Shown here: positions 1 to 64,000 of the stretch, in pieces | Layout of the letters: each line of letters begins with the position of its first letter | How positions within the stretch are numbered: the stretch's first letter is position 1 | NCBI RefSeq assembly: GCF_002633015.1 | Contig: NZ_NSIU01000001.1 | Span: 62,001-126,000 of the forward strand | Direction: 5' to 3' | Length of the DNA stretch: 64,000 bases | DNA from: Sulfuricurvum sp. PD_MW2 | Lineage (GTDB): Bacteria > Campylobacterota > Campylobacteria > Campylobacterales > Sulfurimonadaceae | The notes under the pieces: generated by a model | Told to the model about the DNA's origin: nothing | The model's input: the letters and a program-made list of their open reading frames with translations, nothing else | Database searches by the model: none | Made by a program: the position numbers and the translations under genes

Positions 1-684
1 AATCTTTCGAATTTTTATTCTGAAAACAATGCGACATTAAACCAATTGGTAACCGATAAACATCTCACTAGCGCTTTAAAGGTTAAAAATACGATTGCTG
101 AATGTGATGTGAATCAAGTTCAACAAACCACCACGCTCATTGCCGAAAAATTTGACGGTGTGAAATCGTATTCAGAACTTTCTCCGACAGATCGTTGGAA
201 TGTGCACACCGCTATTTTGTGTACTGACAATTTTTTCAGCCAAGTTGAAAAATCTGTCGATAAAGATAAATCCGATTATGTTGCAAGTCAGCGTAAAACA
301 CTCGTTAACGCTTCAGAATATATACCGTATTGGGTTATCATTGCCGTTGCATTGGCTATCAGTATCGGGACAATGATCGGATATAAAAGAATCGTACATA
401 CCATCGGTGAAAAGATTGGTACGAACCCTATCAATTATATGCAAGGGACGATTTCACAAGCGATCGCGATGATTACTATTTTGCTCTCAAACTTTGCCCA
501 TGCACCTGTTAGTACGACCCATATCGTTTCAAGTTCGGTTGCTGGTTCAATGGTAGCAGAACCTGACGGCGGTGTTCAAAAAGGGATGATTAAAACCATT
601 TTGCTTTCGTGGATTTTTACATTGCCGATTACAGCATTGATGAGTGCCGGAATTTATTACTGCCTCAGTTTTATTGCGAAATAA
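1..684 (+). CDS. PiT-family inorganic phosphate transporter, C-terminal part (5' end outside window)
   Basis: The reading frame is open from base 1, so the gene begins before the window and only the last 227 codons are visible. The product is an inner-membrane phosphate permease of the PiT family, which imports metal-phosphate with H+ or Na+. The visible part has a cytoplasmic stretch of about 110 residues, then hydrophobic segments that include the family's C-terminal repeat signature HAPVSTTHIVSSS. That motif mirrors the N-terminal GANDVANA-type motif, which is not visible here. The TTG at 46 is an internal codon and not a convincing start. Family assignment is firm; ion coupling cannot be read from the fragment. 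Confidence 0.9.
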   Translation, partial: NLSNFYSENNATLNQLVTDKHLTSALKVKNTIAECDVNQVQQTTTLIAEKFDGVKSYSELSPTDRWNVHTAILCTDNFFSQVEKSVDKDKSDYVASQRKTLVNASEYIPYWVIIAVALAISIGTMIGYKRIVHTIGEKIGTNPINYMQGTISQAIAMITILLSNFAHAPVSTTHIVSSSVAGSMVAEPDGGVQKGMIKTILLSWIFTLPITALMSAGIYYCLSFIAK

Positions 685-697
685 AGACTTAATACCT

Positions 698-1276
698 CTA
701 TTTTTTATAAAAAGCCGCCGTACAATCTCTTTGATAGTAGTTACGGCGGAATACGACCTCCGCTTTTAATCTCCTCGCTAAATTCCTAATACTCTCTTCT
801 CTCAAGTAATTATAGGTTTTTGATTCCTTATCCCCTTCTAGAAAATTAAAAATCATTCCCTGCATCGACGCATGAAGACAACGCTCAATAAATAAAAAAG
901 CTCCCTCTCGAGTCAGGATATTGAGTGCCCCGCTACACAGATAATACTCTGCTTCCGGCAACGGATCGCAGAGTATATCGCATTGCATGATGGTTTGTCC
1001 TGTCCGTATAGATGCTTCATGTACCATCATATCAAGCGAATCAAGACCAATATAGTTTTCTATTGATTTATCCCCTCTTTGGGTTATATAATGATACAAA
1101 TCACCAAATCCGCATCCGGCATCAACAATGGATATGACGTTATTTGGCAATAACGAAAGAAGTTGATCAAATCGGATTTGTTGGGAATCTTGAGAGTGCC
1201 AATGGAGCCCTTGAGGCGTAAAGCCGTGTTCGATAATACCGGAAGCATAAAATCGGTAATTATCGATTCGGTTCAT
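698..1276 (-). CDS. class I SAM-dependent methyltransferase
   Basis: A 192-residue protein with a Rossmann-type methyltransferase core. The SAM-binding motif I is VDAGCGFGDL near residue 50, followed by an acidic motif II (YIGLDSLD) near residue 90. The substrate is not recognised. It starts on the last base of the motB stop (TAATG junction), so it should be translated with motAB from the same mRNA. That link does not prove a motility role; a small-molecule or protein target is equally possible. It is the last gene of the leftward motAB unit and converges on the phosphate transporter gene 13 bases away. Confidence 0.75.
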   Translation of the reverse strand: MNRIDNYRFYASGIIEHGFTPQGLHWHSQDSQQIRFDQLLSLLPNNVISIVDAGCGFGDLYHYITQRGDKSIENYIGLDSLDMMVHEASIRTGQTIMQCDILCDPLPEAEYYLCSGALNILTREGAFLFIERCLHASMQGMIFNFLEGDKESKTYNYLREESIRNLARRLKAEVVFRRNYYQRDCTAAFYKK

Positions 1277-2124
1277 TATTTTTGCAATTTACTAAGAGCA
1301 TCCAAAATATTGTTTTGTTTCGTTTGATCAAGCGGGGTATCGTTGGAGACGTACATATAAAACTCGACACGGCGATTTTTTGCACGGTTCTCTTCACTGA
1401 TGTTTTCGGCTACCGGTTTCGCTGATCCGAATCCTGCGGTTGAAAGACGCTCAGGTGCAACACCGTTTTTAATCAACTCTCGCATAACCGTTTCAGCTCT
1501 TTTTGCAGAGAGTTCGATGTTGTCTTTGTACGGCGAACCTGCAGGAAGCTGCTGATTGTCGGTATAACCGCGAACCGATATATTGACGCTTGGAGGAAGT
1601 GAATTGATAATATCCGTTACCCGTCTCAAAAACAGATGGAGTTCTTCATTATCAATCGTTGCATTTGCTCCGCGGAACGGAACAGATGTAGGGAGTTTTA
1701 ACAATACTCCATCCATACTCTGATCAAGAGGCCCTGCCCCCATTGAGACATTTTTCAAATCTTGTTGAATTTTTTTAACCGCATCAGAAACTGCTGTTGT
1801 CGTTGGAGTCGGCGGAGAACCAACCAAAACCGCTCCTCCATCTGATACTGGAACAGCCCCTTTTGGGTTGGCTGTTGCATCCGGTGTCGGTTTTGTCTCT
1901 GTGACCATGTTCACAACCGGTGTCATGGAGTCAGGAACAGGGGCATAATCGTAAATTTTAACAAACTCTTCTTTTAATGCTCTAACTTTCTCTTTATTAA
2001 CGGATGCAATTGCATAAAGTGCAATAAAAAGTGCTAGGAGAAGACTAAAGAAGTCTGCCGTCGGAACCGCCCATTTTTCTGCAGGGGGACATTCAGGGCA
2101 CTTTTTACATTTTTTCTTGGACAT
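1276..2124 (-). CDS. motB: flagellar motor stator protein MotB
   Basis: MotB anchors the stator to peptidoglycan and forms the proton channel with MotA. A short cytoplasmic N-terminus is followed by one membrane helix (about residues 25-43). Asp24, in the sequence VPTADFF, is the expected proton-binding residue. A Pro/Thr-rich periplasmic linker of about 80 residues leads to an OmpA-like peptidoglycan-binding domain (about 145-262) with the typical RGYTDN and NRRVEFY segments. The N-terminus carries three Cys (residues 6, 9, 12); the cysteine-rich CPECP-like start is usual in this phylum. It lies 12 bases after motA and the two are surely co-transcribed. Confidence 0.95.
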   Translation of the reverse strand: MSKKKCKKCPECPPAEKWAVPTADFFSLLLALFIALYAIASVNKEKVRALKEEFVKIYDYAPVPDSMTPVVNMVTETKPTPDATANPKGAVPVSDGGAVLVGSPPTPTTTAVSDAVKKIQQDLKNVSMGAGPLDQSMDGVLLKLPTSVPFRGANATIDNEELHLFLRRVTDIINSLPPSVNISVRGYTDNQQLPAGSPYKDNIELSAKRAETVMRELIKNGVAPERLSTAGFGSAKPVAENISEENRAKNRRVEFYMYVSNDTPLDQTKQNNILDALSKLQK

Positions 2125-2136
2125 AGCTACTCTTTA

Positions 2137-2907
2137 TTAATTAAACTGACTATGTTTTTCTTCAGCCGGTGAGAGGTAATTCAGTAATTTTGCTTCAAGT
2201 GTACGTGGATTATCTCCATGAACGATTCCTATTATTCCCGCTAACATTAATTTTTGTTCTTTAACAATATGATGCGCTTTTTTATTCAATTTATTCCCCA
2301 TTGGCCCAAAGAGAACGTACGCACTAAAAATCCCCGTTACGGTCGCAGTAAATGCCCCTGCAATACCTTCAGCCATCTCTTTTGGATTATCCAATTTTTG
2401 AAGTGCAAGAATAAGTCCCAAAACAGCCCCGACAAGCCCAAGAACGGGAGAAGTCTCCCCTGCAAGAATCCAATAGTGGGCACACCCGTGATAGTAGTGC
2501 TCCGTCTCTTCGATAACAAGTTCAAGAGTCTCTTCAATCGTTTCGATTTCATTGCCATCAACCGCCATACTGAGTCCTTGTTTCAAAAACTCATTATCCA
2601 GTTGTGCTACTTTCGCTTCCAAAGACAAAAGACCATCACGACGTGCCATTGTTGATAATTCGATAATTTGATGAATGCGTTCATGAAGATTAACCGAAGA
2701 TTTTTTAAAAATGATTGGAAGACTTTTGAAGGCACCTTTGATATGCTCACCGTCAGTACTAACCATTGATGCCAAGAGAGTCGTCGGCATAATAATAATA
2801 AGAGATGTAATATGAACAACGTGTACAGGGTTTCCACCCTCCATCAAGTCCCCGATAGAAATAGTAGTAATTGCCCCTAATATCCCTAAAACAACCGTTA
2901 AATCCAC
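2137..2907 (-). CDS. motA: flagellar motor stator protein MotA
   Basis: Inner-membrane stator subunit of 256 residues that works with MotB to turn proton flow into flagellar torque. Two N-terminal membrane helices (about 3-20 and 30-50) precede a cytoplasmic loop of about 100 residues. Two further helices follow (about 150-170 and 180-205), containing the conserved segment SPVLGLVGAVLGLI. It is first in the motA-motB-methyltransferase unit. The start is supported by an AAGGAGT-like ribosome-binding site just upstream on the minus strand. Confidence 0.96.
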   Translation of the reverse strand: MDLTVVLGILGAITTISIGDLMEGGNPVHVVHITSLIIIMPTTLLASMVSTDGEHIKGAFKSLPIIFKKSSVNLHERIHQIIELSTMARRDGLLSLEAKVAQLDNEFLKQGLSMAVDGNEIETIEETLELVIEETEHYYHGCAHYWILAGETSPVLGLVGAVLGLILALQKLDNPKEMAEGIAGAFTATVTGIFSAYVLFGPMGNKLNKKAHHIVKEQKLMLAGIIGIVHGDNPRTLEAKLLNYLSPAEEKHSQFN

Positions 2908-2972
2908 GTGACTCCTTCTCGTTTTGGCTCATTACGCTGCATCCTTGCAATTTGCCGTTTGGTATTGGTTTG

Positions 2973-2978
2973 ATTGTA
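2973..2978 (-). promoter_or_regulatory. putative -10 box of motAB
   Basis: On the minus strand the hexamer TACAAT stands about 66 bases before the motA start in an AT-rich stretch. No good -35 hexamer is visible at the right distance, which is usual for sigma-70 promoters in this phylum. I see no flagellar sigma-28 or sigma-54 signature. Low-confidence call by eye. Confidence 0.35.
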
Positions 2979-3010
2979 CCTTATTTTTACTGAAAATCCG
3001 TGCTGAGCTT

Positions 3011-4162
3011 TTATTTTTTGTTAAAAGCAACATAGAGTATTTTAATCAAAAGCATCAAAAATATACCGCTACCCATACTTGCAACAATGAAAGAATAATA
3101 TTCATCATGCGTTATAGCATTCGCACTGTATCCCAAAGTCGCAATCGCAACCGTAAACGTAAGTGGCATAGAGTCACTCAATGAGAACAATATCGTATTT
3201 TTGAGTCCCAAATACCCCCCATACGCAACCAAGGAACTGATAAGACGTATTCCGATAATAGCACTGGCGATGAACAAAGCCGACTGAAGAATTTTAACAT
3301 CCGTAAATGCGTCAAGCGCAAGTGTAGAACCGACATGGATAAAAAAGATCGGAACCAAAAATCCAAAACCGAAAGAGGAAAGTTTTTCTGGCAACTCTGT
3401 TTTGTGTTTAAAATATGTCGCGATAAACATCCCCGCTAAAAATGCTCCCAAAACCACATCGATTTTCAGATAGAGCATCATCGCGATCATAATAAACATG
3501 AGTGCCATTGAAAAACGGACATCCTGATCTTTACTGTCTTCATGAGGCATAATCAATGTTTTTAGACCGGGATACCACCAAAATAGAATTCGGATCCCTC
3601 GGAAGAATAGGATAAATCCGATCAAGAAGAGAAATAATCCTCCCAAAACGAACACAAACTCTCGGTTAAAACCGTATTCAAGACCTCCACTGAGAATCGT
3701 CAATGCCATAATACTGACTAATTCTCCAATAATCCCGATATTCAAAGCCAACGCAAGCCACGGTTTCTTTTTACCATACTCTTTGACAAGTGCCATAAGC
3801 ATTCCCAATGAAAAAATCGGAAAAGCGACAAGATAGACGGAACTGAGATCAAAATAGAGATACAACGTGAACGAACACCCGTACAGCATCGCAAAATACA
3901 GTACCGTACGACGAAGCAAGGAGGATTTTTCAAATCCGAACGCTTTGAGATTGACCTCCATCCCTGCCAAAAACATCAGATATAAAAACCCGACTTTTGC
4001 AATAATTTTAAAAAGATCATTTTCAACCAGCAATCCAAAATAAGCCGCCAAACTTCCCAATAATATCTCGACAACGACTACAGGGACTTTGGTGACACGG
4101 GATAAAAACGGTGAGAGGAGAACCAACATTGAGAGTGTAATGATAACAACCGTATTGCCCAT
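3011..4162 (-). CDS. cation:proton antiporter (CPA2/Kef-like membrane domain)
   Basis: A 383-residue, almost wholly hydrophobic protein with about 11-12 membrane segments and the layout of the Na+/H+ exchanger domain of the CPA2 family. It starts MGNTVVIITLSMLVLLSP and contains LGAFLAGMFIAT and VPIFFIHVGS, which match the conserved ion-pathway helices of KefB/KefC-type exchangers. There is no C-terminal TrkA-N (RCK) regulatory domain, so it is not a full Kef channel. It lies 2 bases after folP and is the last gene of the rppH-lysC-hobA-holB-folP operon. The transported ion (Na+ or K+) cannot be told from the sequence. Confidence 0.85.
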   Translation of the reverse strand: MGNTVVIITLSMLVLLSPFLSRVTKVPVVVVEILLGSLAAYFGLLVENDLFKIIAKVGFLYLMFLAGMEVNLKAFGFEKSSLLRRTVLYFAMLYGCSFTLYLYFDLSSVYLVAFPIFSLGMLMALVKEYGKKKPWLALALNIGIIGELVSIMALTILSGGLEYGFNREFVFVLGGLFLFLIGFILFFRGIRILFWWYPGLKTLIMPHEDSKDQDVRFSMALMFIMIAMMLYLKIDVVLGAFLAGMFIATYFKHKTELPEKLSSFGFGFLVPIFFIHVGSTLALDAFTDVKILQSALFIASAIIGIRLISSLVAYGGYLGLKNTILFSLSDSMPLTFTVAIATLGYSANAITHDEYYSFIVASMGSGIFLMLLIKILYVAFNKK

Positions 4163-4164
4163 CT

Positions 4165-5316
4165 TTATCCTCTCAATGCTTTCCAGATTTTGGTTGCCTG
4201 GGCATGCTCTTTGACGTCATGTGCCCGTACTATTGAAGCACCCTCATCCAGAGCTTTAAGATGGATTGCCAGCGTTCCTGCCAAACGTTCATCGCTTGTT
4301 GAAGGAGAAATCGCATCAATCATCGATTTGCGGCTCGCACCGACCAGAAGTTTTTTCCCCAATCCAAGAAAATGACTTTGGTGGGTAATCAATGCCAAAT
4401 TATCCTCAAGACGTTTTCCAAATCCGATGCCGCAATCTAAGATGATCTCTTTGATCCCGAATGATTCCCCTTTGGCAATCCGTTCGCGAAAAAAGGATTC
4501 GACATCGTTAATAACAGAAGAATACGACGGATTTTCCTGCATATTTTGCGGTGTTCCCTGCATGTGCATAATGATTGCGGTGGCGTTATACGTTCCGCAT
4601 AGGCGTGCCACCTCATCGTTCTCTAAACCTGTAATATCATTGACAATGCTAAATCCTCTCTCAAGCGCGTAATGGATGACAGAGGGCTCATAGCTGTCCA
4701 GACTAAAAGCTGCTCTTTCAAAAAGGCGCTGTGCATAAATAGCATCAATGATCGGAGAGACACGGGCAAGTTCCTCTTCCGGGCTTACCGCTATCGATCC
4801 GGGACGGCTTGAAACCCCGCCTAAATCAATAATCTCTGCACCTTCCTCAATCATCGTCTCTATCCGATCGATTGCCTTATTGCCCTGAAACCGGCTTGCA
4901 TGATAAAAGCTATCTTCATTGGCATTGAGTATCCCCATAATGGAAACGCTCTGCGGATAGTGTAATCGGCAAAAACGATCCAGTTCATGGGACAATTGTT
5001 TCAGTCCGAAAGGCTGAGCTTTTTCCTTTTTCACCAATGTCTGTAACTGTCGCTCTGTTGCAATCAAAAGAACATCCACACGGGGCATAGATGCTATCAC
5101 TGTTCCGCGAGGAACCGCGACATCAGCACCGATACTGAGGGCATCTTGTTTGAGAATATTGGCAGCACCCACATGTAAATCACGAATACGGATTACATGG
5201 TGCCTGGCTTTATCTTCCAATATCGATATTCCGCCGCTATCCACCCCTAACGATTTAAGCTCACGATGCAGATCAATGCTGTTGGAGAGTTTTTCAACGA
5301 CCACGTTTGACCTCAC
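4165..5316 (-). CDS. folP: dihydropteroate synthase
   Basis: Makes 7,8-dihydropteroate from p-aminobenzoate and the pterin pyrophosphate in folate synthesis. The catalytic TIM-barrel half (about residues 120-380) shows IMGILNANEDSF, IDLGGVSSRPG and GASRKSMI, all recognisable pterin-binding signatures. The usual Thr-Pro in the first motif is replaced by Ala-Asn. At 383 residues it is about 100 longer than the common enzyme: an N-terminal extension precedes the barrel, as seen in other Campylobacterota. It overlaps the end of holB by 23 bases. The neighbour order (lysC, hobA, holB, folP) matches H. pylori. Confidence 0.93.
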   Translation of the reverse strand: MRSNVVVEKLSNSIDLHRELKSLGVDSGGISILEDKARHHVIRIRDLHVGAANILKQDALSIGADVAVPRGTVIASMPRVDVLLIATERQLQTLVKKEKAQPFGLKQLSHELDRFCRLHYPQSVSIMGILNANEDSFYHASRFQGNKAIDRIETMIEEGAEIIDLGGVSSRPGSIAVSPEEELARVSPIIDAIYAQRLFERAAFSLDSYEPSVIHYALERGFSIVNDITGLENDEVARLCGTYNATAIIMHMQGTPQNMQENPSYSSVINDVESFFRERIAKGESFGIKEIILDCGIGFGKRLEDNLALITHQSHFLGLGKKLLVGASRKSMIDAISPSTSDERLAGTLAIHLKALDEGASIVRAHDVKEHAQATKIWKALRG

Positions 5317-5917
5317 GTAAAAAGTTCATCAATACCATCACCAAAACACTTTGGAATCTGCTGTTGAGTTCAATGAGTCGAAGTGCTTTTTCAAACCCCT
5401 CGAGCTGTACAGAAGTCAACAATAGTTTTTCAATATGTATCGCCTGATACATTAATTGTTCTACCAACCCTTTTGCTTCATGTTTTTTCAATCGATCATA
5501 CTCTTTGACAAAGGCAAACAATCCCGATAGATCAAGATTTTTAAGGGTAATCGGCAATACTTCATAGTGACGTTCCGTATGCTCTTGTTTTAGGCTCAGT
5601 CGAGAGCGAACCGTTGGAAGAAAAGTACTTTTATTCGGTGCGATGAGGATAAAAACAATATTTTGCGGAGGTTCTTCGAGAATTTTGAGCAAAGCATTTT
5701 GCGCCGGAACGGTAAAAGTTTTTGCTCCGAGAATCAATGTTTTAATTCGCTCTTCACTTTTATACGCTTCGGCAATTACCTCTTTGGCATCTTCGATTTT
5801 AAAATCATCACGCATAAAGGTTACGCATCGCAGAGGGTGACGAGAGGCTTCGATCTCTTTAGCCCTCTCCTCCATTTCATGCGTTATAAGAATACCGCCC
5901 CGTTCATTCTCGAACAT
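5294..5917 (-). CDS. holB: DNA polymerase III subunit delta' (short form)
   Basis: A clamp-loader subunit of the replicative polymerase. The 207-residue protein has the core segment PAQNALLKILEEPP followed by a stretch ending in SRLSLKQE, typical of delta'. It is much shorter than E. coli HolB and lacks a clear P-loop, as in the short delta' of this phylum. I chose the ATG at 5917 rather than the longer frame to 5941: on the minus strand GGGGAG stands four bases before it. That start overlaps hobA by 14 bases, which suggests translational coupling. Confidence 0.85.
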   Translation of the reverse strand: MFENERGGILITHEMEERAKEIEASRHPLRCVTFMRDDFKIEDAKEVIAEAYKSEERIKTLILGAKTFTVPAQNALLKILEEPPQNIVFILIAPNKSTFLPTVRSRLSLKQEHTERHYEVLPITLKNLDLSGLFAFVKEYDRLKKHEAKGLVEQLMYQAIHIEKLLLTSVQLEGFEKALRLIELNSRFQSVLVMVLMNFLREVKRGR

Positions 5918-6452
5918 TGATCTCCCCGAACAGTACGGCATTGAGAGTTTTATTAAACAGGCGATAAAGCTGCAAAAGTTTTATGTCAATGAGGGGATCA
6001 TGCGATCGGAGAACAAGAGCATTTTGAAACCGCTCATCCATGATCCATAATAATGAGTTCGCATTACGTTTGGCGATATCGGCTCTGCGATCATCACCGC
6101 GACCGATATACCAAAAAAAATAATCCCCTTTGTAGGCGATATCGAGCATATCGCTGATCATATCGATTGACTCTCCGCCGCTTATGTGATCGTAATGGGG
6201 GTATAAAGAGTCAATACACACAATTGGAATCATCGGACGGTCTTGCGTCCGTTTGTTGAGGGAGGACATAATATAGTGAATGAACCATTTTCGATCATGA
6301 TCCGTAATCAGAACAACCGTTTTTCCCCCCATCATTTGATCCATGGCATTAGCAAGAGGCGGTGTCCATTCGAAACGCTGCTCTTCGAACCAGCTCATCG
6401 ATGCCCCCTCGGAGCGAATCGATTCTAATGTCCATTGATCAAAATGACGCAC
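5904..6452 (-). CDS. hobA: DnaA-binding replication initiation regulator HobA
   Basis: HobA is a lineage-specific protein that binds DnaA domain I and helps build the orisome, a structural counterpart of E. coli DiaA. The 182-residue length, the start of the fold around GGKTVVLITDHDRKWF, and the position between lysC and holB-folP all match H. pylori HP1230. It directly follows lysC with no gap and overlaps holB, tying replication genes to an amino-acid and folate operon. Identification rests on recognised similarity and gene order. Confidence 0.88.
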   Translation of the reverse strand: MRHFDQWTLESIRSEGASMSWFEEQRFEWTPPLANAMDQMMGGKTVVLITDHDRKWFIHYIMSSLNKRTQDRPMIPIVCIDSLYPHYDHISGGESIDMISDMLDIAYKGDYFFWYIGRGDDRRADIAKRNANSLLWIMDERFQNALVLRSHDPLIDIKLLQLYRLFNKTLNAVLFGEINVRE

Positions 6453-7664
6453 TTATTGATCCAATGCGTAGGCGCTGTGCAATGAACGAACCGCGAGCTC
6501 GGCGTATTTTTCATCTACTACCATAGATACTTTGATTTCAGAAGTAGAGATCATCATGATGTTGATGTTTTCACGTGCCATTGTTTGAAATGCTTTTGCC
6601 GCAACACCCGTATGCGATTTCATCCCAACTCCGACGATAGAGACTTTGCAGATATTTTCATCGTACGATGCCTCAGAAATTTCATCTTCGGCGATAAAGG
6701 TTTCAACCACTTTTTTCGCATCGATCAATTCAGTTTTAGGAACGGTAAAATCAAGATTCGTTTTACCGTCATGTCCTGATGTTTGAATGATCATATCGAT
6801 ATTAACACTGTTGTCTGCCAAACGGGTAAAGATATCCGATGCGATTCCCGGACGATCGATGACGCCGCTCAAAGATACACGTGCTTGATTTTTATCGAGT
6901 GCGATACCGCTAACGAGTGGTTGTTCCATAATATTCTCTTCCTTTGTGATAAGTGTCCCTTCCGCATTTGTAAAACTGGAACGGGTAACAAGATTAACGT
7001 TTAATTTTTTTGCAAGTTCAACTGAACGGTTTTGAAGGACTTTTGCCCCCAATGATGCGAGTTCAAGCATCTCATCGTAGCTGATGCGATCCATTTTTTT
7101 CGCTTTTGGTTCAATACGAGGATCGGTCGTGTAGATACCGTCAACATCGGTATAAATCTCACATAAATCGGCTTTGAGCGCTCCGGCAACCGCAACGGCA
7201 GAGAGATCCGATCCTCCACGCCCGAGTGTAGTGACTTGACCGGTCTCGCTTACACCTTGGAATCCTGCAACAACGATAACTTTCCCTTCAGAGAGTTCTG
7301 CATGCATTGCACTCGGATCGATACTCTCAATGCGTGCTTTCGTATGAATACTATCGGTTACGATCCCCGCACGGCGTCCGCTCATAGAGACCGTTTTATG
7401 TCCCATAGCATTAAGTGCAATCGACAACAATGCCGCTGTCACGCGCTCTCCTGAGCTTAGAAGCATATCAACTTCGCTGCGCTCCGGAGTCGCGGTATAG
7501 TGTTCCGCAAAAGCGATCAATTTGTTGGTTTCCCCGCTCATCGCTGATACGACAACAACAACTTGATGCCCTTCTTGAAGCGTTTGTGAGACACGATTGG
7601 CGACGTTTTGGATTCGCTCCAAATCACCGACGCTGGTGCCGCCGAATTTTTGGACAATTAGCAT
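6453..7664 (-). CDS. lysC: aspartate kinase
   Basis: Phosphorylates aspartate, the first step to lysine (and peptidoglycan diaminopimelate), threonine and methionine. The kinase domain (about 1-240) starts with VQKFGGTSVGD and carries the conserved TLGRGGSDLSA and TDVDGIYTTDPR segments. Two ACT domains (about 260-400) provide lysine/threonine feedback control. At 403 residues it is the usual monofunctional length. Its stop directly abuts the hobA start, and its start shares one base with the rppH stop. Confidence 0.96.
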   Translation of the reverse strand: MLIVQKFGGTSVGDLERIQNVANRVSQTLQEGHQVVVVVSAMSGETNKLIAFAEHYTATPERSEVDMLLSSGERVTAALLSIALNAMGHKTVSMSGRRAGIVTDSIHTKARIESIDPSAMHAELSEGKVIVVAGFQGVSETGQVTTLGRGGSDLSAVAVAGALKADLCEIYTDVDGIYTTDPRIEPKAKKMDRISYDEMLELASLGAKVLQNRSVELAKKLNVNLVTRSSFTNAEGTLITKEENIMEQPLVSGIALDKNQARVSLSGVIDRPGIASDIFTRLADNSVNIDMIIQTSGHDGKTNLDFTVPKTELIDAKKVVETFIAEDEISEASYDENICKVSIVGVGMKSHTGVAAKAFQTMARENINIMMISTSEIKVSMVVDEKYAELAVRSLHSAYALDQ

Positions 7665-8134
7665 TACAGGTACCCCTTGGTTCTAAAATGAGAAATCACA
7701 CGTTCATACACCGGTTTTTTAAAATGGGCAACATGACTCAACAGTTCATCAATATTGACAAATTTATACGTTTTAAATTCCGGATGCTTCGTATCAAGAT
7801 CGATCTTCGCCCCTTTTTTCAAACGTACTAAATAATAGCGCTGTTTTTGTCCCGCATACGGAGCCATTTTGGCGGCAACATGGGAAGGAAAATCGTATGC
7901 GATCCACTCTGGATACTCAGCAATGATCTCTACTTTCGCAGTACCGATCTCCTCGCCAAGTTCACGGAATAGTGCCTCTTCGCTCGATTCGCCCTCATCA
8001 ATCCCCCCTTGAGGAAACTGCCATACCCCTTCCAAATCACTCCGCTCGGCGATAAAAACATCTTTTGTCTCAGGATACTCAGGAGAGACAATAATCGCCG
8101 CCACATTCGGTCGGTAGAACTTTTTTTCGGTCAT
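7664..8134 (-). CDS. rppH: RNA pyrophosphohydrolase (Nudix)
   Basis: Removes pyrophosphate from the 5' end of mRNA to trigger decay. The 156-residue protein has a complete Nudix box at about residues 42-64, with GGIDEGE, the REL core and GEEIG in register. It starts [15 protein letters not shown], the RppH/NudH form rather than an ADP-ribose hydrolase. It is the promoter-proximal gene of the leftward operon; the same nudH-lysC neighbourhood occurs in Campylobacter. A GGTGA ribosome-binding sequence sits directly before the ATG. Confidence 0.92.
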
Positions 8135-8165
8135 TCACCATCTTTTAGTCTATTTTTAAAGAGGT

Positions 8166-8171
8166 ATTGTA
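8166..8171 (-). promoter_or_regulatory. putative -10 box of the rppH-lysC-hobA-holB-folP operon
   Basis: TACAAT on the minus strand stands 31 bases before the rppH start, with GGTGA adjacent to the ATG. It shares the 71-base divergent spacer with the hemW -10 box. Confidence 0.5.
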
Positions 8172-8193
8172 AACTATTCGCTATTAAAAATAC

Positions 8194-8199
8194 TATAAT
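8194..8199 (+). promoter_or_regulatory. -10 box placing the hemW start at its own ATG
   Basis: A perfect TATAAT ends exactly six bases before the hemW ATG. Normal sigma-70 spacing would start transcription on the A of the ATG, giving a leaderless mRNA. No purine-rich ribosome-binding site is present in the bases between or before. No -35 hexamer is visible at 16-18 bases. Confidence 0.6.
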
Positions 8200-8205
8200 C
8201 CGCTC

Positions 8206-9267
8206 ATGCTTTTATATATTCATATCCCTTTTTGCGACAGTAAATGTTCCTATTGCGCCTTCAACTCGTATGTCGATAAATTCTCTCTGCGTCAAGCCTA
8301 TATGGATGCCATGCTGCATCAACTCACATACGAACTGCAACGGTTCAACGTTTCGCCTCAAAATCCGATCGAAACGGTATTTATCGGAGGAGGAACCCCA
8401 TCGACCATTGATCCGTACATGTATCGACCGATTTTTGAGCTGATTGAGCCTTATTTGAGTGAAGAGTGTGAAATCACCTCCGAAGCAAATCCGAACAGTG
8501 CAACATCTTCGTGGTTGGAGGGGATGTTTAAACTCGGAGTGAATCGATTGAGTTTCGGTGTCCAAAGTTTTAATAATGAAAAATTAAAATCTCTCGGACG
8601 AGCACACAATACCGGGCATGCGATCCAAGCGATCCAAAGTGCGTCTACAATCGGTTATCAACACCTCAGCATTGATCTGATCTACGCTGTAGCGGGAGAC
8701 ACAAAAGCACTCCTTCAGGCTGATATAGCACAGGCATTCTCTCTTCCTATCGATCATATTAGCCTTTACGCACTAACAATAGAAGAAAAAACAGCCTTCG
8801 AGAAAACACCGCAGATGGCACAAGAGGAGTTGAAGCTTACCCAATGGCTATTCCAACAAATAAAAGAACGGGGATTCGAACAGTATGAAATTTCCAACTT
8901 CGGTAAATATCGTTCACGTCATAATTTAGGCTATTGGGAGCATAAAGATTACATCGGAGTAGGTTCCGGAGCCGTCGGTTTTTTAAAAGATCGTCGTTTT
9001 TACCCCTCTGCATCAGTAGAAACATACATTTACAATCCTCTTGAAATCTATACTGAAATAATAGAGTCCGATGCATTGACCAGTGAAAAACTCTTTTTAG
9101 GTTTTCGTAGTGCGATCGGAGTCGATGAAACTATTTTGGACCCAAAACAAAAACAAAAAGCCATCATGCTCTGTGATGAAAAGCTCCTGATCTATCAAAA
9201 TAACCGTTTTTTTAATACCGATTTTCTATTGGCGGATGAAATTGCTCTAAGTGTAGAGGGGTTTTAA
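8206..9267 (+). CDS. hemW: radical SAM family haem chaperone HemW
   Basis: A 353-residue member of the HemN/HemW radical SAM group. Cys10, Cys14 and Cys17 (in IPFCDSKCSYCAF) would hold the [4Fe-4S] cluster that cleaves SAM. The segment FIGGGTPST follows, then the HemN C-terminal part from about residue 290. HemW is thought to deliver haem to respiratory enzymes and lacks the extra N-terminal residues of true coproporphyrinogen dehydrogenase. The sequence starts right at the barrel (MLLYIHIPFC), which favours HemW. Transcription probably begins at the ATG. Confidence 0.88.
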   Translation: MLLYIHIPFCDSKCSYCAFNSYVDKFSLRQAYMDAMLHQLTYELQRFNVSPQNPIETVFIGGGTPSTIDPYMYRPIFELIEPYLSEECEITSEANPNSATSSWLEGMFKLGVNRLSFGVQSFNNEKLKSLGRAHNTGHAIQAIQSASTIGYQHLSIDLIYAVAGDTKALLQADIAQAFSLPIDHISLYALTIEEKTAFEKTPQMAQEELKLTQWLFQQIKERGFEQYEISNFGKYRSRHNLGYWEHKDYIGVGSGAVGFLKDRRFYPSASVETYIYNPLEIYTEIIESDALTSEKLFLGFRSAIGVDETILDPKQKQKAIMLCDEKLLIYQNNRFFNTDFLLADEIALSVEGF

Positions 9268-9320
9268 CTTTCTTTCGATAGAATTGCCATCACTTTAAAA
9301 TTTGATTTTTGGATAACACA

Positions 9321-9725
9321 ATGTTTGGTATGGGTTTAAGTGAAATCTTTCTGATTGCGATAGTTGCGGTTTTGTTTCTGGGACCGGATAAGCTCCCGGA
9401 GACGATGGTTCAAATCGCTAAATTTTTCCGAAGTGTCAAAGGGACGGTTAATTCCGCCAAAGCGACTCTTGAAGAAGAGATGAAGTTCTCAGAGCTCAAA
9501 GAGAGCGCACTGAACTATAAAAAAGAGCTAACAGAAGCAAGTGCGGAGTTGGAACGAATGACCAATGTAACCGAGATCGGATCAGAATTGAACGTAATCA
9601 AAAATGATTTGGATCTTAGCACTGTCGCTTCTTCGGCACCCTCAGCACCGAAAGAGCCTGAAGTAATCACATTCACCCCTAAACCAAAAGAGATTAAACC
9701 TGTAGAAGAGAAAACGGATGTTTGA
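9321..9725 (+). CDS. tatB: Sec-independent protein translocase TatB
   Basis: Part of the twin-arginine export machine, which moves folded proteins over the inner membrane. One N-terminal membrane helix (about 1-20, FGMGLSEIFLIAIVAVLFLG) ends in the GPDKLP hinge. An amphipathic and charged helix and a Pro-rich tail follow. I chose the ATG at 9321 over the TTG at 9309 because GGA stands seven bases before it and the family starts MFGxGxxE. Its stop overlaps the tatC start by 8 bases. TatB rather than TatA/E is inferred from the 134-residue length and the adjacent tatC. Confidence 0.9.
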   Translation: MFGMGLSEIFLIAIVAVLFLGPDKLPETMVQIAKFFRSVKGTVNSAKATLEEEMKFSELKESALNYKKELTEASAELERMTNVTEIGSELNVIKNDLDLSTVASSAPSAPKEPEVITFTPKPKEIKPVEEKTDV

Positions 9726-10500
9726 AGATTTAAAACCTCACTTAGCTGAACTGCGTAAACGACTCGGTATTAGTGTTGCCGCCGTCATAATCATGGCTAT
9801 CGTCATGTGGAACTTTCATGATGCGATTCTTGGATGGATAACCCAACCGCTTATTACCGCACTCACCTCTGTCGGTAAGATTTCTCCAAAAGCGGCACAA
9901 GGGATGTTGGTAACCAAAGAGCTCTCCGAAGCATTTTTTGTGGCGATGAAAGTCTCTTTCTTCGGCGGTCTTATCGCGGCAATCCCTGTGATTTTAGCTC
10001 AAATTTGGCTTTTTATCGCACCGGGCCTGTACGCAAATGAGAAAAAGATGATCATCCCTATCGTCATCGGCGGAAGTGTTATGTTTCTTGCAGGTGGGGC
10101 GTTTGCGTACTATTTCGTTACCCCTCTCGGATTTGCGTTTTTTATCGAATTCGGTAGTGCCTCTTTTGTCCCTATGTACAATATCAGCGAATATGTCGAC
10201 TTTTTTACTAAAATCATTTTCGGATTCGGCTTGGCATTTGAATTGCCGGTATTTTGTTATTTTCTTGCCCTTCTGGGATTCATCGATGATCGGATGATGA
10301 TCAATTTCTTCCGCTATGCCATCGTATTGATCTTTATTATTGCCGCTATCCTGACACCACCGGATGTTTTGAGCCAAATCATGATGGCGGTTCCGTTGAT
10401 CCTCCTGTATGGGATTTCAATCTTGATCGTACGCGTGGTCAACCCTGCACCGAAAGAGGAGCCGTACATCGAAGAAGATGAAGAAGAGACGATTGATTAA
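9718..10500 (+). CDS. tatC: Sec-independent protein translocase TatC
   Basis: The six-helix membrane subunit that, with TatB, recognises the twin-arginine signal. It opens with DLKPHLAELRKRLGIS, the cytoplasmic N-terminal signature, and has the expected helices with the FGLAFELPVFCYFLA segment. The C-terminus ends in an acidic tail. It starts inside tatB and its own end overlaps the probable start of queA, so tatB-tatC-queA should be one transcript. A Tat-exported sulfite dehydrogenase follows downstream. Confidence 0.95.
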   Translation: MFEDLKPHLAELRKRLGISVAAVIIMAIVMWNFHDAILGWITQPLITALTSVGKISPKAAQGMLVTKELSEAFFVAMKVSFFGGLIAAIPVILAQIWLFIAPGLYANEKKMIIPIVIGGSVMFLAGGAFAYYFVTPLGFAFFIEFGSASFVPMYNISEYVDFFTKIIFGFGLAFELPVFCYFLALLGFIDDRMMINFFRYAIVLIFIIAAILTPPDVLSQIMMAVPLILLYGISILIVRVVNPAPKEEPYIEEDEEETID

Positions 10501-11521
10501 TCTCGACCCTCTCCTCACCTCCAGCTACCACTATGAGCTCCCAGAAGAGCTTATAGCTACCCATCCGATTCATCCCAGAGATCATGCTCGACTTCTTGTT
10601 TACAACCGTATCGATAAAAGTATCATCCACAGTCGATTCGATGCTCTGGAAGATTTTTTGCCTCCACAATGCGGCATTATTTTTAATGATACGAAAGTTA
10701 TAAAAGCTCGCCTTTATGGGCACAAAGAGAGCGGAGGGGCAATTGAGCTGCTCATCAATCGCCCACATAATGCCCATACGATAAATGTTTATATTCGAGG
10801 ACGCGTTAAAATAGACACCCTTTTGATATTTGATCAAACACTGCGTGCTCGTGTCATCGCTCTGCACGATGACGGTTCACGCGATGTCCATTTTTATTTG
10901 CATGAAAATCTTATCCGTTTTGAAGATCTCCTCCCTATTTTAGACAAAGTAGGACACATTCCCCTCCCTCCGTATTTGGGAAGAGAAGACAACTCCGAAG
11001 ACGAAAGAGAATATCAAAGCGTTTTTGCCCACCATGAGGGTGCCGTTGCCGCCCCTACCGCGTCACTTCATTTTACCGATGAGCTCTTTAATGCAGTATG
11101 TTCCCATCATACTCATGCTTTCGTCACCTTGCATGTCGGTTCCGGCACCTTCAAACCGGTTGAGTCCGAGGTCATCACCGATCATCCGATGCACTCGGAA
11201 TATTTTGATATTAGCCCTAATGCTCATAACCTGATACAAAGCGATACTCCGCTTCTAAGTATTGGGACTACTTCAACACGAACCGTAGAGTATTATGTAC
11301 GAAACCACAAATTGAGAGGCGAAGCGAACCTCTTCTTGCATCCAAAAAATCCACCGATGCGAATCAATCATCTCCTCACCAATTTTCATTTGCCGCAATC
11401 GACACTGCTGATGCTCGTCGCTTCATTTGTGGGGCTAGAAGAGACCCATCGAATCTATAATGAAGCCATAAAAGAACATTACCGCTTTTTCTCTTACGGT
11501 GATGCCATGCTTATTCTTTAA
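10478..11521 (+). CDS. queA: tRNA preQ1(34) S-adenosylmethionine ribosyltransferase-isomerase
   Basis: Transfers and isomerises the ribose of SAM onto preQ1 in tRNA, making epoxyqueuosine at the wobble base. The family landmarks are present: YELPEELIATHP, the HPRDHARLL segment, HVGSGTFKPV and LLMLVASFVG near the end. The length (347) is usual. The start is uncertain: the ATG at 10478 lies inside tatC with no good ribosome-binding site, while a TTG at 10493 has GAAGAG six bases upstream and would give a more typical N-terminus. Confidence 0.93.
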   Translation: MKKRRLINLDPLLTSSYHYELPEELIATHPIHPRDHARLLVYNRIDKSIIHSRFDALEDFLPPQCGIIFNDTKVIKARLYGHKESGGAIELLINRPHNAHTINVYIRGRVKIDTLLIFDQTLRARVIALHDDGSRDVHFYLHENLIRFEDLLPILDKVGHIPLPPYLGREDNSEDEREYQSVFAHHEGAVAAPTASLHFTDELFNAVCSHHTHAFVTLHVGSGTFKPVESEVITDHPMHSEYFDISPNAHNLIQSDTPLLSIGTTSTRTVEYYVRNHKLRGEANLFLHPKNPPMRINHLLTNFHLPQSTLLMLVASFVGLEETHRIYNEAIKEHYRFFSYGDAMLIL

Positions 11522-11572
11522 ATTATCTCAAATTATGATAAAATAGTGATACCATAATCGAAGGCAGATATC

Positions 11573-12799
11573 ATGAGACATCTTAACCGCAGACATTTTT
11601 TAGGTGCAGGCTTATTACTGGGGGCATCCGCGCTCCTTGGTAAAGAGACACCGTCAAAACCTATCGCTATTCCGCAAGAATACACTCCGCCTATCATAGC
11701 GTTTCCTGAGAAGAAACCGATGGTAGCTATTTCTGATCGTCCGCCGCTGCTCAAATCGGCCAAAGGTCGTGAAATTTTCACCCAAGCCATTACCCCGAAT
11801 GATGAATTCTTTGTCCGTTGGCATCTTCCGGATATTCCAACGCATATTGATCTCAATGAGTTTCGCTTAGAGGTAAAAGGATCTGTTAATACACCTCTTT
11901 CACTCAGTGTGGATGATCTAAAATCCAAATTCGAGCCGACGGAAGTAGCTGCCGTATTGCAATGTGGCGGTAATAGCCGTAAATACTATGCGGTAACCGG
12001 ACAAGCAACTCACGGCGTCCAATGGGATCACGGCGCAATGGGCTGTGCGATCTGGAAAGGGGTCAAACTCAAAGACATCCTCAACCGTGCAGGCGTAAAA
12101 GAGTCTGCGACATGGGTCGGACTGAATGGATTAGAAAAACCTGCGATGGACGAAACTCCCGATTTTTTCCGTGAAATGGAAATCGCAGAAACCCTTCAGG
12201 ACCAAATCATTGTCGCTTATGCAATGAATGGCGAAGATTTACCATACCTTAACGGGTTCCCAATCCGTCTTGTTATTCCAGGGCATTTCTCAGACAGCTG
12301 GGTGAAAATGCTCAGTGAGATTATGGTCATGGACACCTACCGTAAAAGCTTTTTTATGGATGTAGCCTATACGGTACCGGACAACGATTGTGAATGTGTC
12401 GTATCGGGAAGCGATTTTGAATACAAACGCAAACCTATTGCCACCATGAAAGTCAAATCAGTGATCGGATATCCATCACCGGATACTCTCATTAAAAAAG
12501 GCTCTCGTGTCAAAATTGCAGGAGTAGCGTTCGATCAGGGAAAAGGGATCAAAGAGGTCATGATCTCTCTTGATGGGGGAAAAAGCTGGAGTGCGGCAAA
12601 ACTCGGACAAGATTACGGCAAGTTTGCATTCCGTCCATGGAGTTTTGAGTGGGAACCGAAAACAAAAGGGGACTTTACGATTATGGCTCGTGCAATCAAC
12701 AGAATCGGAAACATTCAGCCTCTCCCGGATGAAATCGGCTGGAATGCCGGTGGATACCAATACAATGCCGTTGATAACGTCAACGTTAAAATCGTATAA
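11573..12799 (+). CDS. sorA: periplasmic sulfite dehydrogenase, molybdopterin subunit (SorA-like)
   Basis: A molybdenum enzyme that oxidises sulfite to sulfate and passes electrons to a c-type cytochrome. A twin-arginine signal (NRRHFLG, Arg6-Arg7) with a hydrophobic stretch to about residue 22 directs export of the folded protein. The oxidoreductase molybdopterin domain follows (about 65-280), with Cys131 in LQCGGNSR as the expected molybdenum ligand. A C-terminal Mo-co dimerisation domain (about 290-405) contains ISLDGGKSW. The cytochrome gene follows after 9 bases. SoxC is the alternative; pairing with a small monohaem cytochrome favours SorAB. Confidence 0.87.
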   Translation: MRHLNRRHFLGAGLLLGASALLGKETPSKPIAIPQEYTPPIIAFPEKKPMVAISDRPPLLKSAKGREIFTQAITPNDEFFVRWHLPDIPTHIDLNEFRLEVKGSVNTPLSLSVDDLKSKFEPTEVAAVLQCGGNSRKYYAVTGQATHGVQWDHGAMGCAIWKGVKLKDILNRAGVKESATWVGLNGLEKPAMDETPDFFREMEIAETLQDQIIVAYAMNGEDLPYLNGFPIRLVIPGHFSDSWVKMLSEIMVMDTYRKSFFMDVAYTVPDNDCECVVSGSDFEYKRKPIATMKVKSVIGYPSPDTLIKKGSRVKIAGVAFDQGKGIKEVMISLDGGKSWSAAKLGQDYGKFAFRPWSFEWEPKTKGDFTIMARAINRIGNIQPLPDEIGWNAGGYQYNAVDNVNVKIV

Positions 12800-12808
12800 G
12801 GTGCAAAA

Positions 12809-13132
12809 ATGAAAAAAATACTCCTATTTAGTTTACTGGCAGTTTCTACCCTTTTTGCACAAGTCTCTAAACCGATTGAAATGCCCTACGTCGAGTATCC
12901 GATCGAATCGGGTGATCATGATGAAATCGTACAACAGTACTGTCTCATTTGTCATTCATTCGGCTATGTTCTCAATCAAGGGAAAAAAAGCCGTCCATAC
13001 TGGAAAGGGACAGTACAAAAAATGGTCAATGAGTTCAAAGCCCCTATCGGAAAAGAGGATCAACAAATCATTGTAAATTATCTTGTGAAACACTACGGAT
13101 ACGAATCTCAGCCTAATCCATCAGGACATTAA
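12809..13132 (+). CDS. sorB: small monohaem cytochrome c, SorB-like partner
   Basis: A 107-residue periplasmic protein with a Sec signal peptide (about 1-18, ending TLFAQ) and one haem-binding motif CLICH at residues 45-49. It follows sorA by 9 bases with its own ribosome-binding site (AAGGTG), and is the probable electron acceptor for the molybdenum subunit. The Met that would be the sixth haem ligand may be Met64 or so, but this cannot be fixed by eye. A hairpin overlaps its stop codon. Confidence 0.82.
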   Translation: MKKILLFSLLAVSTLFAQVSKPIEMPYVEYPIESGDHDEIVQQYCLICHSFGYVLNQGKKSRPYWKGTVQKMVNEFKAPIGKEDQQIIVNYLVKHYGYESQPNPSGH

Positions 13133-13140
13133 GTCCTGAT
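13120..13140. terminator. hairpin between convergent sorB and dprA
   Basis: An 8-bp perfect stem (ATCAGGAC / GTCCTGAT) with a 5-base loop that contains the sorB stop codon. It lies 2 bases from the dprA stop on the other strand, so it may end transcription in both directions. There is no long T tract, so its strength is uncertain. Confidence 0.6.
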
Positions 13141-13142
13141 TC

Positions 13143-13919
13143 TCAAAGAACCGATACTCTTCCATTTCTCACTTCTATCAAACCTTTGAGTTCCGCTTCG
13201 AAAATCTCATGGGGATATCGAGCCAGTGCATCCTCATACGTCGGATTGCTACGACAATATGCGATTAAGGGAGAGTCTACTAAAGCATTTTTCCCTTTTT
13301 GTGTGATCTCTACGACAAAACGATCAATATTATCGATTGCCGTTGCTTTTCCCTCTGCTACAAGCTGACGTGTAGCAGCACTTTCATTGATACGATGCGG
13401 TAAAACATAAATAGCTTTCCCCATTTCCAATGCATATTCGACGCTGCGCATACTTCCGCTGCCACTATCCGCTTCCATCACGATCAGTGCATCTCCCAAA
13501 GCAACTACGATCTCATTCCGAACAACGAAACTCCAGTCGCGTGCTTCAAATCCGCATTCAAACTGGCTTAGAGTAAGTCCGTTTGCTTCTATGGATTTAA
13601 TCAACTCAAAATTTGATGCAGGATATCGGATATCAATTCCGCAGGGCAATATCGCTATGGTATTTTCAGCTCCGGCTCCTTGATGGGCAAGGGAATCTAT
13701 CCCCATAGCCGCACCACTGACAATCACCATACCGCTGAGTGCTAATTTTTTGGAGAGTTCAAGTGTCATCGCACGAGAATATTGATTTGGTCGTCTAGTG
13801 CCTATGATAGATATTTTCGGGCGTTGCAATAATGATAGATCACCCCGATAATAGAGTTTTTCAGGATAGCGCTTCATCGTTGAAAGTTCAGGAATAGAAA
13901 ATGAAATTATATTGTCCAT
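13143..13919 (-). CDS. dprA: DNA processing protein DprA
   Basis: DprA loads RecA onto single-stranded DNA taken up during natural transformation. The Rossmann-like DNA-binding domain covers about residues 20-215 with ISIIGTRRPNQYSR, VSGAAMGIDSLAH and the GSGSMRSVEYAL segment. A short C-terminal winged-helix tail follows. The ATG at 13919 is preferred to the TTG at 13925. In this phylum dprA lies next to the YibQ-type gene and ilvC, as here; in Campylobacter ruvX follows, but here ruvX is in another operon. Confidence 0.93.
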   Translation of the reverse strand: MDNIISFSIPELSTMKRYPEKLYYRGDLSLLQRPKISIIGTRRPNQYSRAMTLELSKKLALSGMVIVSGAAMGIDSLAHQGAGAENTIAILPCGIDIRYPASNFELIKSIEANGLTLSQFECGFEARDWSFVVRNEIVVALGDALIVMEADSGSGSMRSVEYALEMGKAIYVLPHRINESAATRQLVAEGKATAIDNIDRFVVEITQKGKNALVDSPLIAYCRSNPTYEDALARYPHEIFEAELKGLIEVRNGRVSVL

Positions 13920-13974
13920 AGTCAACTCAATCTAAAAGTTGTAACACAATATCCAAATAGAAAAAAAGGGATGA

Positions 13975-13997
13975 AAATCTGACAAATTGTCAGATTT
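13975..13997 (-). terminator. hairpin terminator at the end of the YibQ gene
   Basis: A 10-bp perfect stem (AAATCTGACA / TGTCAGATTT) with a 3-base loop spans the stop codon of the deacetylase gene. Read on the minus strand it is followed by TTC and, after six more bases, a run of seven T. It separates the deacetylase gene from dprA. Confidence 0.6.
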
Positions 13998-15021
13998 GAT
14001 CGATACCGACGAGTTGCACTCCGTTCAAAAGCTCTTTTGATTCTTTGAGAGCTCTGATCGTATCCACACGGGGATGACCGATAGCGATTGCAGTTCCGTA
14101 TCGTTTAGCTTTAACAACCGCCTCTTTTATCTGTCTTTTCACATTCGCTACACCGTCTTGATCATCCAGAAAAACATCGCGTGTCAAATATCGCATTCCG
14201 TATCTTCCCGTAGCTTCACGTGCTTTGCTCGTACCGATTGTACGGCTGTCGACAAACTGAAGCCCCTCTTTTTTCATGACTCGAATCAACCGGTCCATCG
14301 CTTCTGAATCGGATGTAAATTTCGATCCTGTGTGATTGTTCATATAATGGACGTTGGGATAAAGCTGTTTGAGCGCATCGAGCCGTTTTTCAATCTCTTC
14401 TTCACTGCTATCGATATGGATGGTATTGGGTTCTTCATCGTGAAAGGCAATGGCTTCCAACGGCAGGTGAACCATATATTTTGATTGTTGCTTTGCTAAA
14501 GCTGCCGAATCAGGATGCCGCGAGCTAGGTGGAAGAAAAGACAGCACAATCGGCAATCCAGTGGATTGTATCGCTTTGACATCACGAGCATATGACACAT
14601 CATCCATGATAATGACCAGTTTCGCTTCTGCACCGTTGGGACGAATTTCACGTGCCGGCGGGGGAGGCGGAGGCGCTTTTTTATTATCCGGTGCATACTC
14701 ATGATGCGCTTTAACCTCTTCTGATATTCGTTCGCGCTCAAGCATATCATCAAGCTCTTTTTTAATCCGTCGTATTTCTTTGTCGTGTGGAGTTTGTTCC
14801 GATTTTACGTGTGTTTTATTCTCATCGATACTGCTCAGTGATTTGATCTGTTGGACTAATTTTTGGGTTTGATTGCGTTCGGCAGCAAGCTCTTTTTCGG
14901 CTTGTCGAAATCCGAAAAAATACCCGATAAATATCGCAAGCAAAAATATCAATACGCTGATCAGTCCGATCGCTAAACGTCTTAAAGTGAAGTATTTTTG
15001 GAAAAGAGGCTGTTTATGCAT
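13990..15021 (-). CDS. divergent polysaccharide deacetylase family protein (YibQ-like)
   Basis: A 343-residue protein with one N-terminal membrane helix (about 14-36), a coiled-coil/charged segment to about 110, a short poly-proline stretch near 117-121, and a deacetylase-like domain (about 130-340). The domain shows IIMDDVSYAR and NNHTGSKFTSD in place of the classical NodB motifs, as in the YibQ (DUF610) family. It is anchored to the inner membrane facing the periplasm. The substrate is unknown; a link to envelope glycan is plausible. It follows ilvC, as in Campylobacter (Cj0632-Cj0634 order). Confidence 0.8.
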   Translation of the reverse strand: MHKQPLFQKYFTLRRLAIGLISVLIFLLAIFIGYFFGFRQAEKELAAERNQTQKLVQQIKSLSSIDENKTHVKSEQTPHDKEIRRIKKELDDMLERERISEEVKAHHEYAPDNKKAPPPPPPAREIRPNGAEAKLVIIMDDVSYARDVKAIQSTGLPIVLSFLPPSSRHPDSAALAKQQSKYMVHLPLEAIAFHDEEPNTIHIDSSEEEIEKRLDALKQLYPNVHYMNNHTGSKFTSDSEAMDRLIRVMKKEGLQFVDSRTIGTSKAREATGRYGMRYLTRDVFLDDQDGVANVKRQIKEAVVKAKRYGTAIAIGHPRVDTIRALKESKELLNGVQLVGIDQI

Positions 15022-15051
15022 GATGAAAAAAAACCTCTTGAGGATAGATAT

Positions 15052-15074
15052 ATTCAGAGCTCTAAGCTCTGAAT
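15052..15074 (-). terminator. hairpin after ilvC
   Basis: A 10-bp perfect inverted repeat (ATTCAGAGCT / AGCTCTGAAT) with a 3-base loop lies 11 bases beyond the ilvC stop. On the minus strand it is followed, about 20 bases on, by a run of eight T just before the YibQ gene. It probably limits read-through from ilvC. Confidence 0.6.
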
Positions 15075-15084
15075 CTGGAGAGTT

Positions 15085-16128
<1,044 letters not shown>

Positions 16129-16150
16129 TCATAGGCTTAAAATTTGGCGA

Positions 16151-16156
16151 ATTATA
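16151..16156 (-). promoter_or_regulatory. putative -10 box of ilvC
   Basis: TATAAT on the minus strand, 43 bases before the ilvC start. No convincing -35 box is seen; the upstream sequence is rich in A and T. Confidence 0.5.
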
Positions 16157-16184
16157 CTCCACTTTTGCATAAAAATTTATTAGC

Positions 16185-16225
16185 GCACCCTTAGATCGTT
16201 CTCCTAAATCGACTTCTAAGGGTGC
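16185..16225. promoter_or_regulatory. 11-bp perfect inverted repeat in the ilvC divergent promoter region
   Basis: GCACCCTTAGA at 16185-16195 is repeated as its exact reverse complement TCTAAGGGTGC at 16215-16225, with 19 bases between. It lies upstream of the ilvC -10 on one side and just ahead of the -10 box of the unknown gene on the other. It could be an operator for a dimeric regulator bound on one face of the helix (30-base centre spacing), or a hairpin in a longer transcript. No known consensus was recognised. Confidence 0.6.
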
Positions 16226-16241
16226 ATAATCGATCGCGTGT

Positions 16242-16247
16242 TACAAT
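16242..16247 (+). promoter_or_regulatory. putative -10 box of the 16273 gene
   Basis: TACAAT stands 25 bases before the ATG at 16273 and is followed by an AGGA ribosome-binding sequence. The -35 region falls on the right arm of the inverted repeat, as expected if that repeat is an operator. Confidence 0.45.
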
Positions 16248-16272
16248 TCACCCAAAAATTAGGATGGTTCGG

Positions 16273-16908
16273 ATGAAAAAGTTTAACCTTTTTAACGAAA
16301 TTATCGTTGTAGACAAAAATGATTTTTTACGTGCAGCCAATTCGGCGAAACCGTTTGCGATAGCTTATACCGGCGAAATCGTTTATGCACCTTTCGATGA
16401 CTCACTCATCAGTATCTTTGAAGGTTCAATCCCTCCGATCTCCCCATTGAGCACCGACCGATCCCGTCCGATTAGTACAATGCTTGGCAATACGTACCGT
16501 ATTGTGGAGGATGATGATCGATTGCTGATCAAAGCTTTCGGTGCATGGCAAAGCATTATCGGATACAACCAAAAACGTGCGATGTATGATGATACATCGG
16601 GCGATGGTATTGCTGAATTCGCCGATAAAATACTCGAAGACATCGGATGGAATGCGACAGAGTTCAATATCCGTTATCGTGAAATCGTTGAACACTTTGA
16701 AGAGCGGTGCGAGGGGATTTTGATCTGCATCGAAAAAGATGAACCTTACCAATTTAGCGGACTTGGATTCCTTTTTGATCTTGATCATGCACGTAAAGTT
16801 GCATTTGAATACTGTGTTCGTGTGATTCAAGACAAACTAGAAAACGATGAGGACTATACGACCCTCACCGATGATGAAGAGGAAGCTAAAAATTATTTTT
16901 TGAGCTGA
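16273..16908 (+). CDS. unrecognised protein, acidic, 211 aa
   Basis: I do not recognise this gene. The ATG at 16273 was chosen because AGGA lies eight bases before it; the frame extends upstream to a GTG at 16222 through the promoter. The product is soluble and acidic, with no signal peptide or membrane helix, and a very acidic C-terminus (DDEEEAK). No catalytic motif stands out. Its last 16 bases overlap ruvX, which converges on it. It is single, divergent from ilvC, with the inverted repeat between them. Confidence 0.75.
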   Translation: MKKFNLFNEIIVVDKNDFLRAANSAKPFAIAYTGEIVYAPFDDSLISIFEGSIPPISPLSTDRSRPISTMLGNTYRIVEDDDRLLIKAFGAWQSIIGYNQKRAMYDDTSGDGIAEFADKILEDIGWNATEFNIRYREIVEHFEERCEGILICIEKDEPYQFSGLGFLFDLDHARKVAFEYCVRVIQDKLENDEDYTTLTDDEEEAKNYFLS

Positions 16909-17294
16909 GTGAGATAGCGCTCCAAAATAATTTTTGCTGAGAGGGAGTCGATCCGCCCATCACGCTTGTAACGAATTTCGCCTCGCATCAGCTCTTCGGC
17001 TTCTTGAGAACTGTGCGATTCATCTTGATAAGCGATCTCTCCGCTAAATTCGACGAGATTCATAAAGTGAGCTACACGACGGCGCATCTCATCTTCGGTG
17101 GTGCTTCCCATCGGAATACCGACAACCACTACACTCACCTCATATTCGCTCAATACTTTTTTGACGTCATTGGCCGCTTGGTTGCGGTTTTTACGTTCTA
17201 TGGCCGGGAGCGGCGTTACGAGACCGTTTCCGTAACTGAGCGCTAATCCGATCCGCTTTAGCCCCAAATCGATTGCAATTATTGCGCCCATCAT
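16893..17294 (-). CDS. ruvX: Holliday junction resolvase-like nuclease RuvX (YqgF)
   Basis: A 133-residue RNase H-fold protein with the N-terminal IIAIDLGLKRIGLA motif (first catalytic Asp), GIPMGST, and the C-terminal DSLSAKIILERYL with the last Asp. YqgF is essential in many bacteria and is linked to rRNA processing as well as recombination. The start is taken at the ATG at 17294, which forms an ATGA overlap with the mnmE stop; a second ATG follows at once. It is the last gene of the rpmH-mnmE unit. Confidence 0.9.
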   Translation of the reverse strand: MMGAIIAIDLGLKRIGLALSYGNGLVTPLPAIERKNRNQAANDVKKVLSEYEVSVVVVGIPMGSTTEDEMRRRVAHFMNLVEFSGEIAYQDESHSSQEAEELMRGEIRYKRDGRIDSLSAKIILERYLTQLKK

Positions 17295-18637
17295 TTCCCC
17301 AGACAAAATTGTCCGAACATTTTATCAAACATCTCATCAAGTTCATACGGTCGGCTGATAGAAGCGACGGCACGAATTGCACTATTGATATGAAATGAAA
17401 AGAATTCCAATTCTCCATCATGGAGCGGTTCGTATGCTTCGTTGATAGCATAGACAGCTTTTTCAGTCGCACTGATCTGACGCGCTGATATGAGCATCAT
17501 CTCTTCGCCGTCATTTTCCTGATCCATCAACGTACTCAGTGTCTCAACAAGCAATTGGGTGTCTTGTTTGCAGCTCAGACGAATCGGAGTATAGCGTTCT
17601 ATCATTGTCGAATCAAATGACTGAGGCAAATCCGATTTATTCAAGATACAGATAAACGGTTTTTCCTCACGATAACGCTCTATCAAATTGATTATAGAAC
17701 GATCCTCATCGTCAATCACTCGGCTAGAGTCAAACAAAGCGATTACAACATCGGCATTTTCAATCGCAGCGATGGAGCGCTCAATCCCGATCCTCTCAAT
17801 CTCATCGTGAGCGTTGCGTATTCCCGCCGTATCGACTAAACGGATGAGATGGGTACCTATACGCACCTGCTCTTCGATCGTGTCACGGGTCGTCCCTGCA
17901 ATATCGCTAACGATAGCACGTTCATAATCGAGCAACGCATTAAGAAGCGAACTCTTTCCGACATTTGGTTTACCGATGATAGCGACTCGGAACCCTTGCA
18001 TCAACCCGCTGCGGCGGCGGCTTGACTCAAGTGTCTTGGAAAGTGTTGCTTTGATCTTTTCTAATTTAACTTCTATCTGTTCCACAACATCTTGCGGCAG
18101 ATCCTCTTCTGCATAATCTATAACCACTTCGGAGTATGCCAATATTTCGAGCAAAGCATCACGGATGCCTTCGACGTATCCGCGCAATTCTCCCTTCATC
18201 TGCCGTGCGAGTATCCGAGCGGCATCATCACTTTTGGCTTCGATAAGCGCAGCAGTTGCTTCGGCTTGGGTAAGGTCTAGCCGTCCATTTAAAAATGCAC
18301 GCTTGCTAAACTCTCCCGGTTCAGCCAAACGTGCCCCTTCGCTCAGAACGGCACGCAATACTGACTCGGCAACGACATAGCCGCCATGACATTGAAATTC
18401 AACAACCTCTTCTCCGGTAAAACTGCGTGGTGCTTGGAAATAGATGACGATCGCCTCATCGATCAATGTTCCATCCTGATGATGCAAAGAGGTAAGGGTT
18501 GCGTAACGGGGCTGAAGCTGAGATTTTTGGGTGAGTTTTAATGCAATATCGTATGAGTATTCTCCGCTAAGGCGGAGAATGGAGATAGAGCCAATACCAT
18601 TTGCGGTGGCAATGGCAGCGATAGTCTCATTCATCAA
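17291..18637 (-). CDS. mnmE: tRNA uridine-5-carboxymethylaminomethyl modification GTPase MnmE
   Basis: With MnmG it modifies U34 of several tRNAs. The N-terminal folate-binding domain (about 1-115) is followed by a helical domain and an inserted G domain (about 210-370) with GKPNVGKSSLLN, DIAGTTRD, DTAGI and NKSD. The C-terminal helix ends FGQFCLGK, carrying the family's conserved Cys. It overlaps jag and ruvX by 4 bases on each side. Confidence 0.96.
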   Translation of the reverse strand: MMNETIAAIATANGIGSISILRLSGEYSYDIALKLTQKSQLQPRYATLTSLHHQDGTLIDEAIVIYFQAPRSFTGEEVVEFQCHGGYVVAESVLRAVLSEGARLAEPGEFSKRAFLNGRLDLTQAEATAALIEAKSDDAARILARQMKGELRGYVEGIRDALLEILAYSEVVIDYAEEDLPQDVVEQIEVKLEKIKATLSKTLESSRRRSGLMQGFRVAIIGKPNVGKSSLLNALLDYERAIVSDIAGTTRDTIEEQVRIGTHLIRLVDTAGIRNAHDEIERIGIERSIAAIENADVVIALFDSSRVIDDEDRSIINLIERYREEKPFICILNKSDLPQSFDSTMIERYTPIRLSCKQDTQLLVETLSTLMDQENDGEEMMLISARQISATEKAVYAINEAYEPLHDGELEFFSFHINSAIRAVASISRPYELDEMFDKMFGQFCLGK

Positions 18638-19431
18638 TATTCGTGGTAACTGTTGATGATGATAAACTTACCGCCATCACGGGTAGAGCGGATAGCTACA
18701 TATCGATCAGGATAACGATCACGAAGCTGTTTAAGGGCAATTTGAACCAAAACACCATCCAATACTTTGGTTTGTGCACGTCCCTCTTGGTCAATAATCT
18801 CACACACATTGATCAGATAACGGGAAATCGACTCTTCTTGATTTTTCAAAAATTCAGCAATTTCCAAACGCAACTGCATTCCATACACGGCATTGATCCA
18901 GTTAAATAGCATATAGGATAACGCTTTGTAGCGATACCCCTCTTTGCCGATCATCAATGCGGCATCAGGACCCGTAAACTCAACGAGAAGCGTATTGTCA
19001 TCATAAACGCTAACGTCGATTTCATTGATATCAAAACAAATATCTTTAAAGAGAATATTGATTTGTTCTTTTACTTCATCTGCACACTCTTGCGCTGAGA
19101 GTTGATACATATCATCATCCAACTCTCTCTCTTCTTCAAAATCGTCTGCCTGCTCATAAAACTCATCGCCCAAAACCAACTCTTCTGGCTCATACGATAC
19201 AGGTTCAGAGATTCCATCCTCTTTTACAGAAGATGAAGGTTCTACTTCCGTTACCGGAGCAGCACTTTGCGGTAAATTAGCAATAATAATCGCCGATTTT
19301 TTGAAAAGTCCAAGTACCCCTTTTGAAGGAAATTGAACGATTTCTACCTGAAGCGCTGTTACGGAACACTCAAACTCGCGTGCTGCTTGCGCGTATGCCT
19401 GTTCTAATGTCGGAGCTTCAATCTTTTTCAT
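18634..19431 (-). CDS. Jag-like RNA-binding protein (Jag-N and KH domains)
   Basis: A 265-residue protein with an N-terminal Jag-type domain (EAPTLEQAYAQAAREF), a strongly acidic middle (about 75-125), and a KH-type RNA-binding region with LMIGKEGYRYKALSYM. A C-terminal R3H domain, standard in Jag, is not obvious; the protein ends soon after the KH region. The H. pylori homologue HP1451 has the same position after yidC. The ATG at 19431 is preferred over the longer frame; it overlaps yidC by 14 bases. Its role is probably in cell-envelope RNA regulation, but this is inference. Confidence 0.78.
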   Translation of the reverse strand: MKKIEAPTLEQAYAQAAREFECSVTALQVEIVQFPSKGVLGLFKKSAIIIANLPQSAAPVTEVEPSSSVKEDGISEPVSYEPEELVLGDEFYEQADDFEEERELDDDMYQLSAQECADEVKEQINILFKDICFDINEIDVSVYDDNTLLVEFTGPDAALMIGKEGYRYKALSYMLFNWINAVYGMQLRLEIAEFLKNQEESISRYLINVCEIIDQEGRAQTKVLDGVLVQIALKQLRDRYPDRYVAIRSTRDGGKFIIINSYHEY

Positions 19432-21031
19432 GATGCTTTTCCGCGAGATGAGCTTCATGGCGTGCCGCACGGGCTGCTTCGAACTGTTTGTTTACCATGT
19501 ATTGCTGTGCGATCGAGAATAAGTTGTTCACGAACCAGTACAACACAAGCCCTGCCGGGAATGTAAAGAAGAAGAACGTGAAAATAACCGGTAAAAATTT
19601 AAAGATTTTTTCCTGCAACGGATCGGTAAAATTGCTCGGTGTAATTTTTTGTTGATAATACATCGTCGCACCCATCAAAATAGGGAGGATGTAATACGGG
19701 TCCATACGTGAAAGATCCTGTACCCACATAATCCACGGTGCACCTTGTAACTCAACCGCATTCAAAAGAACACGATAAATTGCAAAGAAAACAGGAATTT
19801 GAAGCAACAACGGCAAACATCCGCCAAGCGGGTTAGCACCGTGTTTTTTATACATCTCCATCACTGCCGCATTCATGCGTGCAGGGTCACCTTTATATTT
19901 CTCTTGAACCTCTTTGATACGCGGTGCGATCTCTTTGATTTTTTGCATAGAAACCATCCCTTTGTGTGTCAAAGGGTAGAGGAAAATACGGATAATAACG
20001 GTCAAAGCAATAATAGCCCATCCCCAGTTTCCTAATGCACCGTGGAGCCACATCAAAATTTTGAAAATCGGTGCCGCTACAAATGTAAACCAGCCGTACT
20101 CAATCGCGTTGACCAACACCGGATTGATCGCTTCGAGAGCCTTATGCTCTTTTGGTCCGATATATCCGTTAAAGGTAAAGTTTTGAGACCCTTCCAAATA
20201 CGTTACAGGATTACTGTTTGTATCGCGTTCAACCGTTACTTGAGTCGATTTGTCAAATCCATAAATAATTGATGCATAGTATTGGTCAAATGCCGATACA
20301 AAATGGACATCGGTAAATAGTGAACGCCCTTCTACATCTTTATCTTGAAAAATTGTGGTAAGTTTATCACCCGAATAAACCATATTACCAACAACGGTCA
20401 TCATTTGTTCAATGATTTGAGGGTGTTGTCCCAGGTAGAGTGAATAGCGTTTTTCATTAGACAAAGCAACTTTTGCATCGTAATGACCGTCCGCATAAAA
20501 CGTCAAGGTCTTCGTGAGTGTCAATTGTGGAAGATTTTGTGTCAATACCACAGTCGCTTTACCATTTTCACCCAAAGTGATATTTGACATATCGCTTGTA
20601 AACGGTGTTTTAGCAGCAATTTCATTCAACGCTGCATCGGTGAAACGGATTTGAAGCGGTTTCGCACCTGCAGATGAAACCAGTTCAGCTAATTTTCCGT
20701 CTTTTCCATTGTGTTTGGTGTTACTGAGAATAACCGAAGAGATTCGCCCTAGTGTATCGATTTTGAGTGTAAACTCTTTTGCCGTGATTGTTGTTAGCGT
20801 ATCGGTTGAAACCGTCTTCACAACAGAAGCAGTTGAAGCATTACCATCTGTTACTGCATTTGAAGCTGTCGGCTGTACTTCTGTCGTTTTGGCTTGATTA
20901 ACTTTTGTACTATTTGTTTCACTTTTTGTCGCTGCGGTTGGAGGAAAAATCGTCGTATAACCTATAAAAAAGACGAAAGATAAAGCGACTGCAACGAGAA
21001 GTCGCTGATTTGGAGTAAACTTTTCTAACAC
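19418..21031 (-). CDS. yidC: membrane protein insertase YidC
   Basis: Inserts membrane proteins alone or with Sec. The 537-residue Gram-negative form has an N-terminal helix (about 10-28), a large periplasmic beta domain (to about 310), and a five-helix core with GNWGWAIIALTVIIR and PLGGCLPLLLQIPVFFAIY. The Arg in VIIR matches the conserved hydrophilic-groove residue. Order rpmH-rnpA-yidD-yidC-jag-mnmE is conserved in this phylum. Confidence 0.97.
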   Translation of the reverse strand: MLEKFTPNQRLLVAVALSFVFFIGYTTIFPPTAATKSETNSTKVNQAKTTEVQPTASNAVTDGNASTASVVKTVSTDTLTTITAKEFTLKIDTLGRISSVILSNTKHNGKDGKLAELVSSAGAKPLQIRFTDAALNEIAAKTPFTSDMSNITLGENGKATVVLTQNLPQLTLTKTLTFYADGHYDAKVALSNEKRYSLYLGQHPQIIEQMMTVVGNMVYSGDKLTTIFQDKDVEGRSLFTDVHFVSAFDQYYASIIYGFDKSTQVTVERDTNSNPVTYLEGSQNFTFNGYIGPKEHKALEAINPVLVNAIEYGWFTFVAAPIFKILMWLHGALGNWGWAIIALTVIIRIFLYPLTHKGMVSMQKIKEIAPRIKEVQEKYKGDPARMNAAVMEMYKKHGANPLGGCLPLLLQIPVFFAIYRVLLNAVELQGAPWIMWVQDLSRMDPYYILPILMGATMYYQQKITPSNFTDPLQEKIFKFLPVIFTFFFFTFPAGLVLYWFVNNLFSIAQQYMVNKQFEAARAARHEAHLAEKHHEKD

Positions 21032-21357
21032 TGTGACCCTTTAAACTTAAAATTTTTTATCAGAAAATAATTCTGTTGATATGGAACGAACCAGTATTTT
21101 ATCGTATTTATCGAGAGTTCGGAGGGTTTTAATATCGGTTTGCTGATTATCGGATAATCTATTCCGCCAGGAAACAGTTGATTACATCGTAAAATACGTA
21201 AAAATGTGGAAGTAAATGCTCGGAGAAGTGTATTTCGTTCAAACTGCCATAGCGCATATTCTGAACATGAGGGGTAATGACGACACGAACCTCGCGTCAC
21301 CAAAGAGAATGAGTGCCGATAAAGCCAGAGGAGTTTAAGAAAGAAGATTCTTATCAT
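21025..21357 (-). CDS. yidD: membrane protein insertion efficiency factor YidD
   Basis: A 110-residue protein with the YidD signature CRHYPSCSEYAL near residues 25-36, starting MIRIFFLKLLWLYR. It assists YidC-dependent insertion. The ATG at 21357 is chosen because AGGAGCAGG lies just upstream; the longer frame to 21378 would begin deep in rnpA. It overlaps rnpA by 23 bases and yidC by 7. The C-terminal third is basic and poorly conserved. Confidence 0.9.
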   Translation of the reverse strand: MIRIFFLKLLWLYRHSFSLVTRGSCRHYPSCSEYALWQFERNTLLRAFTSTFLRILRCNQLFPGGIDYPIISKPILKPSELSINTIKYWFVPYQQNYFLIKNFKFKGSQC

Positions 21358-21679
21358 CACCTGCTCCTGCCATAGCACCCGTCCGTTTTAAAACATATTT
21401 GCAGTCGCGTCGCACATTTTCAAAAGGGTTGTCAAACAACCCTTTTTTGGCGACAAAAACGTACCATCCGTCTTGTACATTAGGAGAAAGTTCATCGAAA
21501 AGCGCTCGCAAGCGTCTTTTACATCGATTTCTCACTACTGCATTTCCGACTTTTTTACTGGCCGTATATCCAACTTTTTTTTCTCCCTTTAGCGGGAGAT
21601 AGAACAACGCGATAGAAGTACTATGGGCATTCTTGCCGCGCTGATAAACACGCTGAAACTCACTGTGAAGCTTCAACAT
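21335..21679 (-). CDS. rnpA: ribonuclease P protein component
   Basis: Protein subunit of RNase P, which trims the 5' leader of tRNA precursors. The 114-residue protein has the family core VRNRCKRRLRALF (the RNR motif) near residue 50. It lies 11 bases after rpmH, the common bacterial arrangement. Confidence 0.95.
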   Translation of the reverse strand: MLKLHSEFQRVYQRGKNAHSTSIALFYLPLKGEKKVGYTASKKVGNAVVRNRCKRRLRALFDELSPNVQDGWYVFVAKKGLFDNPFENVRRDCKYVLKRTGAMAGAGDDKNLLS

Positions 21680-21690
21680 CGAAAAGCTAT

Positions 21691-21825
21691 TTAGACAGCC
21701 AATCGTTTTCTACCCTTAGCACGACGTGCATTCAATACACGGCGGCCGTTTTTAGTCGCCATACGTGCACGGAAACCATGTGTACGTTTACGTGGCGTAT
21801 TATGCGGTTGGTATGTTCTTTTCAT
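21691..21825 (-). CDS. rpmH: 50S ribosomal protein L34
   Basis: A 44-codon gene read by eye on the minus strand. It starts [19 protein letters not shown] and ends [11 protein letters not shown], the classic L34 sequence with all conserved basic residues. An AAGGGAATGG stretch precedes the ATG. It opens the rpmH-rnpA-yidD-yidC-jag-mnmE-ruvX operon. There is no dnaA next to it, in line with this phylum, where dnaA is elsewhere. Confidence 0.98.
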
Positions 21826-21969
21826 AGCCATTCCCTTTAGAAATTTTTAGCACGCAATAATAGACAAATCTTACTTAAAGAAGGGTTAAGCTAAATAAAA
21901 GCTTGTTAAAGTTTTTCCAACCTTGTCCGATATTGTCACTAAGATTCAATAGTAATAAAAGGCTTTATC

Positions 21970-22494
21970 ATGATCTCCTCTGCTTCACTCGATGCGTACC
22001 GTTCTCATGAATTATCCATTCAAATGAAAACCAGCAGCGGTGATACTTTGTCATTAAATTTTCAAAATGAACAATCCCTTTCATTGGATGAAAAAACAAC
22101 CGCAAATTCAAAAGAACAAGCGTTCTCTTTCTCATCCATGCAAGCATTTTCTTTTAAAATGGAAAGTAACGGTATCTCGGAACAGGATCAACAAGAGATT
22201 AATGCTTTCATGAAAAAAGCGCAACCCTATATTGACAAATTTATGAAAGAGTTGGAAGATCAAAATCAGACAACACCTGTTAATAAAATCGCTTCAGATG
22301 TGACAAAACTGATCGGAAATCTCAAAAACGGTGATGAAAATGTCAAAAATGATACTAAAAAGGGGATTGTGCATCTATTCGATAATGCGGCAAAAGAGGT
22401 CAAGACAACCGAAAAAATGATCGATGAAGCCCAAAAGCTTCTAAAAAAAATACTGGACGCGTTCGATAAAAAATTCGAACCTCTCTACGCCTAA
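21970..22494 (+). CDS. unrecognised 174-aa protein, predicted helical C-terminus
   Basis: I do not recognise it with confidence. It has a ribosome-binding site (AAAAGG) seven bases before the ATG. The N-terminal third is rich in Ser and Thr and contains LSIQMKTSSGDTLSL, a likely beta segment. From about residue 65 the protein is strongly helical and charged (SEQDQQEINAFMKKAQPYID and on), without membrane segments or a signal peptide. It stands alone, divergent from rpmH, and its end overlaps the convergent cytochrome gene by 4 bases. Confidence 0.75.
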   Translation: MISSASLDAYRSHELSIQMKTSSGDTLSLNFQNEQSLSLDEKTTANSKEQAFSFSSMQAFSFKMESNGISEQDQQEINAFMKKAQPYIDKFMKELEDQNQTTPVNKIASDVTKLIGNLKNGDENVKNDTKKGIVHLFDNAAKEVKTTEKMIDEAQKLLKKILDAFDKKFEPLYA

Positions 22495-22844
22495 GGCTTT
22501 AAAAAATCCCGCAACGTCGGCATCACCGATTGCCCTTTCGGGGCACTTTGTAAATCCAAATTCACTTTGAGCTTCATGTGGCAATCACGGCACTCGCGGA
22601 TTACCGCATGCTCAGCCACCCGTATCCCTTCGATCTTAGCCACCGGATGGCATGCAAAACAATCGCTTCCGCAATCTGCCATTTTAGCCGGATCAGCACT
22701 GTGACATTTGATACACATGGTCATCGGTTTATGCCGTTTATCCGCATCAATATTTTTCAATAAAGAAGGATGACAGGTCATACAATCACCCGTACATCCC
22801 CACAACGGCAATAAAAAGATAAAAAATACTATGATCGTTTTCAT
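22491..22844 (-). CDS. tetrahaem c-type cytochrome, probable lipoprotein
   Basis: A 117-residue exported protein with four CXXCH haem motifs at residues 21-25, 44-48, 62-66 and 85-89. A signal peptide leads to LPLWGC, where Cys17 fits a lipobox, so it is probably a periplasm-facing lipoprotein. The motif spacing resembles small cytochrome c3/c7-type electron carriers. The start lies 8 bases after the clpB stop. CATAAT ends seven bases before its ATG and no ribosome-binding site is seen, so it may have its own leaderless transcript. The redox partner is unknown. Confidence 0.82.
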   Translation of the reverse strand: MKTIIVFFIFLLPLWGCTGDCMTCHPSLLKNIDADKRHKPMTMCIKCHSADPAKMADCGSDCFACHPVAKIEGIRVAEHAVIRECRDCHMKLKVNLDLQSAPKGQSVMPTLRDFLKP

Positions 22845-22852
22845 AAAACGGA

Positions 22853-25432
22853 TTATGCCACAGTTACGTTAATCTCTTCACCTGATGCATCAAATGTCAC
22901 GGATGAACCCTCATCAACTTCTCCGCCGAGGATCAAATCGGCAAGACGGTCTTCAACGATCTCATATAGCGCCCGTTTCAATGGACGCGCTCCATACACC
23001 GGATCAAAGCCCGCTTGAGCAATATAACGTTTTGCTGCATCTGTGAGGCTGAGGGTAATGTCTCGCTCTTCCACTTTTGCTGCAATGTCTCTAAAGAAGA
23101 GATCGACAATACTAAGAATTTGAGCTTCACCCAGTGGATTAAAGACCACAACATCATCCAAACGATTCAAAAACTCAGGTTTGAAGTGCTGTTTCAACTC
23201 ACCGAGTACCATCTCCTCGAGTTGAGGATCGCCGTGATGCGCCATAATCTTGTCACTTGCGATATTCGAGGTCAAGATAATGATCGTATTAGTAAAATCG
23301 ACTACCACCCCTTTGTTATCGGTCAAACGACCATCATCGAGTACCTGTAAGAGGACATTAAACACATCGGGATGCGCTTTTTCGACCTCATCGAATAAAA
23401 TAACGCTGTAAGGTTTACGGCGCACCGCTTCAGTGAGTTGTCCCCCCTCATCAAACCCGACATATCCCGGAGGAGCACCGACTAAACGTGACACCGCGTG
23501 TTTTTCCATATATTCGGACATATCGATACGAATCATCGATTCACTGCTGTCAAAGAGAAATTTTGCAAGCGTTTTTGCCGTTTGCGTTTTACCGACACCG
23601 GTAGGCCCGAGGAACAAAAATGATCCTATCGGACGGCTTTTATCGGAGAGCCCCGCTTTATTTCGTTTGATCGCACGCGCTACGGCATGTGTTGCACGGT
23701 CTTGTCCTACAACATCGCGGTTAAGTTCCTCTTCGATATGGAGAATTTTCTCTTTTTCGCTTTGGAGCATTTTATTCACCGGGATTTTTGTCCAACGGCT
23801 TACAATCCCCGCAATCGAGGCTTCATCAACATTGTTTTTGAGCAAGGTGCCAACCGCAACCATCTCTTTCCATTTCTCTTGGAGCGCTTTTTCTTCTTCG
23901 AAAAGCTTTGGAATCTGACCGTATTCGATCTCTGCCGCTTTGTTAAAATCAGCAGATTGTTTTGCACTTTCGGCTTCACGGCGTTTGGCTTCTATTTCAG
24001 CTTTGATCTTTGCGACTCGTTCAAAAACCTCTTTTTCATGGGCAAATTGCGATTCCAAAGTGCGACGTTCTTCATTCGCATCTGCCAATTCACGTTCAAT
24101 CTCTTCGAGCCGTTTGGTGTTGGCTACCGACTCTTCCATTTTCAACGCCTCTTTTTCGACTTGAAGCTGAGTAAGACGACGTTTCACGCTCGCCAGTGCA
24201 TTCGGCTCCGATTCAATCTGCATTTTGAGTTCTGCCGCTGCTTCATCGATCAAGTCGATCGCTTTATCGGGTAAAAAGCGATCATTGATATAACGATCGG
24301 AGAGTTTGGCCGCCGCAACAAGTGCCGAATCGATAATTGTCACATTGTGATGCGCTTCCAAACGCTCTTTTAACCCGCGCAAAATCTGTAATGATTGATT
24401 GACACTCGGTTCATCCACATTGACCGGTTGAAAACGGCGTTGAAGAGCTGCATCTTTTTCAAAATACTTACGGTACTCTTTGAGTGTCGTCGCTCCAATG
24501 GTATGCAACTCTCCACGAGCAAGAGCCGGTTTAAGGATATTGGCCGCATCCATAGATCCTTCCGATGCACCCGCACCGACAATCGTATGAATCTCATCAA
24601 TAAAGAGGATAACATTTGCGGACTTTTTCACCTCATCGATGACCGCTTTAAGTCGATCTTCAAACTCACCGCGATATTTTGCCCCTGCAATCAACGCACT
24701 CATGTCCAACGCAATAACCCGTTTGTTTTGGAGGCTAAGCGGTACCTCTTTGTTATAAATCCGTTGTGCCAGGCCCTCAACCAAAGCCGTTTTACCTACC
24801 CCGGGTTCCCCCAGCAAAATCGGATTATTTTTCGTTTTTCGGATCAGAATTTGCATCATTCGCCCAATCTCTTCATCACGACCGATGACCGGAGAGAGTT
24901 TCCCTTCCGCTGCTTCTTTGGTTAAATCGATTCCGTATTTTGAAAGCGATTCCAATGTCTCATCGGCGGTTTGTGATTCAATTTTTTGTCCGGCACGCAT
25001 TGCTTCAAACGTTTTGCGAAGTTCAAAAACATTAATGTATTTTTCTAAAATCTCTTTGAACGGAGAGTGATTCAAATTTCCCATTAAAAAAGTATCAATG
25101 GCAATAAACTGATCTCCATTGACTGCCATTTCAGCCGAACTGCGTTCAAGCGCATGAAGAAAATTTCGTGAAAGACGAATCGTTTCTTTGGTAACATTAG
25201 AAGCGCTTGAAAGTTTTTTTGCAGCACTTTTAACGTCTAGTTCGATAGCCGTTTTGTCTACGCCCATTTTTACCAGAGCCTGATTCAACGCTGAGTTGCT
25301 ATTCGCAAGCAACGCCCATAAAAAATGGATAGATTCTACTTCGCTGTTGTTGTTATGTAACGCTAAAGAGATCGAAGATTCGATCATCTCTGTCATTTGG
25401 TGGGTAAGTTTTTCAAAAATATTTGCTGACAT
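22853..25432 (-). CDS. clpB: ATP-dependent disaggregase ClpB
   Basis: An Hsp100 protein that rescues aggregated proteins with DnaK. The 859-residue protein has the N domain (about 1-140), a first AAA+ module with GEPGVGKT near residue 205, a coiled-coil middle domain (about 400-520), and a second AAA+ module with GPTGVGKT near residue 600. The C-terminal D2-small domain has the GARPLKRAL signature. It has a strong promoter with an HspR-like motif and an AGGAG ribosome-binding site. Confidence 0.97.
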
Positions 25433-25459
25433 AAAATTCTCCTAAATTGAGTTACAAGA

Positions 25460-25489
25460 ATTATAATACTTTGAGTCGGTTAATGTCAA
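25460..25489 (-). promoter_or_regulatory. sigma-70 promoter of clpB
   Basis: On the minus strand a perfect TTGACA (25484-25489) and a perfect TATAAT (25460-25465) are 18 bases apart, 28 bases before the start. This is the best -35/-10 pair in the window along with that of rho. No sigma-32 promoter is seen, as expected for this phylum. Confidence 0.8.
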
Positions 25490-25490
25490 G
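25470..25490. promoter_or_regulatory. HAIR-like motif (putative HspR operator) over the clpB -35 box
   Basis: On the plus strand TTTGAGT and TGTCAAG flank a 7-base spacer, matching the HspR inverted repeat CTTGAGT-N7-ACTCAAG at 11 of 14 positions. The site covers the -35 hexamer, the right place for repression. HspR is known to control clpB in C. jejuni; the site here is read by eye. Confidence 0.5.
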
Positions 25491-25508
25491 TCTTTTAAAT
25501 CAGATTGC

Positions 25509-26207
25509 TTAGATTAGAAAAGCTCCCAGCAATCCGATTAAGCCTCCAAATACACCGCCCCAGACAACAAGCCAACCTAAATGCTCTTTCATCAGGCTAT
25601 GCAACATCTCTTTGACCATAACCGGTGTAAGCTCAGCCAATCGGCTCTCTACGATACTCTCAATCGTCGATACCAAATCTCCGCTTCCTTGATGAAGACG
25701 TTCATTCAGCGCATTGTTAAACGATTCGCTCTGTGCTATTTCAACGGTAGAAATTTTGATTTTTTCTAAAAAAGGTTCTTTTAGCTTACCGATGATCGCT
25801 TCACCGCCGAACATCCCTATCATCCCTCCCATGGGTGATTCCATAACGCTTTTTACCAACGCTTCATATGCCGGTGTAAAATCGGTTTGTTCGATAATGG
25901 GGGAAAGATCTATACTCTTCTCCTGCATTTGGACAAAATTTTCTATTTTTTCGGGAGTAAAAAATTGCTCCATAATAAGTACTTTTAATGCTTCTCGTAT
26001 CGATTCAAAGCGATCCAAAATGATCCCCGATCCGTACAAAAAAGGGACTTTTTCAAAAAGCATATGGATCGCAAGCTGATTGGTAATAGCACCCGATAAA
26101 GCAAACAGCCCTGCACTTCGCAAAACCGAGCCGACTGTCCCGTCCAGTGTATAAGATGCTGCGACGACTCCTAACGATACGTAATTGGTCAACCATCCTT
26201 TATCCAT
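25509..26207 (-). CDS. DUF445 family inner-membrane protein
   Basis: A 232-residue protein with hydrophobic segments at the N-terminus (about 10-45) and C-terminus (about 212-232) around a soluble helical middle. The N-terminal segment GAITNQLAIHMLFEK is the DUF445 signature, in which two membrane ends enclose a long cytoplasmic or periplasmic domain. The molecular role of the family is not known. It has its own promoter (TATAAT on the minus strand at 26236-26241) and an AGGAG ribosome-binding site. Confidence 0.8.
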   Translation of the reverse strand: MDKGWLTNYVSLGVVAASYTLDGTVGSVLRSAGLFALSGAITNQLAIHMLFEKVPFLYGSGIILDRFESIREALKVLIMEQFFTPEKIENFVQMQEKSIDLSPIIEQTDFTPAYEALVKSVMESPMGGMIGMFGGEAIIGKLKEPFLEKIKISTVEIAQSESFNNALNERLHQGSGDLVSTIESIVESRLAELTPVMVKEMLHSLMKEHLGWLVVWGGVFGGLIGLLGAFLI

Positions 26208-26225
26208 CTATTCGACTCCTATTGT

Positions 26226-26239
26226 TAATACGCGTATTA
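26226..26239. promoter_or_regulatory. 14-bp palindrome in a divergent promoter region
   Basis: TAATACGCGTATTA is a perfect palindrome. It overlaps the TATAAT-type -10 box of the DUF445 gene on the minus strand and a TATTAT hexamer on the plus strand that could serve the 26282 gene. It may be an operator shared by both units, or a chance by-product of two facing -10 boxes. Confidence 0.45.
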
Positions 26240-26281
26240 TACAAAAAAGGTTAAAGTTACATCCAAAAAAAGGGGGACTAG

Positions 26282-26761
26282 ATGATTTTACACTCTATGG
26301 ATACACTCCTCAAATCGGGTGATCAACCCGCGATATTAGCTGCTATAGCTGCGGGATTGGAACGAAGCGATGAGGCACCGTTTTGGCGGCAAAAAAGTCT
26401 TCCGCTGTGCGAAGCTATTTTAAGTGTCTTGATCCCTTTACGAGAGCAAAATCTCCTTTTTGATCCGGAGGGAAATCCCTATCTAAAACTTACCTCTGAG
26501 CTTTTTTTACGCTGGTGTGATCTTTACAGCCTCAAAATTCTTGCTTTTACGTTAGCTAAAAGCAACGATCTTGGAACACTTGTGCGTACCAAAATTAGCA
26601 CCGATGCCTATAAACCGATCGATTTGGAGATATTGGGAAAATATCTAAGCAGTTACAACGTCAATCTCGAAAATGAAATGGTCGATTTTCCCAAAACGAA
26701 TTACAACCTCCATATCGGTATGACGTCACTGATCACAAAAATCCTCGAAGGAAAAATCTAA
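26282..26761 (+). CDS. unrecognised 159-aa protein
   Basis: I do not recognise this gene. It has an excellent ribosome-binding site (AGGGGGA). The product is soluble, mostly helical by composition, with no signal peptide. It ends in the ATG of the next gene (TAATG junction), so the two make one operon. No motif for catalysis or DNA binding is evident. It begins a two-gene unit between a DUF445 gene and pepP. Confidence 0.72.
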   Translation: MILHSMDTLLKSGDQPAILAAIAAGLERSDEAPFWRQKSLPLCEAILSVLIPLREQNLLFDPEGNPYLKLTSELFLRWCDLYSLKILAFTLAKSNDLGTLVRTKISTDAYKPIDLEILGKYLSSYNVNLENEMVDFPKTNYNLHIGMTSLITKILEGKI

Positions 26762-27186
26762 TGCAAGAAATGCAACCGTTAAAAGTTCACAGCTATCTTT
26801 CTCAAAGTGAAATCGCAACGCATCTTGAAGGAGTCGAATATATTATAATGGCATCCCCTTCTTTGATCTCCAAAGGGCTCCCACTCCATTTCACCATTGT
26901 TTTAAATACATCAGAAACTATTCCAGAAGAGATCAAACCGCTCATTTTAGAAAAATTTTGCCGTGAGTATAAGATTACACAAACGAGCCATGTATTAAGT
27001 AATCGTGAACGAATTGCTTTTGCACATACGACACAAGAAACCCCTATGCCAAAACACATCATCGATGATACTGAAGCCAACACTATCCCATGGGTATTGC
27101 TTCATATTATTGACTTTTTAGGGGATTCGGAAGAGTTTAAAGAGGCGAAAGAAGGGTTAAGCGGATGGAGTTATAGCTACAACTGA
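26761..27186 (+). CDS. unrecognised 141-aa protein
   Basis: I do not recognise it. It is translated from an ATG that overlaps the stop of the upstream gene, so the two products are probably made in fixed ratio and may interact. The product is soluble and slightly acidic, with no exported or membrane features, and ends SGWSYSYN. Its last 10 bases overlap the end of pepP on the other strand. Confidence 0.7.
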   Translation: MQEMQPLKVHSYLSQSEIATHLEGVEYIIMASPSLISKGLPLHFTIVLNTSETIPEEIKPLILEKFCREYKITQTSHVLSNRERIAFAHTTQETPMPKHIIDDTEANTIPWVLLHIIDFLGDSEEFKEAKEGLSGWSYSYN

Positions 27187-28484
27187 TTGCAGCAGCGCTC
27201 TATCTCTTCCACACTCTTGGCGATTATAGAAGAGAGATTTTCGCACCCCTCTTCGATAATCAGAATATCATCCTCGATACGGATACCGATCCCACGATAG
27301 CATTCTGGTACCGACTCATCATCAGCTCTAAAGTACAATCCCGGTTCAATCGTCATCACCATCCCAGGTACGAATGCTAATGATTCACCTGCTTCATCGA
27401 CATAGGGGCATGGGTCGTGAACATCCAGCCCCATCCAATGCCCGATACCATGCGGAGCGTATTTTTTGTGTTCTTTGGCATCCATAAGAGCTTCACGCTC
27501 ACCGCTCAAAATTCCCAAATTTATTAACGCATCACACAAAAGTTCTTCACTGTAATGCTGCAGCCAATCACGTTTTACTCCCGGTTTGATCGCATCGATC
27601 ACCCGAAGCTGCACATCCAAAACCGCATTATAGACTTCACACTGAGTGTCAGTGAACTTTCCATTGACCGGAAAGGTACGGGTTATATCGCTGGCATAGA
27701 GTTCCCACTCGCACGCCGCATCGATAAGTACCAACTCTCCATCCGTGAGTTCATCGCGGTTATCGATGTAGTGCAAAGTATTGGCGTTATTGCCTCCTGC
27801 TACGATAGAGCCGTATGCTTCAGCAGATGCACCACTATGTAAAAACACATAGTTCATTGCAGCTTGAAGCTGGTACTCTTTCATACCGCTTTTGCATACT
27901 CGCATTGCTTGATGATGTGCTTCAGCAGTGAGTGCAATCGCTTTTTTAATCGTCTCGATCTCTTCAGGTGATTTTATCAGACGTAATTTTCGGATAAGAA
28001 AAGTGACATCACGAATAGCACGGATATGACGTTTAATACCTCGTGTGGAGTGAAGCGATTGTGCGGACCTTTTAGCCTCATTCAATCGGGAGTCTTCACT
28101 GTAGAGATCAATATAAAGATTGATATGTTCTCGCAAAAGCTCTTGGACCATATCCGTGTATGTAGCCACATCATACACTTCATCAACGTTAAATCGCTCC
28201 CGTGAGCCCTCAACTCCCAAGCGATCACCGTTCCATAATGCATGCTCCGCATTATAGGCTTCGACAAAAAGGATCGACTTGGTTGATTCAGCAGTTTTGA
28301 TCAATACTAAAATTGCATTATCTTCGTTAAATCCGCAAAGATAATAAAAATCGCTGTTTTGACGATAAGGGTATTCAGTATCGTTTGATCGGGTTTGAGT
28401 AGGAGCAGAGGTAATAATCGCTACCCCCTCCTCCATCATATCAAGGAGTTGGGTCCGGCGGTGGGCAAAGTGTGTTTCTATCAT
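27177..28484 (-). CDS. pepP: Xaa-Pro aminopeptidase (M24B, PepP-like)
   Basis: A metallopeptidase that removes an N-terminal residue before proline. The N-terminal AMP domain (about 1-150) is followed by the pita-bread domain. The metal ligands are visible in order: Asp in LIDAACEW, Asp in ASDITRTF, His in HGIGHWMGLDVHD, Glu in TIEPGLYF and Glu in IRIEDDIL. The length (435) matches E. coli PepP. It lies 29 bases beyond the end of cheW on the same strand and may share its transcript. Confidence 0.94.
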   Translation of the reverse strand: MIETHFAHRRTQLLDMMEEGVAIITSAPTQTRSNDTEYPYRQNSDFYYLCGFNEDNAILVLIKTAESTKSILFVEAYNAEHALWNGDRLGVEGSRERFNVDEVYDVATYTDMVQELLREHINLYIDLYSEDSRLNEAKRSAQSLHSTRGIKRHIRAIRDVTFLIRKLRLIKSPEEIETIKKAIALTAEAHHQAMRVCKSGMKEYQLQAAMNYVFLHSGASAEAYGSIVAGGNNANTLHYIDNRDELTDGELVLIDAACEWELYASDITRTFPVNGKFTDTQCEVYNAVLDVQLRVIDAIKPGVKRDWLQHYSEELLCDALINLGILSGEREALMDAKEHKKYAPHGIGHWMGLDVHDPCPYVDEAGESLAFVPGMVMTIEPGLYFRADDESVPECYRGIGIRIEDDILIIEEGCENLSSIIAKSVEEIERCCNQL

Positions 28485-28513
28485 GGCGATATTGTGCCAT
28501 AAATGGAGCTAAA

Positions 28514-29008
28514 TTAGAAATTTCTCTCCAAAAGTTTATCGACCTTGAGAATCGTAATGATACGATCCGATTGTTTACCGACACCGTCAATCATACTGTC
28601 TTCTTCATTGATCGTATCCGGTGCAGGTCCAACATCTTTTTTCGGCAAACGTATCGCTTCAGTCAAACGATCGATTACAAATCCTGCAACGTCATCTCCG
28701 TTTTTCATAACGATAAAACGGGTTTCTTCGGTATGTTTGATCGTCTCCAATCCAAAACGGGAACGTAAATCGATCAACGGAATAACGGCACCACGCAGAT
28801 TGAATACACCCAAAATATAATTAGGCGTTTGCGGTACACGTGTCCAAGAGATCGGCTTAATGATCTCTTGGATGCTCAAAATGGGTACCGAGAACTCTTC
28901 ATCACCCACGATGAAGCCGACCAGTTGGATCACTTCATCGATTTTTACATCATCTCCCGAGAGGGTTTTATGCTGTTTGTTGATAATTTGCTGCAGTTTT
29001 TCACTCAT
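28514..29008 (-). CDS. cheW: chemotaxis coupling protein CheW
   Basis: Links chemoreceptors to the kinase CheA. The 164-residue protein is a single CheW domain with VGFIVGDEEFSVPILSIQEI and ILGVFNLRGAVIPLIDLR. It follows cheA by 2 bases and ends the cheV-cheA-cheW run, the same order as in Campylobacter jejuni. Confidence 0.95.
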   Translation of the reverse strand: MSEKLQQIINKQHKTLSGDDVKIDEVIQLVGFIVGDEEFSVPILSIQEIIKPISWTRVPQTPNYILGVFNLRGAVIPLIDLRSRFGLETIKHTEETRFIVMKNGDDVAGFVIDRLTEAIRLPKKDVGPAPDTINEEDSMIDGVGKQSDRIITILKVDKLLERNF

Positions 29009-29010
29009 GG

Positions 29011-31515
29011 TTATAGCCCCTCGTTAAACTTAATATTACGTTTGACAACGCTCATCAGATACTCAGGAGAGTACGGTTTGGTGATGTATTCAACCATTCC
29101 TGATTCGACGCCGCGCATTCGGTCTGCTTTTCCAGTACGCGATGTTACCGCTATCAAAGCAAGATTTTTATACTTGTTGTATTTTTTGATCTCTGCTGCA
29201 AGCGTATATCCGTCCATTCTCGGCATCTCAATATCGATCAGCATTCCATCAAAGTTATGATCACCCTGTTTCAAAATATTCAATGCTTCGACACCGTCTG
29301 TAGCTTCAACGATCGTGATCCCCATCGGCTCGATCGATTTGCGCATAATCGTACGATCGGTTTTTGAGTCATCGACGATCATGACACAATAATCGCTTGC
29401 GGAATTTTTAGCACCCGAACGATTTTTACTCTCGGCACTCTCCTGCCCAACAGTCGATTTGACCGATTTTGCCATCTGCATCAATGCTGCGACATCAACA
29501 ATCAAAGTTACGCCGCCATCACCGCGAATGGTTGCTCCAGCGATTCCGTCAATCCCTTTGAGGTATTCCCCAAGCGATTTAATAACGATCTCCTCTTGTC
29601 CGACCAATGAATCAACGATAAGCCCGATTTTGCTCTCAGCAAGACCGAGTACAACAACGTATGCATGTTCGCTATTGTCGAATACACGTTCGACTTCAAA
29701 AATATCACCGATATGGACAAGGGAAAGAACTTCATCACGCAAACGCATAACGGAGCGGTTTTCAACCGTATATATCTCGTCTTTGCTGATACGAACAGTC
29801 TCAAGAACCGATGCAAGAGGAATCGCGTAGTACTCTTCTTGAACACCGACAAGCAATGCTTGAATAATCGCCAACGTAAGCGGGATTTTCAATTTCATCG
29901 ATGTTCCGCGTCCCACTTCGGAGTCGATATCGATCATGCCGTTGAGTTTTTCAATATTGGTTTTAACAACGTCCATACCGACACCGCGTCCTGAAACGCT
30001 GGTTACTTGTGCAGCAGTTGAGAATCCCGGTCGGAAAATAAGCCCGAATGCCTCTTTCTCAGACATCGTATCAGCTTCTTTTTCGGTAATGATCCCTTTT
30101 TCAATCGATTTGAGTTTCAGCATTTCCGCATCAAGCCCTTTACCGTCATCGATGATTTGAATGACGATGTGGTTACCTTCATGATACGCTTTGAGCTGGA
30201 TGGTTCCCATCTCTTCTTTGCCTGCTGCGAGACGGATTTCCGGTGTTTCGATACCATGGTCACACGAGTTACGGATAATGTGTACTAACGGGTCACCGAT
30301 CTCTTCAACAATCGATTTATCGAGTTCCGTCTCTTCACCGGTAATTTCAAGTTCGATTTTTTTGTTCAATTCACGCGATAAATCCCGAATCATACGCGGG
30401 AATTTGTTGAATACTTTTCCGATTGGAAGCATACGTGTTTTCATAACGGCGATTTGCAAATCGGTCGTTACCAATGAGACGATAGAAACAACTTGGTTGA
30501 GTTCTTCCAAAAACGCCTCACCCTCATAGCGCTCTTCAACATCATCATTAATTTTGATCAAACGGTTTTTACCGAGAACCAATTCCCCGATCAAGTTCAT
30601 CAAGTGATCAAGACGTTTAACGTCAACACGGATTGTTTGTTCTACTGCCGAAGCACCGCCACGCCCTTCACCCTCATCTTTTGACTCAACTTTTCGCGGA
30701 GCCGGCGCTGCTTTTGGTGCAATCGGCTCAGGTTTTGCCACAACAACAGGAGCACTGACAGGAACCGGAGCAGATGCAACCGGTTCAGGTTTTTTCTCTT
30801 CGCTCTCGTTTGTAGCTGCCTTATTCGAACGTTTGGCAGCATCTTCAGCTTGTCGTATAGCAATCAGACGCTCAATCTCTGCTTCAACTTCTTCTTCGCT
30901 CATCCCTGAATAATCCGGTTCTTCTTCAGAAGAAGCACTTGGAGCCTTATTCGCCCGTTTTGCTGCGTCTTCAGCCTGACGAACGGCAATCAGTCGTTCA
31001 ATTTCCGCTTCAACTTCCTCTTCACTCATCCCTGAATAGTCCGCTTCTTCTTCAGAAACATTCTGTACTACAGGCTCAGGAACAGGTTCCGGTGCAGGTG
31101 CCACGGCCGGAGCTGATGAAGGGATTGCAGTACCATTGGCTACGGCGTCAAGACGAAGAACACACGGTTCAACCTCAAGACCGCTGTCTTCACCACAATC
31201 ACGGATTCTTCCCAAAAGTGCTTTCATCAAATCGATCGATTCGAGAATAACGTCCATAACGTCCGCATCGATGACTAAATCACCGTGACGCGCCATATTA
31301 AGCAAGTTTTCCATATGGTGAGTCAAATGGGTCAAAACGTCAAAGTTTAAAAACGAACTCGCCCCTTTAATGGTATGCGCAACACGGAAAATACGATTGA
31401 GCAAATCCAAATCATCCGGTCGTGATTCGAGCTCAACAAGGTCTTGGTCAAGCTGTTCAATCAGTTCGAATGATTCAACCAAAAAGTCCTGTAATATCTC
31501 TTGAAATTCATCCAT
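29011..31515 (-). CDS. cheA: chemotaxis histidine kinase CheA with C-terminal receiver domain
   Basis: Autophosphorylates in response to receptors and feeds CheY. Domains in order: Hpt (about 1-110) with His47 in AHTIKGASS; a long linker (about 125-285) with a two-copy 42-residue repeat; P3 dimerisation helices (about 290-350); an HATPase domain with the N-box LVHIIRNSCDHG, DDGKGLD and GRGVGMDV; a CheW-like P5 (about 525-660); and a receiver (about 705-830) with IVDDS, the Asp in LIDIEMP, and YITKPY. The fused receiver, probably a phosphate sink, is usual in this phylum. No clear P2 (CheY-docking) domain is seen; the repeats occupy its place. Confidence 0.95.
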   Translation of the reverse strand: MDEFQEILQDFLVESFELIEQLDQDLVELESRPDDLDLLNRIFRVAHTIKGASSFLNFDVLTHLTHHMENLLNMARHGDLVIDADVMDVILESIDLMKALLGRIRDCGEDSGLEVEPCVLRLDAVANGTAIPSSAPAVAPAPEPVPEPVVQNVSEEEADYSGMSEEEVEAEIERLIAVRQAEDAAKRANKAPSASSEEEPDYSGMSEEEVEAEIERLIAIRQAEDAAKRSNKAATNESEEKKPEPVASAPVPVSAPVVVAKPEPIAPKAAPAPRKVESKDEGEGRGGASAVEQTIRVDVKRLDHLMNLIGELVLGKNRLIKINDDVEERYEGEAFLEELNQVVSIVSLVTTDLQIAVMKTRMLPIGKVFNKFPRMIRDLSRELNKKIELEITGEETELDKSIVEEIGDPLVHIIRNSCDHGIETPEIRLAAGKEEMGTIQLKAYHEGNHIVIQIIDDGKGLDAEMLKLKSIEKGIITEKEADTMSEKEAFGLIFRPGFSTAAQVTSVSGRGVGMDVVKTNIEKLNGMIDIDSEVGRGTSMKLKIPLTLAIIQALLVGVQEEYYAIPLASVLETVRISKDEIYTVENRSVMRLRDEVLSLVHIGDIFEVERVFDNSEHAYVVVLGLAESKIGLIVDSLVGQEEIVIKSLGEYLKGIDGIAGATIRGDGGVTLIVDVAALMQMAKSVKSTVGQESAESKNRSGAKNSASDYCVMIVDDSKTDRTIMRKSIEPMGITIVEATDGVEALNILKQGDHNFDGMLIDIEMPRMDGYTLAAEIKKYNKYKNLALIAVTSRTGKADRMRGVESGMVEYITKPYSPEYLMSVVKRNIKFNEGL
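30805..31056 (-). repeat. tandem 42-residue repeat inside the CheA linker
   Basis: Two adjacent copies (31056-30931 and 30930-30805, residues 154-195 and 196-237) encode DYSGMSEEEVEAEIERLIA, then RQAEDAAKR. Over the 37-residue core only three amino acids differ, all conservatively placed (Ala/Pro, Val/Ile, Ala/Ser), while many codons differ at silent positions. Each unit looks like a short loop plus an amphipathic charged helix. Confidence 0.85.
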
Positions 31516-31525
31516 AGCTTAACCC

Positions 31526-32470
31526 CTATTGAATATGAGCACGCACGACACGTGCTACTTGATCGTAAAATAAATTGGAATCGAATTTAACCAAATACGC
31601 CTCTCCACCCGCTTCTTTTCCGCGAATCTCGCTGAAATGGTCACTAATAGACGAGTTAAAGACAATCGGAACCATTTTAAAGCGCGGATCAGCTTTGACG
31701 TTTGCTGCAAAGTGAAATCCGTCCATCAACGGCATTTCGATATCTGATGCGATGAGACGAAGTTTGGAGCCGATATCGTCGCCGTATTTAGCGTATAAAT
31801 CTTCTAAGACTTGAAGCCCTTTTTGACCGTCAGTCGCTTCGATGACATCAAATCCCATTTGCTCCAATGCTTCTTTGATAATGCGACGGGCGGTTGAACT
31901 GTCATCCAACAATAAAACATATCCGCTAAAATGGTATTTCCCGTCTTCGATTTTTCCGCTTGATGGCTGATACAATCCCAACTCTTGAACAACGCTCTCA
32001 AGATCCAAAATCAATAGTACCGCATCATCTTCAATTCGGGTAACACCGGTGATTTTCGAGCTATCCATACCGCCCTCACCCGAAACGAAGGATGCCGGTT
32101 CAATATCTTTCCAGTTGATTCGGCGTATACGCTTTGCTTCGTGTACGACAAAGCCGATCAGAATATTGTTGAACTCAGTAATAATGACCCGAGATTCATT
32201 ACTTACCTCATCCGGAGTATCAACACCCATCCATTTAGCCAAATTGACGACAGGAATAACAACACCACGCAAATCGAAAATCCCCTCAATAAACGGAGGG
32301 GTGCCCGGTAATTCGGTCAATTTTGGGAATCGGATAATCTCGCGTACTTTAGCGACATTAATCCCGTATATCCCTTCGTATATCTCACCGTTTTCACGTT
32401 TGAATATACGAAAATCGACCAACTCCATCTCGTTGCTACCGACTTTTAATATCTCTCCTTGTCCCTTCAT
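31526..32470 (-). CDS. cheV: chemotaxis protein CheV (CheW-receiver fusion)
   Basis: A coupling protein with an N-terminal CheW-like domain (about 15-165, with EGIFDLRGVVIPVVNLAKW) and a C-terminal receiver (about 180-310). The receiver shows LLLDDSSTARR, the phosphorylatable Asp in ASDIEMPLMDG, and YLVKF. Phosphorylation of CheV is generally tied to adaptation. It overlaps the lpxH stop by the ATGA junction and precedes cheA by 10 bases. Confidence 0.94.
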   Translation of the reverse strand: MKGQGEILKVGSNEMELVDFRIFKRENGEIYEGIYGINVAKVREIIRFPKLTELPGTPPFIEGIFDLRGVVIPVVNLAKWMGVDTPDEVSNESRVIITEFNNILIGFVVHEAKRIRRINWKDIEPASFVSGEGGMDSSKITGVTRIEDDAVLLILDLESVVQELGLYQPSSGKIEDGKYHFSGYVLLLDDSSTARRIIKEALEQMGFDVIEATDGQKGLQVLEDLYAKYGDDIGSKLRLIASDIEMPLMDGFHFAANVKADPRFKMVPIVFNSSISDHFSEIRGKEAGGEAYLVKFDSNLFYDQVARVVRAHIQ

Positions 32471-33210
32471 AGGGGCTCCTTGCGAAAAACTGACTCGTAC
32501 ACTAATGGCATATTGTAGGTTGATTGTACAGTAAAGTATCTTTCATTGCAAGCAAAAGCGGCAAGGTTAATGTAGTGCAAATCGGCGCTTTCAAAAAAGC
32601 GATTTTGGTGAAAATGACCTTCAATCAATACGTCAAAACCCTCTGTTTTTAGATCATTCAAACGGTTCTCAATCAGCGTTTCAAAATGCTCGATGGGGCG
32701 ACAATGTTTTTTTCGTTTCATCATCCGCTCAAGTCTTGAAACAATAAAACCGTTTCCAATCGTATCGATCATACGAAGTATCCCCAAAATAAAGGGGCTT
32801 CGAATCAATGCCGTATAAATTTCATATCCCATCCCCATGATTTGATCCCCATGAGATAACGCTACATTCTTCCCCTGATAATCTAAAATGAGAGGTTGAT
32901 GTTCACGCGCTATAACCTCAATATTGGGCAATAATCTACCCAATAAAAAGTCATGATTTCCCTCTAAGTAGATGATTTGGATTTTCTCGGAAAGGCGATT
33001 GAGAAGATCGAGTCCTTCGGTATTATACTCATAGGTTCGCGGTATCGGACCGTAGAGCATATCAAAAACATCACCCATCAAGATGAGCTGGGGAGTAACG
33101 ATAGTACCGGATTCAAGGGCGTATAGAAAATCGATAAAATCTCGCCGCCATGGTGCACAGTGCGCGTCGGCGATGAGAATCGCTCCGGGTTTGAGAGTAT
33201 TATGGGACAT
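32467..33210 (-). CDS. lpxH: metallophosphoesterase, probable UDP-2,3-diacylglucosamine hydrolase
   Basis: The calcineurin-like fold is complete: ADAHCAPWR, GDVFD, GNHD, SHGD and GHFHQN hold the two metals in order over 247 residues. A homologue at this place next to cheV in C. jejuni (Cj0286c) is taken as the lipid A enzyme, so I name it lpxH with moderate confidence. A different phosphoesterase role cannot be excluded. The start at 33210 was chosen over the frame to 33240, because it begins just past the end of argC (11-base overlap) with a sensible N-terminus. Confidence 0.75.
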   Translation of the reverse strand: MSHNTLKPGAILIADAHCAPWRRDFIDFLYALESGTIVTPQLILMGDVFDMLYGPIPRTYEYNTEGLDLLNRLSEKIQIIYLEGNHDFLLGRLLPNIEVIAREHQPLILDYQGKNVALSHGDQIMGMGYEIYTALIRSPFILGILRMIDTIGNGFIVSRLERMMKRKKHCRPIEHFETLIENRLNDLKTEGFDVLIEGHFHQNRFFESADLHYINLAAFACNERYFTVQSTYNMPLVYESVFRKEPL

Positions 33211-34213
33211 AGGAAATTTTAGGGATTCCGAGGGTTTCATCCAGCCCCATCATGATATTGGCATTTGCCAACGCCTGAGAGCTCGCTCCGCGCATCAGAT
33301 TATCGATCGCACACATAGCGACCAAAGCGTTTCCATGTTTTGCGGCATAAACGTCCGCAAAGTTTGTTCCTGATGTCATTTTCGTATGAGGAGGAGCATT
33401 ACGGACACGAACGAACGGCTTATTTTGATAAAAAGCGTTCATGACATCCAAAGGATCACAATCATTTTTGAGCGTCGCATAGACACACGCGAGCATCCCC
33501 CGTGTCATCGGAACAAGCGAGGGGACAAACGTCACCTTGACATTCTCAGAACATAACGCCGAAGCGTGCTGCTCTATCTCGGTCGCATGACGATGTTTGA
33601 TAATGTTGTAGCAATTGATGTTGTCATTCACACTCACATAGTGCACCGTTGCGCTCGGGGATTTGCCTGCCCCCGAAACACCCGTTTTTGAATCAATGAA
33701 AATCGGATGAGTGGTATCTATATACTCTAAAAAGGGAGCCAATGCCATCAAGGATGCCGTCACATGACACCCCGGATTTGCGATAAGTCTGGCATCTTTG
33801 GCCACATCACCATGAAGTTCGGGAATCGAATAGACCGCATGAGAGAGATTATCCAAATCCTCATGTTCACAATAAAACGCTTCATAGTTTTCTTGATTGA
33901 GGCGATAATCGGCTGAGAGATCAACGACTTTAATCCCTCTTTCCAACAACCCTTTGGCCGTTTGCATTGCTGTTTTATGCGGAAGTGCCAAAAATACCAA
34001 GTCGCATAACGCTTTAGCGCGATCCAAATCGACTTTATCCACTCGCAAATCGCTAACACCGACCAAAGAAGGATGCAACTCTCCAAGAGTTGTTTCTCCC
34101 TCCGTATTGGCGCAATACGTTAGGGTAAAAACCGGATGGGAGATGAGCATTTTTGCCAGCTCTAACCCCGTATAGCCGCTGATACCGATAATACCGACAT
34201 TAATGCGATTCAA
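33200..34213 (-). CDS. argC: N-acetyl-gamma-glutamyl-phosphate reductase
   Basis: The third step of arginine synthesis, using NADPH. The Rossmann start IIGISGYTGLELAKML and the catalytic Cys in ANPGCHVTAS (near residue 148) identify it; the length of 337 is usual. It overlaps greA by 14 bases and lpxH by 11. In C. jejuni greA is directly next to the lpxH-like gene, so argC seems to have joined this operon. Confidence 0.95.
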   Translation of the reverse strand: MNRINVGIIGISGYTGLELAKMLISHPVFTLTYCANTEGETTLGELHPSLVGVSDLRVDKVDLDRAKALCDLVFLALPHKTAMQTAKGLLERGIKVVDLSADYRLNQENYEAFYCEHEDLDNLSHAVYSIPELHGDVAKDARLIANPGCHVTASLMALAPFLEYIDTTHPIFIDSKTGVSGAGKSPSATVHYVSVNDNINCYNIIKHRHATEIEQHASALCSENVKVTFVPSLVPMTRGMLACVYATLKNDCDPLDVMNAFYQNKPFVRVRNAPPHTKMTSGTNFADVYAAKHGNALVAMCAIDNLMRGASSQALANANIMMGLDETLGIPKISYVP

Positions 34214-34697
34214 AGACGATCTCCTGATATTTCACTTCGATAACCTCAAAGTTTTTCGCTCCGCCGGGGAGTTTTGCGCTGAATTCATCCCCCTCTTCCC
34301 GTCCAAGAAGCTGTTTTGCCAAAGGGGAATTAAACGAAATCAAACCCCGATCCGGATTGCTCTCACACCCTCCGACAATCGTGTAGGTAACCTCTTTATC
34401 ACTTTCCAAATCGCACAATACGACGGTTGAACCGAAACTGATACGGGCATGTTCAAGTTCACTCGGATCAACGATTTGTGCACGCGAAATCATATCCCCG
34501 AGTTCTGCGATACGAGTTCCGATAAATGCCTGTTTTTCACGGGCTGCATGATATTCTGAGTTCTCTTTGAGGTCTCCGTACTCTTTGGCACGGTCTATTT
34601 CGACGTTTACGGCCGGAAGATCGATAGTTTTTAGGGTATTCAATTCGTCCGATAATTTTTGAAACCCGTATTTGGTCATCGGTTCTTTTTGTTCCAC
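34200..34697 (-). CDS. greA: transcription elongation factor GreA
   Basis: Rescues backtracked RNA polymerase by stimulating transcript cleavage. An N-terminal coiled coil (about 8-80), including the EYGDLKENSEYHAAREKQ tip with its acidic residues, is followed by an FKBP-like C-terminal domain with SPLAKQLLGREEGDE. It is first in a six-gene operon that ends with cheW. The start at 34697 gives the usual MEQ...MTKYG N-terminus. Confidence 0.96.
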   Translation of the reverse strand: MEQKEPMTKYGFQKLSDELNTLKTIDLPAVNVEIDRAKEYGDLKENSEYHAAREKQAFIGTRIAELGDMISRAQIVDPSELEHARISFGSTVVLCDLESDKEVTYTIVGGCESNPDRGLISFNSPLAKQLLGREEGDEFSAKLPGGAKNFEVIEVKYQEIVFESH

Positions 34698-34728
34698 TGT
34701 TTGCTCCGAAATATAGTATTAATAGAGC

Positions 34729-34734
34729 ATTATA
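34729..34734 (-). promoter_or_regulatory. -10 box of the greA-argC-lpxH-che operon
   Basis: On the minus strand TATAAT, preceded by TGG (a partial extended -10), stands 31 bases before the greA start. No good -35 is seen. It is the only obvious promoter upstream of cheV-cheA-cheW. Confidence 0.5.
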
Positions 34735-34748
34735 CCAAAGCTAACGTC

Positions 34749-36503
34749 TCAATTGCCGATGATGCTCATATGGTTGGGCGATTTTTTAGCGGTTTTTTTC
34801 TCCATCGCAAACGTTCGTTGTAAATGTTCGCCCGATTCTATCGTTGAATCTTTCCCCAGTTTAATCACCACCGCACTCACACCGAGAAGTTTAAATTCAC
34901 GGATATTTCCCTCTCGATCTTCTGAGACAATGCATCCGCGCTCACGATCAGAGAGCTCATAAAATGCCTGTACCGCATCGCTGAATGTCACAATCAGATT
35001 CTCAATCTCTTCGCATATTTTTTCAAACGGATGTTTTTCATCCACAACGGCTCCGACAAAAAAATCATCACCCCCGATGTGCCCTTTGAAATACTCCGGA
35101 GACAACACTTTGTGCATCAGCTCCGCAAACAGCAAGATCACCCGATCACCGTTGCGAAAGCCGTAACAATCGTTGTAGGGTTTGAAATGGTCAAAATCAA
35201 AATAGATCACTGCGGCATCGCTTTGACATGCTATCACATTCGCGATGTACTCGTTGATTCTAAAATTCCCCGGTAATCTTGTAAGAGGATTTTCATCCCG
35301 TGCACGGATGAGATTGCGCTCATGTACCACTTCGATCATCTCTCTGGCACTCAAATATCCGATATAACGGGAAGATTCAACAATCAATACCCCAGGAGCA
35401 TTTTCCGACAGCGAAAAGAGCTCGATCATCGTCTCAAGCGGCATCGTCAAATCAACAACCGGTATCGGCTCGATATAGGTCTCCAATGCAGAGAGATTGG
35501 ACGAGCGGTTTTGCGCCAATGAACGACCATACGGCGAGCATGCAATCGCTTTGAGATTGTGTTCATGGATAATACCTACTGGATGCATCGCATTGTCCAC
35601 GACGGGAACGAGATAACTCTCTTTTTCATTCAAGATATCCAGCAATGTCTCTATCGAATCACCCAACATGATCGATTTGAGCGATTCAAGCCGTTTCAAA
35701 ATAATCTTTTGATTGGTCGGAGAACGTCTCTCTTCTTTGAATGGCAATGTTTGGACAAGATAATGCTCCGCAATAAGGGTGCAATCCGTAGTCGGCCGCT
35801 GAACAAAATAGCCTTGAACCAGATGTGACCCGATCTCTTTGCATACAGCTAGCTCCCGCTCACTCTCAACTCCCTCGGCGACGACACGGCATCCCATCAA
35901 TGTTGCCAACTGTACCATATTGCGCGCCAGCAGTTTTTTTTTCGGATCGGTATCGATGGCGTTCAAAAAGAACCGATCTATTTTGAGGATATTCGGGGTG
36001 CAGTGATAGAGCAGCTTGTATCCCGATTGACCGATTCCGAAATCATCAATCGCAATACAAAATCCCTCATCACTATAGTGGTGCATCAAGCGTGTAAAAT
36101 GATCAATATTGAGAATCTCGTTATGTTCTGAGAGTTCAAAGACGATCGATTTTGGGTCAAGATCAAAACGGTTGAGAAGCCGATAGGTATTCCCTTTTGA
36201 AAAATCGGTCATCTCCAACACTCGGTTATCGAGGTTGTAAAAAAGTTTGAGATTTTTATATCCTTGGATCGTACAAAACTTCTCAAGCACTTTTTCGCGA
36301 AGCCGAATATCAAACGTGTAGAGGATATTCTCCTCATACAACCGATCGAAAAAAGCTGCAATTGATTCAAAACCGAGAGTTTCAGTACCGCGCAACAGTG
36401 CTTCGACACCAAATATTTTTCCGGAGTGGATATCTACAATCGGCTGAAACGCGATATCCAAGATAGTAAGGTAGTGATAATACAGGGGGTGCAAAGGTTC
36501 CAT
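34749..36503 (-). CDS. c-di-GMP protein with EAL, CBS-pair and GGDEF domains
   Basis: A 584-residue cytoplasmic protein. The EAL phosphodiesterase domain (about 10-245) keeps the catalytic set EALLRG, Glu in ELSEH, IDDFGIGQ and Glu in AEGVES. A pair of CBS-like modules follows (about 265-390) and may bind adenine nucleotides. The C-terminal GGDEF domain (about 405-560) has GGDDF in the active site, close to but not the usual GGDEF/GGEEF. Substitution and order suggest the EAL part is active and the other domains regulate, but this is inference. No membrane helix is present. Confidence 0.88.
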   Translation of the reverse strand: MEPLHPLYYHYLTILDIAFQPIVDIHSGKIFGVEALLRGTETLGFESIAAFFDRLYEENILYTFDIRLREKVLEKFCTIQGYKNLKLFYNLDNRVLEMTDFSKGNTYRLLNRFDLDPKSIVFELSEHNEILNIDHFTRLMHHYSDEGFCIAIDDFGIGQSGYKLLYHCTPNILKIDRFFLNAIDTDPKKKLLARNMVQLATLMGCRVVAEGVESERELAVCKEIGSHLVQGYFVQRPTTDCTLIAEHYLVQTLPFKEERRSPTNQKIILKRLESLKSIMLGDSIETLLDILNEKESYLVPVVDNAMHPVGIIHEHNLKAIACSPYGRSLAQNRSSNLSALETYIEPIPVVDLTMPLETMIELFSLSENAPGVLIVESSRYIGYLSAREMIEVVHERNLIRARDENPLTRLPGNFRINEYIANVIACQSDAAVIYFDFDHFKPYNDCYGFRNGDRVILLFAELMHKVLSPEYFKGHIGGDDFFVGAVVDEKHPFEKICEEIENLIVTFSDAVQAFYELSDRERGCIVSEDREGNIREFKLLGVSAVVIKLGKDSTIESGEHLQRTFAMEKKTAKKSPNHMSIIGN

Positions 36504-36538
36504 GAAAGAGAGTATAAAACTCCCTCATCACAAAAAGG

Positions 36539-37183
36539 TTACAGACCTATACGACGTAATGCGAGTGAACACATTGCCAAACCGAACGATCCGGTCACAG
36601 CGACGAAGCTCCCTTTTTCTTTGATGCGCGGAAGTTCGGAAGAGCAGATACAGCTAAAATCGCCTTTGAATTTTCGTTTACGGAGTTCATTACGGATTTT
36701 TGACGCAAACGGATCTCCCTCAGTTTTCCAGATCGAACGAACTTCAATTTTGGTCGGATCGAGGCGTTTGGCCGAACCGACCGAAGCAATAAGTTTGGGA
36801 TAACATTTTTGGATCAAAGCGAGTTTGGCACGCATATCATCAATCGCATCGAGAATCAGATCATAGGGCTCGAAATCAAATTCTTCAACCCATTCAGGGG
36901 TGATTTTATCCGCTATGGCGATTACTTCGGGATAATGGGTTTTGAGGGCTTCAACCTTCAGCTCCCCTTCGTGCTGTTCGGAATGCATTTGCCGATTTTG
37001 GTTGCTCGAATCATAGCGATCAAAATCGACAATCGTAATATGACGGACACCGCTGCGATAGAGACAATCCAAACAAAAGCTTCCTACCCCGCCGACACCC
37101 AAAAGCAAAATTTTTGCATTTTGAAGTCTATCAAACGCCTCTTCTCCAAAAACGAGTTTTGTACGAACGTGTCTCACAGCCAT
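36539..37183 (-). CDS. tcdA: tRNA threonylcarbamoyladenosine dehydratase (TcdA/CsdL)
   Basis: An E1-like enzyme of the ThiF fold that cyclises t6A in tRNA at the expense of ATP. The nucleotide-binding LLGVGGVGSFCLD and the segment SSNQNRQMHSE identify it, along with DAIDDMRAKL. It is 214 residues, a little shorter than E. coli TcdA. It overlaps surE by 10 bases. Confidence 0.86.
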   Translation of the reverse strand: MAVRHVRTKLVFGEEAFDRLQNAKILLLGVGGVGSFCLDCLYRSGVRHITIVDFDRYDSSNQNRQMHSEQHEGELKVEALKTHYPEVIAIADKITPEWVEEFDFEPYDLILDAIDDMRAKLALIQKCYPKLIASVGSAKRLDPTKIEVRSIWKTEGDPFASKIRNELRKRKFKGDFSCICSSELPRIKEKGSFVAVTGSFGLAMCSLALRRIGL

Positions 37184-37941
37184 TCTCTCAATTTCTGCAT
37201 CGATTTATAGGCGCTCATATCGAGTTTGATCGGGGTAAGAGAGACTTTTCCCGCCTCAATCGCCTCAAAATCACATCGCGATTTTCGATTTTCTCTGGGT
37301 TTGTATTCCAGCGGATGAAGCCCTAACCAGTAATACTCCATTCCGCGAGGGTTACGATGAAGATGGGCATCATTGGCATAATAACGATGCCCGGCATACG
37401 TAACCTCAAATTCTAGGTCATCAACCTCATAAGGGACATTGACATTTAAAAACTCCCGTTCGTTCAACGGAAAAGATCCGCTTAAAATTTTCTCTGCAAG
37501 TTGGCGGATGGCACGTTTTGCCAAAGCAAAATCACCGACGGGCTGTGTAAAATCCATCACCTGCGAGATAGCAATAGCGGGAACGTCATGCAGTACCGCT
37601 TCCATCGCCGCCGCCGCAGTTCCCGAATAGGTAATATCTTCTCCCATATTGGAGCCTTTATTGATCCCGCTGATCAGCAAATCGGGTTTAGATTCCTCAA
37701 ACATCGAATGAAGCGCCAAATAGACACAATCGCTTGGCGTCCCGTCATCAAGTTTATAAAAATCATCTCCGACTCCGATAAAACTGAGCGGTCGCGTCAA
37801 TGTCAAGGAATGCCCGCATGCCGATTTTTCAGTCGATGGGGCTACCACGGTAATCTGTCCCAGCCCTTCCAGCGCTTCGACCAGTGCCAAAAGTCCAGCC
37901 GATTCGTATCCGTCATCATTGGTAATCAAAATTTTTTTCAT
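37174..37941 (-). CDS. surE: 5'/3'-nucleotidase SurE
   Basis: A metal-dependent nucleoside monophosphatase linked to stationary-phase survival. The metal-binding start ITNDDGYESAGLLAL and the segment SGINKGSNMGEDITYSGT identify it; the length (255) is usual. Its start directly abuts the stop of the histidine kinase gene, so it is likely in the same transcript. Confidence 0.95.
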   Translation of the reverse strand: MKKILITNDDGYESAGLLALVEALEGLGQITVVAPSTEKSACGHSLTLTRPLSFIGVGDDFYKLDDGTPSDCVYLALHSMFEESKPDLLISGINKGSNMGEDITYSGTAAAAMEAVLHDVPAIAISQVMDFTQPVGDFALAKRAIRQLAEKILSGSFPLNEREFLNVNVPYEVDDLEFEVTYAGHRYYANDAHLHRNPRGMEYYWLGLHPLEYKPRENRKSRCDFEAIEAGKVSLTPIKLDMSAYKSMQKLREWL

Positions 37942-39240
37942 CTATTTCCTTTTGGTTTTTACTGGTACACAGATAAAACAATTTTTACTCTCTCTGCGCT
38001 CATATGCCAATACATAATCATGCTCTTTTAAAATTGCATCGACAATGTAAAGTCCCAACCCAAAACTGTCTTTGGTCGGATGCTCTTTGGTAAAAGGTTC
38101 GATATAGTAGCTTAATGGTTCTTTCAATGCTTCACCCTCATTGGCAAAGATGATTTCCCCCTCTTCCATCAAAATTTCCATCTTTTTTTCAGGAGAATAT
38201 TTAATCGCATTGTCGATCAAATTTTTGATAGCAGTAACAAACAAACGATAATCGACTTCGATTTTAATCGTCGGATCGATAGAACGTTCTACCGCATCGT
38301 ATTCGACCATAGCCATATCGATTGCACCGTCGATGATATCAATCAGTCGATACTCTTTTTTTTCGTGGTATTGATTTCCGGAGGTGATCTCTTCGATTAG
38401 TGCAAATTCACCGATCAGTGACTCCAATCTCTCGAAAATCCCCTCAAATCGTCCGCGTTGTTTTTCATCACTCAGCATCGTAGCGACAATACGCCCTTTG
38501 GCGATGGGCGTTTTAAGCTCATGCATAATGTTGCGTAAAAAGAGGGTGCGCGATTCAATCAAGGAACGGATTTTATTTTGCGTCGACTCCAATTCATTAG
38601 CTATCAAAGCAATCTCATCACTGCCGTCAATCCCAAATCGTACCCCCATGTCCCCTTCCCCGAAACGGGCGATCTGTTTACGGAGCCGGCGGAGCGGGTG
38701 CAACCGGTAAATGATCAATACAAATGCAATGCTCAATACACTGATCAGCGTTATGTATGCCGACATCAAATTAACCGGATGGTACGGAGCAAGCGCCCGA
38801 TCAATCAAAAGAACATTATGACGTGACGATTCAACCCAAAAGTAAATGTTATCTTGGTATTCAATCATTGAGGTAACAATCTGTTGCTGAGGATGCATCT
38901 CAAACGATGCGTCGGAGAGCGAATATTGCCCGGCTACCTCTTCCGCACTCGCATCGCTTTTTAACACTTTCCCTTGTCGGATGATCGCTGTATATGAAGC
39001 TTCATGATTGATCTCTTCGAGATCATAAAACGCCAAATTTGCCTCAAAAATAGGTTGAGAAATCTGTTTATTGATGTAGGAGTGATAAATCTGACTGATA
39101 AGTGCATGTTTGGAAAAAATGCTGTCGATATGTTTTGCACGATTGTTTTCATAGAGCTGATAGAACGTAAAACTTACACTTGCCACCGACACGACAAGTG
39201 CAAACATGACGGTTGCTAAAACGGCGTTATTCTTTACCAT
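37942..39240 (-). CDS. sensor histidine kinase (ArsS-like)
   Basis: A membrane kinase of 432 residues: helix (about 7-28), periplasmic sensor (about 29-150), second helix (about 155-178), HAMP (about 180-235), dimerisation domain with the phospho-His in MHELKTPIAKGR, and a catalytic domain with NLIDNAIKYSP and FGLGLYIVDA. The sequence resembles the acid-sensing ArsS family found in this phylum, but the signal is not known here. It pairs with the response regulator gene that ends exactly where this one starts. Confidence 0.85.
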   Translation of the reverse strand: MVKNNAVLATVMFALVVSVASVSFTFYQLYENNRAKHIDSIFSKHALISQIYHSYINKQISQPIFEANLAFYDLEEINHEASYTAIIRQGKVLKSDASAEEVAGQYSLSDASFEMHPQQQIVTSMIEYQDNIYFWVESSRHNVLLIDRALAPYHPVNLMSAYITLISVLSIAFVLIIYRLHPLRRLRKQIARFGEGDMGVRFGIDGSDEIALIANELESTQNKIRSLIESRTLFLRNIMHELKTPIAKGRIVATMLSDEKQRGRFEGIFERLESLIGEFALIEEITSGNQYHEKKEYRLIDIIDGAIDMAMVEYDAVERSIDPTIKIEVDYRLFVTAIKNLIDNAIKYSPEKKMEILMEEGEIIFANEGEALKEPLSYYIEPFTKEHPTKDSFGLGLYIVDAILKEHDYVLAYERRESKNCFICVPVKTKRK

Positions 39241-39903
39241 TTATTTGAGCAATTTATACCCGATGCCTCGGATCGATTCGATCAGCGCTTTATCGCCGAG
39301 TTTATTACGAATCCGTCCCATCATGACATCGATACTTTTGTTAGATGAATCTTCATTGATCGCGGCAACATTGTGAATCAGATCTTCGCGCGAAACGACC
39401 ATCCCCTGTTTTTTGATCATATGGGCCAAAATGCCGTATTCAGCGTTCGTTAGCTCTAAAGGGCGATTTTTATAGCTGATTTGCATCGCCGATTCATTGA
39501 GTTTAAAATCACAGGCACTCTCGGAAGCGGCAGCTGACGCCGCATCGTATCGACGAAGCACCGAATGGATCCGTGATACGAGCTCTCGCGGATCATAAGG
39601 TTTAGGGAGGTAATCATCGGCTCCGAGTTCGAGCGCATTGATTTTATCGGTGACATCCGATCTGGCTGAAGAGATAATGATGGGGATGTTTTGACGTGCA
39701 CGAATCGCTTCGCATACCTCCAGCCCATCCATCCCCGGCAATGTCAGATCCAAAATGACCGCATCAAACGGTTCCAATTTGAGGATACTGAGTGCTTTGA
39801 ACGGATCGTCTTCCGTCGTCACTTTAAATTCGTACTGTTCTAAAAATTCGGTGAGGATCTCGGCAAGCTCTAGATCATCTTCAATCATTAATATTTTATT
39901 CAT
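39241..39903 (-). CDS. OmpR-family response regulator
   Basis: A 220-residue DNA-binding regulator. The receiver (about 1-120) has MIEDD, the phosphorylatable Asp in AVILDLTLPGMDG, and LPKPYDPRELVSRI. The winged helix (about 130-218) has the typical LIHNVAAINEDSSNKSIDV segment. It is the partner of the sensor kinase downstream. The promoter suggests a leaderless mRNA: TACAAT ends six bases before the ATG. Confidence 0.92.
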   Translation of the reverse strand: MNKILMIEDDLELAEILTEFLEQYEFKVTTEDDPFKALSILKLEPFDAVILDLTLPGMDGLEVCEAIRARQNIPIIISSARSDVTDKINALELGADDYLPKPYDPRELVSRIHSVLRRYDAASAAASESACDFKLNESAMQISYKNRPLELTNAEYGILAHMIKKQGMVVSREDLIHNVAAINEDSSNKSIDVMMGRIRNKLGDKALIESIRGIGYKLLK

Positions 39904-39909
39904 GGCATC

Positions 39910-39915
39910 ATTGTA
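39910..39915 (-). promoter_or_regulatory. -10 box placing the response-regulator start at its own ATG
   Basis: TACAAT on the minus strand ends six bases before the ATG of the response regulator. The six bases between (GATGCC) hold no ribosome-binding site. It lies in the 34-base gap after feoB. Confidence 0.5.
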
Positions 39916-39937
39916 ACGAAGTGTAGTTAATGATTTC

Positions 39938-42049
39938 CTAACTCATCCACAGCACTGCATGATAGGCGACAAATGCCAACGTATACGCTACGATAGAGGT
40001 AAAGACAAATAAATACGCGAAATATTTGATCCCTCCCGCTTCACGGGTAAAGACAACCGATGCGGCCAGACACGGCAAGTAGGTCATAATTACCATCACA
40101 AACGCCACCGCCGAAGCAAACGGAATTTGCGAGCTGATCGTGCTGATTAGGGAGCGATCTTCTTCCGTAGCGTCGCTTCCAAGAGAATACAATACTCCCA
40201 TCGTGGATACAACAACCTCTTTCGCAGCCAATCCGGTTTGCAATGCTACCGCCATTTTCCAATCAAATCCCAAAGGTGCGAATACCGGTTCGATCGCATG
40301 CCCTACATTCCCCAAAAAGCTTTGAGACAACTGTTCTTCTGCCAACTGATTTTCAAGACTTTTTTTCTCTTCTTCGGATACTGCGGCTTCTATTTTTGAT
40401 GCATACACCTCATCCAAAGCCGGATTTTTCGGGTAGGTACTCAAAAACCAGATCAACAGTGACGCGGCCGCAATGAATGTTCCCGCTTTTTTGAGGTACA
40501 TCATCGTCTTCGTTACAACGGTATGCCAAATCAATTTGACGGATGGGAGGCGATATTTCGGCATCTCCATAACAAATGGCTCATCCGAACCTTTGAACGC
40601 CGTCATTTTAAGTACTTTTGCCGCTACCAGACCGATCATCGCACCCAAGATATAGATACCGAACAATACGTTCCCCGCCATCTCCGGACCAAAAAATGCC
40701 CCGGTAAAGAGGACATAAACCGGCAAACGCGCACCGCAGCTCATAAATCCGATAACAAACAAGGTCAAAAGGCGATCACGGTCATTTTTCAGGATCCGTG
40801 CCGACATATACGCGGGGATTGAACACCCGAAACCTGAGACCAATGGAATAAACGATTGACCGTGAAGCCCAAATTTATGGAAGAATCCATCGAGGAGAAA
40901 AGCAACCCGTGACATATATCCCGTTGACTCGAGCAATGCGATCCCCACAAACAAAATCACAATGTTCGGAACAAAAAGGACAACCGCACCGACACCGCTG
41001 ATGACACCATCTACGACAAGAGAGCGGATCTCTTCATTCGCAATCGTTGAACCGACCAACGTACCGAACCATCCGAAAAACGCATCGATCCAATCCATCG
41101 GAATCGATCCAATTTCAAAGGTTAACTGAAACAACCCCCACATAAAGAACAAAAAGATAGGGATCCCCGCAATCGGGTGGATCAAAACACTGTCAATCTT
41201 TTCAGTCGTTGTCTTCACTTGCCGTATTTTCGGCTTCACTTTAACCGCTTCTGCGATAATTCCGCGATTGTAAGAAAGATACTCCTCCGCCAATGCCTCT
41301 TTCATGTCATCGGTATCGTGATGAAGCAAGACATGACGATCCGCCTCTATCAACATCGGCTGCAGCTCTGTCCAAATCGGATTGTCATGCAACGTGCGAT
41401 ACGTTTTTTTCTCTTTTTGCAACAAATTGATTGCAATATTACGGTTACTGATCGATGCTTTGAATTTATGCCGATCCAAATATTCGGCGATTTGTTTCAG
41501 CTCTTCTTCTACCGCTTCGCTAAATACCAGTTTTTGCTCTTGCAACGGTGTCTCATGTGCCTCAATCACCGATTTCATCAGTTCATTCAATCCCGTTTTT
41601 GCAGCTGCAGAAACACGAACACACGGAATGCCTAAAAGCTGAGTGAGATAGGGTGCGTTAATCTCTATCCCCTCTTTATCGGCCTCATCCGACATGTTCA
41701 GAGCAATCACCATTTTTTTGCTCATCGTCATCAATTCAGCCGTTAACTGAAGATTTTTCTCCATATTAGTGGAATCGAGGACATTGATAATCAAATCGTA
41801 CGTTTCATTGCACAAATAATCGTGCGTAACTCTCTCTTCGATAGAATAGTCTGTAAACGCATAGGTTCCGGGTAAATCAACGACACTGAATTCATATCCC
41901 TCATGATCAAAGGTAACAACCGTTTTTTCAACCGTCACCCCTGTAAAGTTTCCAACATGAAGACGCGCATTGCCGATCGAATTGATCAGCATGCTCTTCC
42001 CGACGTTTGGCTGCCCGACCAGTGCAACCGTTATTTTTTTAGTGGACAT
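39938..42049 (-). CDS. feoB: ferrous iron transporter FeoB
   Basis: The inner-membrane Fe(II) uptake pump. The N-terminal G domain has GQPNVGKSML, a DLPGTYAF and NMSDEA; a helical spacer follows to about 270. The membrane part has the two Gate motifs, with GFGCSIPAYMSAR around residue 410. It is 703 residues, the usual length for this phylum. It overlaps feoA by 11 bases and belongs to the porin-feoA-feoB operon. Confidence 0.95.
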   Translation of the reverse strand: MSTKKITVALVGQPNVGKSMLINSIGNARLHVGNFTGVTVEKTVVTFDHEGYEFSVVDLPGTYAFTDYSIEERVTHDYLCNETYDLIINVLDSTNMEKNLQLTAELMTMSKKMVIALNMSDEADKEGIEINAPYLTQLLGIPCVRVSAAAKTGLNELMKSVIEAHETPLQEQKLVFSEAVEEELKQIAEYLDRHKFKASISNRNIAINLLQKEKKTYRTLHDNPIWTELQPMLIEADRHVLLHHDTDDMKEALAEEYLSYNRGIIAEAVKVKPKIRQVKTTTEKIDSVLIHPIAGIPIFLFFMWGLFQLTFEIGSIPMDWIDAFFGWFGTLVGSTIANEEIRSLVVDGVISGVGAVVLFVPNIVILFVGIALLESTGYMSRVAFLLDGFFHKFGLHGQSFIPLVSGFGCSIPAYMSARILKNDRDRLLTLFVIGFMSCGARLPVYVLFTGAFFGPEMAGNVLFGIYILGAMIGLVAAKVLKMTAFKGSDEPFVMEMPKYRLPSVKLIWHTVVTKTMMYLKKAGTFIAAASLLIWFLSTYPKNPALDEVYASKIEAAVSEEEKKSLENQLAEEQLSQSFLGNVGHAIEPVFAPLGFDWKMAVALQTGLAAKEVVVSTMGVLYSLGSDATEEDRSLISTISSQIPFASAVAFVMVIMTYLPCLAASVVFTREAGGIKYFAYLFVFTSIVAYTLAFVAYHAVLWMS

Positions 42050-42278
42050 TTGTTACCTCTATTAATTCAGCTTCTTCTCTGCGCAATGCGATATTGACAC
42101 TGCCGATTTTTATTTCAAACGTACTTTTGGTAAGACCGCACTCGAGCATCATAATCTCTGCTCCTTTCATCAATCCGAATGAAATCAGACGCTGTTTGAG
42201 CGCACCGGCCGCATTGATTTTCGCTACAGTCGCCCTTCCCCCTTTGGTACAAGCACTGAGGAGTGTCATCGTTTTCAT
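42039..42278 (-). CDS. feoA: ferrous iron transport protein FeoA
   Basis: A 79-residue SH3-like protein needed for FeoB function, with ALKQRLISFGLMKGAEI and the ending LRREEAELIEV typical of the family. It lies 9 bases after the porin gene and overlaps feoB. Confidence 0.92.
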   Translation of the reverse strand: MKTMTLLSACTKGGRATVAKINAAGALKQRLISFGLMKGAEIMMLECGLTKSTFEIKIGSVNIALRREEAELIEVTNVH

Positions 42279-42287
42279 CTACTATCC

Positions 42288-43490
42288 TTAAAAGTTGTAA
42301 CTTAGACGCAAGAAAAGACGATCATATCCACCGTCGTAATCGCTTGAGCCATTGTTTAATGTATTTTTATTATTATCATTGATCATAGCATAACTCATCT
42401 GCGCTGAGAGTGCATCATTGATCTGATACGCGACAATAAAATCGCTCTCTTTGACATTCCAGTTCATCGGAGTACTTTTAAAATTTCCATACATCGCACC
42501 CAGTGTTAGGCCTTCGATACCCATCTCACTCATGTCGATCTGCGCATTGAGCTGATATGCGCGGGCATCTTCCATACTATCGATGGTCATCTCTTCCATG
42601 GATGTAAAATAAGGGCCTCCGCCAAAACCGTTGATCACTTTTTTCCCATTAGGGTTCGTTGTCATATTGTATGCGACTCCGATACTCAACAGTCCAAGGG
42701 TCGTTTTTGCACCGATGCCGTATACGTTCCCCTCAATATTGCTGTTTTGCTCTTCACTAAAATAGCAAAACTGTGTCGAAAACTCGATTTGGAGTGTTTT
42801 ATCGATCGCGGCCGTATAGACGCCGTCTGCATAAATCGCATTTGTAATATTATCAATTTTATAATACCACGCTTGAACCGCCAGGTTCTCAACGCTTTCG
42901 TTCACGACGCCAAAGAGTGCCGTTCCATGGCTATCCACACCATCAAGGCGTTTAAATTCGGAGATGTCATTGCCTGAATCGTATCCTGCAAACCGTTTCA
43001 CGTATCCGCCGATGAGAGTATTTTTTTCAAATCCCGTATAGGTTGCCATGAGGGCTTCAAACGTATTAGGGTGCATTCGGACATCATCCGTATCGGCAAG
43101 CGGTGTATCGATTTGCTGACGCCCGATGCGTACACTAAAATCATTCGCACTATAATCGATATAGGCTTCACCCAAATACGCATACGACCCAGCATTATTC
43201 GCAAACAAATCGTTATTTGCTTTACCCTCACTCACATCACCCGTGGCAAAAGCAATCTTTTGACTAATATAGAGTGCCGCCCCTACTTTGAGATCGTTCC
43301 AGCTTCCTGTCTCATATTTCAACTGACCGCCCAATGATGTTCCGTACGTATCGGTATCGACTGCATTGTTTTGTCCGATGTAGGCTGCACGAAGTTCTCC
43401 GCTTACCTTCCCTGCACTCAATGCATCTTCGATACTTGCTCCACTCAATACGCTGAGCGCTATGATACTTATACCTATTGCTTTTTTCAT
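42288..43490 (-). CDS. outer membrane porin (OprD/major porin-like)
   Basis: A 400-residue beta-barrel protein with a Sec signal peptide (about 1-19), then alternating strands and a terminal Phe (LRLSYNF), the outer-membrane insertion signal. The organisation, with SGELRAAYIG just after the signal, matches porins of this phylum that resemble the OprD group. It is the first gene of the porin-feoA-feoB operon, behind two Fur-box-like sites, so it may let ferrous iron or an iron chelate across the outer membrane. That role is inference. Confidence 0.8.
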   Translation of the reverse strand: MKKAIGISIIALSVLSGASIEDALSAGKVSGELRAAYIGQNNAVDTDTYGTSLGGQLKYETGSWNDLKVGAALYISQKIAFATGDVSEGKANNDLFANNAGSYAYLGEAYIDYSANDFSVRIGRQQIDTPLADTDDVRMHPNTFEALMATYTGFEKNTLIGGYVKRFAGYDSGNDISEFKRLDGVDSHGTALFGVVNESVENLAVQAWYYKIDNITNAIYADGVYTAAIDKTLQIEFSTQFCYFSEEQNSNIEGNVYGIGAKTTLGLLSIGVAYNMTTNPNGKKVINGFGGGPYFTSMEEMTIDSMEDARAYQLNAQIDMSEMGIEGLTLGAMYGNFKSTPMNWNVKESDFIVAYQINDALSAQMSYAMINDNNKNTLNNGSSDYDGGYDRLFLRLSYNF

Positions 43491-43511
43491 GGTCTTTCCC
43501 TTGAGTTACTG

Positions 43512-43530
43512 CAGAATGATATTCGTTATC
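43512..43530. promoter_or_regulatory. Fur-box-like site 1 at the porin-feoAB promoter
   Basis: Matches the 19-base Fur consensus (GATAATGATAATCATTATC) at 15 positions. It lies downstream of the -10 box of the porin gene, over the expected transcription start. Confidence 0.65.
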
Positions 43531-43532
43531 AA

Positions 43533-43538
43533 CTTATA
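43533..43538 (-). promoter_or_regulatory. putative -10 box of the porin-feoA-feoB operon
   Basis: TATAAG on the minus strand, with TGG before it (partial extended -10), lies between the two Fur-like sites. Confidence 0.5.
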
Positions 43539-43546
43539 CCATCCTT

Positions 43547-43565
43547 AATAATGATAACTCTTTTC
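43547..43565. promoter_or_regulatory. Fur-box-like site 2 at the porin-feoAB promoter
   Basis: Matches the Fur consensus at 14 of 19 positions, with the core TAATGATAA intact. It covers the -35 region of the porin promoter and lies next to the pssA promoter. Confidence 0.6.
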
Positions 43566-43567
43566 AA

Positions 43568-43597
43568 TTAGACCATTTTCTCTGCTTTAGCTATAAT
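43568..43597 (+). promoter_or_regulatory. putative pssA promoter
   Basis: TTAGAC (43568-43573) and TATAAT (43592-43597) are 18 bases apart, 32 bases before pssA. The start of this promoter lies just beside the second Fur-like site. Confidence 0.5.
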
Positions 43598-43629
43598 TTC
43601 AAATCAAATAATACACCACTAGGACTTTT

Positions 43630-44178
43630 ATGCAATTTCTCTGGCGTTCTACCAGTCATTTCAACCTTGCCAATCTCATCACGATGGCCAACATCACCTG
43701 CGGACTTCTTGCTACCTACTTCATTACCCAAGATAAATTCGTCATTGCCGTCGTCCTCGCATGGATGGGAGGGGCATTTGACATTTTTGACGGTAAAGTG
43801 GCTCGTAAATACGGTCTTTCAAATGAATTCGGCATTCAGCTTGATTCATTCGCCGATTTTCTCAGCTTTGTCCTCGTACCGACGTTTTTCATTTTCCAAG
43901 GGGTCTACACAGATCTTTCGGGAATCCCTCTCATCATCGCATCGATAGCGTCCATTTATTATGTCATCAGCGGTTTACGCCGTCTTATTCAATTCAATAT
44001 CAATGCAGATGCAGGAGAGGTAGCAAAATATTTTGTCGGTGTTCCAACCCCGCTAGGGGCTATTTTGCTCTGGCTTGTATGGTTGGGGTCAGGATTTATC
44101 GGATGGATAGGAGTTTTGGTGCTGATGATACTCATCGGCGCACTGCTCAATTCAAAAGTGAAAATTCCTCACCTTTAA
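43630..44178 (+). CDS. pssA: CDP-diacylglycerol-serine O-phosphatidyltransferase
   Basis: Makes phosphatidylserine, precursor of phosphatidylethanolamine. The CDP-alcohol transferase motif DG-x2-AR-x8-G-x3-D-x3-D is complete (DGKVARK ... GIQLDSFAD). About five or six membrane helices follow. At 182 residues it is short for the membrane-type enzyme, but in line with short PssA forms. Its last four bases overlap rmuC. The PgsA family is the alternative. Confidence 0.82.
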   Translation: MQFLWRSTSHFNLANLITMANITCGLLATYFITQDKFVIAVVLAWMGGAFDIFDGKVARKYGLSNEFGIQLDSFADFLSFVLVPTFFIFQGVYTDLSGIPLIIASIASIYYVISGLRRLIQFNINADAGEVAKYFVGVPTPLGAILLWLVWLGSGFIGWIGVLVLMILIGALLNSKVKIPHL

Positions 44179-45482
44179 CTCTCAAGTTCTTCACCATCGT
44201 CGATCAACGATGATGGTAAAAGTTTTTTAGGCTTCAATCCCAGCTTTCGCATTGATTCTACACGGCGGATGAGATTGCCTTTTCCGCTACTGAGCTTATT
44301 CATCGCCCCCTCATAACTTTTCTGAGTACGGGCGATCTGTTCGCCGATCTTCTCCATATCCTCGACAAACGCCACCAGTTTCTCATACAACGCTTCAGCC
44401 GATTCAGCTATCGCTTTGGCGTTACGCTCTTGATATTCGCTTCGCCAGATATGCTCGATGGTACGGAGCGTTACGAGTAAAGTAGAGGGAGAAACCACAA
44501 CGATATTTTGCTCATATGCCGTTTTGAAAAACGTATTATCTTGCTCCAATGCCAATAAAAATGCCCCCTCTATCGGCATAAACAGTAATACAAAATCGAG
44601 AGTTCGTACACCGCTAAGCTGCTCGTAACGTTTGTTGCTCAACCCTTTGATATGGCTGTGGATCGAGAGAAGGTGCTGTTTGAGCGCATGAGCTCGTTCC
44701 TCATCACTCTCGGCACGGATAAACGCATCATAAGCAATCAATGAGACTTTGGAATCGATAATGATGTCTTTGTTTTGCGGGAGATGAACAATCACATCGG
44801 GACGAAATTTTTTCCCCTCTTCATCACTCAGCGTACTTTGGATCTCATATTCATGCCCCTCACGCAATCCAGATTCTTCAAGGATACGTTCCAGTACGAT
44901 TTCTCCCCAGTTTCCTTGGGTTTTATTCTCCCCCTTGAGCGCTTGGGTGAGATTGATCGCATCTTGGCTGAGACGTTCGTTGAGGGTTTTTAGACGCACT
45001 ATTTCATCTTTGATACTTTGGCGTTCTTTGGCATCGTGGATAAATTGCTCTTTGCTTTGGGTTGCGAATTGGGCGATCTGCTCACGAAACGGTTTGAGCA
45101 GCAGATCCAATCCTTTGGTGTGCGCTTCATCGAATGTTTTCGCTTTTTGCTCGAAAATCTGTGCAGCAAGTTGTTCAAACTGCATTTTCATCTGCACTTT
45201 GGCTTCGTCCAAAAGACGGATTTTTTCTTCAAATCCCCGAGACGACTCTTCGTGACGGGTATGGAGTACCGCATAATCGCGCTCAAGTGCATGATACTCT
45301 TTTTGCGCATTCTCTAAATCCGCTTGAATCTTTGATCTGAGTGTTTGCTCTTGCGTGCAGTATTCTTGCAGCTGCAATGCACGTGCTTCAAGAAGGGCAT
45401 AGTTTTGACGGGATTGATTCCACATCCATCCGAATGTTCCGGCGGCGATAAAGCCTAGTGTTGTTGCTATTTCGTATATCAT
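44175..45482 (-). CDS. rmuC: DNA recombination protein RmuC
   Basis: RmuC-family protein of 435 residues: an N-terminal membrane helix (about 4-18), a long coiled coil (to about 165), and the PD-D/ExK nuclease-like domain with GNWGEIVLERILEESGL and the DSKVS catalytic segment. In E. coli it limits DNA inversions. I chose the ATG at 45482 because it begins directly at the membrane helix; the longer frame to 45638 would run antisense through the YchJ gene. A TATAAT ends six bases before this ATG. Confidence 0.88.
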   Translation of the reverse strand: MIYEIATTLGFIAAGTFGWMWNQSRQNYALLEARALQLQEYCTQEQTLRSKIQADLENAQKEYHALERDYAVLHTRHEESSRGFEEKIRLLDEAKVQMKMQFEQLAAQIFEQKAKTFDEAHTKGLDLLLKPFREQIAQFATQSKEQFIHDAKERQSIKDEIVRLKTLNERLSQDAINLTQALKGENKTQGNWGEIVLERILEESGLREGHEYEIQSTLSDEEGKKFRPDVIVHLPQNKDIIIDSKVSLIAYDAFIRAESDEERAHALKQHLLSIHSHIKGLSNKRYEQLSGVRTLDFVLLFMPIEGAFLLALEQDNTFFKTAYEQNIVVVSPSTLLVTLRTIEHIWRSEYQERNAKAIAESAEALYEKLVAFVEDMEKIGEQIARTQKSYEGAMNKLSSGKGNLIRRVESMRKLGLKPKKLLPSSLIDDGEELES

Positions 45483-45488
45483 AGGGTG

Positions 45489-45494
45489 ATTATA
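45489..45494 (-). promoter_or_regulatory. -10 box placing the rmuC start at its own ATG
   Basis: TATAAT on the minus strand ends six bases before the ATG at 45482; TTTACC stands 17 bases upstream as a weak -35. No ribosome-binding site is present. Confidence 0.5.
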
Positions 45495-45544
45495 ACCCAT
45501 GAGAGCTAAGAGGTAAAAAAGTTGGCATTCTGTAAGATATACGT

Positions 45545-45943
45545 ATGAAAGTATCTGCAAATGCTCCCTGCCCGTGTCACAGCGGCGAAAAATACAAAAA
45601 ATGTTGCCAACCCTATCATAAAGGGATATACCCCGCAAATGCTCAAAAGCTCATGCGTTCACGCTACAGCGCTTTTGCTTTGGGATTGGCAGAGTATATT
45701 ATGAGCACAACCCATCCGAATAATCCCGATTACACGGATGCACGTGAGGCTTGGAGAGAAAGTATCCTTGATTTCTCCAAACAGACACGATTCATCGACT
45801 TGAAGATTATTGAGTTTATTGATGGGGATAGCGAAGCGTTTGTAACGTTTGAAGCGATATTGGATCACGGTATTTTGAAAGAGAAAAGCCGCTTTTTAAA
45901 ACCTGAGAATAAATGGCTTTACGAAAGCGGTTTTTTTAGCTAA
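45545..45943 (+). CDS. YchJ family SEC-C metal-binding protein
   Basis: A 132-residue protein beginning with a Cys-rich segment, CPCHSGEKYKKCCQPYH, the SEC-C zinc-binding motif, followed by the YchJ domain with LMRSRYSAFALG and FVTFEA. The family's molecular role is not known. It is a single gene, divergent from rmuC and converging on the FGE-like gene. Confidence 0.85.
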   Translation: MKVSANAPCPCHSGEKYKKCCQPYHKGIYPANAQKLMRSRYSAFALGLAEYIMSTTHPNNPDYTDAREAWRESILDFSKQTRFIDLKIIEFIDGDSEAFVTFEAILDHGILKEKSRFLKPENKWLYESGFFS

Positions 45944-45944
45944 A

Positions 45945-46748
45945 TTATTTAAACGGATCCCCGTTGATGACCAGACGCAACCCCGTTTCATTGGAAGCGT
46001 AATCGGGTCGCGAATATCCCCGAAATGAGCTGCGCAGACACATATATCCCGTTTTATAGCTCCCGCCTCGTCGTACTTTAAACGACTCGGCCTCTGCCCC
46101 CCCGATACGGGGACTGCCATCATTGGGGGCTCCGTTATAGTTGGCAAAAAAGTCGTCTTCGCACCATTCCCAAACGTTTCCGAGCAGATCATAAATACCT
46201 AAACGGTTAGGTTGTCTCGACCCGACCGCTGCCGTTCGCATATTTGCGGTATATTCATAGATCGCATAATCATCCAGCTGTGCTTCGGAATCTCCAAACG
46301 TAAAACGGGTATTTCCCCCCGCTTTGGCGACGTATTCCCATTGTGCTTCGGTAGGGAGAGCATAAAAACGTGTCTTACCCTCATAGCGGTTGATCAATTC
46401 AACATACGCTTTAGCATCAAACCAGCTCACCTGCTCTACCGGATGACGGCGGGAATTCTCTTCTTCTACTTTATCGTTTTTAAAAAATGAAGGGTTGACG
46501 CGGGTTAGTTTAAAATACTGCTCCTGCGTTACAGGATATTTCGAAATCCAAAATCCATTCAGTTTTACCGGGTGTTCAGGAGACTCAACATCGCCGCCTT
46601 CATTATAGCGGGGATTTCGTCCCATGATAAACTCACCGGCATCGATATAAAGAAACTCCATTCCGATCGAATTGGTAAAGTCTCTGGGAGTCTCTACCGC
46701 CTCTGCAGATGAAGCTGCTTCATTTTTCTTTTTTAAAAAATCGAACAA
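45945..46748 (-). CDS. formylglycine-generating enzyme-like (SUMF1/FGE-sulfatase) protein
   Basis: A 267-residue soluble protein with the FGE fold: GMEFLYIDAGEFIMG, HPVEQVSWFDAKAYVELI, YALPTEAQWEYVAKAG and LLGNVWEWC. The catalytic region GGSYKTGYMCLRSSFRGYSR keeps one Cys but not the second of the FGE pair, so it is probably not a sulfatase-maturing enzyme. The translation start is TTG at 46748, supported by AAAGG six bases upstream. No sulfatase gene is nearby. Its function is unknown. Confidence 0.82.
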   Translation of the reverse strand: MFDFLKKKNEAASSAEAVETPRDFTNSIGMEFLYIDAGEFIMGRNPRYNEGGDVESPEHPVKLNGFWISKYPVTQEQYFKLTRVNPSFFKNDKVEEENSRRHPVEQVSWFDAKAYVELINRYEGKTRFYALPTEAQWEYVAKAGGNTRFTFGDSEAQLDDYAIYEYTANMRTAAVGSRQPNRLGIYDLLGNVWEWCEDDFFANYNGAPNDGSPRIGGAEAESFKVRRGGSYKTGYMCLRSSFRGYSRPDYASNETGLRLVINGDPFK

Positions 46749-46834
46749 GATGAACCTTTTGAAACATGTTTATTTATCTTACTATCTAACCTTATAGCAA
46801 AAATCGTTCACATCTTATTTCAAACCTATTATTT

Positions 46835-48460
46835 TCACTCTTTAAACTGATTCATATGGGTATTGAGATTTTCGGTCATAGCACTCAAGTGTTCAGCCGC
46901 AGACGCGATCTCTTCTACACTGCGGGCGTTGGAACCGCTTAGTTTATTGATCTGATGTATTTCACTGTTGATCACATCAATCATCTCTGCTGTATGTGCG
47001 AGAATCGAAACTGTCTCTTCCGTTGTTTTGGTTGCCACAATCATTGTTGATGACGCTCGTGAAATCTCATCTTCTACTTCATTCGATATTTTTGCGAGTT
47101 CGTTCATGTTTTTAGAGCTTAGATTCATCTCTTCGCTGGTTTCAATGATCGCTTGGACAATGACATTAATCGTGGATTGGATCTCGACCAAACTTTTTTG
47201 CGTTCGTTCCGCGAGTTTACGCACCTCATCGGCAACTACCGCAAAGCCTCGACCATGTTCACCGGCACGGGCTGCTTCAATCGCTGCGTTTAGGGCGAGG
47301 AGATTCGTCTGCTCGGCGATATCGGAAATGATTTCGAGAATCTCTTTGACTTGCTTAGTGTCGTTGCTGAGCTGATGGATGCGATCAGCCATCTCATTTT
47401 CTGTTTGAGAATTTTTTTCTACCTGTGTCGTCAACGCGGTTATCTTAGAAGCTGTTTTGCTCAGAGCGCTGCCGACGGCAACGATCTCCCCTTTATTGCG
47501 ATCGGCTTGTTCAATAATATGCTGAGTGTCTTTGTTTATTTCACCGATCTCATTTGCAACTTGATTGATGACACCAACCGTCTGTTCAACCGTTTTTCCG
47601 ACTTGAGTCGATGAGGATGATAGCTGAAATGCAACAGAGGCGTTTTCATTCGATGTATTTTTAGCTTCCCCGATAAACTTTCTAAGTTTTAACCGGAGAT
47701 CTTCTATCTGAACCGTAATACGAGAGAGTTCGTTATTCCCTTTGGCCTTAAACGGCTCACTCAAATTCAGTGCTGCAATGTGACTGATTTGAGACAAAAG
47801 CGGAGTTACTTCATCCAATACCAAAGCGATCAACCCAAATCCGACGACAACCACCGCTAAAACCAAGAAAGAAAATAAAAAATTCGAATTCTTTGCCGAA
47901 TCGGCATTATTTGAGAGTTGAACCGATCCGTTTTCAACGTCTTTGATGTGTGCATCACTCCAGCTGTTTAATTGGGTACTTAGTTTTTCGGCATACGGAT
48001 CCACTTTTCCCATCCATGCATTACCTGCATCAGGCCCTCCGGCAATATACGCATCCGCCATTTTTTTCCCGATGACGTAATATTCCGCTAGATCTCGTTT
48101 GAACTGCTCCAACTCCCTTTTTTTGGCACCGTCATTTTTTTCGGCTGCAATCATTTGATCCAAAAGAGCATTTGCGCTTTGATAATAACTCTCAGCTTCT
48201 TTAAACCCATCATCATACCCTTTGGCTCCCCGTGTTGCCGAAATATCGGTCAACCACTGCTGTATCTGGATAACATCGATTTTCAAAGTGATATAGTTCA
48301 TTGCCTGGGGAATCGTCTCTTTGCTCTGTACTTCCAGTTTTTTGCCCATTTCTGACGCGTTCATATACATATTCACACTGCTTAGAACGAGGAAAAAAGC
48401 GATAATCCCCAAAATAATTTTCAACATCGTACGAATCGAGATCTGATACAACCAGCCCAT
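46835..48460 (-). CDS. methyl-accepting chemotaxis protein
   Basis: A 541-residue chemoreceptor: membrane helix (about 12-32), periplasmic sensor that looks like a four-helix bundle (about 33-188), second helix (about 190-212), a HAMP-like stretch, and the signalling domain with the conserved hairpin [19 protein letters not shown] near residue 400. It lacks a C-terminal CheR/CheB pentapeptide. It should feed the CheV/CheA/CheW set found at 28.5-32.5 kb. The ligand is not known. Confidence 0.92.
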
Positions 48461-48557
48461 ATACTGCCACCCTTTTTATATAAGTTTTTCTTCTTAGAAT
48501 ATTCTTGGCTACATACTCCCCAATAATTACTAAATTCTTTCTGAAATTGCCTTTTTC

Positions 48558-48587
48558 TTGACAACCTGCTTAGGGATAGTTTATAAT
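48558..48587 (+). promoter_or_regulatory. sigma-70 promoter of rho
   Basis: A perfect TTGACA (48558-48563) and a perfect TATAAT (48582-48587) are 18 bases apart. Transcription would begin about 80 bases before rho, leaving a leader with no strong hairpin. Positions 48461-48557 otherwise hold nothing recognised. Confidence 0.8.
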
Positions 48588-48672
48588 GTCGTTATTAAAA
48601 AATGACCTGTCAATGACATCTCACCCAAAACTCGCCGATTTAATCCACACTCTATAGTAAGGCATTCACCGC

Positions 48673-49998
48673 ATGAGCGAAAACTCAAAAACTCCCCGTA
48701 ATAACTCGAAAAATCGTACCCACATACCAGTTGACGGATTCACAATTGAAGCACTCCGTACCAAAAAGCTTGAAGATCTCCTCGAAATTGCTGCGTCACT
48801 CAACATCGAAGACCCCAATGAACTAAAACGCCAAGATTTGATTTTTGAAATTCTCAAAACACAGGTTCAACAAGGGGGATTCATCCTCTTTACCGGTATT
48901 TTGGAAATCATGCAAGACGGGTATGGTTTCTTGCGCGCCGTCGATCAATCTTTCAGTGACTCGATGCACGATGCGTACGTATCCAGTACCCAAATCCGCC
49001 GCTTTGCTCTTCGTAACGGGGATATTGTTACAGGACAAGTGCGCGCACCGAAAGACCAAGAGCGTTATTACGCTCTCCTCAAAGTCGAAGCGATCAACTA
49101 TCTCCCGCCCGAAGAGTCTAAAAAACGTCCACTCTTTGAAAACCTCACACCACTCTATGCATTGGAGCAAATCAAACTCGAGTATCAACCAACCAAACTC
49201 ACCGGCCGTATGATGGATCTTTTCGCTCCGATCGGTAAAGGGCAGCGCGGATTGATCGTCGCACCTCCGCGTTCAGGGAAAACTGAACTTATGAAAGAGA
49301 TTGCACACGGTATCACCAATAACCATCCTGAAATCGAGTTGATGGTTCTTCTTGTTGATGAGCGTCCGGAAGAGGTAACCGATATGGAGCGCTCCGTCAA
49401 AGGAGAAGTGTACAGTTCAACGTTTGATGAACCGGCAAAAAACCATGTCAAAGTCGCTGAAATGGTGATCGAGCGGGCAAAACGCCGCGTCGAGCTTGGT
49501 AAAGATGTTGTGATCCTCCTCGACTCAATCACCCGTCTTGCCCGTGCGTACAATACCGTCACACCATCGAGCGGAAAAGTCCTCTCGGGTGGGGTGGATG
49601 CCAATGCATTGCACAAACCAAAACGATTCTTCGGTGCTGCCCGTAACATCGAAAACGGCGGGAGTTTAACAATTATTGCGACTGCGCTTGTTGAAACGGG
49701 AAGCCGAATGGATGAAGTTATTTTCGAAGAGTTCAAAGGGACCGGTAACTCCGAGATTGTCCTCAGCCGTAAAATCTCCGACCGCCGTATCTTCCCTGCA
49801 ATCGATATTCTCAAATCGGGAACACGTAAAGAAGAGCTTCTCATCGGCCCTGAAATCTTGCAAAAAGTATTCGTTCTTCGTTCTATGCTTCATAAGCAAG
49901 AAGACGAAGTTGAAGCGCTCCGCTTCCTCTATAATACAATGCTCAAAAGCAAATCCAATATCGAATTTCTTGAAAGCATGAACGCCGAATCCAAATAA
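48673..49998 (+). CDS. rho: transcription termination factor Rho
   Basis: The hexameric RNA helicase that ends transcription. After a short N-terminal tail come the Rho-N domain (about 30-65), a cold-shock RNA-binding domain ([15 protein letters not shown]), and the RecA-like motor with APPRSGKTE (Walker A), [13 protein letters not shown], and the Q and R loops ([21 protein letters not shown]). Length 441 is slightly longer than E. coli. It starts a rightward run with murI and dnaX. Confidence 0.97.
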
Positions 49999-50011
49999 TG
50001 GAAATACTAAA

Positions 50012-50098
50012 ATGAGCAAAGCCCATTTTAGCAGCAGGGACAAGTTTGTCCCTTGCAACCCCCTGAAGCTACCGGCACGTCTGCCGGAGATAAATTAA
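50012..50098 (+). other. three-hairpin element with a 28-codon frame between rho and murI
   Basis: Three hairpins follow each other: TAAAATG/CATTTTA (50007-50030 region), AGGGACAA/TTGTCCCT (around 50036-50053), and CCGGCA/TGCCGG (around 50072-50087). The same stretch reads as 28 codons from an ATG at 50012 to a TAA at 50096, with no good ribosome-binding site. It is GC-richer than nearby spacers. It could be a terminator-like or REP-like repeat, a structured RNA, or a small gene. No second copy was found in this window by eye. Confidence 0.5.
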
Positions 50099-50102
50099 TA
50101 CC

Positions 50103-50891
50103 ATGACCATTGGGGTATTCGATTCGGGACTCGGAGGTCTCACGATCGTTGCTACTATGCGCTCTCAATTACCGGGAGCGAACATTATCTACATCGCCGA
50201 TACTGCAAATGCCCCCTATGGTGAAAAAACCAAAGAACAAATTTTAAACTATTCCATACACATCACAGACTATCTGGTTGAACACCACCACATCGATGCC
50301 CTCGTCGTCGCATGCAATACCGCCACCTCCGCTGCTATTATCGAACTGCGCGAACGCTATAGCAACCTTATTATTGTGGGAACCGAACCGGGTCTTAAAC
50401 CGGCCATTTCCCACTCCGAGACGAAAAAAGTGGGAGTTTTAGCCACCCCAGCAACACTCGAGGGTGAAAAATACAAAGCACTTGTCGCGATGCTGAGCAA
50501 TCACTACCACGTAGAGGTGTTTGAGCAGCCCTGCCCCGGTCTTGTGCAACAGATTGAATCGGGAGAAACAACGAGCGATAAAACCCTCTCAATGCTCGAA
50601 ACATGGCTATCCCCGATGCGCGATCATAACGTCGATACCATTGTTTTGGGATGTACCCACTATCCGCTGGTCAAAGAGAGTATTCAAAGAGTAATGCGTC
50701 GCTCGATCACCTTCATCGACAGTGCCGAAGGGGTGACCAAACGACTGATCTATCTGCTAAGCGAAAAAGGGCATGAATTCCACGGTAAAACCTCTCTGCA
50801 CCTCTTCTCTACCGGTCCGATTGATACCACAATGGTCGAGACGATTTTAGGCGAAAATTTTAGGGTATCCGTGATAAACTCTTTAAATTAA
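50103..50891 (+). CDS. murI: glutamate racemase
   Basis: Provides D-glutamate for peptidoglycan. The two catalytic Cys lie in VACNTATSA (about residue 70) and LGCTHYP (about residue 182), with FDSGLGG at the start. Length 262 is usual. It is followed by dnaX after 17 bases. Confidence 0.96.
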   Translation: MTIGVFDSGLGGLTIVATMRSQLPGANIIYIADTANAPYGEKTKEQILNYSIHITDYLVEHHHIDALVVACNTATSAAIIELRERYSNLIIVGTEPGLKPAISHSETKKVGVLATPATLEGEKYKALVAMLSNHYHVEVFEQPCPGLVQQIESGETTSDKTLSMLETWLSPMRDHNVDTIVLGCTHYPLVKESIQRVMRRSITFIDSAEGVTKRLIYLLSEKGHEFHGKTSLHLFSTGPIDTTMVETILGENFRVSVINSLN

Positions 50892-50908
50892 AAACGCGAA
50901 GAGGTTTT

Positions 50909-52564
50909 ATGAGCACATCCGAAGTTTTAGCACTGAAATACCGTCCGAGACGTTTCGAAGAGCTGATCGGTCAGGAGAGTATTTCTCAGACGCTTTCCCT
51001 TGCACTCGACTCTAAACGTCTCTCTCATGCGTACCTCTTTTCCGGACTTCGAGGATCGGGGAAAACCTCTACCGCACGTATTTTCGCCAAATCGCTCATT
51101 TGCGAAAACGGACCCACCTCCGCACCGTGTGACGTATGCAGCCACTGCGTCATGGCGAATGAAGGTCGCCATATCGATATCATTGAGATGGACGCCGCAT
51201 CCAGCCGCAAAATTGACGATATCCGAGATCTAATCGAACATACCAAATACCGCCCTGCCAGTGCCAACATCAAAATCTTCATCATCGATGAAGTCCACAT
51301 GCTCACCAAAGAGGCGCACAATGCCCTGCTTAAAACCCTCGAAGAGCCGCCGGAATACGTTAAGTTCATCCTCGCGACTACCGATCCGCTCAAACTTCCT
51401 CCGACGATTTTGAGCCGTACCCAGCACTTTCGTTTCAAACGTATTAGCCATCCCAACATCGTCCATCACCTCAGCCATATTCTCCATTTGGAGAATATCG
51501 AGTACCAAAACGAGGCACTCGATATTTTGGCGCGCAGCGGTTCGGGAAGTCTACGTGACACCCTCACTCTCCTCGATCAAGCAATCATCTACTCGAAAGG
51601 GTTCGTCGATGTCAAAACCGTTGCCGACATGTTGGGGCTCCTTGATCCGGATTATATCAGTCGTCTATTCGATTCCATTTTCGCGAAAGATCGAAATGCA
51701 CTGACCGCAATGCTCCAAGAACTCGAATCTTATGAGTCAGAGATGGTGATCGATGAACTGATCGCCTATCTCAAAGAGCGTTTATATGAGGGGGATCATC
51801 GTTTCAGTCCACTGGTAATCGAGCGTTTTTTCCGAATACTCAGCGATGCGAAAACCCTATTTGCAATCAATGCCGATGGCGGTTTTGTCGTAAGCCTTGC
51901 GCTGTTTAAAATGATCGAAGCCCTCAAAATCAAAGAGATCGATGATATGATCGAATCGCTCGAATCCCGCGTTACGCTTCACCCATCAACGCCGGCACCA
52001 ACTCGGAATGTATCAGAGCCAGAAATTCCGACAATCCACGTCACCCCTACTGCACCTGTAGTCAAATCACCGTTTGAGCAGTTGTGTGAGCGAATCAGCG
52101 ACCGCAGTGCCGAATTGGGAGAATGTTTTAAAAACAACGTTACCTTTATCGCGTATGAGAATGACACTCTCACATGGGAGAGCTGTGCGGAGGGGGAGGA
52201 TAAAGAACTGCTCAAAAACAGTTTCGGTATCATCCGTCAATTTGTCCGTGAAATTTACGGGCTCACAACACAGATCAAATCGAACGGATGTACGAAAGTA
52301 GCCGAAGAGCCTGCACTACGTGTTCCGGAAGAACCGTTTAGTGTATCCGAATCCGAAGAATCTTCCATGATAGATCCTATCGAAGAGATCCCTGCAGATT
52401 CCATGATCGAAGAGGTGGAAATCGGTATCGGAAGCTGTGTCAGCCAATGCGATGAGAGCAGTAACAAAGAGTTTGACGGAAGCGATATCCTAAAAGAGCC
52501 GATGATTGAAAAAGCGGCAACCCTTTTTGAGGCCACGAAAATCACGGTACAGTCGAAAGTTTGA
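50909..52564 (+). CDS. dnaX: DNA polymerase III subunit gamma/tau
   Basis: The clamp-loader ATPase. The AAA+ module (about 1-240) has GLRGSGKTSTARIF, the zinc-binding CDVCSHC segment and FIIDEVHMLTKEAHNALLK. A helical collar (to about 370) and a variable acidic tail follow. The 551-residue length fits a tau-like product. I looked for an A-rich slippery heptamer that would make a shorter gamma form and saw none. Confidence 0.93.
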   Translation: MSTSEVLALKYRPRRFEELIGQESISQTLSLALDSKRLSHAYLFSGLRGSGKTSTARIFAKSLICENGPTSAPCDVCSHCVMANEGRHIDIIEMDAASSRKIDDIRDLIEHTKYRPASANIKIFIIDEVHMLTKEAHNALLKTLEEPPEYVKFILATTDPLKLPPTILSRTQHFRFKRISHPNIVHHLSHILHLENIEYQNEALDILARSGSGSLRDTLTLLDQAIIYSKGFVDVKTVADMLGLLDPDYISRLFDSIFAKDRNALTAMLQELESYESEMVIDELIAYLKERLYEGDHRFSPLVIERFFRILSDAKTLFAINADGGFVVSLALFKMIEALKIKEIDDMIESLESRVTLHPSTPAPTRNVSEPEIPTIHVTPTAPVVKSPFEQLCERISDRSAELGECFKNNVTFIAYENDTLTWESCAEGEDKELLKNSFGIIRQFVREIYGLTTQIKSNGCTKVAEEPALRVPEEPFSVSESEESSMIDPIEEIPADSMIEEVEIGIGSCVSQCDESSNKEFDGSDILKEPMIEKAATLFEATKITVQSKV

Positions 52565-52572
52565 GCCTCCGC

Positions 52573-52601
52573 TTGCTATTAAGTTTTTATTCAGCTACAA
52601 T
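52573..52601 (+). promoter_or_regulatory. putative promoter of the cold-shock gene
   Basis: TTGCTA (52573-52578) and TACAAT (52596-52601) are 17 bases apart. Transcription would start near 52608, about 145 bases before the ATG. Confidence 0.6.
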
Positions 52602-52607
52602 ATCTTC

Positions 52608-52753
52608 CATAGAAAGATGATTTAGAGTCTCATCTTTGGTTTGCTTTTTATTGAAGACCTTTTAGTTATCAGTACGACCTGCCATAAGAACGCTCCACTT
52701 TATATTTTCGACCACTCCGATTTCGGAGTGTATACCACCAAAAGGCTCATATT
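52608..52753 (+). ncRNA. structured 5' leader of the cold-shock gene
   Basis: The leader of about 145 bases holds two clear hairpins: AAAGATGA/TCATCTTT (52613-52637, 9-base loop) and CACTCCG/CGGAGTG (52714-52731, 4-base loop). The second ends 22 bases before the ATG; AAAAGG follows as the ribosome-binding site. Long folded leaders govern temperature response of cspA in E. coli, so a similar role is plausible here. Confidence 0.5.
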
Positions 52754-52972
52754 ATGGCAGAAGTACTAAACGGAACTGTTAAATGGTTCAACAGCGAAAA
52801 AGGGTTTGGATTTATCCAACAAGATAACGGCGGTAAAGATGTATTCGTACACTTTCGCCAAGTAAACCGTTCAGGTTACGGCCGTGTTAACCTTGAAGAG
52901 GGTCAAAAAGTGACTTACGAAGTCGGTCAAGGCGAAAAAGGTCCACAAGCCGAAAACGTTACCGCTCTATAA
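52754..52972 (+). CDS. cold-shock family RNA-binding protein
   Basis: A 72-residue CspA-type protein with [16 protein letters not shown] (RNP1) and DVFVHF (RNP2), the single-stranded nucleic-acid-binding motifs. It acts as an RNA chaperone in the cytoplasm. It is a single gene with its own promoter, structured leader and a following hairpin. Whether it is cold-induced cannot be told from the sequence. Confidence 0.95.
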
Positions 52973-52980
52973 CTTCCTCT

Positions 52981-53000
52981 TAGGCAGATTTTTCTGCCTA
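52981..53000 (+). terminator. hairpin after the cold-shock gene
   Basis: An 8-bp perfect stem (TAGGCAGA/TCTGCCTA) with a TTTT loop begins 8 bases after the stop and is followed by TTCTCCC. The T tract is short, so termination may be partial. Confidence 0.55.
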
Positions 53001-53068
53001 TTCTCCCAAAATCATTTTACTAAGACACTATTGGGTGTTTTTCCGAATCGATTTAAAAGGAATACACC

Positions 53069-53254
53069 ATGGAAAGCAAAGAAGCTGTTTTAAAGGCTCT
53101 CAAAGAGGGTAAAAAACTTACCAGTAACGTCACAGGATTACAATATACACTGATCGCAGGACAACTCCACGCACGCAGCAATGAAAAAACCGACTGGCAC
53201 GAAAGTGAGTTATGTTTCGATAATCCTCCTTCATGGCTCAATCTCCGCGACTGA
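53069..53254 (+). CDS. unrecognised small protein, 61 aa
   Basis: A short gene with a good ribosome-binding site (AAAAGGA, 7 bases before the ATG). The product is charged and cytoplasmic, beginning MESKEAVLKALKEGKK and ending PPSWLNLRD. No motif is known to me. It lies between the cold-shock gene and a cupin gene on the same strand; read-through from the cold-shock promoter is possible. Confidence 0.65.
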   Translation: MESKEAVLKALKEGKKLTSNVTGLQYTLIAGQLHARSNEKTDWHESELCFDNPPSWLNLRD

Positions 53255-53321
53255 GTTTCCCTTTTAACTCCCCTATATTTTTTCTGTGTTACTCTAACGC
53301 ATCTTACCTTGCGAGGCACGT

Positions 53322-53681
53322 ATGTATTTGCACAAACACCTTGATACCATCGAAGCAGCTCCCCAAAAAGCGGGTCGCGGCGTAAGCATGAAAATGCTCC
53401 TCTCACCTGATGAATCGCCCAATTTTGCGATGCGTAACTTTATCATCGAAGCGGGTGGACATATGCCTCTGCATACCAATACGGTAGAACATGAACAATA
53501 CGTCCTCAGTGGGCGTGCACAGGTCGTGATCGGAGATAAAACGATTGAAGCGGGTGCGGGAGATGTACTGCTCATCCCCGCAGGAGTTCCCCACAGTTAT
53601 GAAACACTTGGAGAGGAAGCGTACAGTTTTCTCTGCCTCGTCCCAAAAGGGGTAGACGTTATCGAAGTGTTGGCGTGCTAA
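53322..53681 (+). CDS. cupin domain protein
   Basis: A 119-residue single-cupin protein. The metal-binding motifs are GGHMPLHTNTVEHEQYVLSG (His, His, Glu) and, at the end, PAGVPHSY (His). It probably binds a metal, but the substrate cannot be told. A GAGG ribosome-binding sequence lies just upstream. Confidence 0.85.
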   Translation: MYLHKHLDTIEAAPQKAGRGVSMKMLLSPDESPNFAMRNFIIEAGGHMPLHTNTVEHEQYVLSGRAQVVIGDKTIEAGAGDVLLIPAGVPHSYETLGEEAYSFLCLVPKGVDVIEVLAC

Positions 53682-53693
53682 AACGTTTCGGGA

Positions 53694-53825
53694 TCAGTTA
53701 TTGGTCCCACGTACAACGCGCTTGATATCATCAATCCCATCACTGACACCGTCATTGAACTCTTTTGCCGTACATCCGTTTAACATCAAAATTGCTATCA
53801 TACTTGCCAGAACCAAACGGGTCAT
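53694..53825 (-). CDS. small lipoprotein, 43 aa (entericidin-like)
   Basis: A 43-codon gene read on the minus strand. It starts MTRLVLASMIAILMLNGC, a short signal peptide with the lipobox LNGC (Cys18), followed by 25 polar residues (TAKEFNDGVSDGIDDIK and on). TAGGAG lies 5 bases before the ATG, an excellent ribosome-binding site. The size and make-up resemble entericidin-type small lipoproteins, but homology is not proven. It converges on the cupin gene 12 bases away. Confidence 0.75.
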   Translation of the reverse strand: MTRLVLASMIAILMLNGCTAKEFNDGVSDGIDDIKRVVRGTNN

Positions 53826-53931
53826 AGTTTCTCCTACATCTTAAATATACCGAAATTATAGCGTGTCTGTCGTTCACACTTGTTTATCGACTATTGCGCT
53901 ATCATTGCACCATCAAGACAAAGGAAAAGTT

Positions 53932-54123
53932 ATGGACGGCAAAGAACGCAAAAATATTATGTCAGGCAAACGGGTGAGCATTGTCCTCAAAGAAGATCAA
54001 CGGACAGGAAAGCTAACAGAGGGGATCGTCCGCGACATCCTCACCAAATCACCCAATCATCCACACGGGATCAAAGTACGCCTTATGAGCGGAGAAGTGG
54101 GACGGGTTAAAGAGGTGTTTTGA
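53932..54123 (+). CDS. YwbE family protein
   Basis: A 63-residue protein matching the YwbE family: MDGKERKNI, then KEDQRTGKLTEGIVRDIL, SPNHPHGIKVRL and GEVGRVKEV, with a beta-rich fold. Its function is unknown. The ATG at 53932 has AAGGAAAAG upstream and is preferred over an upstream start at 53863. It overlaps the convergent vanZ-like gene by 17 bases. Confidence 0.85.
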   Translation: MDGKERKNIMSGKRVSIVLKEDQRTGKLTEGIVRDILTKSPNHPHGIKVRLMSGEVGRVKEVF

Positions 54124-54445
54124 TCTTGATGATCACATTATAGATTCCAATCCCGATCAGAATCCCTATACTGTCTGCAACGATGTCCATAAGTGAGAAA
54201 CAACGGCTTGGAATAAAATACTGCGTGATCTCAATCTGAAATCCGACCAAGAGCAAGAGTAGTGCTTTGAGGTGTGTTGAAAAGTGGTTATAGGCCAAGC
54301 TTAGCAAGACATAGAGGGTACAAAAAGCAATAAAGTGATTCTGCTTGTCCCAAAAGCTCTCGATGATTTCGATGTGTTGTGGCGTTAAGGCAAGATACTC
54401 GATCGCTCCAAAAGATGCAAAGAATGATACTTTTGCTCTATTCAA
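54107..54445 (-). CDS. VanZ-like membrane protein
   Basis: A 112-residue protein with about four hydrophobic segments and the VanZ-type pattern (DKQNHFIAFCTLYVLLSLA, then a C-terminal RCFSLMDIVADSIGILIG). The family is broad and its role unknown outside VanZ itself. It overlaps magIII by 4 bases and is last in the 56474-54107 unit. Confidence 0.75.
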   Translation of the reverse strand: MNRAKVSFFASFGAIEYLALTPQHIEIIESFWDKQNHFIAFCTLYVLLSLAYNHFSTHLKALLLLLVGFQIEITQYFIPSRCFSLMDIVADSIGILIGIGIYNVIIKIKTPL

Positions 54446-55083
54446 CCTAAACTCTCTAATTTGACTATTTTCCCCTTACTATTCCTTTTCACATACTCCA
54501 CTATCATCCCATGAAACCGTGCAAACGCGGCGGGGAGCTGAACACTGTCAAAATAGCCTCTCACTCCCGCTTCGCACCACTCCTGCAGCTCATCATAACT
54601 CTCAAACTCATACCCGAATGCATTTAAGAGCCGTGCAGTATAGGCATCGACGACCATCGCGGGACGGGCGCAGGCGTAGCAGAGGATAGAATCGGCCGTC
54701 TCAGGACCAATCCCTTTTTGACTCAACAGCCACTCCCGATCAACCGAGAGAGCAAAAGTCTCGAAATCGCCGAACTCGTCGATCATATTGCGTGAAAGGC
54801 GGATGAGATTGGACGCTTTGGCTTTGAACAATCCGCTCGGACGGATCAATTCCATGAGGGTTTCGGAATGGGTTTGTGCGAGGAGATCAGGGGCTAAAAT
54901 ATCGGCGTTTCGAAGATTATCGAGAGAGAGTTGCACCCTCTCCCACTGGGTATTCTGGGTCAGAATCGATCCGACGACGACTTCAAATGTGCCATAGGCA
55001 GGCCACCACAACGGTGGAGAATTCTCCAAAAGTTTCAGTTTTTCGAGTGTACTAAAGAGTTCAAACGAATTGGAGAGTTCCAC
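54442..55083 (-). CDS. endonuclease III-type 3-methyladenine DNA glycosylase (MagIII-like)
   Basis: A helix-hairpin-helix DNA glycosylase of 213 residues. The HhH segment SQKGIGPETADSILCYACA is followed by the catalytic Asp in VVDAYTARLL. It lacks the C-terminal four-Cys iron-sulfur loop of endonuclease III, as in H. pylori MagIII, which excises 3-methyladenine. The start is GTG at 55083, supported by GAGGAG six bases upstream. It lies 3 bases after ymdB and overlaps vanZ-like gene. Confidence 0.85.
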   Translation of the reverse strand: MELSNSFELFSTLEKLKLLENSPPLWWPAYGTFEVVVGSILTQNTQWERVQLSLDNLRNADILAPDLLAQTHSETLMELIRPSGLFKAKASNLIRLSRNMIDEFGDFETFALSVDREWLLSQKGIGPETADSILCYACARPAMVVDAYTARLLNAFGYEFESYDELQEWCEAGVRGYFDSVQLPAAFARFHGMIVEYVKRNSKGKIVKLESLG

Positions 55084-55086
55084 TGA

Positions 55087-55896
55087 TCACTCCTCGATCC
55101 ATGCGTCCGTTCGGATCATACGCCCATCATCGAAGATTTTGAGTTTGAAGGCTTCGCTGCATTTTCCCTCTTCCAAATTCATCACCGCAATCTGGAGGAT
55201 TTTACGGCATTTTTCAGGGACTTCAAAGCGCCCCGATACTCCGGTAATAAACCGCTCCAACGGTACTTTGGCATCCATACCGATGACGTTATCTCGGCAT
55301 CCGCTGAGACCGATATCACTCATATATGCCGTCCCGTGCACAATCTGAAAATCATCGCTCCCCACATGGGTATGGGTTCCGATGATCCCGCTTACATCCC
55401 CTGAGAGAAGCATCAGCATAGCACGCTTTTCACTCGTCGCTTCAGCATGGAAATCGAGGAAAATGTGCTTAATCCCCTCGTCTCGCAACTGTGCGACTGT
55501 ATCGCGAGCGCATCGAAAAGCATTATCAACGTAAGGCATTCCGTAATGCCCCATGATATTGAGGACGGCGAGTTTCTCCCCTCCCACCTCAAACACACGA
55601 CATCCCGTCCCTTTAACCCCCTCGGGATAGTTATGAGGACGTAAAAGAGGGAACGCTTCGAGAAGCGGTTCGATCTCTTTTTTATCCCACGTATGGTTTC
55701 CGCCGCTCATGCAGTCGATTCCCATCCCCAATAGTTCATTCGCATTTTTCATCGTCACACCGAATCCGTGCGAGGCATTCTCGTAATTTGCGATGACAAA
55801 ATCGATACCGTGTTCACGGCGGAGCTTCATAAGATGCTCTTTGATCATCACCCGTCCCGGACGGCCGACAATATCTCCGATAAAGGCTATTTTCAC
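55087..55896 (-). CDS. ymdB: YmdB-type (TIGR00282) metallophosphoesterase
   Basis: A metal-dependent phosphodiesterase of 269 residues. The ligands are seen in FIGDIVGRPGR, NYENASHG, GGNHTWDKKE, FHAEATSEK and GTHTHVG. In Bacillus the homologue acts on cyclic nucleotides and affects development; the substrate here is not known. It overlaps the upstream 193-residue membrane protein gene by the ATGA junction. Confidence 0.88.
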   Translation of the reverse strand: MKIAFIGDIVGRPGRVMIKEHLMKLRREHGIDFVIANYENASHGFGVTMKNANELLGMGIDCMSGGNHTWDKKEIEPLLEAFPLLRPHNYPEGVKGTGCRVFEVGGEKLAVLNIMGHYGMPYVDNAFRCARDTVAQLRDEGIKHIFLDFHAEATSEKRAMLMLLSGDVSGIIGTHTHVGSDDFQIVHGTAYMSDIGLSGCRDNVIGMDAKVPLERFITGVSGRFEVPEKCRKILQIAVMNLEEGKCSEAFKLKIFDDGRMIRTDAWIEE

Positions 55897-56474
55897 TCGT
55901 TCTCCTCTGTGAGTTCTTTTCGCAATAAGGCGGCTTCTTGCCGAAATCGACTGCTGTCGCCGTATTCAAAAAATCGCTGATACCGCGAATGAATCGATCG
56001 AATCCGTCGGGCATGGCGGATCGGACACCAGTACTGCTCGGTACGGGCGGCAATCTCAGAAATGTACCCCATCAACCCGTTGAAATAACTGCAATACAGA
56101 CAGTTAAGCTTTTCAATCGCATTGAGGTATCCGAGCTGATGGCGATCATACACGATGTAATCGCTCCGTTTGACCTTGGTGATTTTATAGATCGGGAAAC
56201 AGACCCATTGATAAAACGACACAAAGATATCCAATAAAAATGCCGGAATCAGTACCACCCAAATCACCGGCGCACTCAAAAGATGCAAAATCGGCGTTGT
56301 TGCAAAATAGTTCACAAGCCCTTGTCGATCCTGTCGGTACGACGCTAAAATCTCTTCGCGTTTTTTGACAATCTCGCAGGTAAATTTTTCGTATTCCTGA
56401 TGAAGTTCTGTTTCCAACTCCGATTCGAGCGCTTTGATTTTGGCGACAAGCTCGTCAATCTTGTAATGTTCCAT
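55893..56474 (-). CDS. conserved membrane protein, 193 aa
   Basis: An N-terminal coiled coil (about 5-50), two close membrane helices (about 62-100), and a C-terminal domain with Cys residues in LNCLYCSYFNGLMGY and RTEQYWCPIRHARR. The segment EIAARTEQYWCPIRHA is familiar from a family of conserved hypothetical proteins in proteobacteria, whose function is unknown. It opens the operon with ymdB, magIII and vanZ-like gene. Confidence 0.72.
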   Translation of the reverse strand: MEHYKIDELVAKIKALESELETELHQEYEKFTCEIVKKREEILASYRQDRQGLVNYFATTPILHLLSAPVIWVVLIPAFLLDIFVSFYQWVCFPIYKITKVKRSDYIVYDRHQLGYLNAIEKLNCLYCSYFNGLMGYISEIAARTEQYWCPIRHARRIRSIHSRYQRFFEYGDSSRFRQEAALLRKELTEENE

Positions 56475-56506
56475 CGTGAGCCTTTGGATAAAGTGTAAAA
56501 CTATAC

Positions 56507-56512
56507 TACAAT
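56507..56512 (+). promoter_or_regulatory. putative -10 box of the YgjP-like gene
   Basis: TACAAT ends five bases before the ATG at 56518; TATACT overlaps it just upstream. No ribosome-binding site is seen, so a leaderless or nearly leaderless mRNA is likely. Confidence 0.4.
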
Positions 56513-56517
56513 TACGT

Positions 56518-57048
56518 ATGCAATCACTTAAATACTTAGCCCATTACAGCCAAGAGATACGTCAACAGGTTCAAGAGCTCATCGATACCGATCGATTGGG
56601 AGAGCGTCTTTTAGCGAAATATCCCTCTACCCATAGTTGGACAACAGACAAAGCTCTCTATGATTATGTAATGGAGATCAAAAACACCCATTTTCGAAGC
56701 TCCGCACCCATCTCAAAAGTGCTCTACGATACCAAGATACGGGATCTACACTCGGCACTGGGGACACACACCTTTGTCACGCGGATTCAAGGGGGAAAAC
56801 TCAAAGCCAAAAATGAGATTCGGATCTCTCATCTCTTCAAAAAAGTTCCCGAGCCGTTTTTGCGGATGATCGTCACCCATGAACTCGCCCATCTCAAAGA
56901 GAAAGAGCATAACAAGGCGTTTTATAAACTCTGTACCCACATTGAGCCGCAATACCACCAGCTCGAGTTCGAGGTACGACTCTACCTCACCTATATTGAT
57001 CGTTTCGGGGAGCTTTATTCTCGCACCAATTCCACTAGCACTTCATAA
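56518..57048 (+). CDS. YgjP/SprT-like zinc metallopeptidase-fold protein
   Basis: A 176-residue protein whose metal site is THELAHLKEKEHNKAFYKLC, an HExxH helix with a later His, as in the YgjP (DUF45) group. The ATG at 56518 starts the protein with the family N-terminus; the frame to 56476 runs into the promoter. The substrate is unknown. Its last 34 bases overlap rlmC on the other strand. Confidence 0.78.
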   Translation: MQSLKYLAHYSQEIRQQVQELIDTDRLGERLLAKYPSTHSWTTDKALYDYVMEIKNTHFRSSAPISKVLYDTKIRDLHSALGTHTFVTRIQGGKLKAKNEIRISHLFKKVPEPFLRMIVTHELAHLKEKEHNKAFYKLCTHIEPQYHQLEFEVRLYLTYIDRFGELYSRTNSTSTS

Positions 57049-58133
57049 TGAGACGTATGTGGGAACATATCAAAGAGCTGGACTCTGTTGATACAATAAC
57101 CGCTCAACATCTCAAGATCTTTGACTAAACTCACCGCATTGCAGCTCGAATAGAGGACTCTATCCGCACCGATCCGTCCCAACCATTTACAAATCTGCTC
57201 CCCCAACCCTCGACGCGGCGGATTCACGATAATCAAATCGGGGTTTTCTCCCGCGGTTGCGCTAAAAGTTGCGGCATCGAGCGATTCAAACGTGATGTTC
57301 TCTATCTTCAGCTGTGAAGCCGAAGCACGCGCACACTCTATCGCTTCACTCTCTATCTCGATTCCCACAATACGACGATCAGGTGCCGCGCAGTGCAGGG
57401 CAAATCCTCCCACTCCGCAAAAAAGATCCCATAAAATTTTCGGGCTGCTCTCATTTGCCCATTCACTCGCTATACGGTAAAGCTTTTCAGCAACCTCTGG
57501 ATTGGTTTGAAAAAAGCTTTTCGGTCGAATAAAGAGAGGAACATTGTTCAGTCGCTCTTCAAGACGCTGCTGCTCGGTCAGAAAAATCTCCTCTTCTCCT
57601 TCCAAAATCGCCATGTGTACAGGCTGGATATTGACCGATACCACCTGCAGGTCAGGAAGCTTTTCCATCAAATCGTCCAAAGCGTTTTTGAGCCGTCCGA
57701 TAATGCCGTGAGAACGGAGAACGAAGCGGAGCATCATCCCTCCGCTACTTTGGCTTCGGGTAAGAAGAACATATTTGAGCTCTCCTTTTCGCAATCGCAC
57801 ATCATATCCTTTGACCCCTAATTCTCTAAGCCACTCTTGGATCGTATGAAGTGCTTTTTGCATGCTCGTACTGTAAAGCGGGCATTCGATCAGACTAACC
57901 TCTTCGGCAATCCCCAGAACAACCCCATCCCATGATGGGGAAGCTACCATTTTGGCTTTGTTACGAAATCCCTTGAGCTGTGATGTAGCCGGCTTGAGCC
58001 ACTCTTTGGGTTTATAGCTGTCTAGAAGTGTGTGGAGGTGATCATTTTTTAGTTTTAACTGCTCGGCGTAGTGGTAATCGATCCATCCGCACGAGTGACA
58101 AAAATTTGCATCAAAATAAGAACAAAAACTCAT
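57015..58133 (-). CDS. rlmC: 23S rRNA (uracil(747)-C5)-methyltransferase
   Basis: A TrmA-family enzyme that uses a [4Fe-4S] cluster and SAM to methylate U747. The cluster Cys are visible: Cys4, Cys12, Cys15 and the Cys in ECPLY near residue 83. The catalytic domain has WDLFCGVGGFALHCA, IIVNPPRRGLG and the nucleophile Cys in YSSCNA. The sequence resembles the E. coli RlmC unusually closely along its whole length, which may signal transfer from Gammaproteobacteria. There is no RNA-binding TRAM domain, as in RlmC. Confidence 0.93.
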   Translation of the reverse strand: MSFCSYFDANFCHSCGWIDYHYAEQLKLKNDHLHTLLDSYKPKEWLKPATSQLKGFRNKAKMVASPSWDGVVLGIAEEVSLIECPLYSTSMQKALHTIQEWLRELGVKGYDVRLRKGELKYVLLTRSQSSGGMMLRFVLRSHGIIGRLKNALDDLMEKLPDLQVVSVNIQPVHMAILEGEEEIFLTEQQRLEERLNNVPLFIRPKSFFQTNPEVAEKLYRIASEWANESSPKILWDLFCGVGGFALHCAAPDRRIVGIEIESEAIECARASASQLKIENITFESLDAATFSATAGENPDLIIVNPPRRGLGEQICKWLGRIGADRVLYSSCNAVSLVKDLEMLSGYCINRVQLFDMFPHTSHYEVLVELVRE

Positions 58134-58144
58134 AATTCCTTTAT

Positions 58145-58612
58145 TTATATCCCTGTTATGCTAGCATCAAACGAACTTTGCGGTATTGCATACAACCGTC
58201 TCTCAAGTCGCCCGATATGCTCCAATATCTCTTCTGAAGCAGCTTGGAGTTTGACGAAATGCGCTTTGGCAATCTCGCGTTCTGCATCGGTGATCTTTTT
58301 TTTCATATTGAACAGTTTCGAGAAAAAAGATCGATCGACATTGGCAAAATAGATTTTAAAGATGTGCATATACTCATCGTGTAACGTTACATGCGCTTTC
58401 TCAATTTCACCCAAGCACGTCATATTACCTAAAGCATTGAGTTTTTGACCATCGCTATAAAACCATTCACCGAATTTGCAATCCGTATAACTCAGCGGAA
58501 TTGCATTCTCATCGATCGGCAATCCCTCAATTAGAAGTTTAGCACGTTGAACCCATTTTACATGTGCTTTTTTCGCATCGCTCAATGATTGCAAAGTGAC
58601 AGTTTTATCCAT
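58145..58612 (-). CDS. stand-alone CZB (chemoreceptor zinc-binding) domain protein
   Basis: A 155-residue soluble protein with the CZB zinc site: His17 (AHVKW), Cys45 (CKFGEW), His74 and His78 (HVTLH). CZB normally forms the end of chemoreceptors or diguanylate cyclases, where it senses zinc or oxidants such as HOCl. Here it is alone and has no receiver, methyl-accepting or GGDEF part. An AGGTGG ribosome-binding site precedes the ATG. It may work in trans with a receptor or cyclase. Confidence 0.83.
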   Translation of the reverse strand: MDKTVTLQSLSDAKKAHVKWVQRAKLLIEGLPIDENAIPLSYTDCKFGEWFYSDGQKLNALGNMTCLGEIEKAHVTLHDEYMHIFKIYFANVDRSFFSKLFNMKKKITDAEREIAKAHFVKLQAASEEILEHIGRLERRLYAIPQSSFDASITGI

Positions 58613-58640
58613 AGTAGTCCACCTTTGATGTGATAGCCAT

Positions 58641-58646
58641 ATTATA
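58641..58646 (-). promoter_or_regulatory. -10 box of the CZB gene
   Basis: TATAAT on the minus strand, preceded by AGG, lies 28 bases before the start; AGGTGG follows as the ribosome-binding site. The promoter is separate from mfd. Confidence 0.55.
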
Positions 58647-58706
58647 CCTGTGAAACGTCATAAATATAACACAAAAAGTTATAATTGTACTTTTTTCAAC
58701 ATTGAC

Positions 58707-61691
58707 TCAGAGTTTCGGTTTTACGGTGCGTAAATAGTGTAAAACGGCTCCAATTAAATCATCATCATCTTTACTTTTACTCTGCAGCGTCTCTTTGATT
58801 CCGCTTTGGTATTCAATGGTGATATTTTGGTTGTAGTTGCTCACCATTTTGATGTTTTTCTCGATACAGAGCAGCTTGATCACCATGATCTCAAAAAACT
58901 GTTTTGTCGGAGTATCCGGTTTTCCAAAACGGTCTCCAACCTCCTCTTCGATCTCATAAATCTCGTTTGGCGACTCACACTGGCTGAGTCTGCGATAGAG
59001 TTCGAGACGGAGACGATCTTCACTCACGATCTCATCGCTGATAAATGCACTGACGGTCAGTTTGATATCCACTTTCGCTCGAACGGCCGTTGTCTGGTTG
59101 GTGAGAAGTTTGATCGCATCTTCCAACATCCGTAAGTAAAGGGCATAGCCGATATTTTTGATATGACCGCTTTGGGCATCGCCCACGAGGTTTCCTCCAC
59201 CACGGATTTCGAGATCGTGATACGCCAGCATCGATCCGCTGCCGAGGAATGAATTGGATTCAAGTGCCACAAGACGTTTTTTCGCCTCTTCGGTGAGATG
59301 ATCTTTGTCATCGACGATGAAGTAGGCATACCCCTCGATATGCCCCCGTCCGACTCGACCGCGAAGCTGATGCAGATCTGCCATACCAAACCGATCTGCA
59401 CCGTCGATAATCATTGTATTGACTGTCGGCATATGGATTCCCGATTCGATAATCGAAGTCGCCAACAATACATCATACTCCCTAGCGGCAAATTTAGCCA
59501 GTTCTTCTTCCGTTTGGGTCGCACTGATTTGGGAGTGAAGGATCAAAATACGTAAATCGGGGAGAATCGCTTTGAGTTCACCGGCTTTGATCACCATCGA
59601 GTCGATCGAGTTATGGACATAGAATACCTGACCGCCGCGTCGAAGTTCACGCAAGATCACCTCTTTGATCAGCTTCTCATCATAGTTTTTGACAAACGTC
59701 CGTACTCCGAGTCGCTCGGACGGCGGAGTGAGAAGCTCAGACATCGTTTTAATCGAGCTAAGGGCTTGATTAAGACTTCGAGGGATCGGTGTCGCACTCA
59801 TACTGAGCAAATGGACATTTTCATAGAGCGATTTGAGTTTCTCTTTTTGTTTTACACCGAATTTATGTTCCTCATCGATAATGACCAGTCCGAGTTTGGC
59901 ACAGCTTACCCCAAAGAGGGCGTGTGTTCCGACAACACAATCGAGTTCACCGGCTTCTAACGCCCGTAACGTTGCATTTTTCTCTTTGGTGCTGACAAAA
60001 CGATCCAACTTTGCTACCCGTATTCCAAACGGTGAGAGTCTGGCTTTGAGGGATTGAAAATGCTGTGAGCTGAGCAATGTCGTCGGTACGACAAGAAGGG
60101 ACTGAAAACCGCCCTTTACCGCGGTGAAAATCGCATTCATCGCCACTTCGGTTTTTCCAAAGCCGACATCCCCGCTGAGGAGCCGATCCATGATTTGTCC
60201 TGAGGCGAGATCACGCACGATGGCTTGAATCGCGCTCGCTTGATCTGCCGTGTACTCAAATCCCGCAGCCGCTTGGAATGCTCGGAGTTCACCCGCATCG
60301 ACGCTCATCACGGAAGCCTTGATCAGTGCGCGGCTCGCCGCTATCCCTACAATCTCGGAAGCGATCTCAAACAATCGTGCCTTGACGGTCTCTTTGAGTT
60401 TTCCAAAACTCCCTTTGCCCAAACGATCCAGTACCGGTAGAGAACCGGTGGCGATATAGCGGTCAATCGTATCGAGATTCTCAACCGGGAGAAGAAGCTT
60501 ATCATCACCCATGTATTTGATCACGACGAGATCTTTGACCCCGCCGAGGATTTCTGCCTGCTCTATCCCGACAAATATCCCTACCCCGTACTCTTCATGG
60601 ACGACGTAATCTCCCACTTTCAAGTCATCGAGGAGAATCGAGGTGCGGCGGCGACGCCGTTTTTTCTCATGACGATTGAGAGAAAAAATGATTTCATCAC
60701 TGCTAATGAGGTTCAGGACGATACCGGATGTTTTTAGTGTAATCTCTTTTAGATCAAAGATCCCCGCAGCTTTGAGTTGTGTGTCGCTGGCCGCAATCAG
60801 AGTGAATTTTTTGTTTTTGTGTACACTGCGAAGGGTCTCAAAGTTACCTCCACCCAACGGTGTATAACGCTGTGATTCAGGAAGAATCTCGACTTCGAGC
60901 CGCTCACGCGGCAAAACAGGTTGGTTCAGACCGTACGCTTCGTCAAGAACGCTTTTCATCTCACGGATGCGCGCAACGTTTTTACCCTCACACAAATCTC
61001 TACCGTGTTCTCCTAAAACCCAAAATCCGAGTGATGCAATATCTTTGACAAAACTGTCACTTTGAGAAGATACAACCGCTTTTTCAAAATAGCTATATTG
61101 TGCGCTATCAAGGGAGAAAAATGCACTGGTTATCTCAATAGAGGCCAACTCTTCTTTATCCGTACGCTGGGTTTCGACATCAAATGCCTTGATCTCTTCA
61201 ACCTCATCATCAAAAAGACTGATGCGGTATGGGTTGCTTTGATTGGGAACATAGATATCAAGAATATCGCCACGGTGAGAAACTTCCCCTTCCATTTCCA
61301 CCATATCGACAAACGTATATCCCCAATGGATCAGTTTTTCTTTAAGTCCGCTCAAATCGATCCGAGAAGCAAACTCAATGGTTTCGCTTTGAAGTAATTC
61401 TTCACTCGGCATCGGGAAAAGGAGGGTTTTGAGCGGTGAGATAATAAGCGGTTTTTTGGACGCGGTATAATAGGTTCGCAGTGCGGCAAAAAGGGCAAAA
61501 AGCTCTTCGCTAAAAGGGCGTAAATCGTCCATATACGCAGCGCGAAAATCGGGCAATACGATGTGAGGTATCTCCAAAAACGTCGATACGTCACTTAGTT
61601 CGGAAGCCTCTTTCGCGTCTTCGCACAGAAGAATATCGGGGAGTTTTTTCGGGTTGTTTTTGACGTATTCATACCATCGTGCTTGTGACAT
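58707..61691 (-). CDS. mfd: transcription-repair coupling factor Mfd
   Basis: Removes stalled RNA polymerase and recruits the UvrA repair system. The N-terminal UvrB-like part (about 1-340) is followed by the polymerase-binding domain (KVGDYVVHEEYGVGIFVG), the translocase with GDVGFGKTEVAM and IIDEEHKFGVKQKE, and the C-terminal TRCF domain. The length of 994 is short for the family, as in others of this phylum. It overlaps folC by 23 bases. Confidence 0.96.
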   Translation of the reverse strand: MSQARWYEYVKNNPKKLPDILLCEDAKEASELSDVSTFLEIPHIVLPDFRAAYMDDLRPFSEELFALFAALRTYYTASKKPLIISPLKTLLFPMPSEELLQSETIEFASRIDLSGLKEKLIHWGYTFVDMVEMEGEVSHRGDILDIYVPNQSNPYRISLFDDEVEEIKAFDVETQRTDKEELASIEITSAFFSLDSAQYSYFEKAVVSSQSDSFVKDIASLGFWVLGEHGRDLCEGKNVARIREMKSVLDEAYGLNQPVLPRERLEVEILPESQRYTPLGGGNFETLRSVHKNKKFTLIAASDTQLKAAGIFDLKEITLKTSGIVLNLISSDEIIFSLNRHEKKRRRRRTSILLDDLKVGDYVVHEEYGVGIFVGIEQAEILGGVKDLVVIKYMGDDKLLLPVENLDTIDRYIATGSLPVLDRLGKGSFGKLKETVKARLFEIASEIVGIAASRALIKASVMSVDAGELRAFQAAAGFEYTADQASAIQAIVRDLASGQIMDRLLSGDVGFGKTEVAMNAIFTAVKGGFQSLLVVPTTLLSSQHFQSLKARLSPFGIRVAKLDRFVSTKEKNATLRALEAGELDCVVGTHALFGVSCAKLGLVIIDEEHKFGVKQKEKLKSLYENVHLLSMSATPIPRSLNQALSSIKTMSELLTPPSERLGVRTFVKNYDEKLIKEVILRELRRGGQVFYVHNSIDSMVIKAGELKAILPDLRILILHSQISATQTEEELAKFAAREYDVLLATSIIESGIHMPTVNTMIIDGADRFGMADLHQLRGRVGRGHIEGYAYFIVDDKDHLTEEAKKRLVALESNSFLGSGSMLAYHDLEIRGGGNLVGDAQSGHIKNIGYALYLRMLEDAIKLLTNQTTAVRAKVDIKLTVSAFISDEIVSEDRLRLELYRRLSQCESPNEIYEIEEEVGDRFGKPDTPTKQFFEIMVIKLLCIEKNIKMVSNYNQNITIEYQSGIKETLQSKSKDDDDLIGAVLHYLRTVKPKL

Positions 61692-62832
61692 TCATCCTCT
61701 TTAAAAACGTCTCAGCTACACTGAAGGAGCCGAAAACTAAATACTCTTTATTGTTATCGATTGCATCCAATGATCGATACTCTATTTGTAATTCGCTCAG
61801 CGCATTCTCCAGTTCACCTCGCGGAACAATCCGCGCTTCATCTACATCGATAATTTCCACAGAAGCAATGATCGGATGCAGAATATTCAATATATCGCGA
61901 TACTCTTTATCCCCATAGGTGTTGTAGATCAAAACGACCTTTTTCCCCTCATAAGCACGCGCTATTTCACGCGCCGCCATCGGGTTGTGTCCAACATCGA
62001 GAGTGATATTGGAAGCGATACGGGTGAGTCGACCGAACAGGGCACGTTGATCAAACAGCTCTTCTGAGGCTTTATACCCTAAACGTTCATACGCGGCCAT
62101 CGCCAACATCAGATTATCGCGCAAATACTCACTGAGATTATTTTTCATGGCAAGATGCAATGCCATCATTTCAATATCCGGTGTTATGCACTCAAGTACC
62201 TTATAGAGCTTGCACTCTTTCTCATGAGCGATTTTTTGAGCGATTTGCTCCACTGCGGGATGTTTTTGTTTCCCTATCAATCCAACATGCTGCATGCTTC
62301 GAAGTTTGGTTGAGGCGATAGAATCAATCGTGTTCCCCAAAAAGGCCGCATGATCAAAATCGATCGGAGTAAAAATACTAAGTTCTTTGGGAAATACCGC
62401 CGTCGCATCAAACTCTCCCCCCAAACCTGCTTCGCAGACGACGTAATCACACGCTTCATAGACGATCATTGCAAGGAGTGTCGTATACTCGAAATAACTC
62501 AGTTCATCTGCAACCGTCCCAGACAAAAGAGCGAGAAGTTTTAGGTGAGCCGCTTCCAAAGTTTCATCGTCTGCATCAGCACCGTTTATCCATATCCGTT
62601 CATTGAAACGAAGAATATGCGGAGAAGTATAATGCCCCACCCGTTTACCTGAGCGATGCAGTGCTGTCGCCAAGAAACGCCCGGTAGAGCCTTTGCCGTT
62701 CGTCCCGACGAGATGGATGATTTTGTTTTTCGGGAGACGATGTTGCACTAAAGCGTACGCCTTAGGAAAACGCTCAAGATCGATTTTGTCGTAATACAGC
62801 GGCTTTTGCGCTAGAAATTCAGTTAAAGTCAT
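61669..62832 (-). CDS. folC: bifunctional folylpolyglutamate/dihydrofolate synthase
   Basis: Adds glutamate to folates. The P-loop VGTNGKGSTGRFLA lies near residue 42, followed by GHYTSPHILRFNERI and LGGEFDATAVF. The C-terminal Mur-like ligase domain has DVGHNPMAAR. Length 387 is short but complete. It overlaps the next upstream gene (diguanylate cyclase) by the ATGA junction. Confidence 0.93.
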   Translation of the reverse strand: MTLTEFLAQKPLYYDKIDLERFPKAYALVQHRLPKNKIIHLVGTNGKGSTGRFLATALHRSGKRVGHYTSPHILRFNERIWINGADADDETLEAAHLKLLALLSGTVADELSYFEYTTLLAMIVYEACDYVVCEAGLGGEFDATAVFPKELSIFTPIDFDHAAFLGNTIDSIASTKLRSMQHVGLIGKQKHPAVEQIAQKIAHEKECKLYKVLECITPDIEMMALHLAMKNNLSEYLRDNLMLAMAAYERLGYKASEELFDQRALFGRLTRIASNITLDVGHNPMAAREIARAYEGKKVVLIYNTYGDKEYRDILNILHPIIASVEIIDVDEARIVPRGELENALSELQIEYRSLDAIDNNKEYLVFGSFSVAETFLKRMNVTSTMV

Positions 62833-64000
62833 GCCGGCTCAACACGATTTCGACCTTTTCGCTTTGCATCATAAAGGCGTTCATCGGCTCCGTTTATCAA
62901 TGCTTTTAGCGATGGGTATCCCTCTCGTTCAGCTACCCCGATACTCACACTCACGGCAATCCGCTGCCCCTGATACATAAAGTGAGCCTGTTCGACATGA
63001 GCACGCACTTTTTCACAAAACACCTTCGCACCCGCCAAATCGGTATCACCCAATATCGCCAAAAATTCTTCTCCACCGAAACGCCCGACAATATCGCTTG
63101 TCCGAGCCTCTAATTTTAGAATTTTCGCAAATGCGATCAATACGGCATCACCCGCTTCATGTCCATAGGTGTCATTCACCGATTTAAAGTGGTCCAAATC
63201 GAGCATCGCAATACAAAACGAGTGAGCGTGACGCTCATACTCTGCTTCTTTGAGGTTCAGATATTCTTCGATCGCCCGCTTATTAAATAGCTTCGTTAAA
63301 AAATCTTCCCGCGAAGCTTGCGTAGCAACCGCCAACTCCGATTCCAAAGCGGCAATCTTTTTCCCCATATCGGTCACTTTTTCATTGTGTGCTTTCAAAT
63401 CTTGGCTCAACACGGCAACTTTCTCTTCCAATGTACTCGCAATCGTATAGAGTCGTTTATGCGCTGTTTTAAAATCGGTCGGCTTATTGTTCTCAAGCGC
63501 TTCTAAATCACGTTTTACTTCTCGGATCTCGCTGCTTGAGTTTTCGCTTCTCTCGATCAATTCGATCAATTGCGAAGAGAGTTTCTCCAACAACGCATCC
63601 AGAACACTGACCATCTCCTCAACGCTTTGCTTATCCAATGCAATTCTCATCGCAATAGCCGTTTTAAGCTCTTTCTCACACGCTTCCGTATTGATGTATG
63701 CCGGATTCTCATGCAGTTTTTGCGATAAAACCATCGTCGCATCGTCCATTTTCGGAGAAATAGAGGGGACCAAGGAAGAGACAATCAACTGGATTATTTT
63801 AGAATAATCGGCTTCGGCGACCGCAGTTCCTTGTAGTTTTAAACTCTCGATCGTACTACGCAAATTAGAGGTATCTACTGAACCGAAATGGGAGAGTTTC
63901 ATCAAAAACGAATCGTCATAAATACCGAGGAAATTGATCCAAGCCTGTTTGAGGAGCTCAATCTGTGTCGGTCCACCCCGCTCTTCAAGAAGGGCAAGTG
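62829..64000 (-). CDS. diguanylate cyclase (GGDEF), 5' end outside window
   Basis: Makes c-di-GMP. The GGDEF domain (ending near the stop) has KRAIEEYLN, the substrate segment DLDHFKSVNDTYGHEAGD and the active site GGEEF, with an RxxD inhibitory site (RTSD) five residues upstream. A helical coiled coil precedes it. The frame stays open and protein-like from the apparent starts at 63902-63905 to the window edge, so the real start lies beyond base 64000. The N-terminal part is not recognised and may be a sensor domain. Confidence 0.9.
   Translation of the reverse strand, partial: LALLEERGGPTQIELLKQAWINFLGIYDDSFLMKLSHFGSVDTSNLRSTIESLKLQGTAVAEADYSKIIQLIVSSLVPSISPKMDDATMVLSQKLHENPAYINTEACEKELKTAIAMRIALDKQSVEEMVSVLDALLEKLSSQLIELIERSENSSSEIREVKRDLEALENNKPTDFKTAHKRLYTIASTLEEKVAVLSQDLKAHNEKVTDMGKKIAALESELAVATQASREDFLTKLFNKRAIEEYLNLKEAEYERHAHSFCIAMLDLDHFKSVNDTYGHEAGDAVLIAFAKILKLEARTSDIVGRFGGEEFLAILGDTDLAGAKVFCEKVRAHVEQAHFMYQGQRIAVSVSIGVAEREGYPSLKALINGADERLYDAKRKGRNRVEPA

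Follow-up and report, generated by a model that had tools for sequence, protein, structure and literature searches.

The spacer between rho and murI of Sulfuricurvum sp. PD_MW2 holds the relic of a MITE, a non-coding mobile element with terminal inverted repeats (TIRs) and 5-bp target site duplications (TSDs), a reading to which we assign a probability of roughly 0.92. What looked like an odd spacer serves as a marker of a widespread MITE family shaping the intergenic DNA of environmental Campylobacterota, in which one interior type reaches about 100 copies per genome.

Hairpins and reading frame in the rho-murI spacer

In the window, i.e. the whole 64,000-nucleotide stretch that was analysed, rho (48673-49998) and murI (50103-50891), both named from their translated sequences, are separated by a spacer of 104 bp (49999-50102), which is filled by three inverted repeats and a 28-codon frame. 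The repeats are located at 50007-50017/50021-50031 (11 nt, 91% complementary), 50036-50043/50046-50053 (8 nt, perfect) and 50072-50077/50082-50087 (6 nt, perfect), and RNA folding of positions 49990-50115 yielded -39.1 kcal/mol, compared with -25.4 ± 3.2 in dinucleotide shuffles (z = -4.23), with none of the 200 shuffles folding as well. The three hairpins described in the first-pass annotation are borne out by these values, although the stem lengths it gave (7, 8 and 6 bp) were only approximately right; it was also correct in describing the spacer as GC-richer than others, the 49% of 50007-50098 being above all 17 window spacers of at least 60 bp (median 36.5%), and in noting an ATG-to-TAA frame of 28 codons, which is present at 50012-50098.

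The whole degenerate, 3′-truncated copy was placed on the + strand at 49993-50100 by cmsearch with a family covariance model, which it matches over its full length, positions 1-108 (91.1 bits, E = 5.8e-28). Its own score is not independent, as the 61 sequences used to build the model include this copy (L010); independent support comes from BLASTN matches to copies in other genomes, which are up to 84-85% identical. Its parts, all on the + strand, begin with 49994-50010, which, set beside its orthologues in two relatives (G001 and G014) and the family at large, is read, partly by interpretation, as a badly decayed remnant of the 5′ TIR (consensus ACTGATGTTACGCACT); this remnant overlaps the rho stop codon (49996-49998). 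Hairpin 1, CTAAAATGAGC-AAA-GCCCATTTTAG (50007-50031), and hairpin 2, GCA-GGGACA...TGTCCC-T-TGC (50034-50058), were delimited from the fold, the inverted repeats and covariation, and the former contains a family-conserved A-C mismatch three pairs from the loop (columns 28/37, 47 of 61 copies). The alignment then reveals an unpaired motif, AACCCCCTGAAGCT (50057-50070; family form AAYCCCCTRAAGCT), the near-invariance of which partly reflects how the copies were chosen, most having been collected with a pattern containing that motif. Hairpin 3, CCGGCA-CGTC-TGCCGG (50072-50087), was recognized from the fold and inverted repeats, and its stem is identical in the orthologues of G014 and G001, where the loop alone differs. 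The window copy has no recognizable 3′ TIR, and its TSD is not readable.

Strong hairpins in a spacer, together with a terminator-like match on the minus strand (50033-50005), could be taken for an intrinsic terminator or attenuator acting between rho and murI. However, no hairpin of the + strand is followed by a T run, in agreement with the earlier remark that the arrangement is unlike a simple terminator, and rho and murI are directly adjacent in species without the element; we regard a terminator as highly improbable.

The 28-codon frame was judged incidental from the ORF list and the family comparison, and as far as sequence can tell it is almost certainly accidental and functionless, its ATG being supplied as a by-product by the hairpin 1 sequence AATGAGC. 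The chance that it represents a small protein gene, which was among the options originally offered, is slimmer still than that of a terminator. In its favor, the frame is open from ATG to TAA, and the G001 orthologue has a similar 28-aa frame, but in the G014 orthologue it is frameshifted part-way, and the ATG is found in only 54 of 180 family copies, distributed over all three frames relative to the core (30, 15 and 9 copies in frames 0, 1 and 2) and opening frames of between 2 and 81 codons. In addition, no Shine-Dalgarno sequence was seen upstream of the ATG at 50012. The option of a tiny protein gene finds no support in these comparisons, and the frame is best left out of gene annotation.

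Copies, termini and target duplications

The family is dispersed through Campylobacterota of the Sulfuricurvum/Sulfurimonas/Sulfurovum type and, as far as seen, is restricted to that phylum. BLASTN with the spacer, which had been suggested as a way to reveal many copies, did reveal them: 27 of 60 relatives have similar copies, scattered over many unrelated sites, and one more partial copy is present in the genome of PD_MW2. The covariance model, built from 61 diverged copies, yielded matches in 35 of the 60 relatives (between 0 and 30 in each genome of the window's genus), as counted from the best 64 scored candidates per genome, and two copies in PD_MW2 itself, a number obtained with this model and BLASTN. 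In G039, a complete genome of 2.25 Mb, nhmmer gave 106 matches, 79 of them with E < 1e-20. When 84,980 species genomes were scanned for a pattern, at least 120 stretches matched; among the matches listed, the titles nearly all belong to Campylobacterota (Sulfuricurvum, Sulfurimonas, Sulfurovum, Helicobacteraceae and others of the kind), with one labeled “bacterium”, and further matches may lie in other phyla. A plasmid collection contained one copy detectable with the consensus core, on a Sulfuricurvum kujiense plasmid, and no match to the joined TIRs, and no copies of the element were found in viral contigs and phage records. Fifty of the 79 strong copies in G039 overlap called ORFs by less than 20%, as opposed to 4.9% for random positions, with genes called by a simple ORF heuristic, and the orientation of their neighbors is mixed (classes of 21, 20, 11 and 11).

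The longer copies end in inverted repeats, ACTGATGTTACGCACT at the 5′ end and AGTGCGTAACATCAGT at the 3′ end, and full-length copies with ACTGAYSTTACGCA TIRs measure about 124-156 bp, typically 125 bp in G039 and 134-156 bp elsewhere. Both TIRs were identified in 18 of 129 core-selected copies, and the G039 copies also carry them. Among copies collected by the core motif, the 3′ TIR was seen in 20 of 129 and the 5′ TIR in 89, with different mismatch limits (4 and 5), and displaced control stretches contained the 5′ motif in 4 of 129 cases and the 3′ motif in 2. An exact 5-bp TSD surrounds 20 of the 56 complete core elements, compared with 0.75% for mismatched flanks; flank matches of 4, 5 and 6 bp were found for 4, 20 and 1 core elements, respectively, forming a sharp peak at 5 bp, and the duplicated targets are AT-rich. 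A 14-mer motif from the TIR end is present in 32 of 397 genomes of the phylum, with zero matches to the reversed-motif control in all 32, and the complete genome G191:C1 (loci L186-L215) contains 152 TIR matches with no more than one mismatch and none to the reversed control. Taken as a whole, the family combines TIRs, a TSD of fixed length, short non-coding multi-copy sequences and a site, rho-murI, that is occupied in some genomes and empty in others, as is typical of MITEs. Several points count against a MITE: the window copy has neither a recognizable 3′ TIR nor a readable TSD, 3′ TIRs are few among the core-selected copies, no autonomous element turned up in the 3.7 Mb examined, and the conservation and structure of the interior exceed what a passive element would show.

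The first-pass annotation had also raised a REP-like repeat family. The repeat family is real, being dispersed and multi-copy by BLASTN, the pattern scan and the covariance model, but with its TIRs and 5-bp TSDs it is not strictly REP-like. A REP/REPIN element moved by a RAYT (IS200/IS605-type TnpA) transposase would likewise be palindromic, extragenic and present in high copy number; our element, however, combines three to four hairpins with long TIRs and a 5-bp target duplication, while RAYT/IS200 chemistry makes no target duplications, and the GTAG/GGAG tetranucleotide foot is absent, as read by eye, from its position 5′ of the hairpin. We therefore rejected this candidate as very unlikely.

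Returning to the MITE relic, we compared rho-murI junctions across the genus, collecting the orthologous loci by a rho search, as a murI-based search missed most genomes. The element is present at this junction in three genus members (G000, which contains the window, G014 and G001), two more (G429 and G021) contain a remnant without hairpins 1 and 2, and in the other rho loci examined in the genus murI starts 0-6 bp past the rho stop codon. The distal flank of the window copy, TTAATACC-ATG (50093-50102, + strand), resembles a pre-insertion rho stop and murI leader when the rho loci are compared: it corresponds to TAATCCGAT-ATG in G001 and TAACCACCA-ATG in G014, and the uninserted G015 and G036 have TAACCGAC[TG]-ATG. 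It may represent the original rho stop and leader displaced downstream, if such short sequences are read correctly; on an equally short sequence, the rho stop TGA of G001 can be read within a TGATG matching the terminal repeat.

In the scenario that we favor, a putative transposase acting in trans recognized TIRs of about 14-16 bp (ACTGAYSTTACGCA) and placed copies at AT-rich 5-bp targets, chiefly between genes; the insertions themselves are shown by the TIRs, the TSDs and the presence or absence of the element at one site. One copy entered the rho-murI junction in an ancestor of Sulfuricurvum sp. PD_MW2 and some of its relatives, separating two genes otherwise 0-6 bp apart. Its 3′ end and the greater part of its 5′ end were then lost, leaving the three internal hairpins. 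The insertion may have provided rho with a new stop codon and murI with a new leader (GGAGA), and may have affected the expression of both genes. Because the 3′ terminal repeat is missing, we view the copy as a relic that is probably no longer mobilizable.

Covariation of the stems

The arms of hairpin 1 occur in 114 distinct versions in 178 copies and are still complementary, and both-sided stem changes amount to 177, compared with 52.5 ± 6.0 in shuffles, none of the 500 shuffles being as high. In 27 pairs of orthologous copies with the same flanks, which are not all independent and of which two of twelve inspected look non-orthologous, there were 22 compensatory, 48 single and 4 double-broken cells. 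One-sided G-U intermediates are nearly absent: outside one column, G-T and A-C combinations on the + strand number 17 and 34, respectively. Ordinary selection on an RNA helix would leave many G-U intermediates, and hairpin-templated (quasipalindrome) correction during replication is a known mutational process. Because the stems covary almost without such intermediates, a top-strand RNA is disfavored, and the pattern points to hairpin-templated correction or to selection on DNA or on the bottom strand. The A-C mismatch retained near the hairpin 1 loop (47 of 61 copies), which on the minus strand would read as a G-T(U) wobble, suggests some constraint, arguing against pure correction; templated correction or selection may have caused the covariation.

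In the covariation analysis, which had been proposed as a check for a structured RNA, the stems covary well beyond shuffles but nearly lack the G-U intermediates expected of an RNA helix. A cis-acting structured RNA, as listed in the first-pass annotation, is not upheld by the data: G-U does not exceed A-C, neither the neighboring genes nor the orientation are constant, and a search of Rfam at permissive thresholds returned only chance matches, none of them above the gathering score.

Somewhat more credible than any of the alternatives above, yet still doubtful, is a role for the interior itself: the three hairpins with the CCCCTRAAGC motif could function as a structured RNA, or as a hairpin of single-stranded DNA that a protein recognizes, kept by selection and riding on MITE ends. 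Tentatively, selection would act on one folded strand of the interior, possibly the bottom one in view of the conserved G-T wobble, either as a cellular RNA or as a DNA hairpin needed for mobilization, and unrelated MITE interiors would share one transposase across Campylobacterota. Such selection is compatible with the excess of covariation over shuffles, with the preponderance of compensatory over double-broken cells in same-flank orthologous copies, and with retention of the specific mismatch; if it operates, copies fixed at one site would gain compensatory changes after insertion. On the other hand, one-sided G-U changes are very rare relative to both-sided ones, orientation and neighboring genes are not fixed, Rfam offers no counterpart, the orthologous pairs are limited as described, and hairpin-templated correction could yield covariation without any selection. 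Hundreds of copies, together with orthologous pairs, constitute a natural data set on why the arms of repeat hairpins stay complementary, whether through templated correction or selection.

Other interiors and relation to known repeats

The same TIRs bracket unrelated interiors in elements of 51-271 bp, with sizes of 51, 92-95, 107-113, 126-180, about 155-174 and 271 bp, and a 5-bp TSD is present in 30 of 86 TIR-sharing elements with other interiors. Because the same TIRs flank so many unrelated interiors, it seems that one transposase family, acting in trans, moved the whole set of MITEs, although the transposase itself is postulated from these shared ends. A search for an autonomous element, in which two TIRs would lie 0.5-6 kb from each other and be flanked by an exact TSD, covered 3.7 Mb, the whole of G039 and sampled parts of most other genomes, and yielded only MITEs or chance pairs, as did inspection of TIR-flanked ORFs in several genomes.

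Several of these elements deserve separate mention. A GC-rich multi-copy element of 271 bp (L176, L177 and G039:C1, at 334173-334443, 456261-456531 and other positions) has ACTGATGTTACGCAGT TIRs at both ends and 5-bp duplications, and has probably been active recently. The elements of about 155-174 bp contain an embedded GTCATTCCCGCGAAGGCGGGAAT-type repeat, and at L178-L183 a palindromic repeat of the GTCATTCCCGCGAAGGCGGGAATCCAG type lies inside elements bounded by ACTGAYSTTACGCA TIRs, some with 5-bp duplications, which suggests that MITEs can carry the palindromic repeat as their interior. The genome G191:C1 is unusually MITE-rich, mostly in 126-180 bp elements with a different interior. At L166 (280-330) and L168 (260-310), 51-bp elements consist of little beyond two TIRs in one hairpin, the former with a 5-bp duplication; they are possibly the minimal mobile unit. 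Within the core family, L026, L149 and L157 represent a longer variant with an extra hairpin of about 20-30 nt (ACCCAAANNNGGGCACGYGAGCCC type) in the loop of hairpin 1, and in L089, L109, L110, L130 and L141 hairpin 1 or 3 is interrupted by a short repeat of the CTAAAGAAACTTCGTTTT type, so that a second tiny family is nested in the first.

MITEs are a well-known kind of element, and the present one is apparently a new, undescribed family: a literature search conducted without most subscription journals and ISfinder found no paper in which these repeats or TIRs are named. The papers whose text contained the 11-mer GATGTTACGCA were unrelated by title (e.g. integron recombination assays), and the agreement was taken as coincidence. 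BOX of Streptococcus pneumoniae is likewise a modular, structured and dispersed intergenic repeat, but differs in sequence and lineage, and TIRs and a TSD are demonstrable in the present family. REP, BIME and REPIN sequences with RAYT are also extragenic palindromic repeats occurring in large numbers; ours, in contrast, is a composite bounded by TIRs, with a 5-bp TSD and no GTAG/GGAG foot in the REP position. The closest likeness is to other bacterial MITEs (Correia/NEMIS, RUP of pneumococcus, ERIC/IRU and Tn3-type TIMEs), which are short, non-coding, intergenic and foldable, with TIRs, target duplications and high copy number. From these named families it is set apart by its own ACTGAYSTTACGCA TIR with a 5-bp duplication, seen so far in Campylobacterota alone, and by an interior composed of three covarying hairpins and the conserved CCCCTRAAGC motif.
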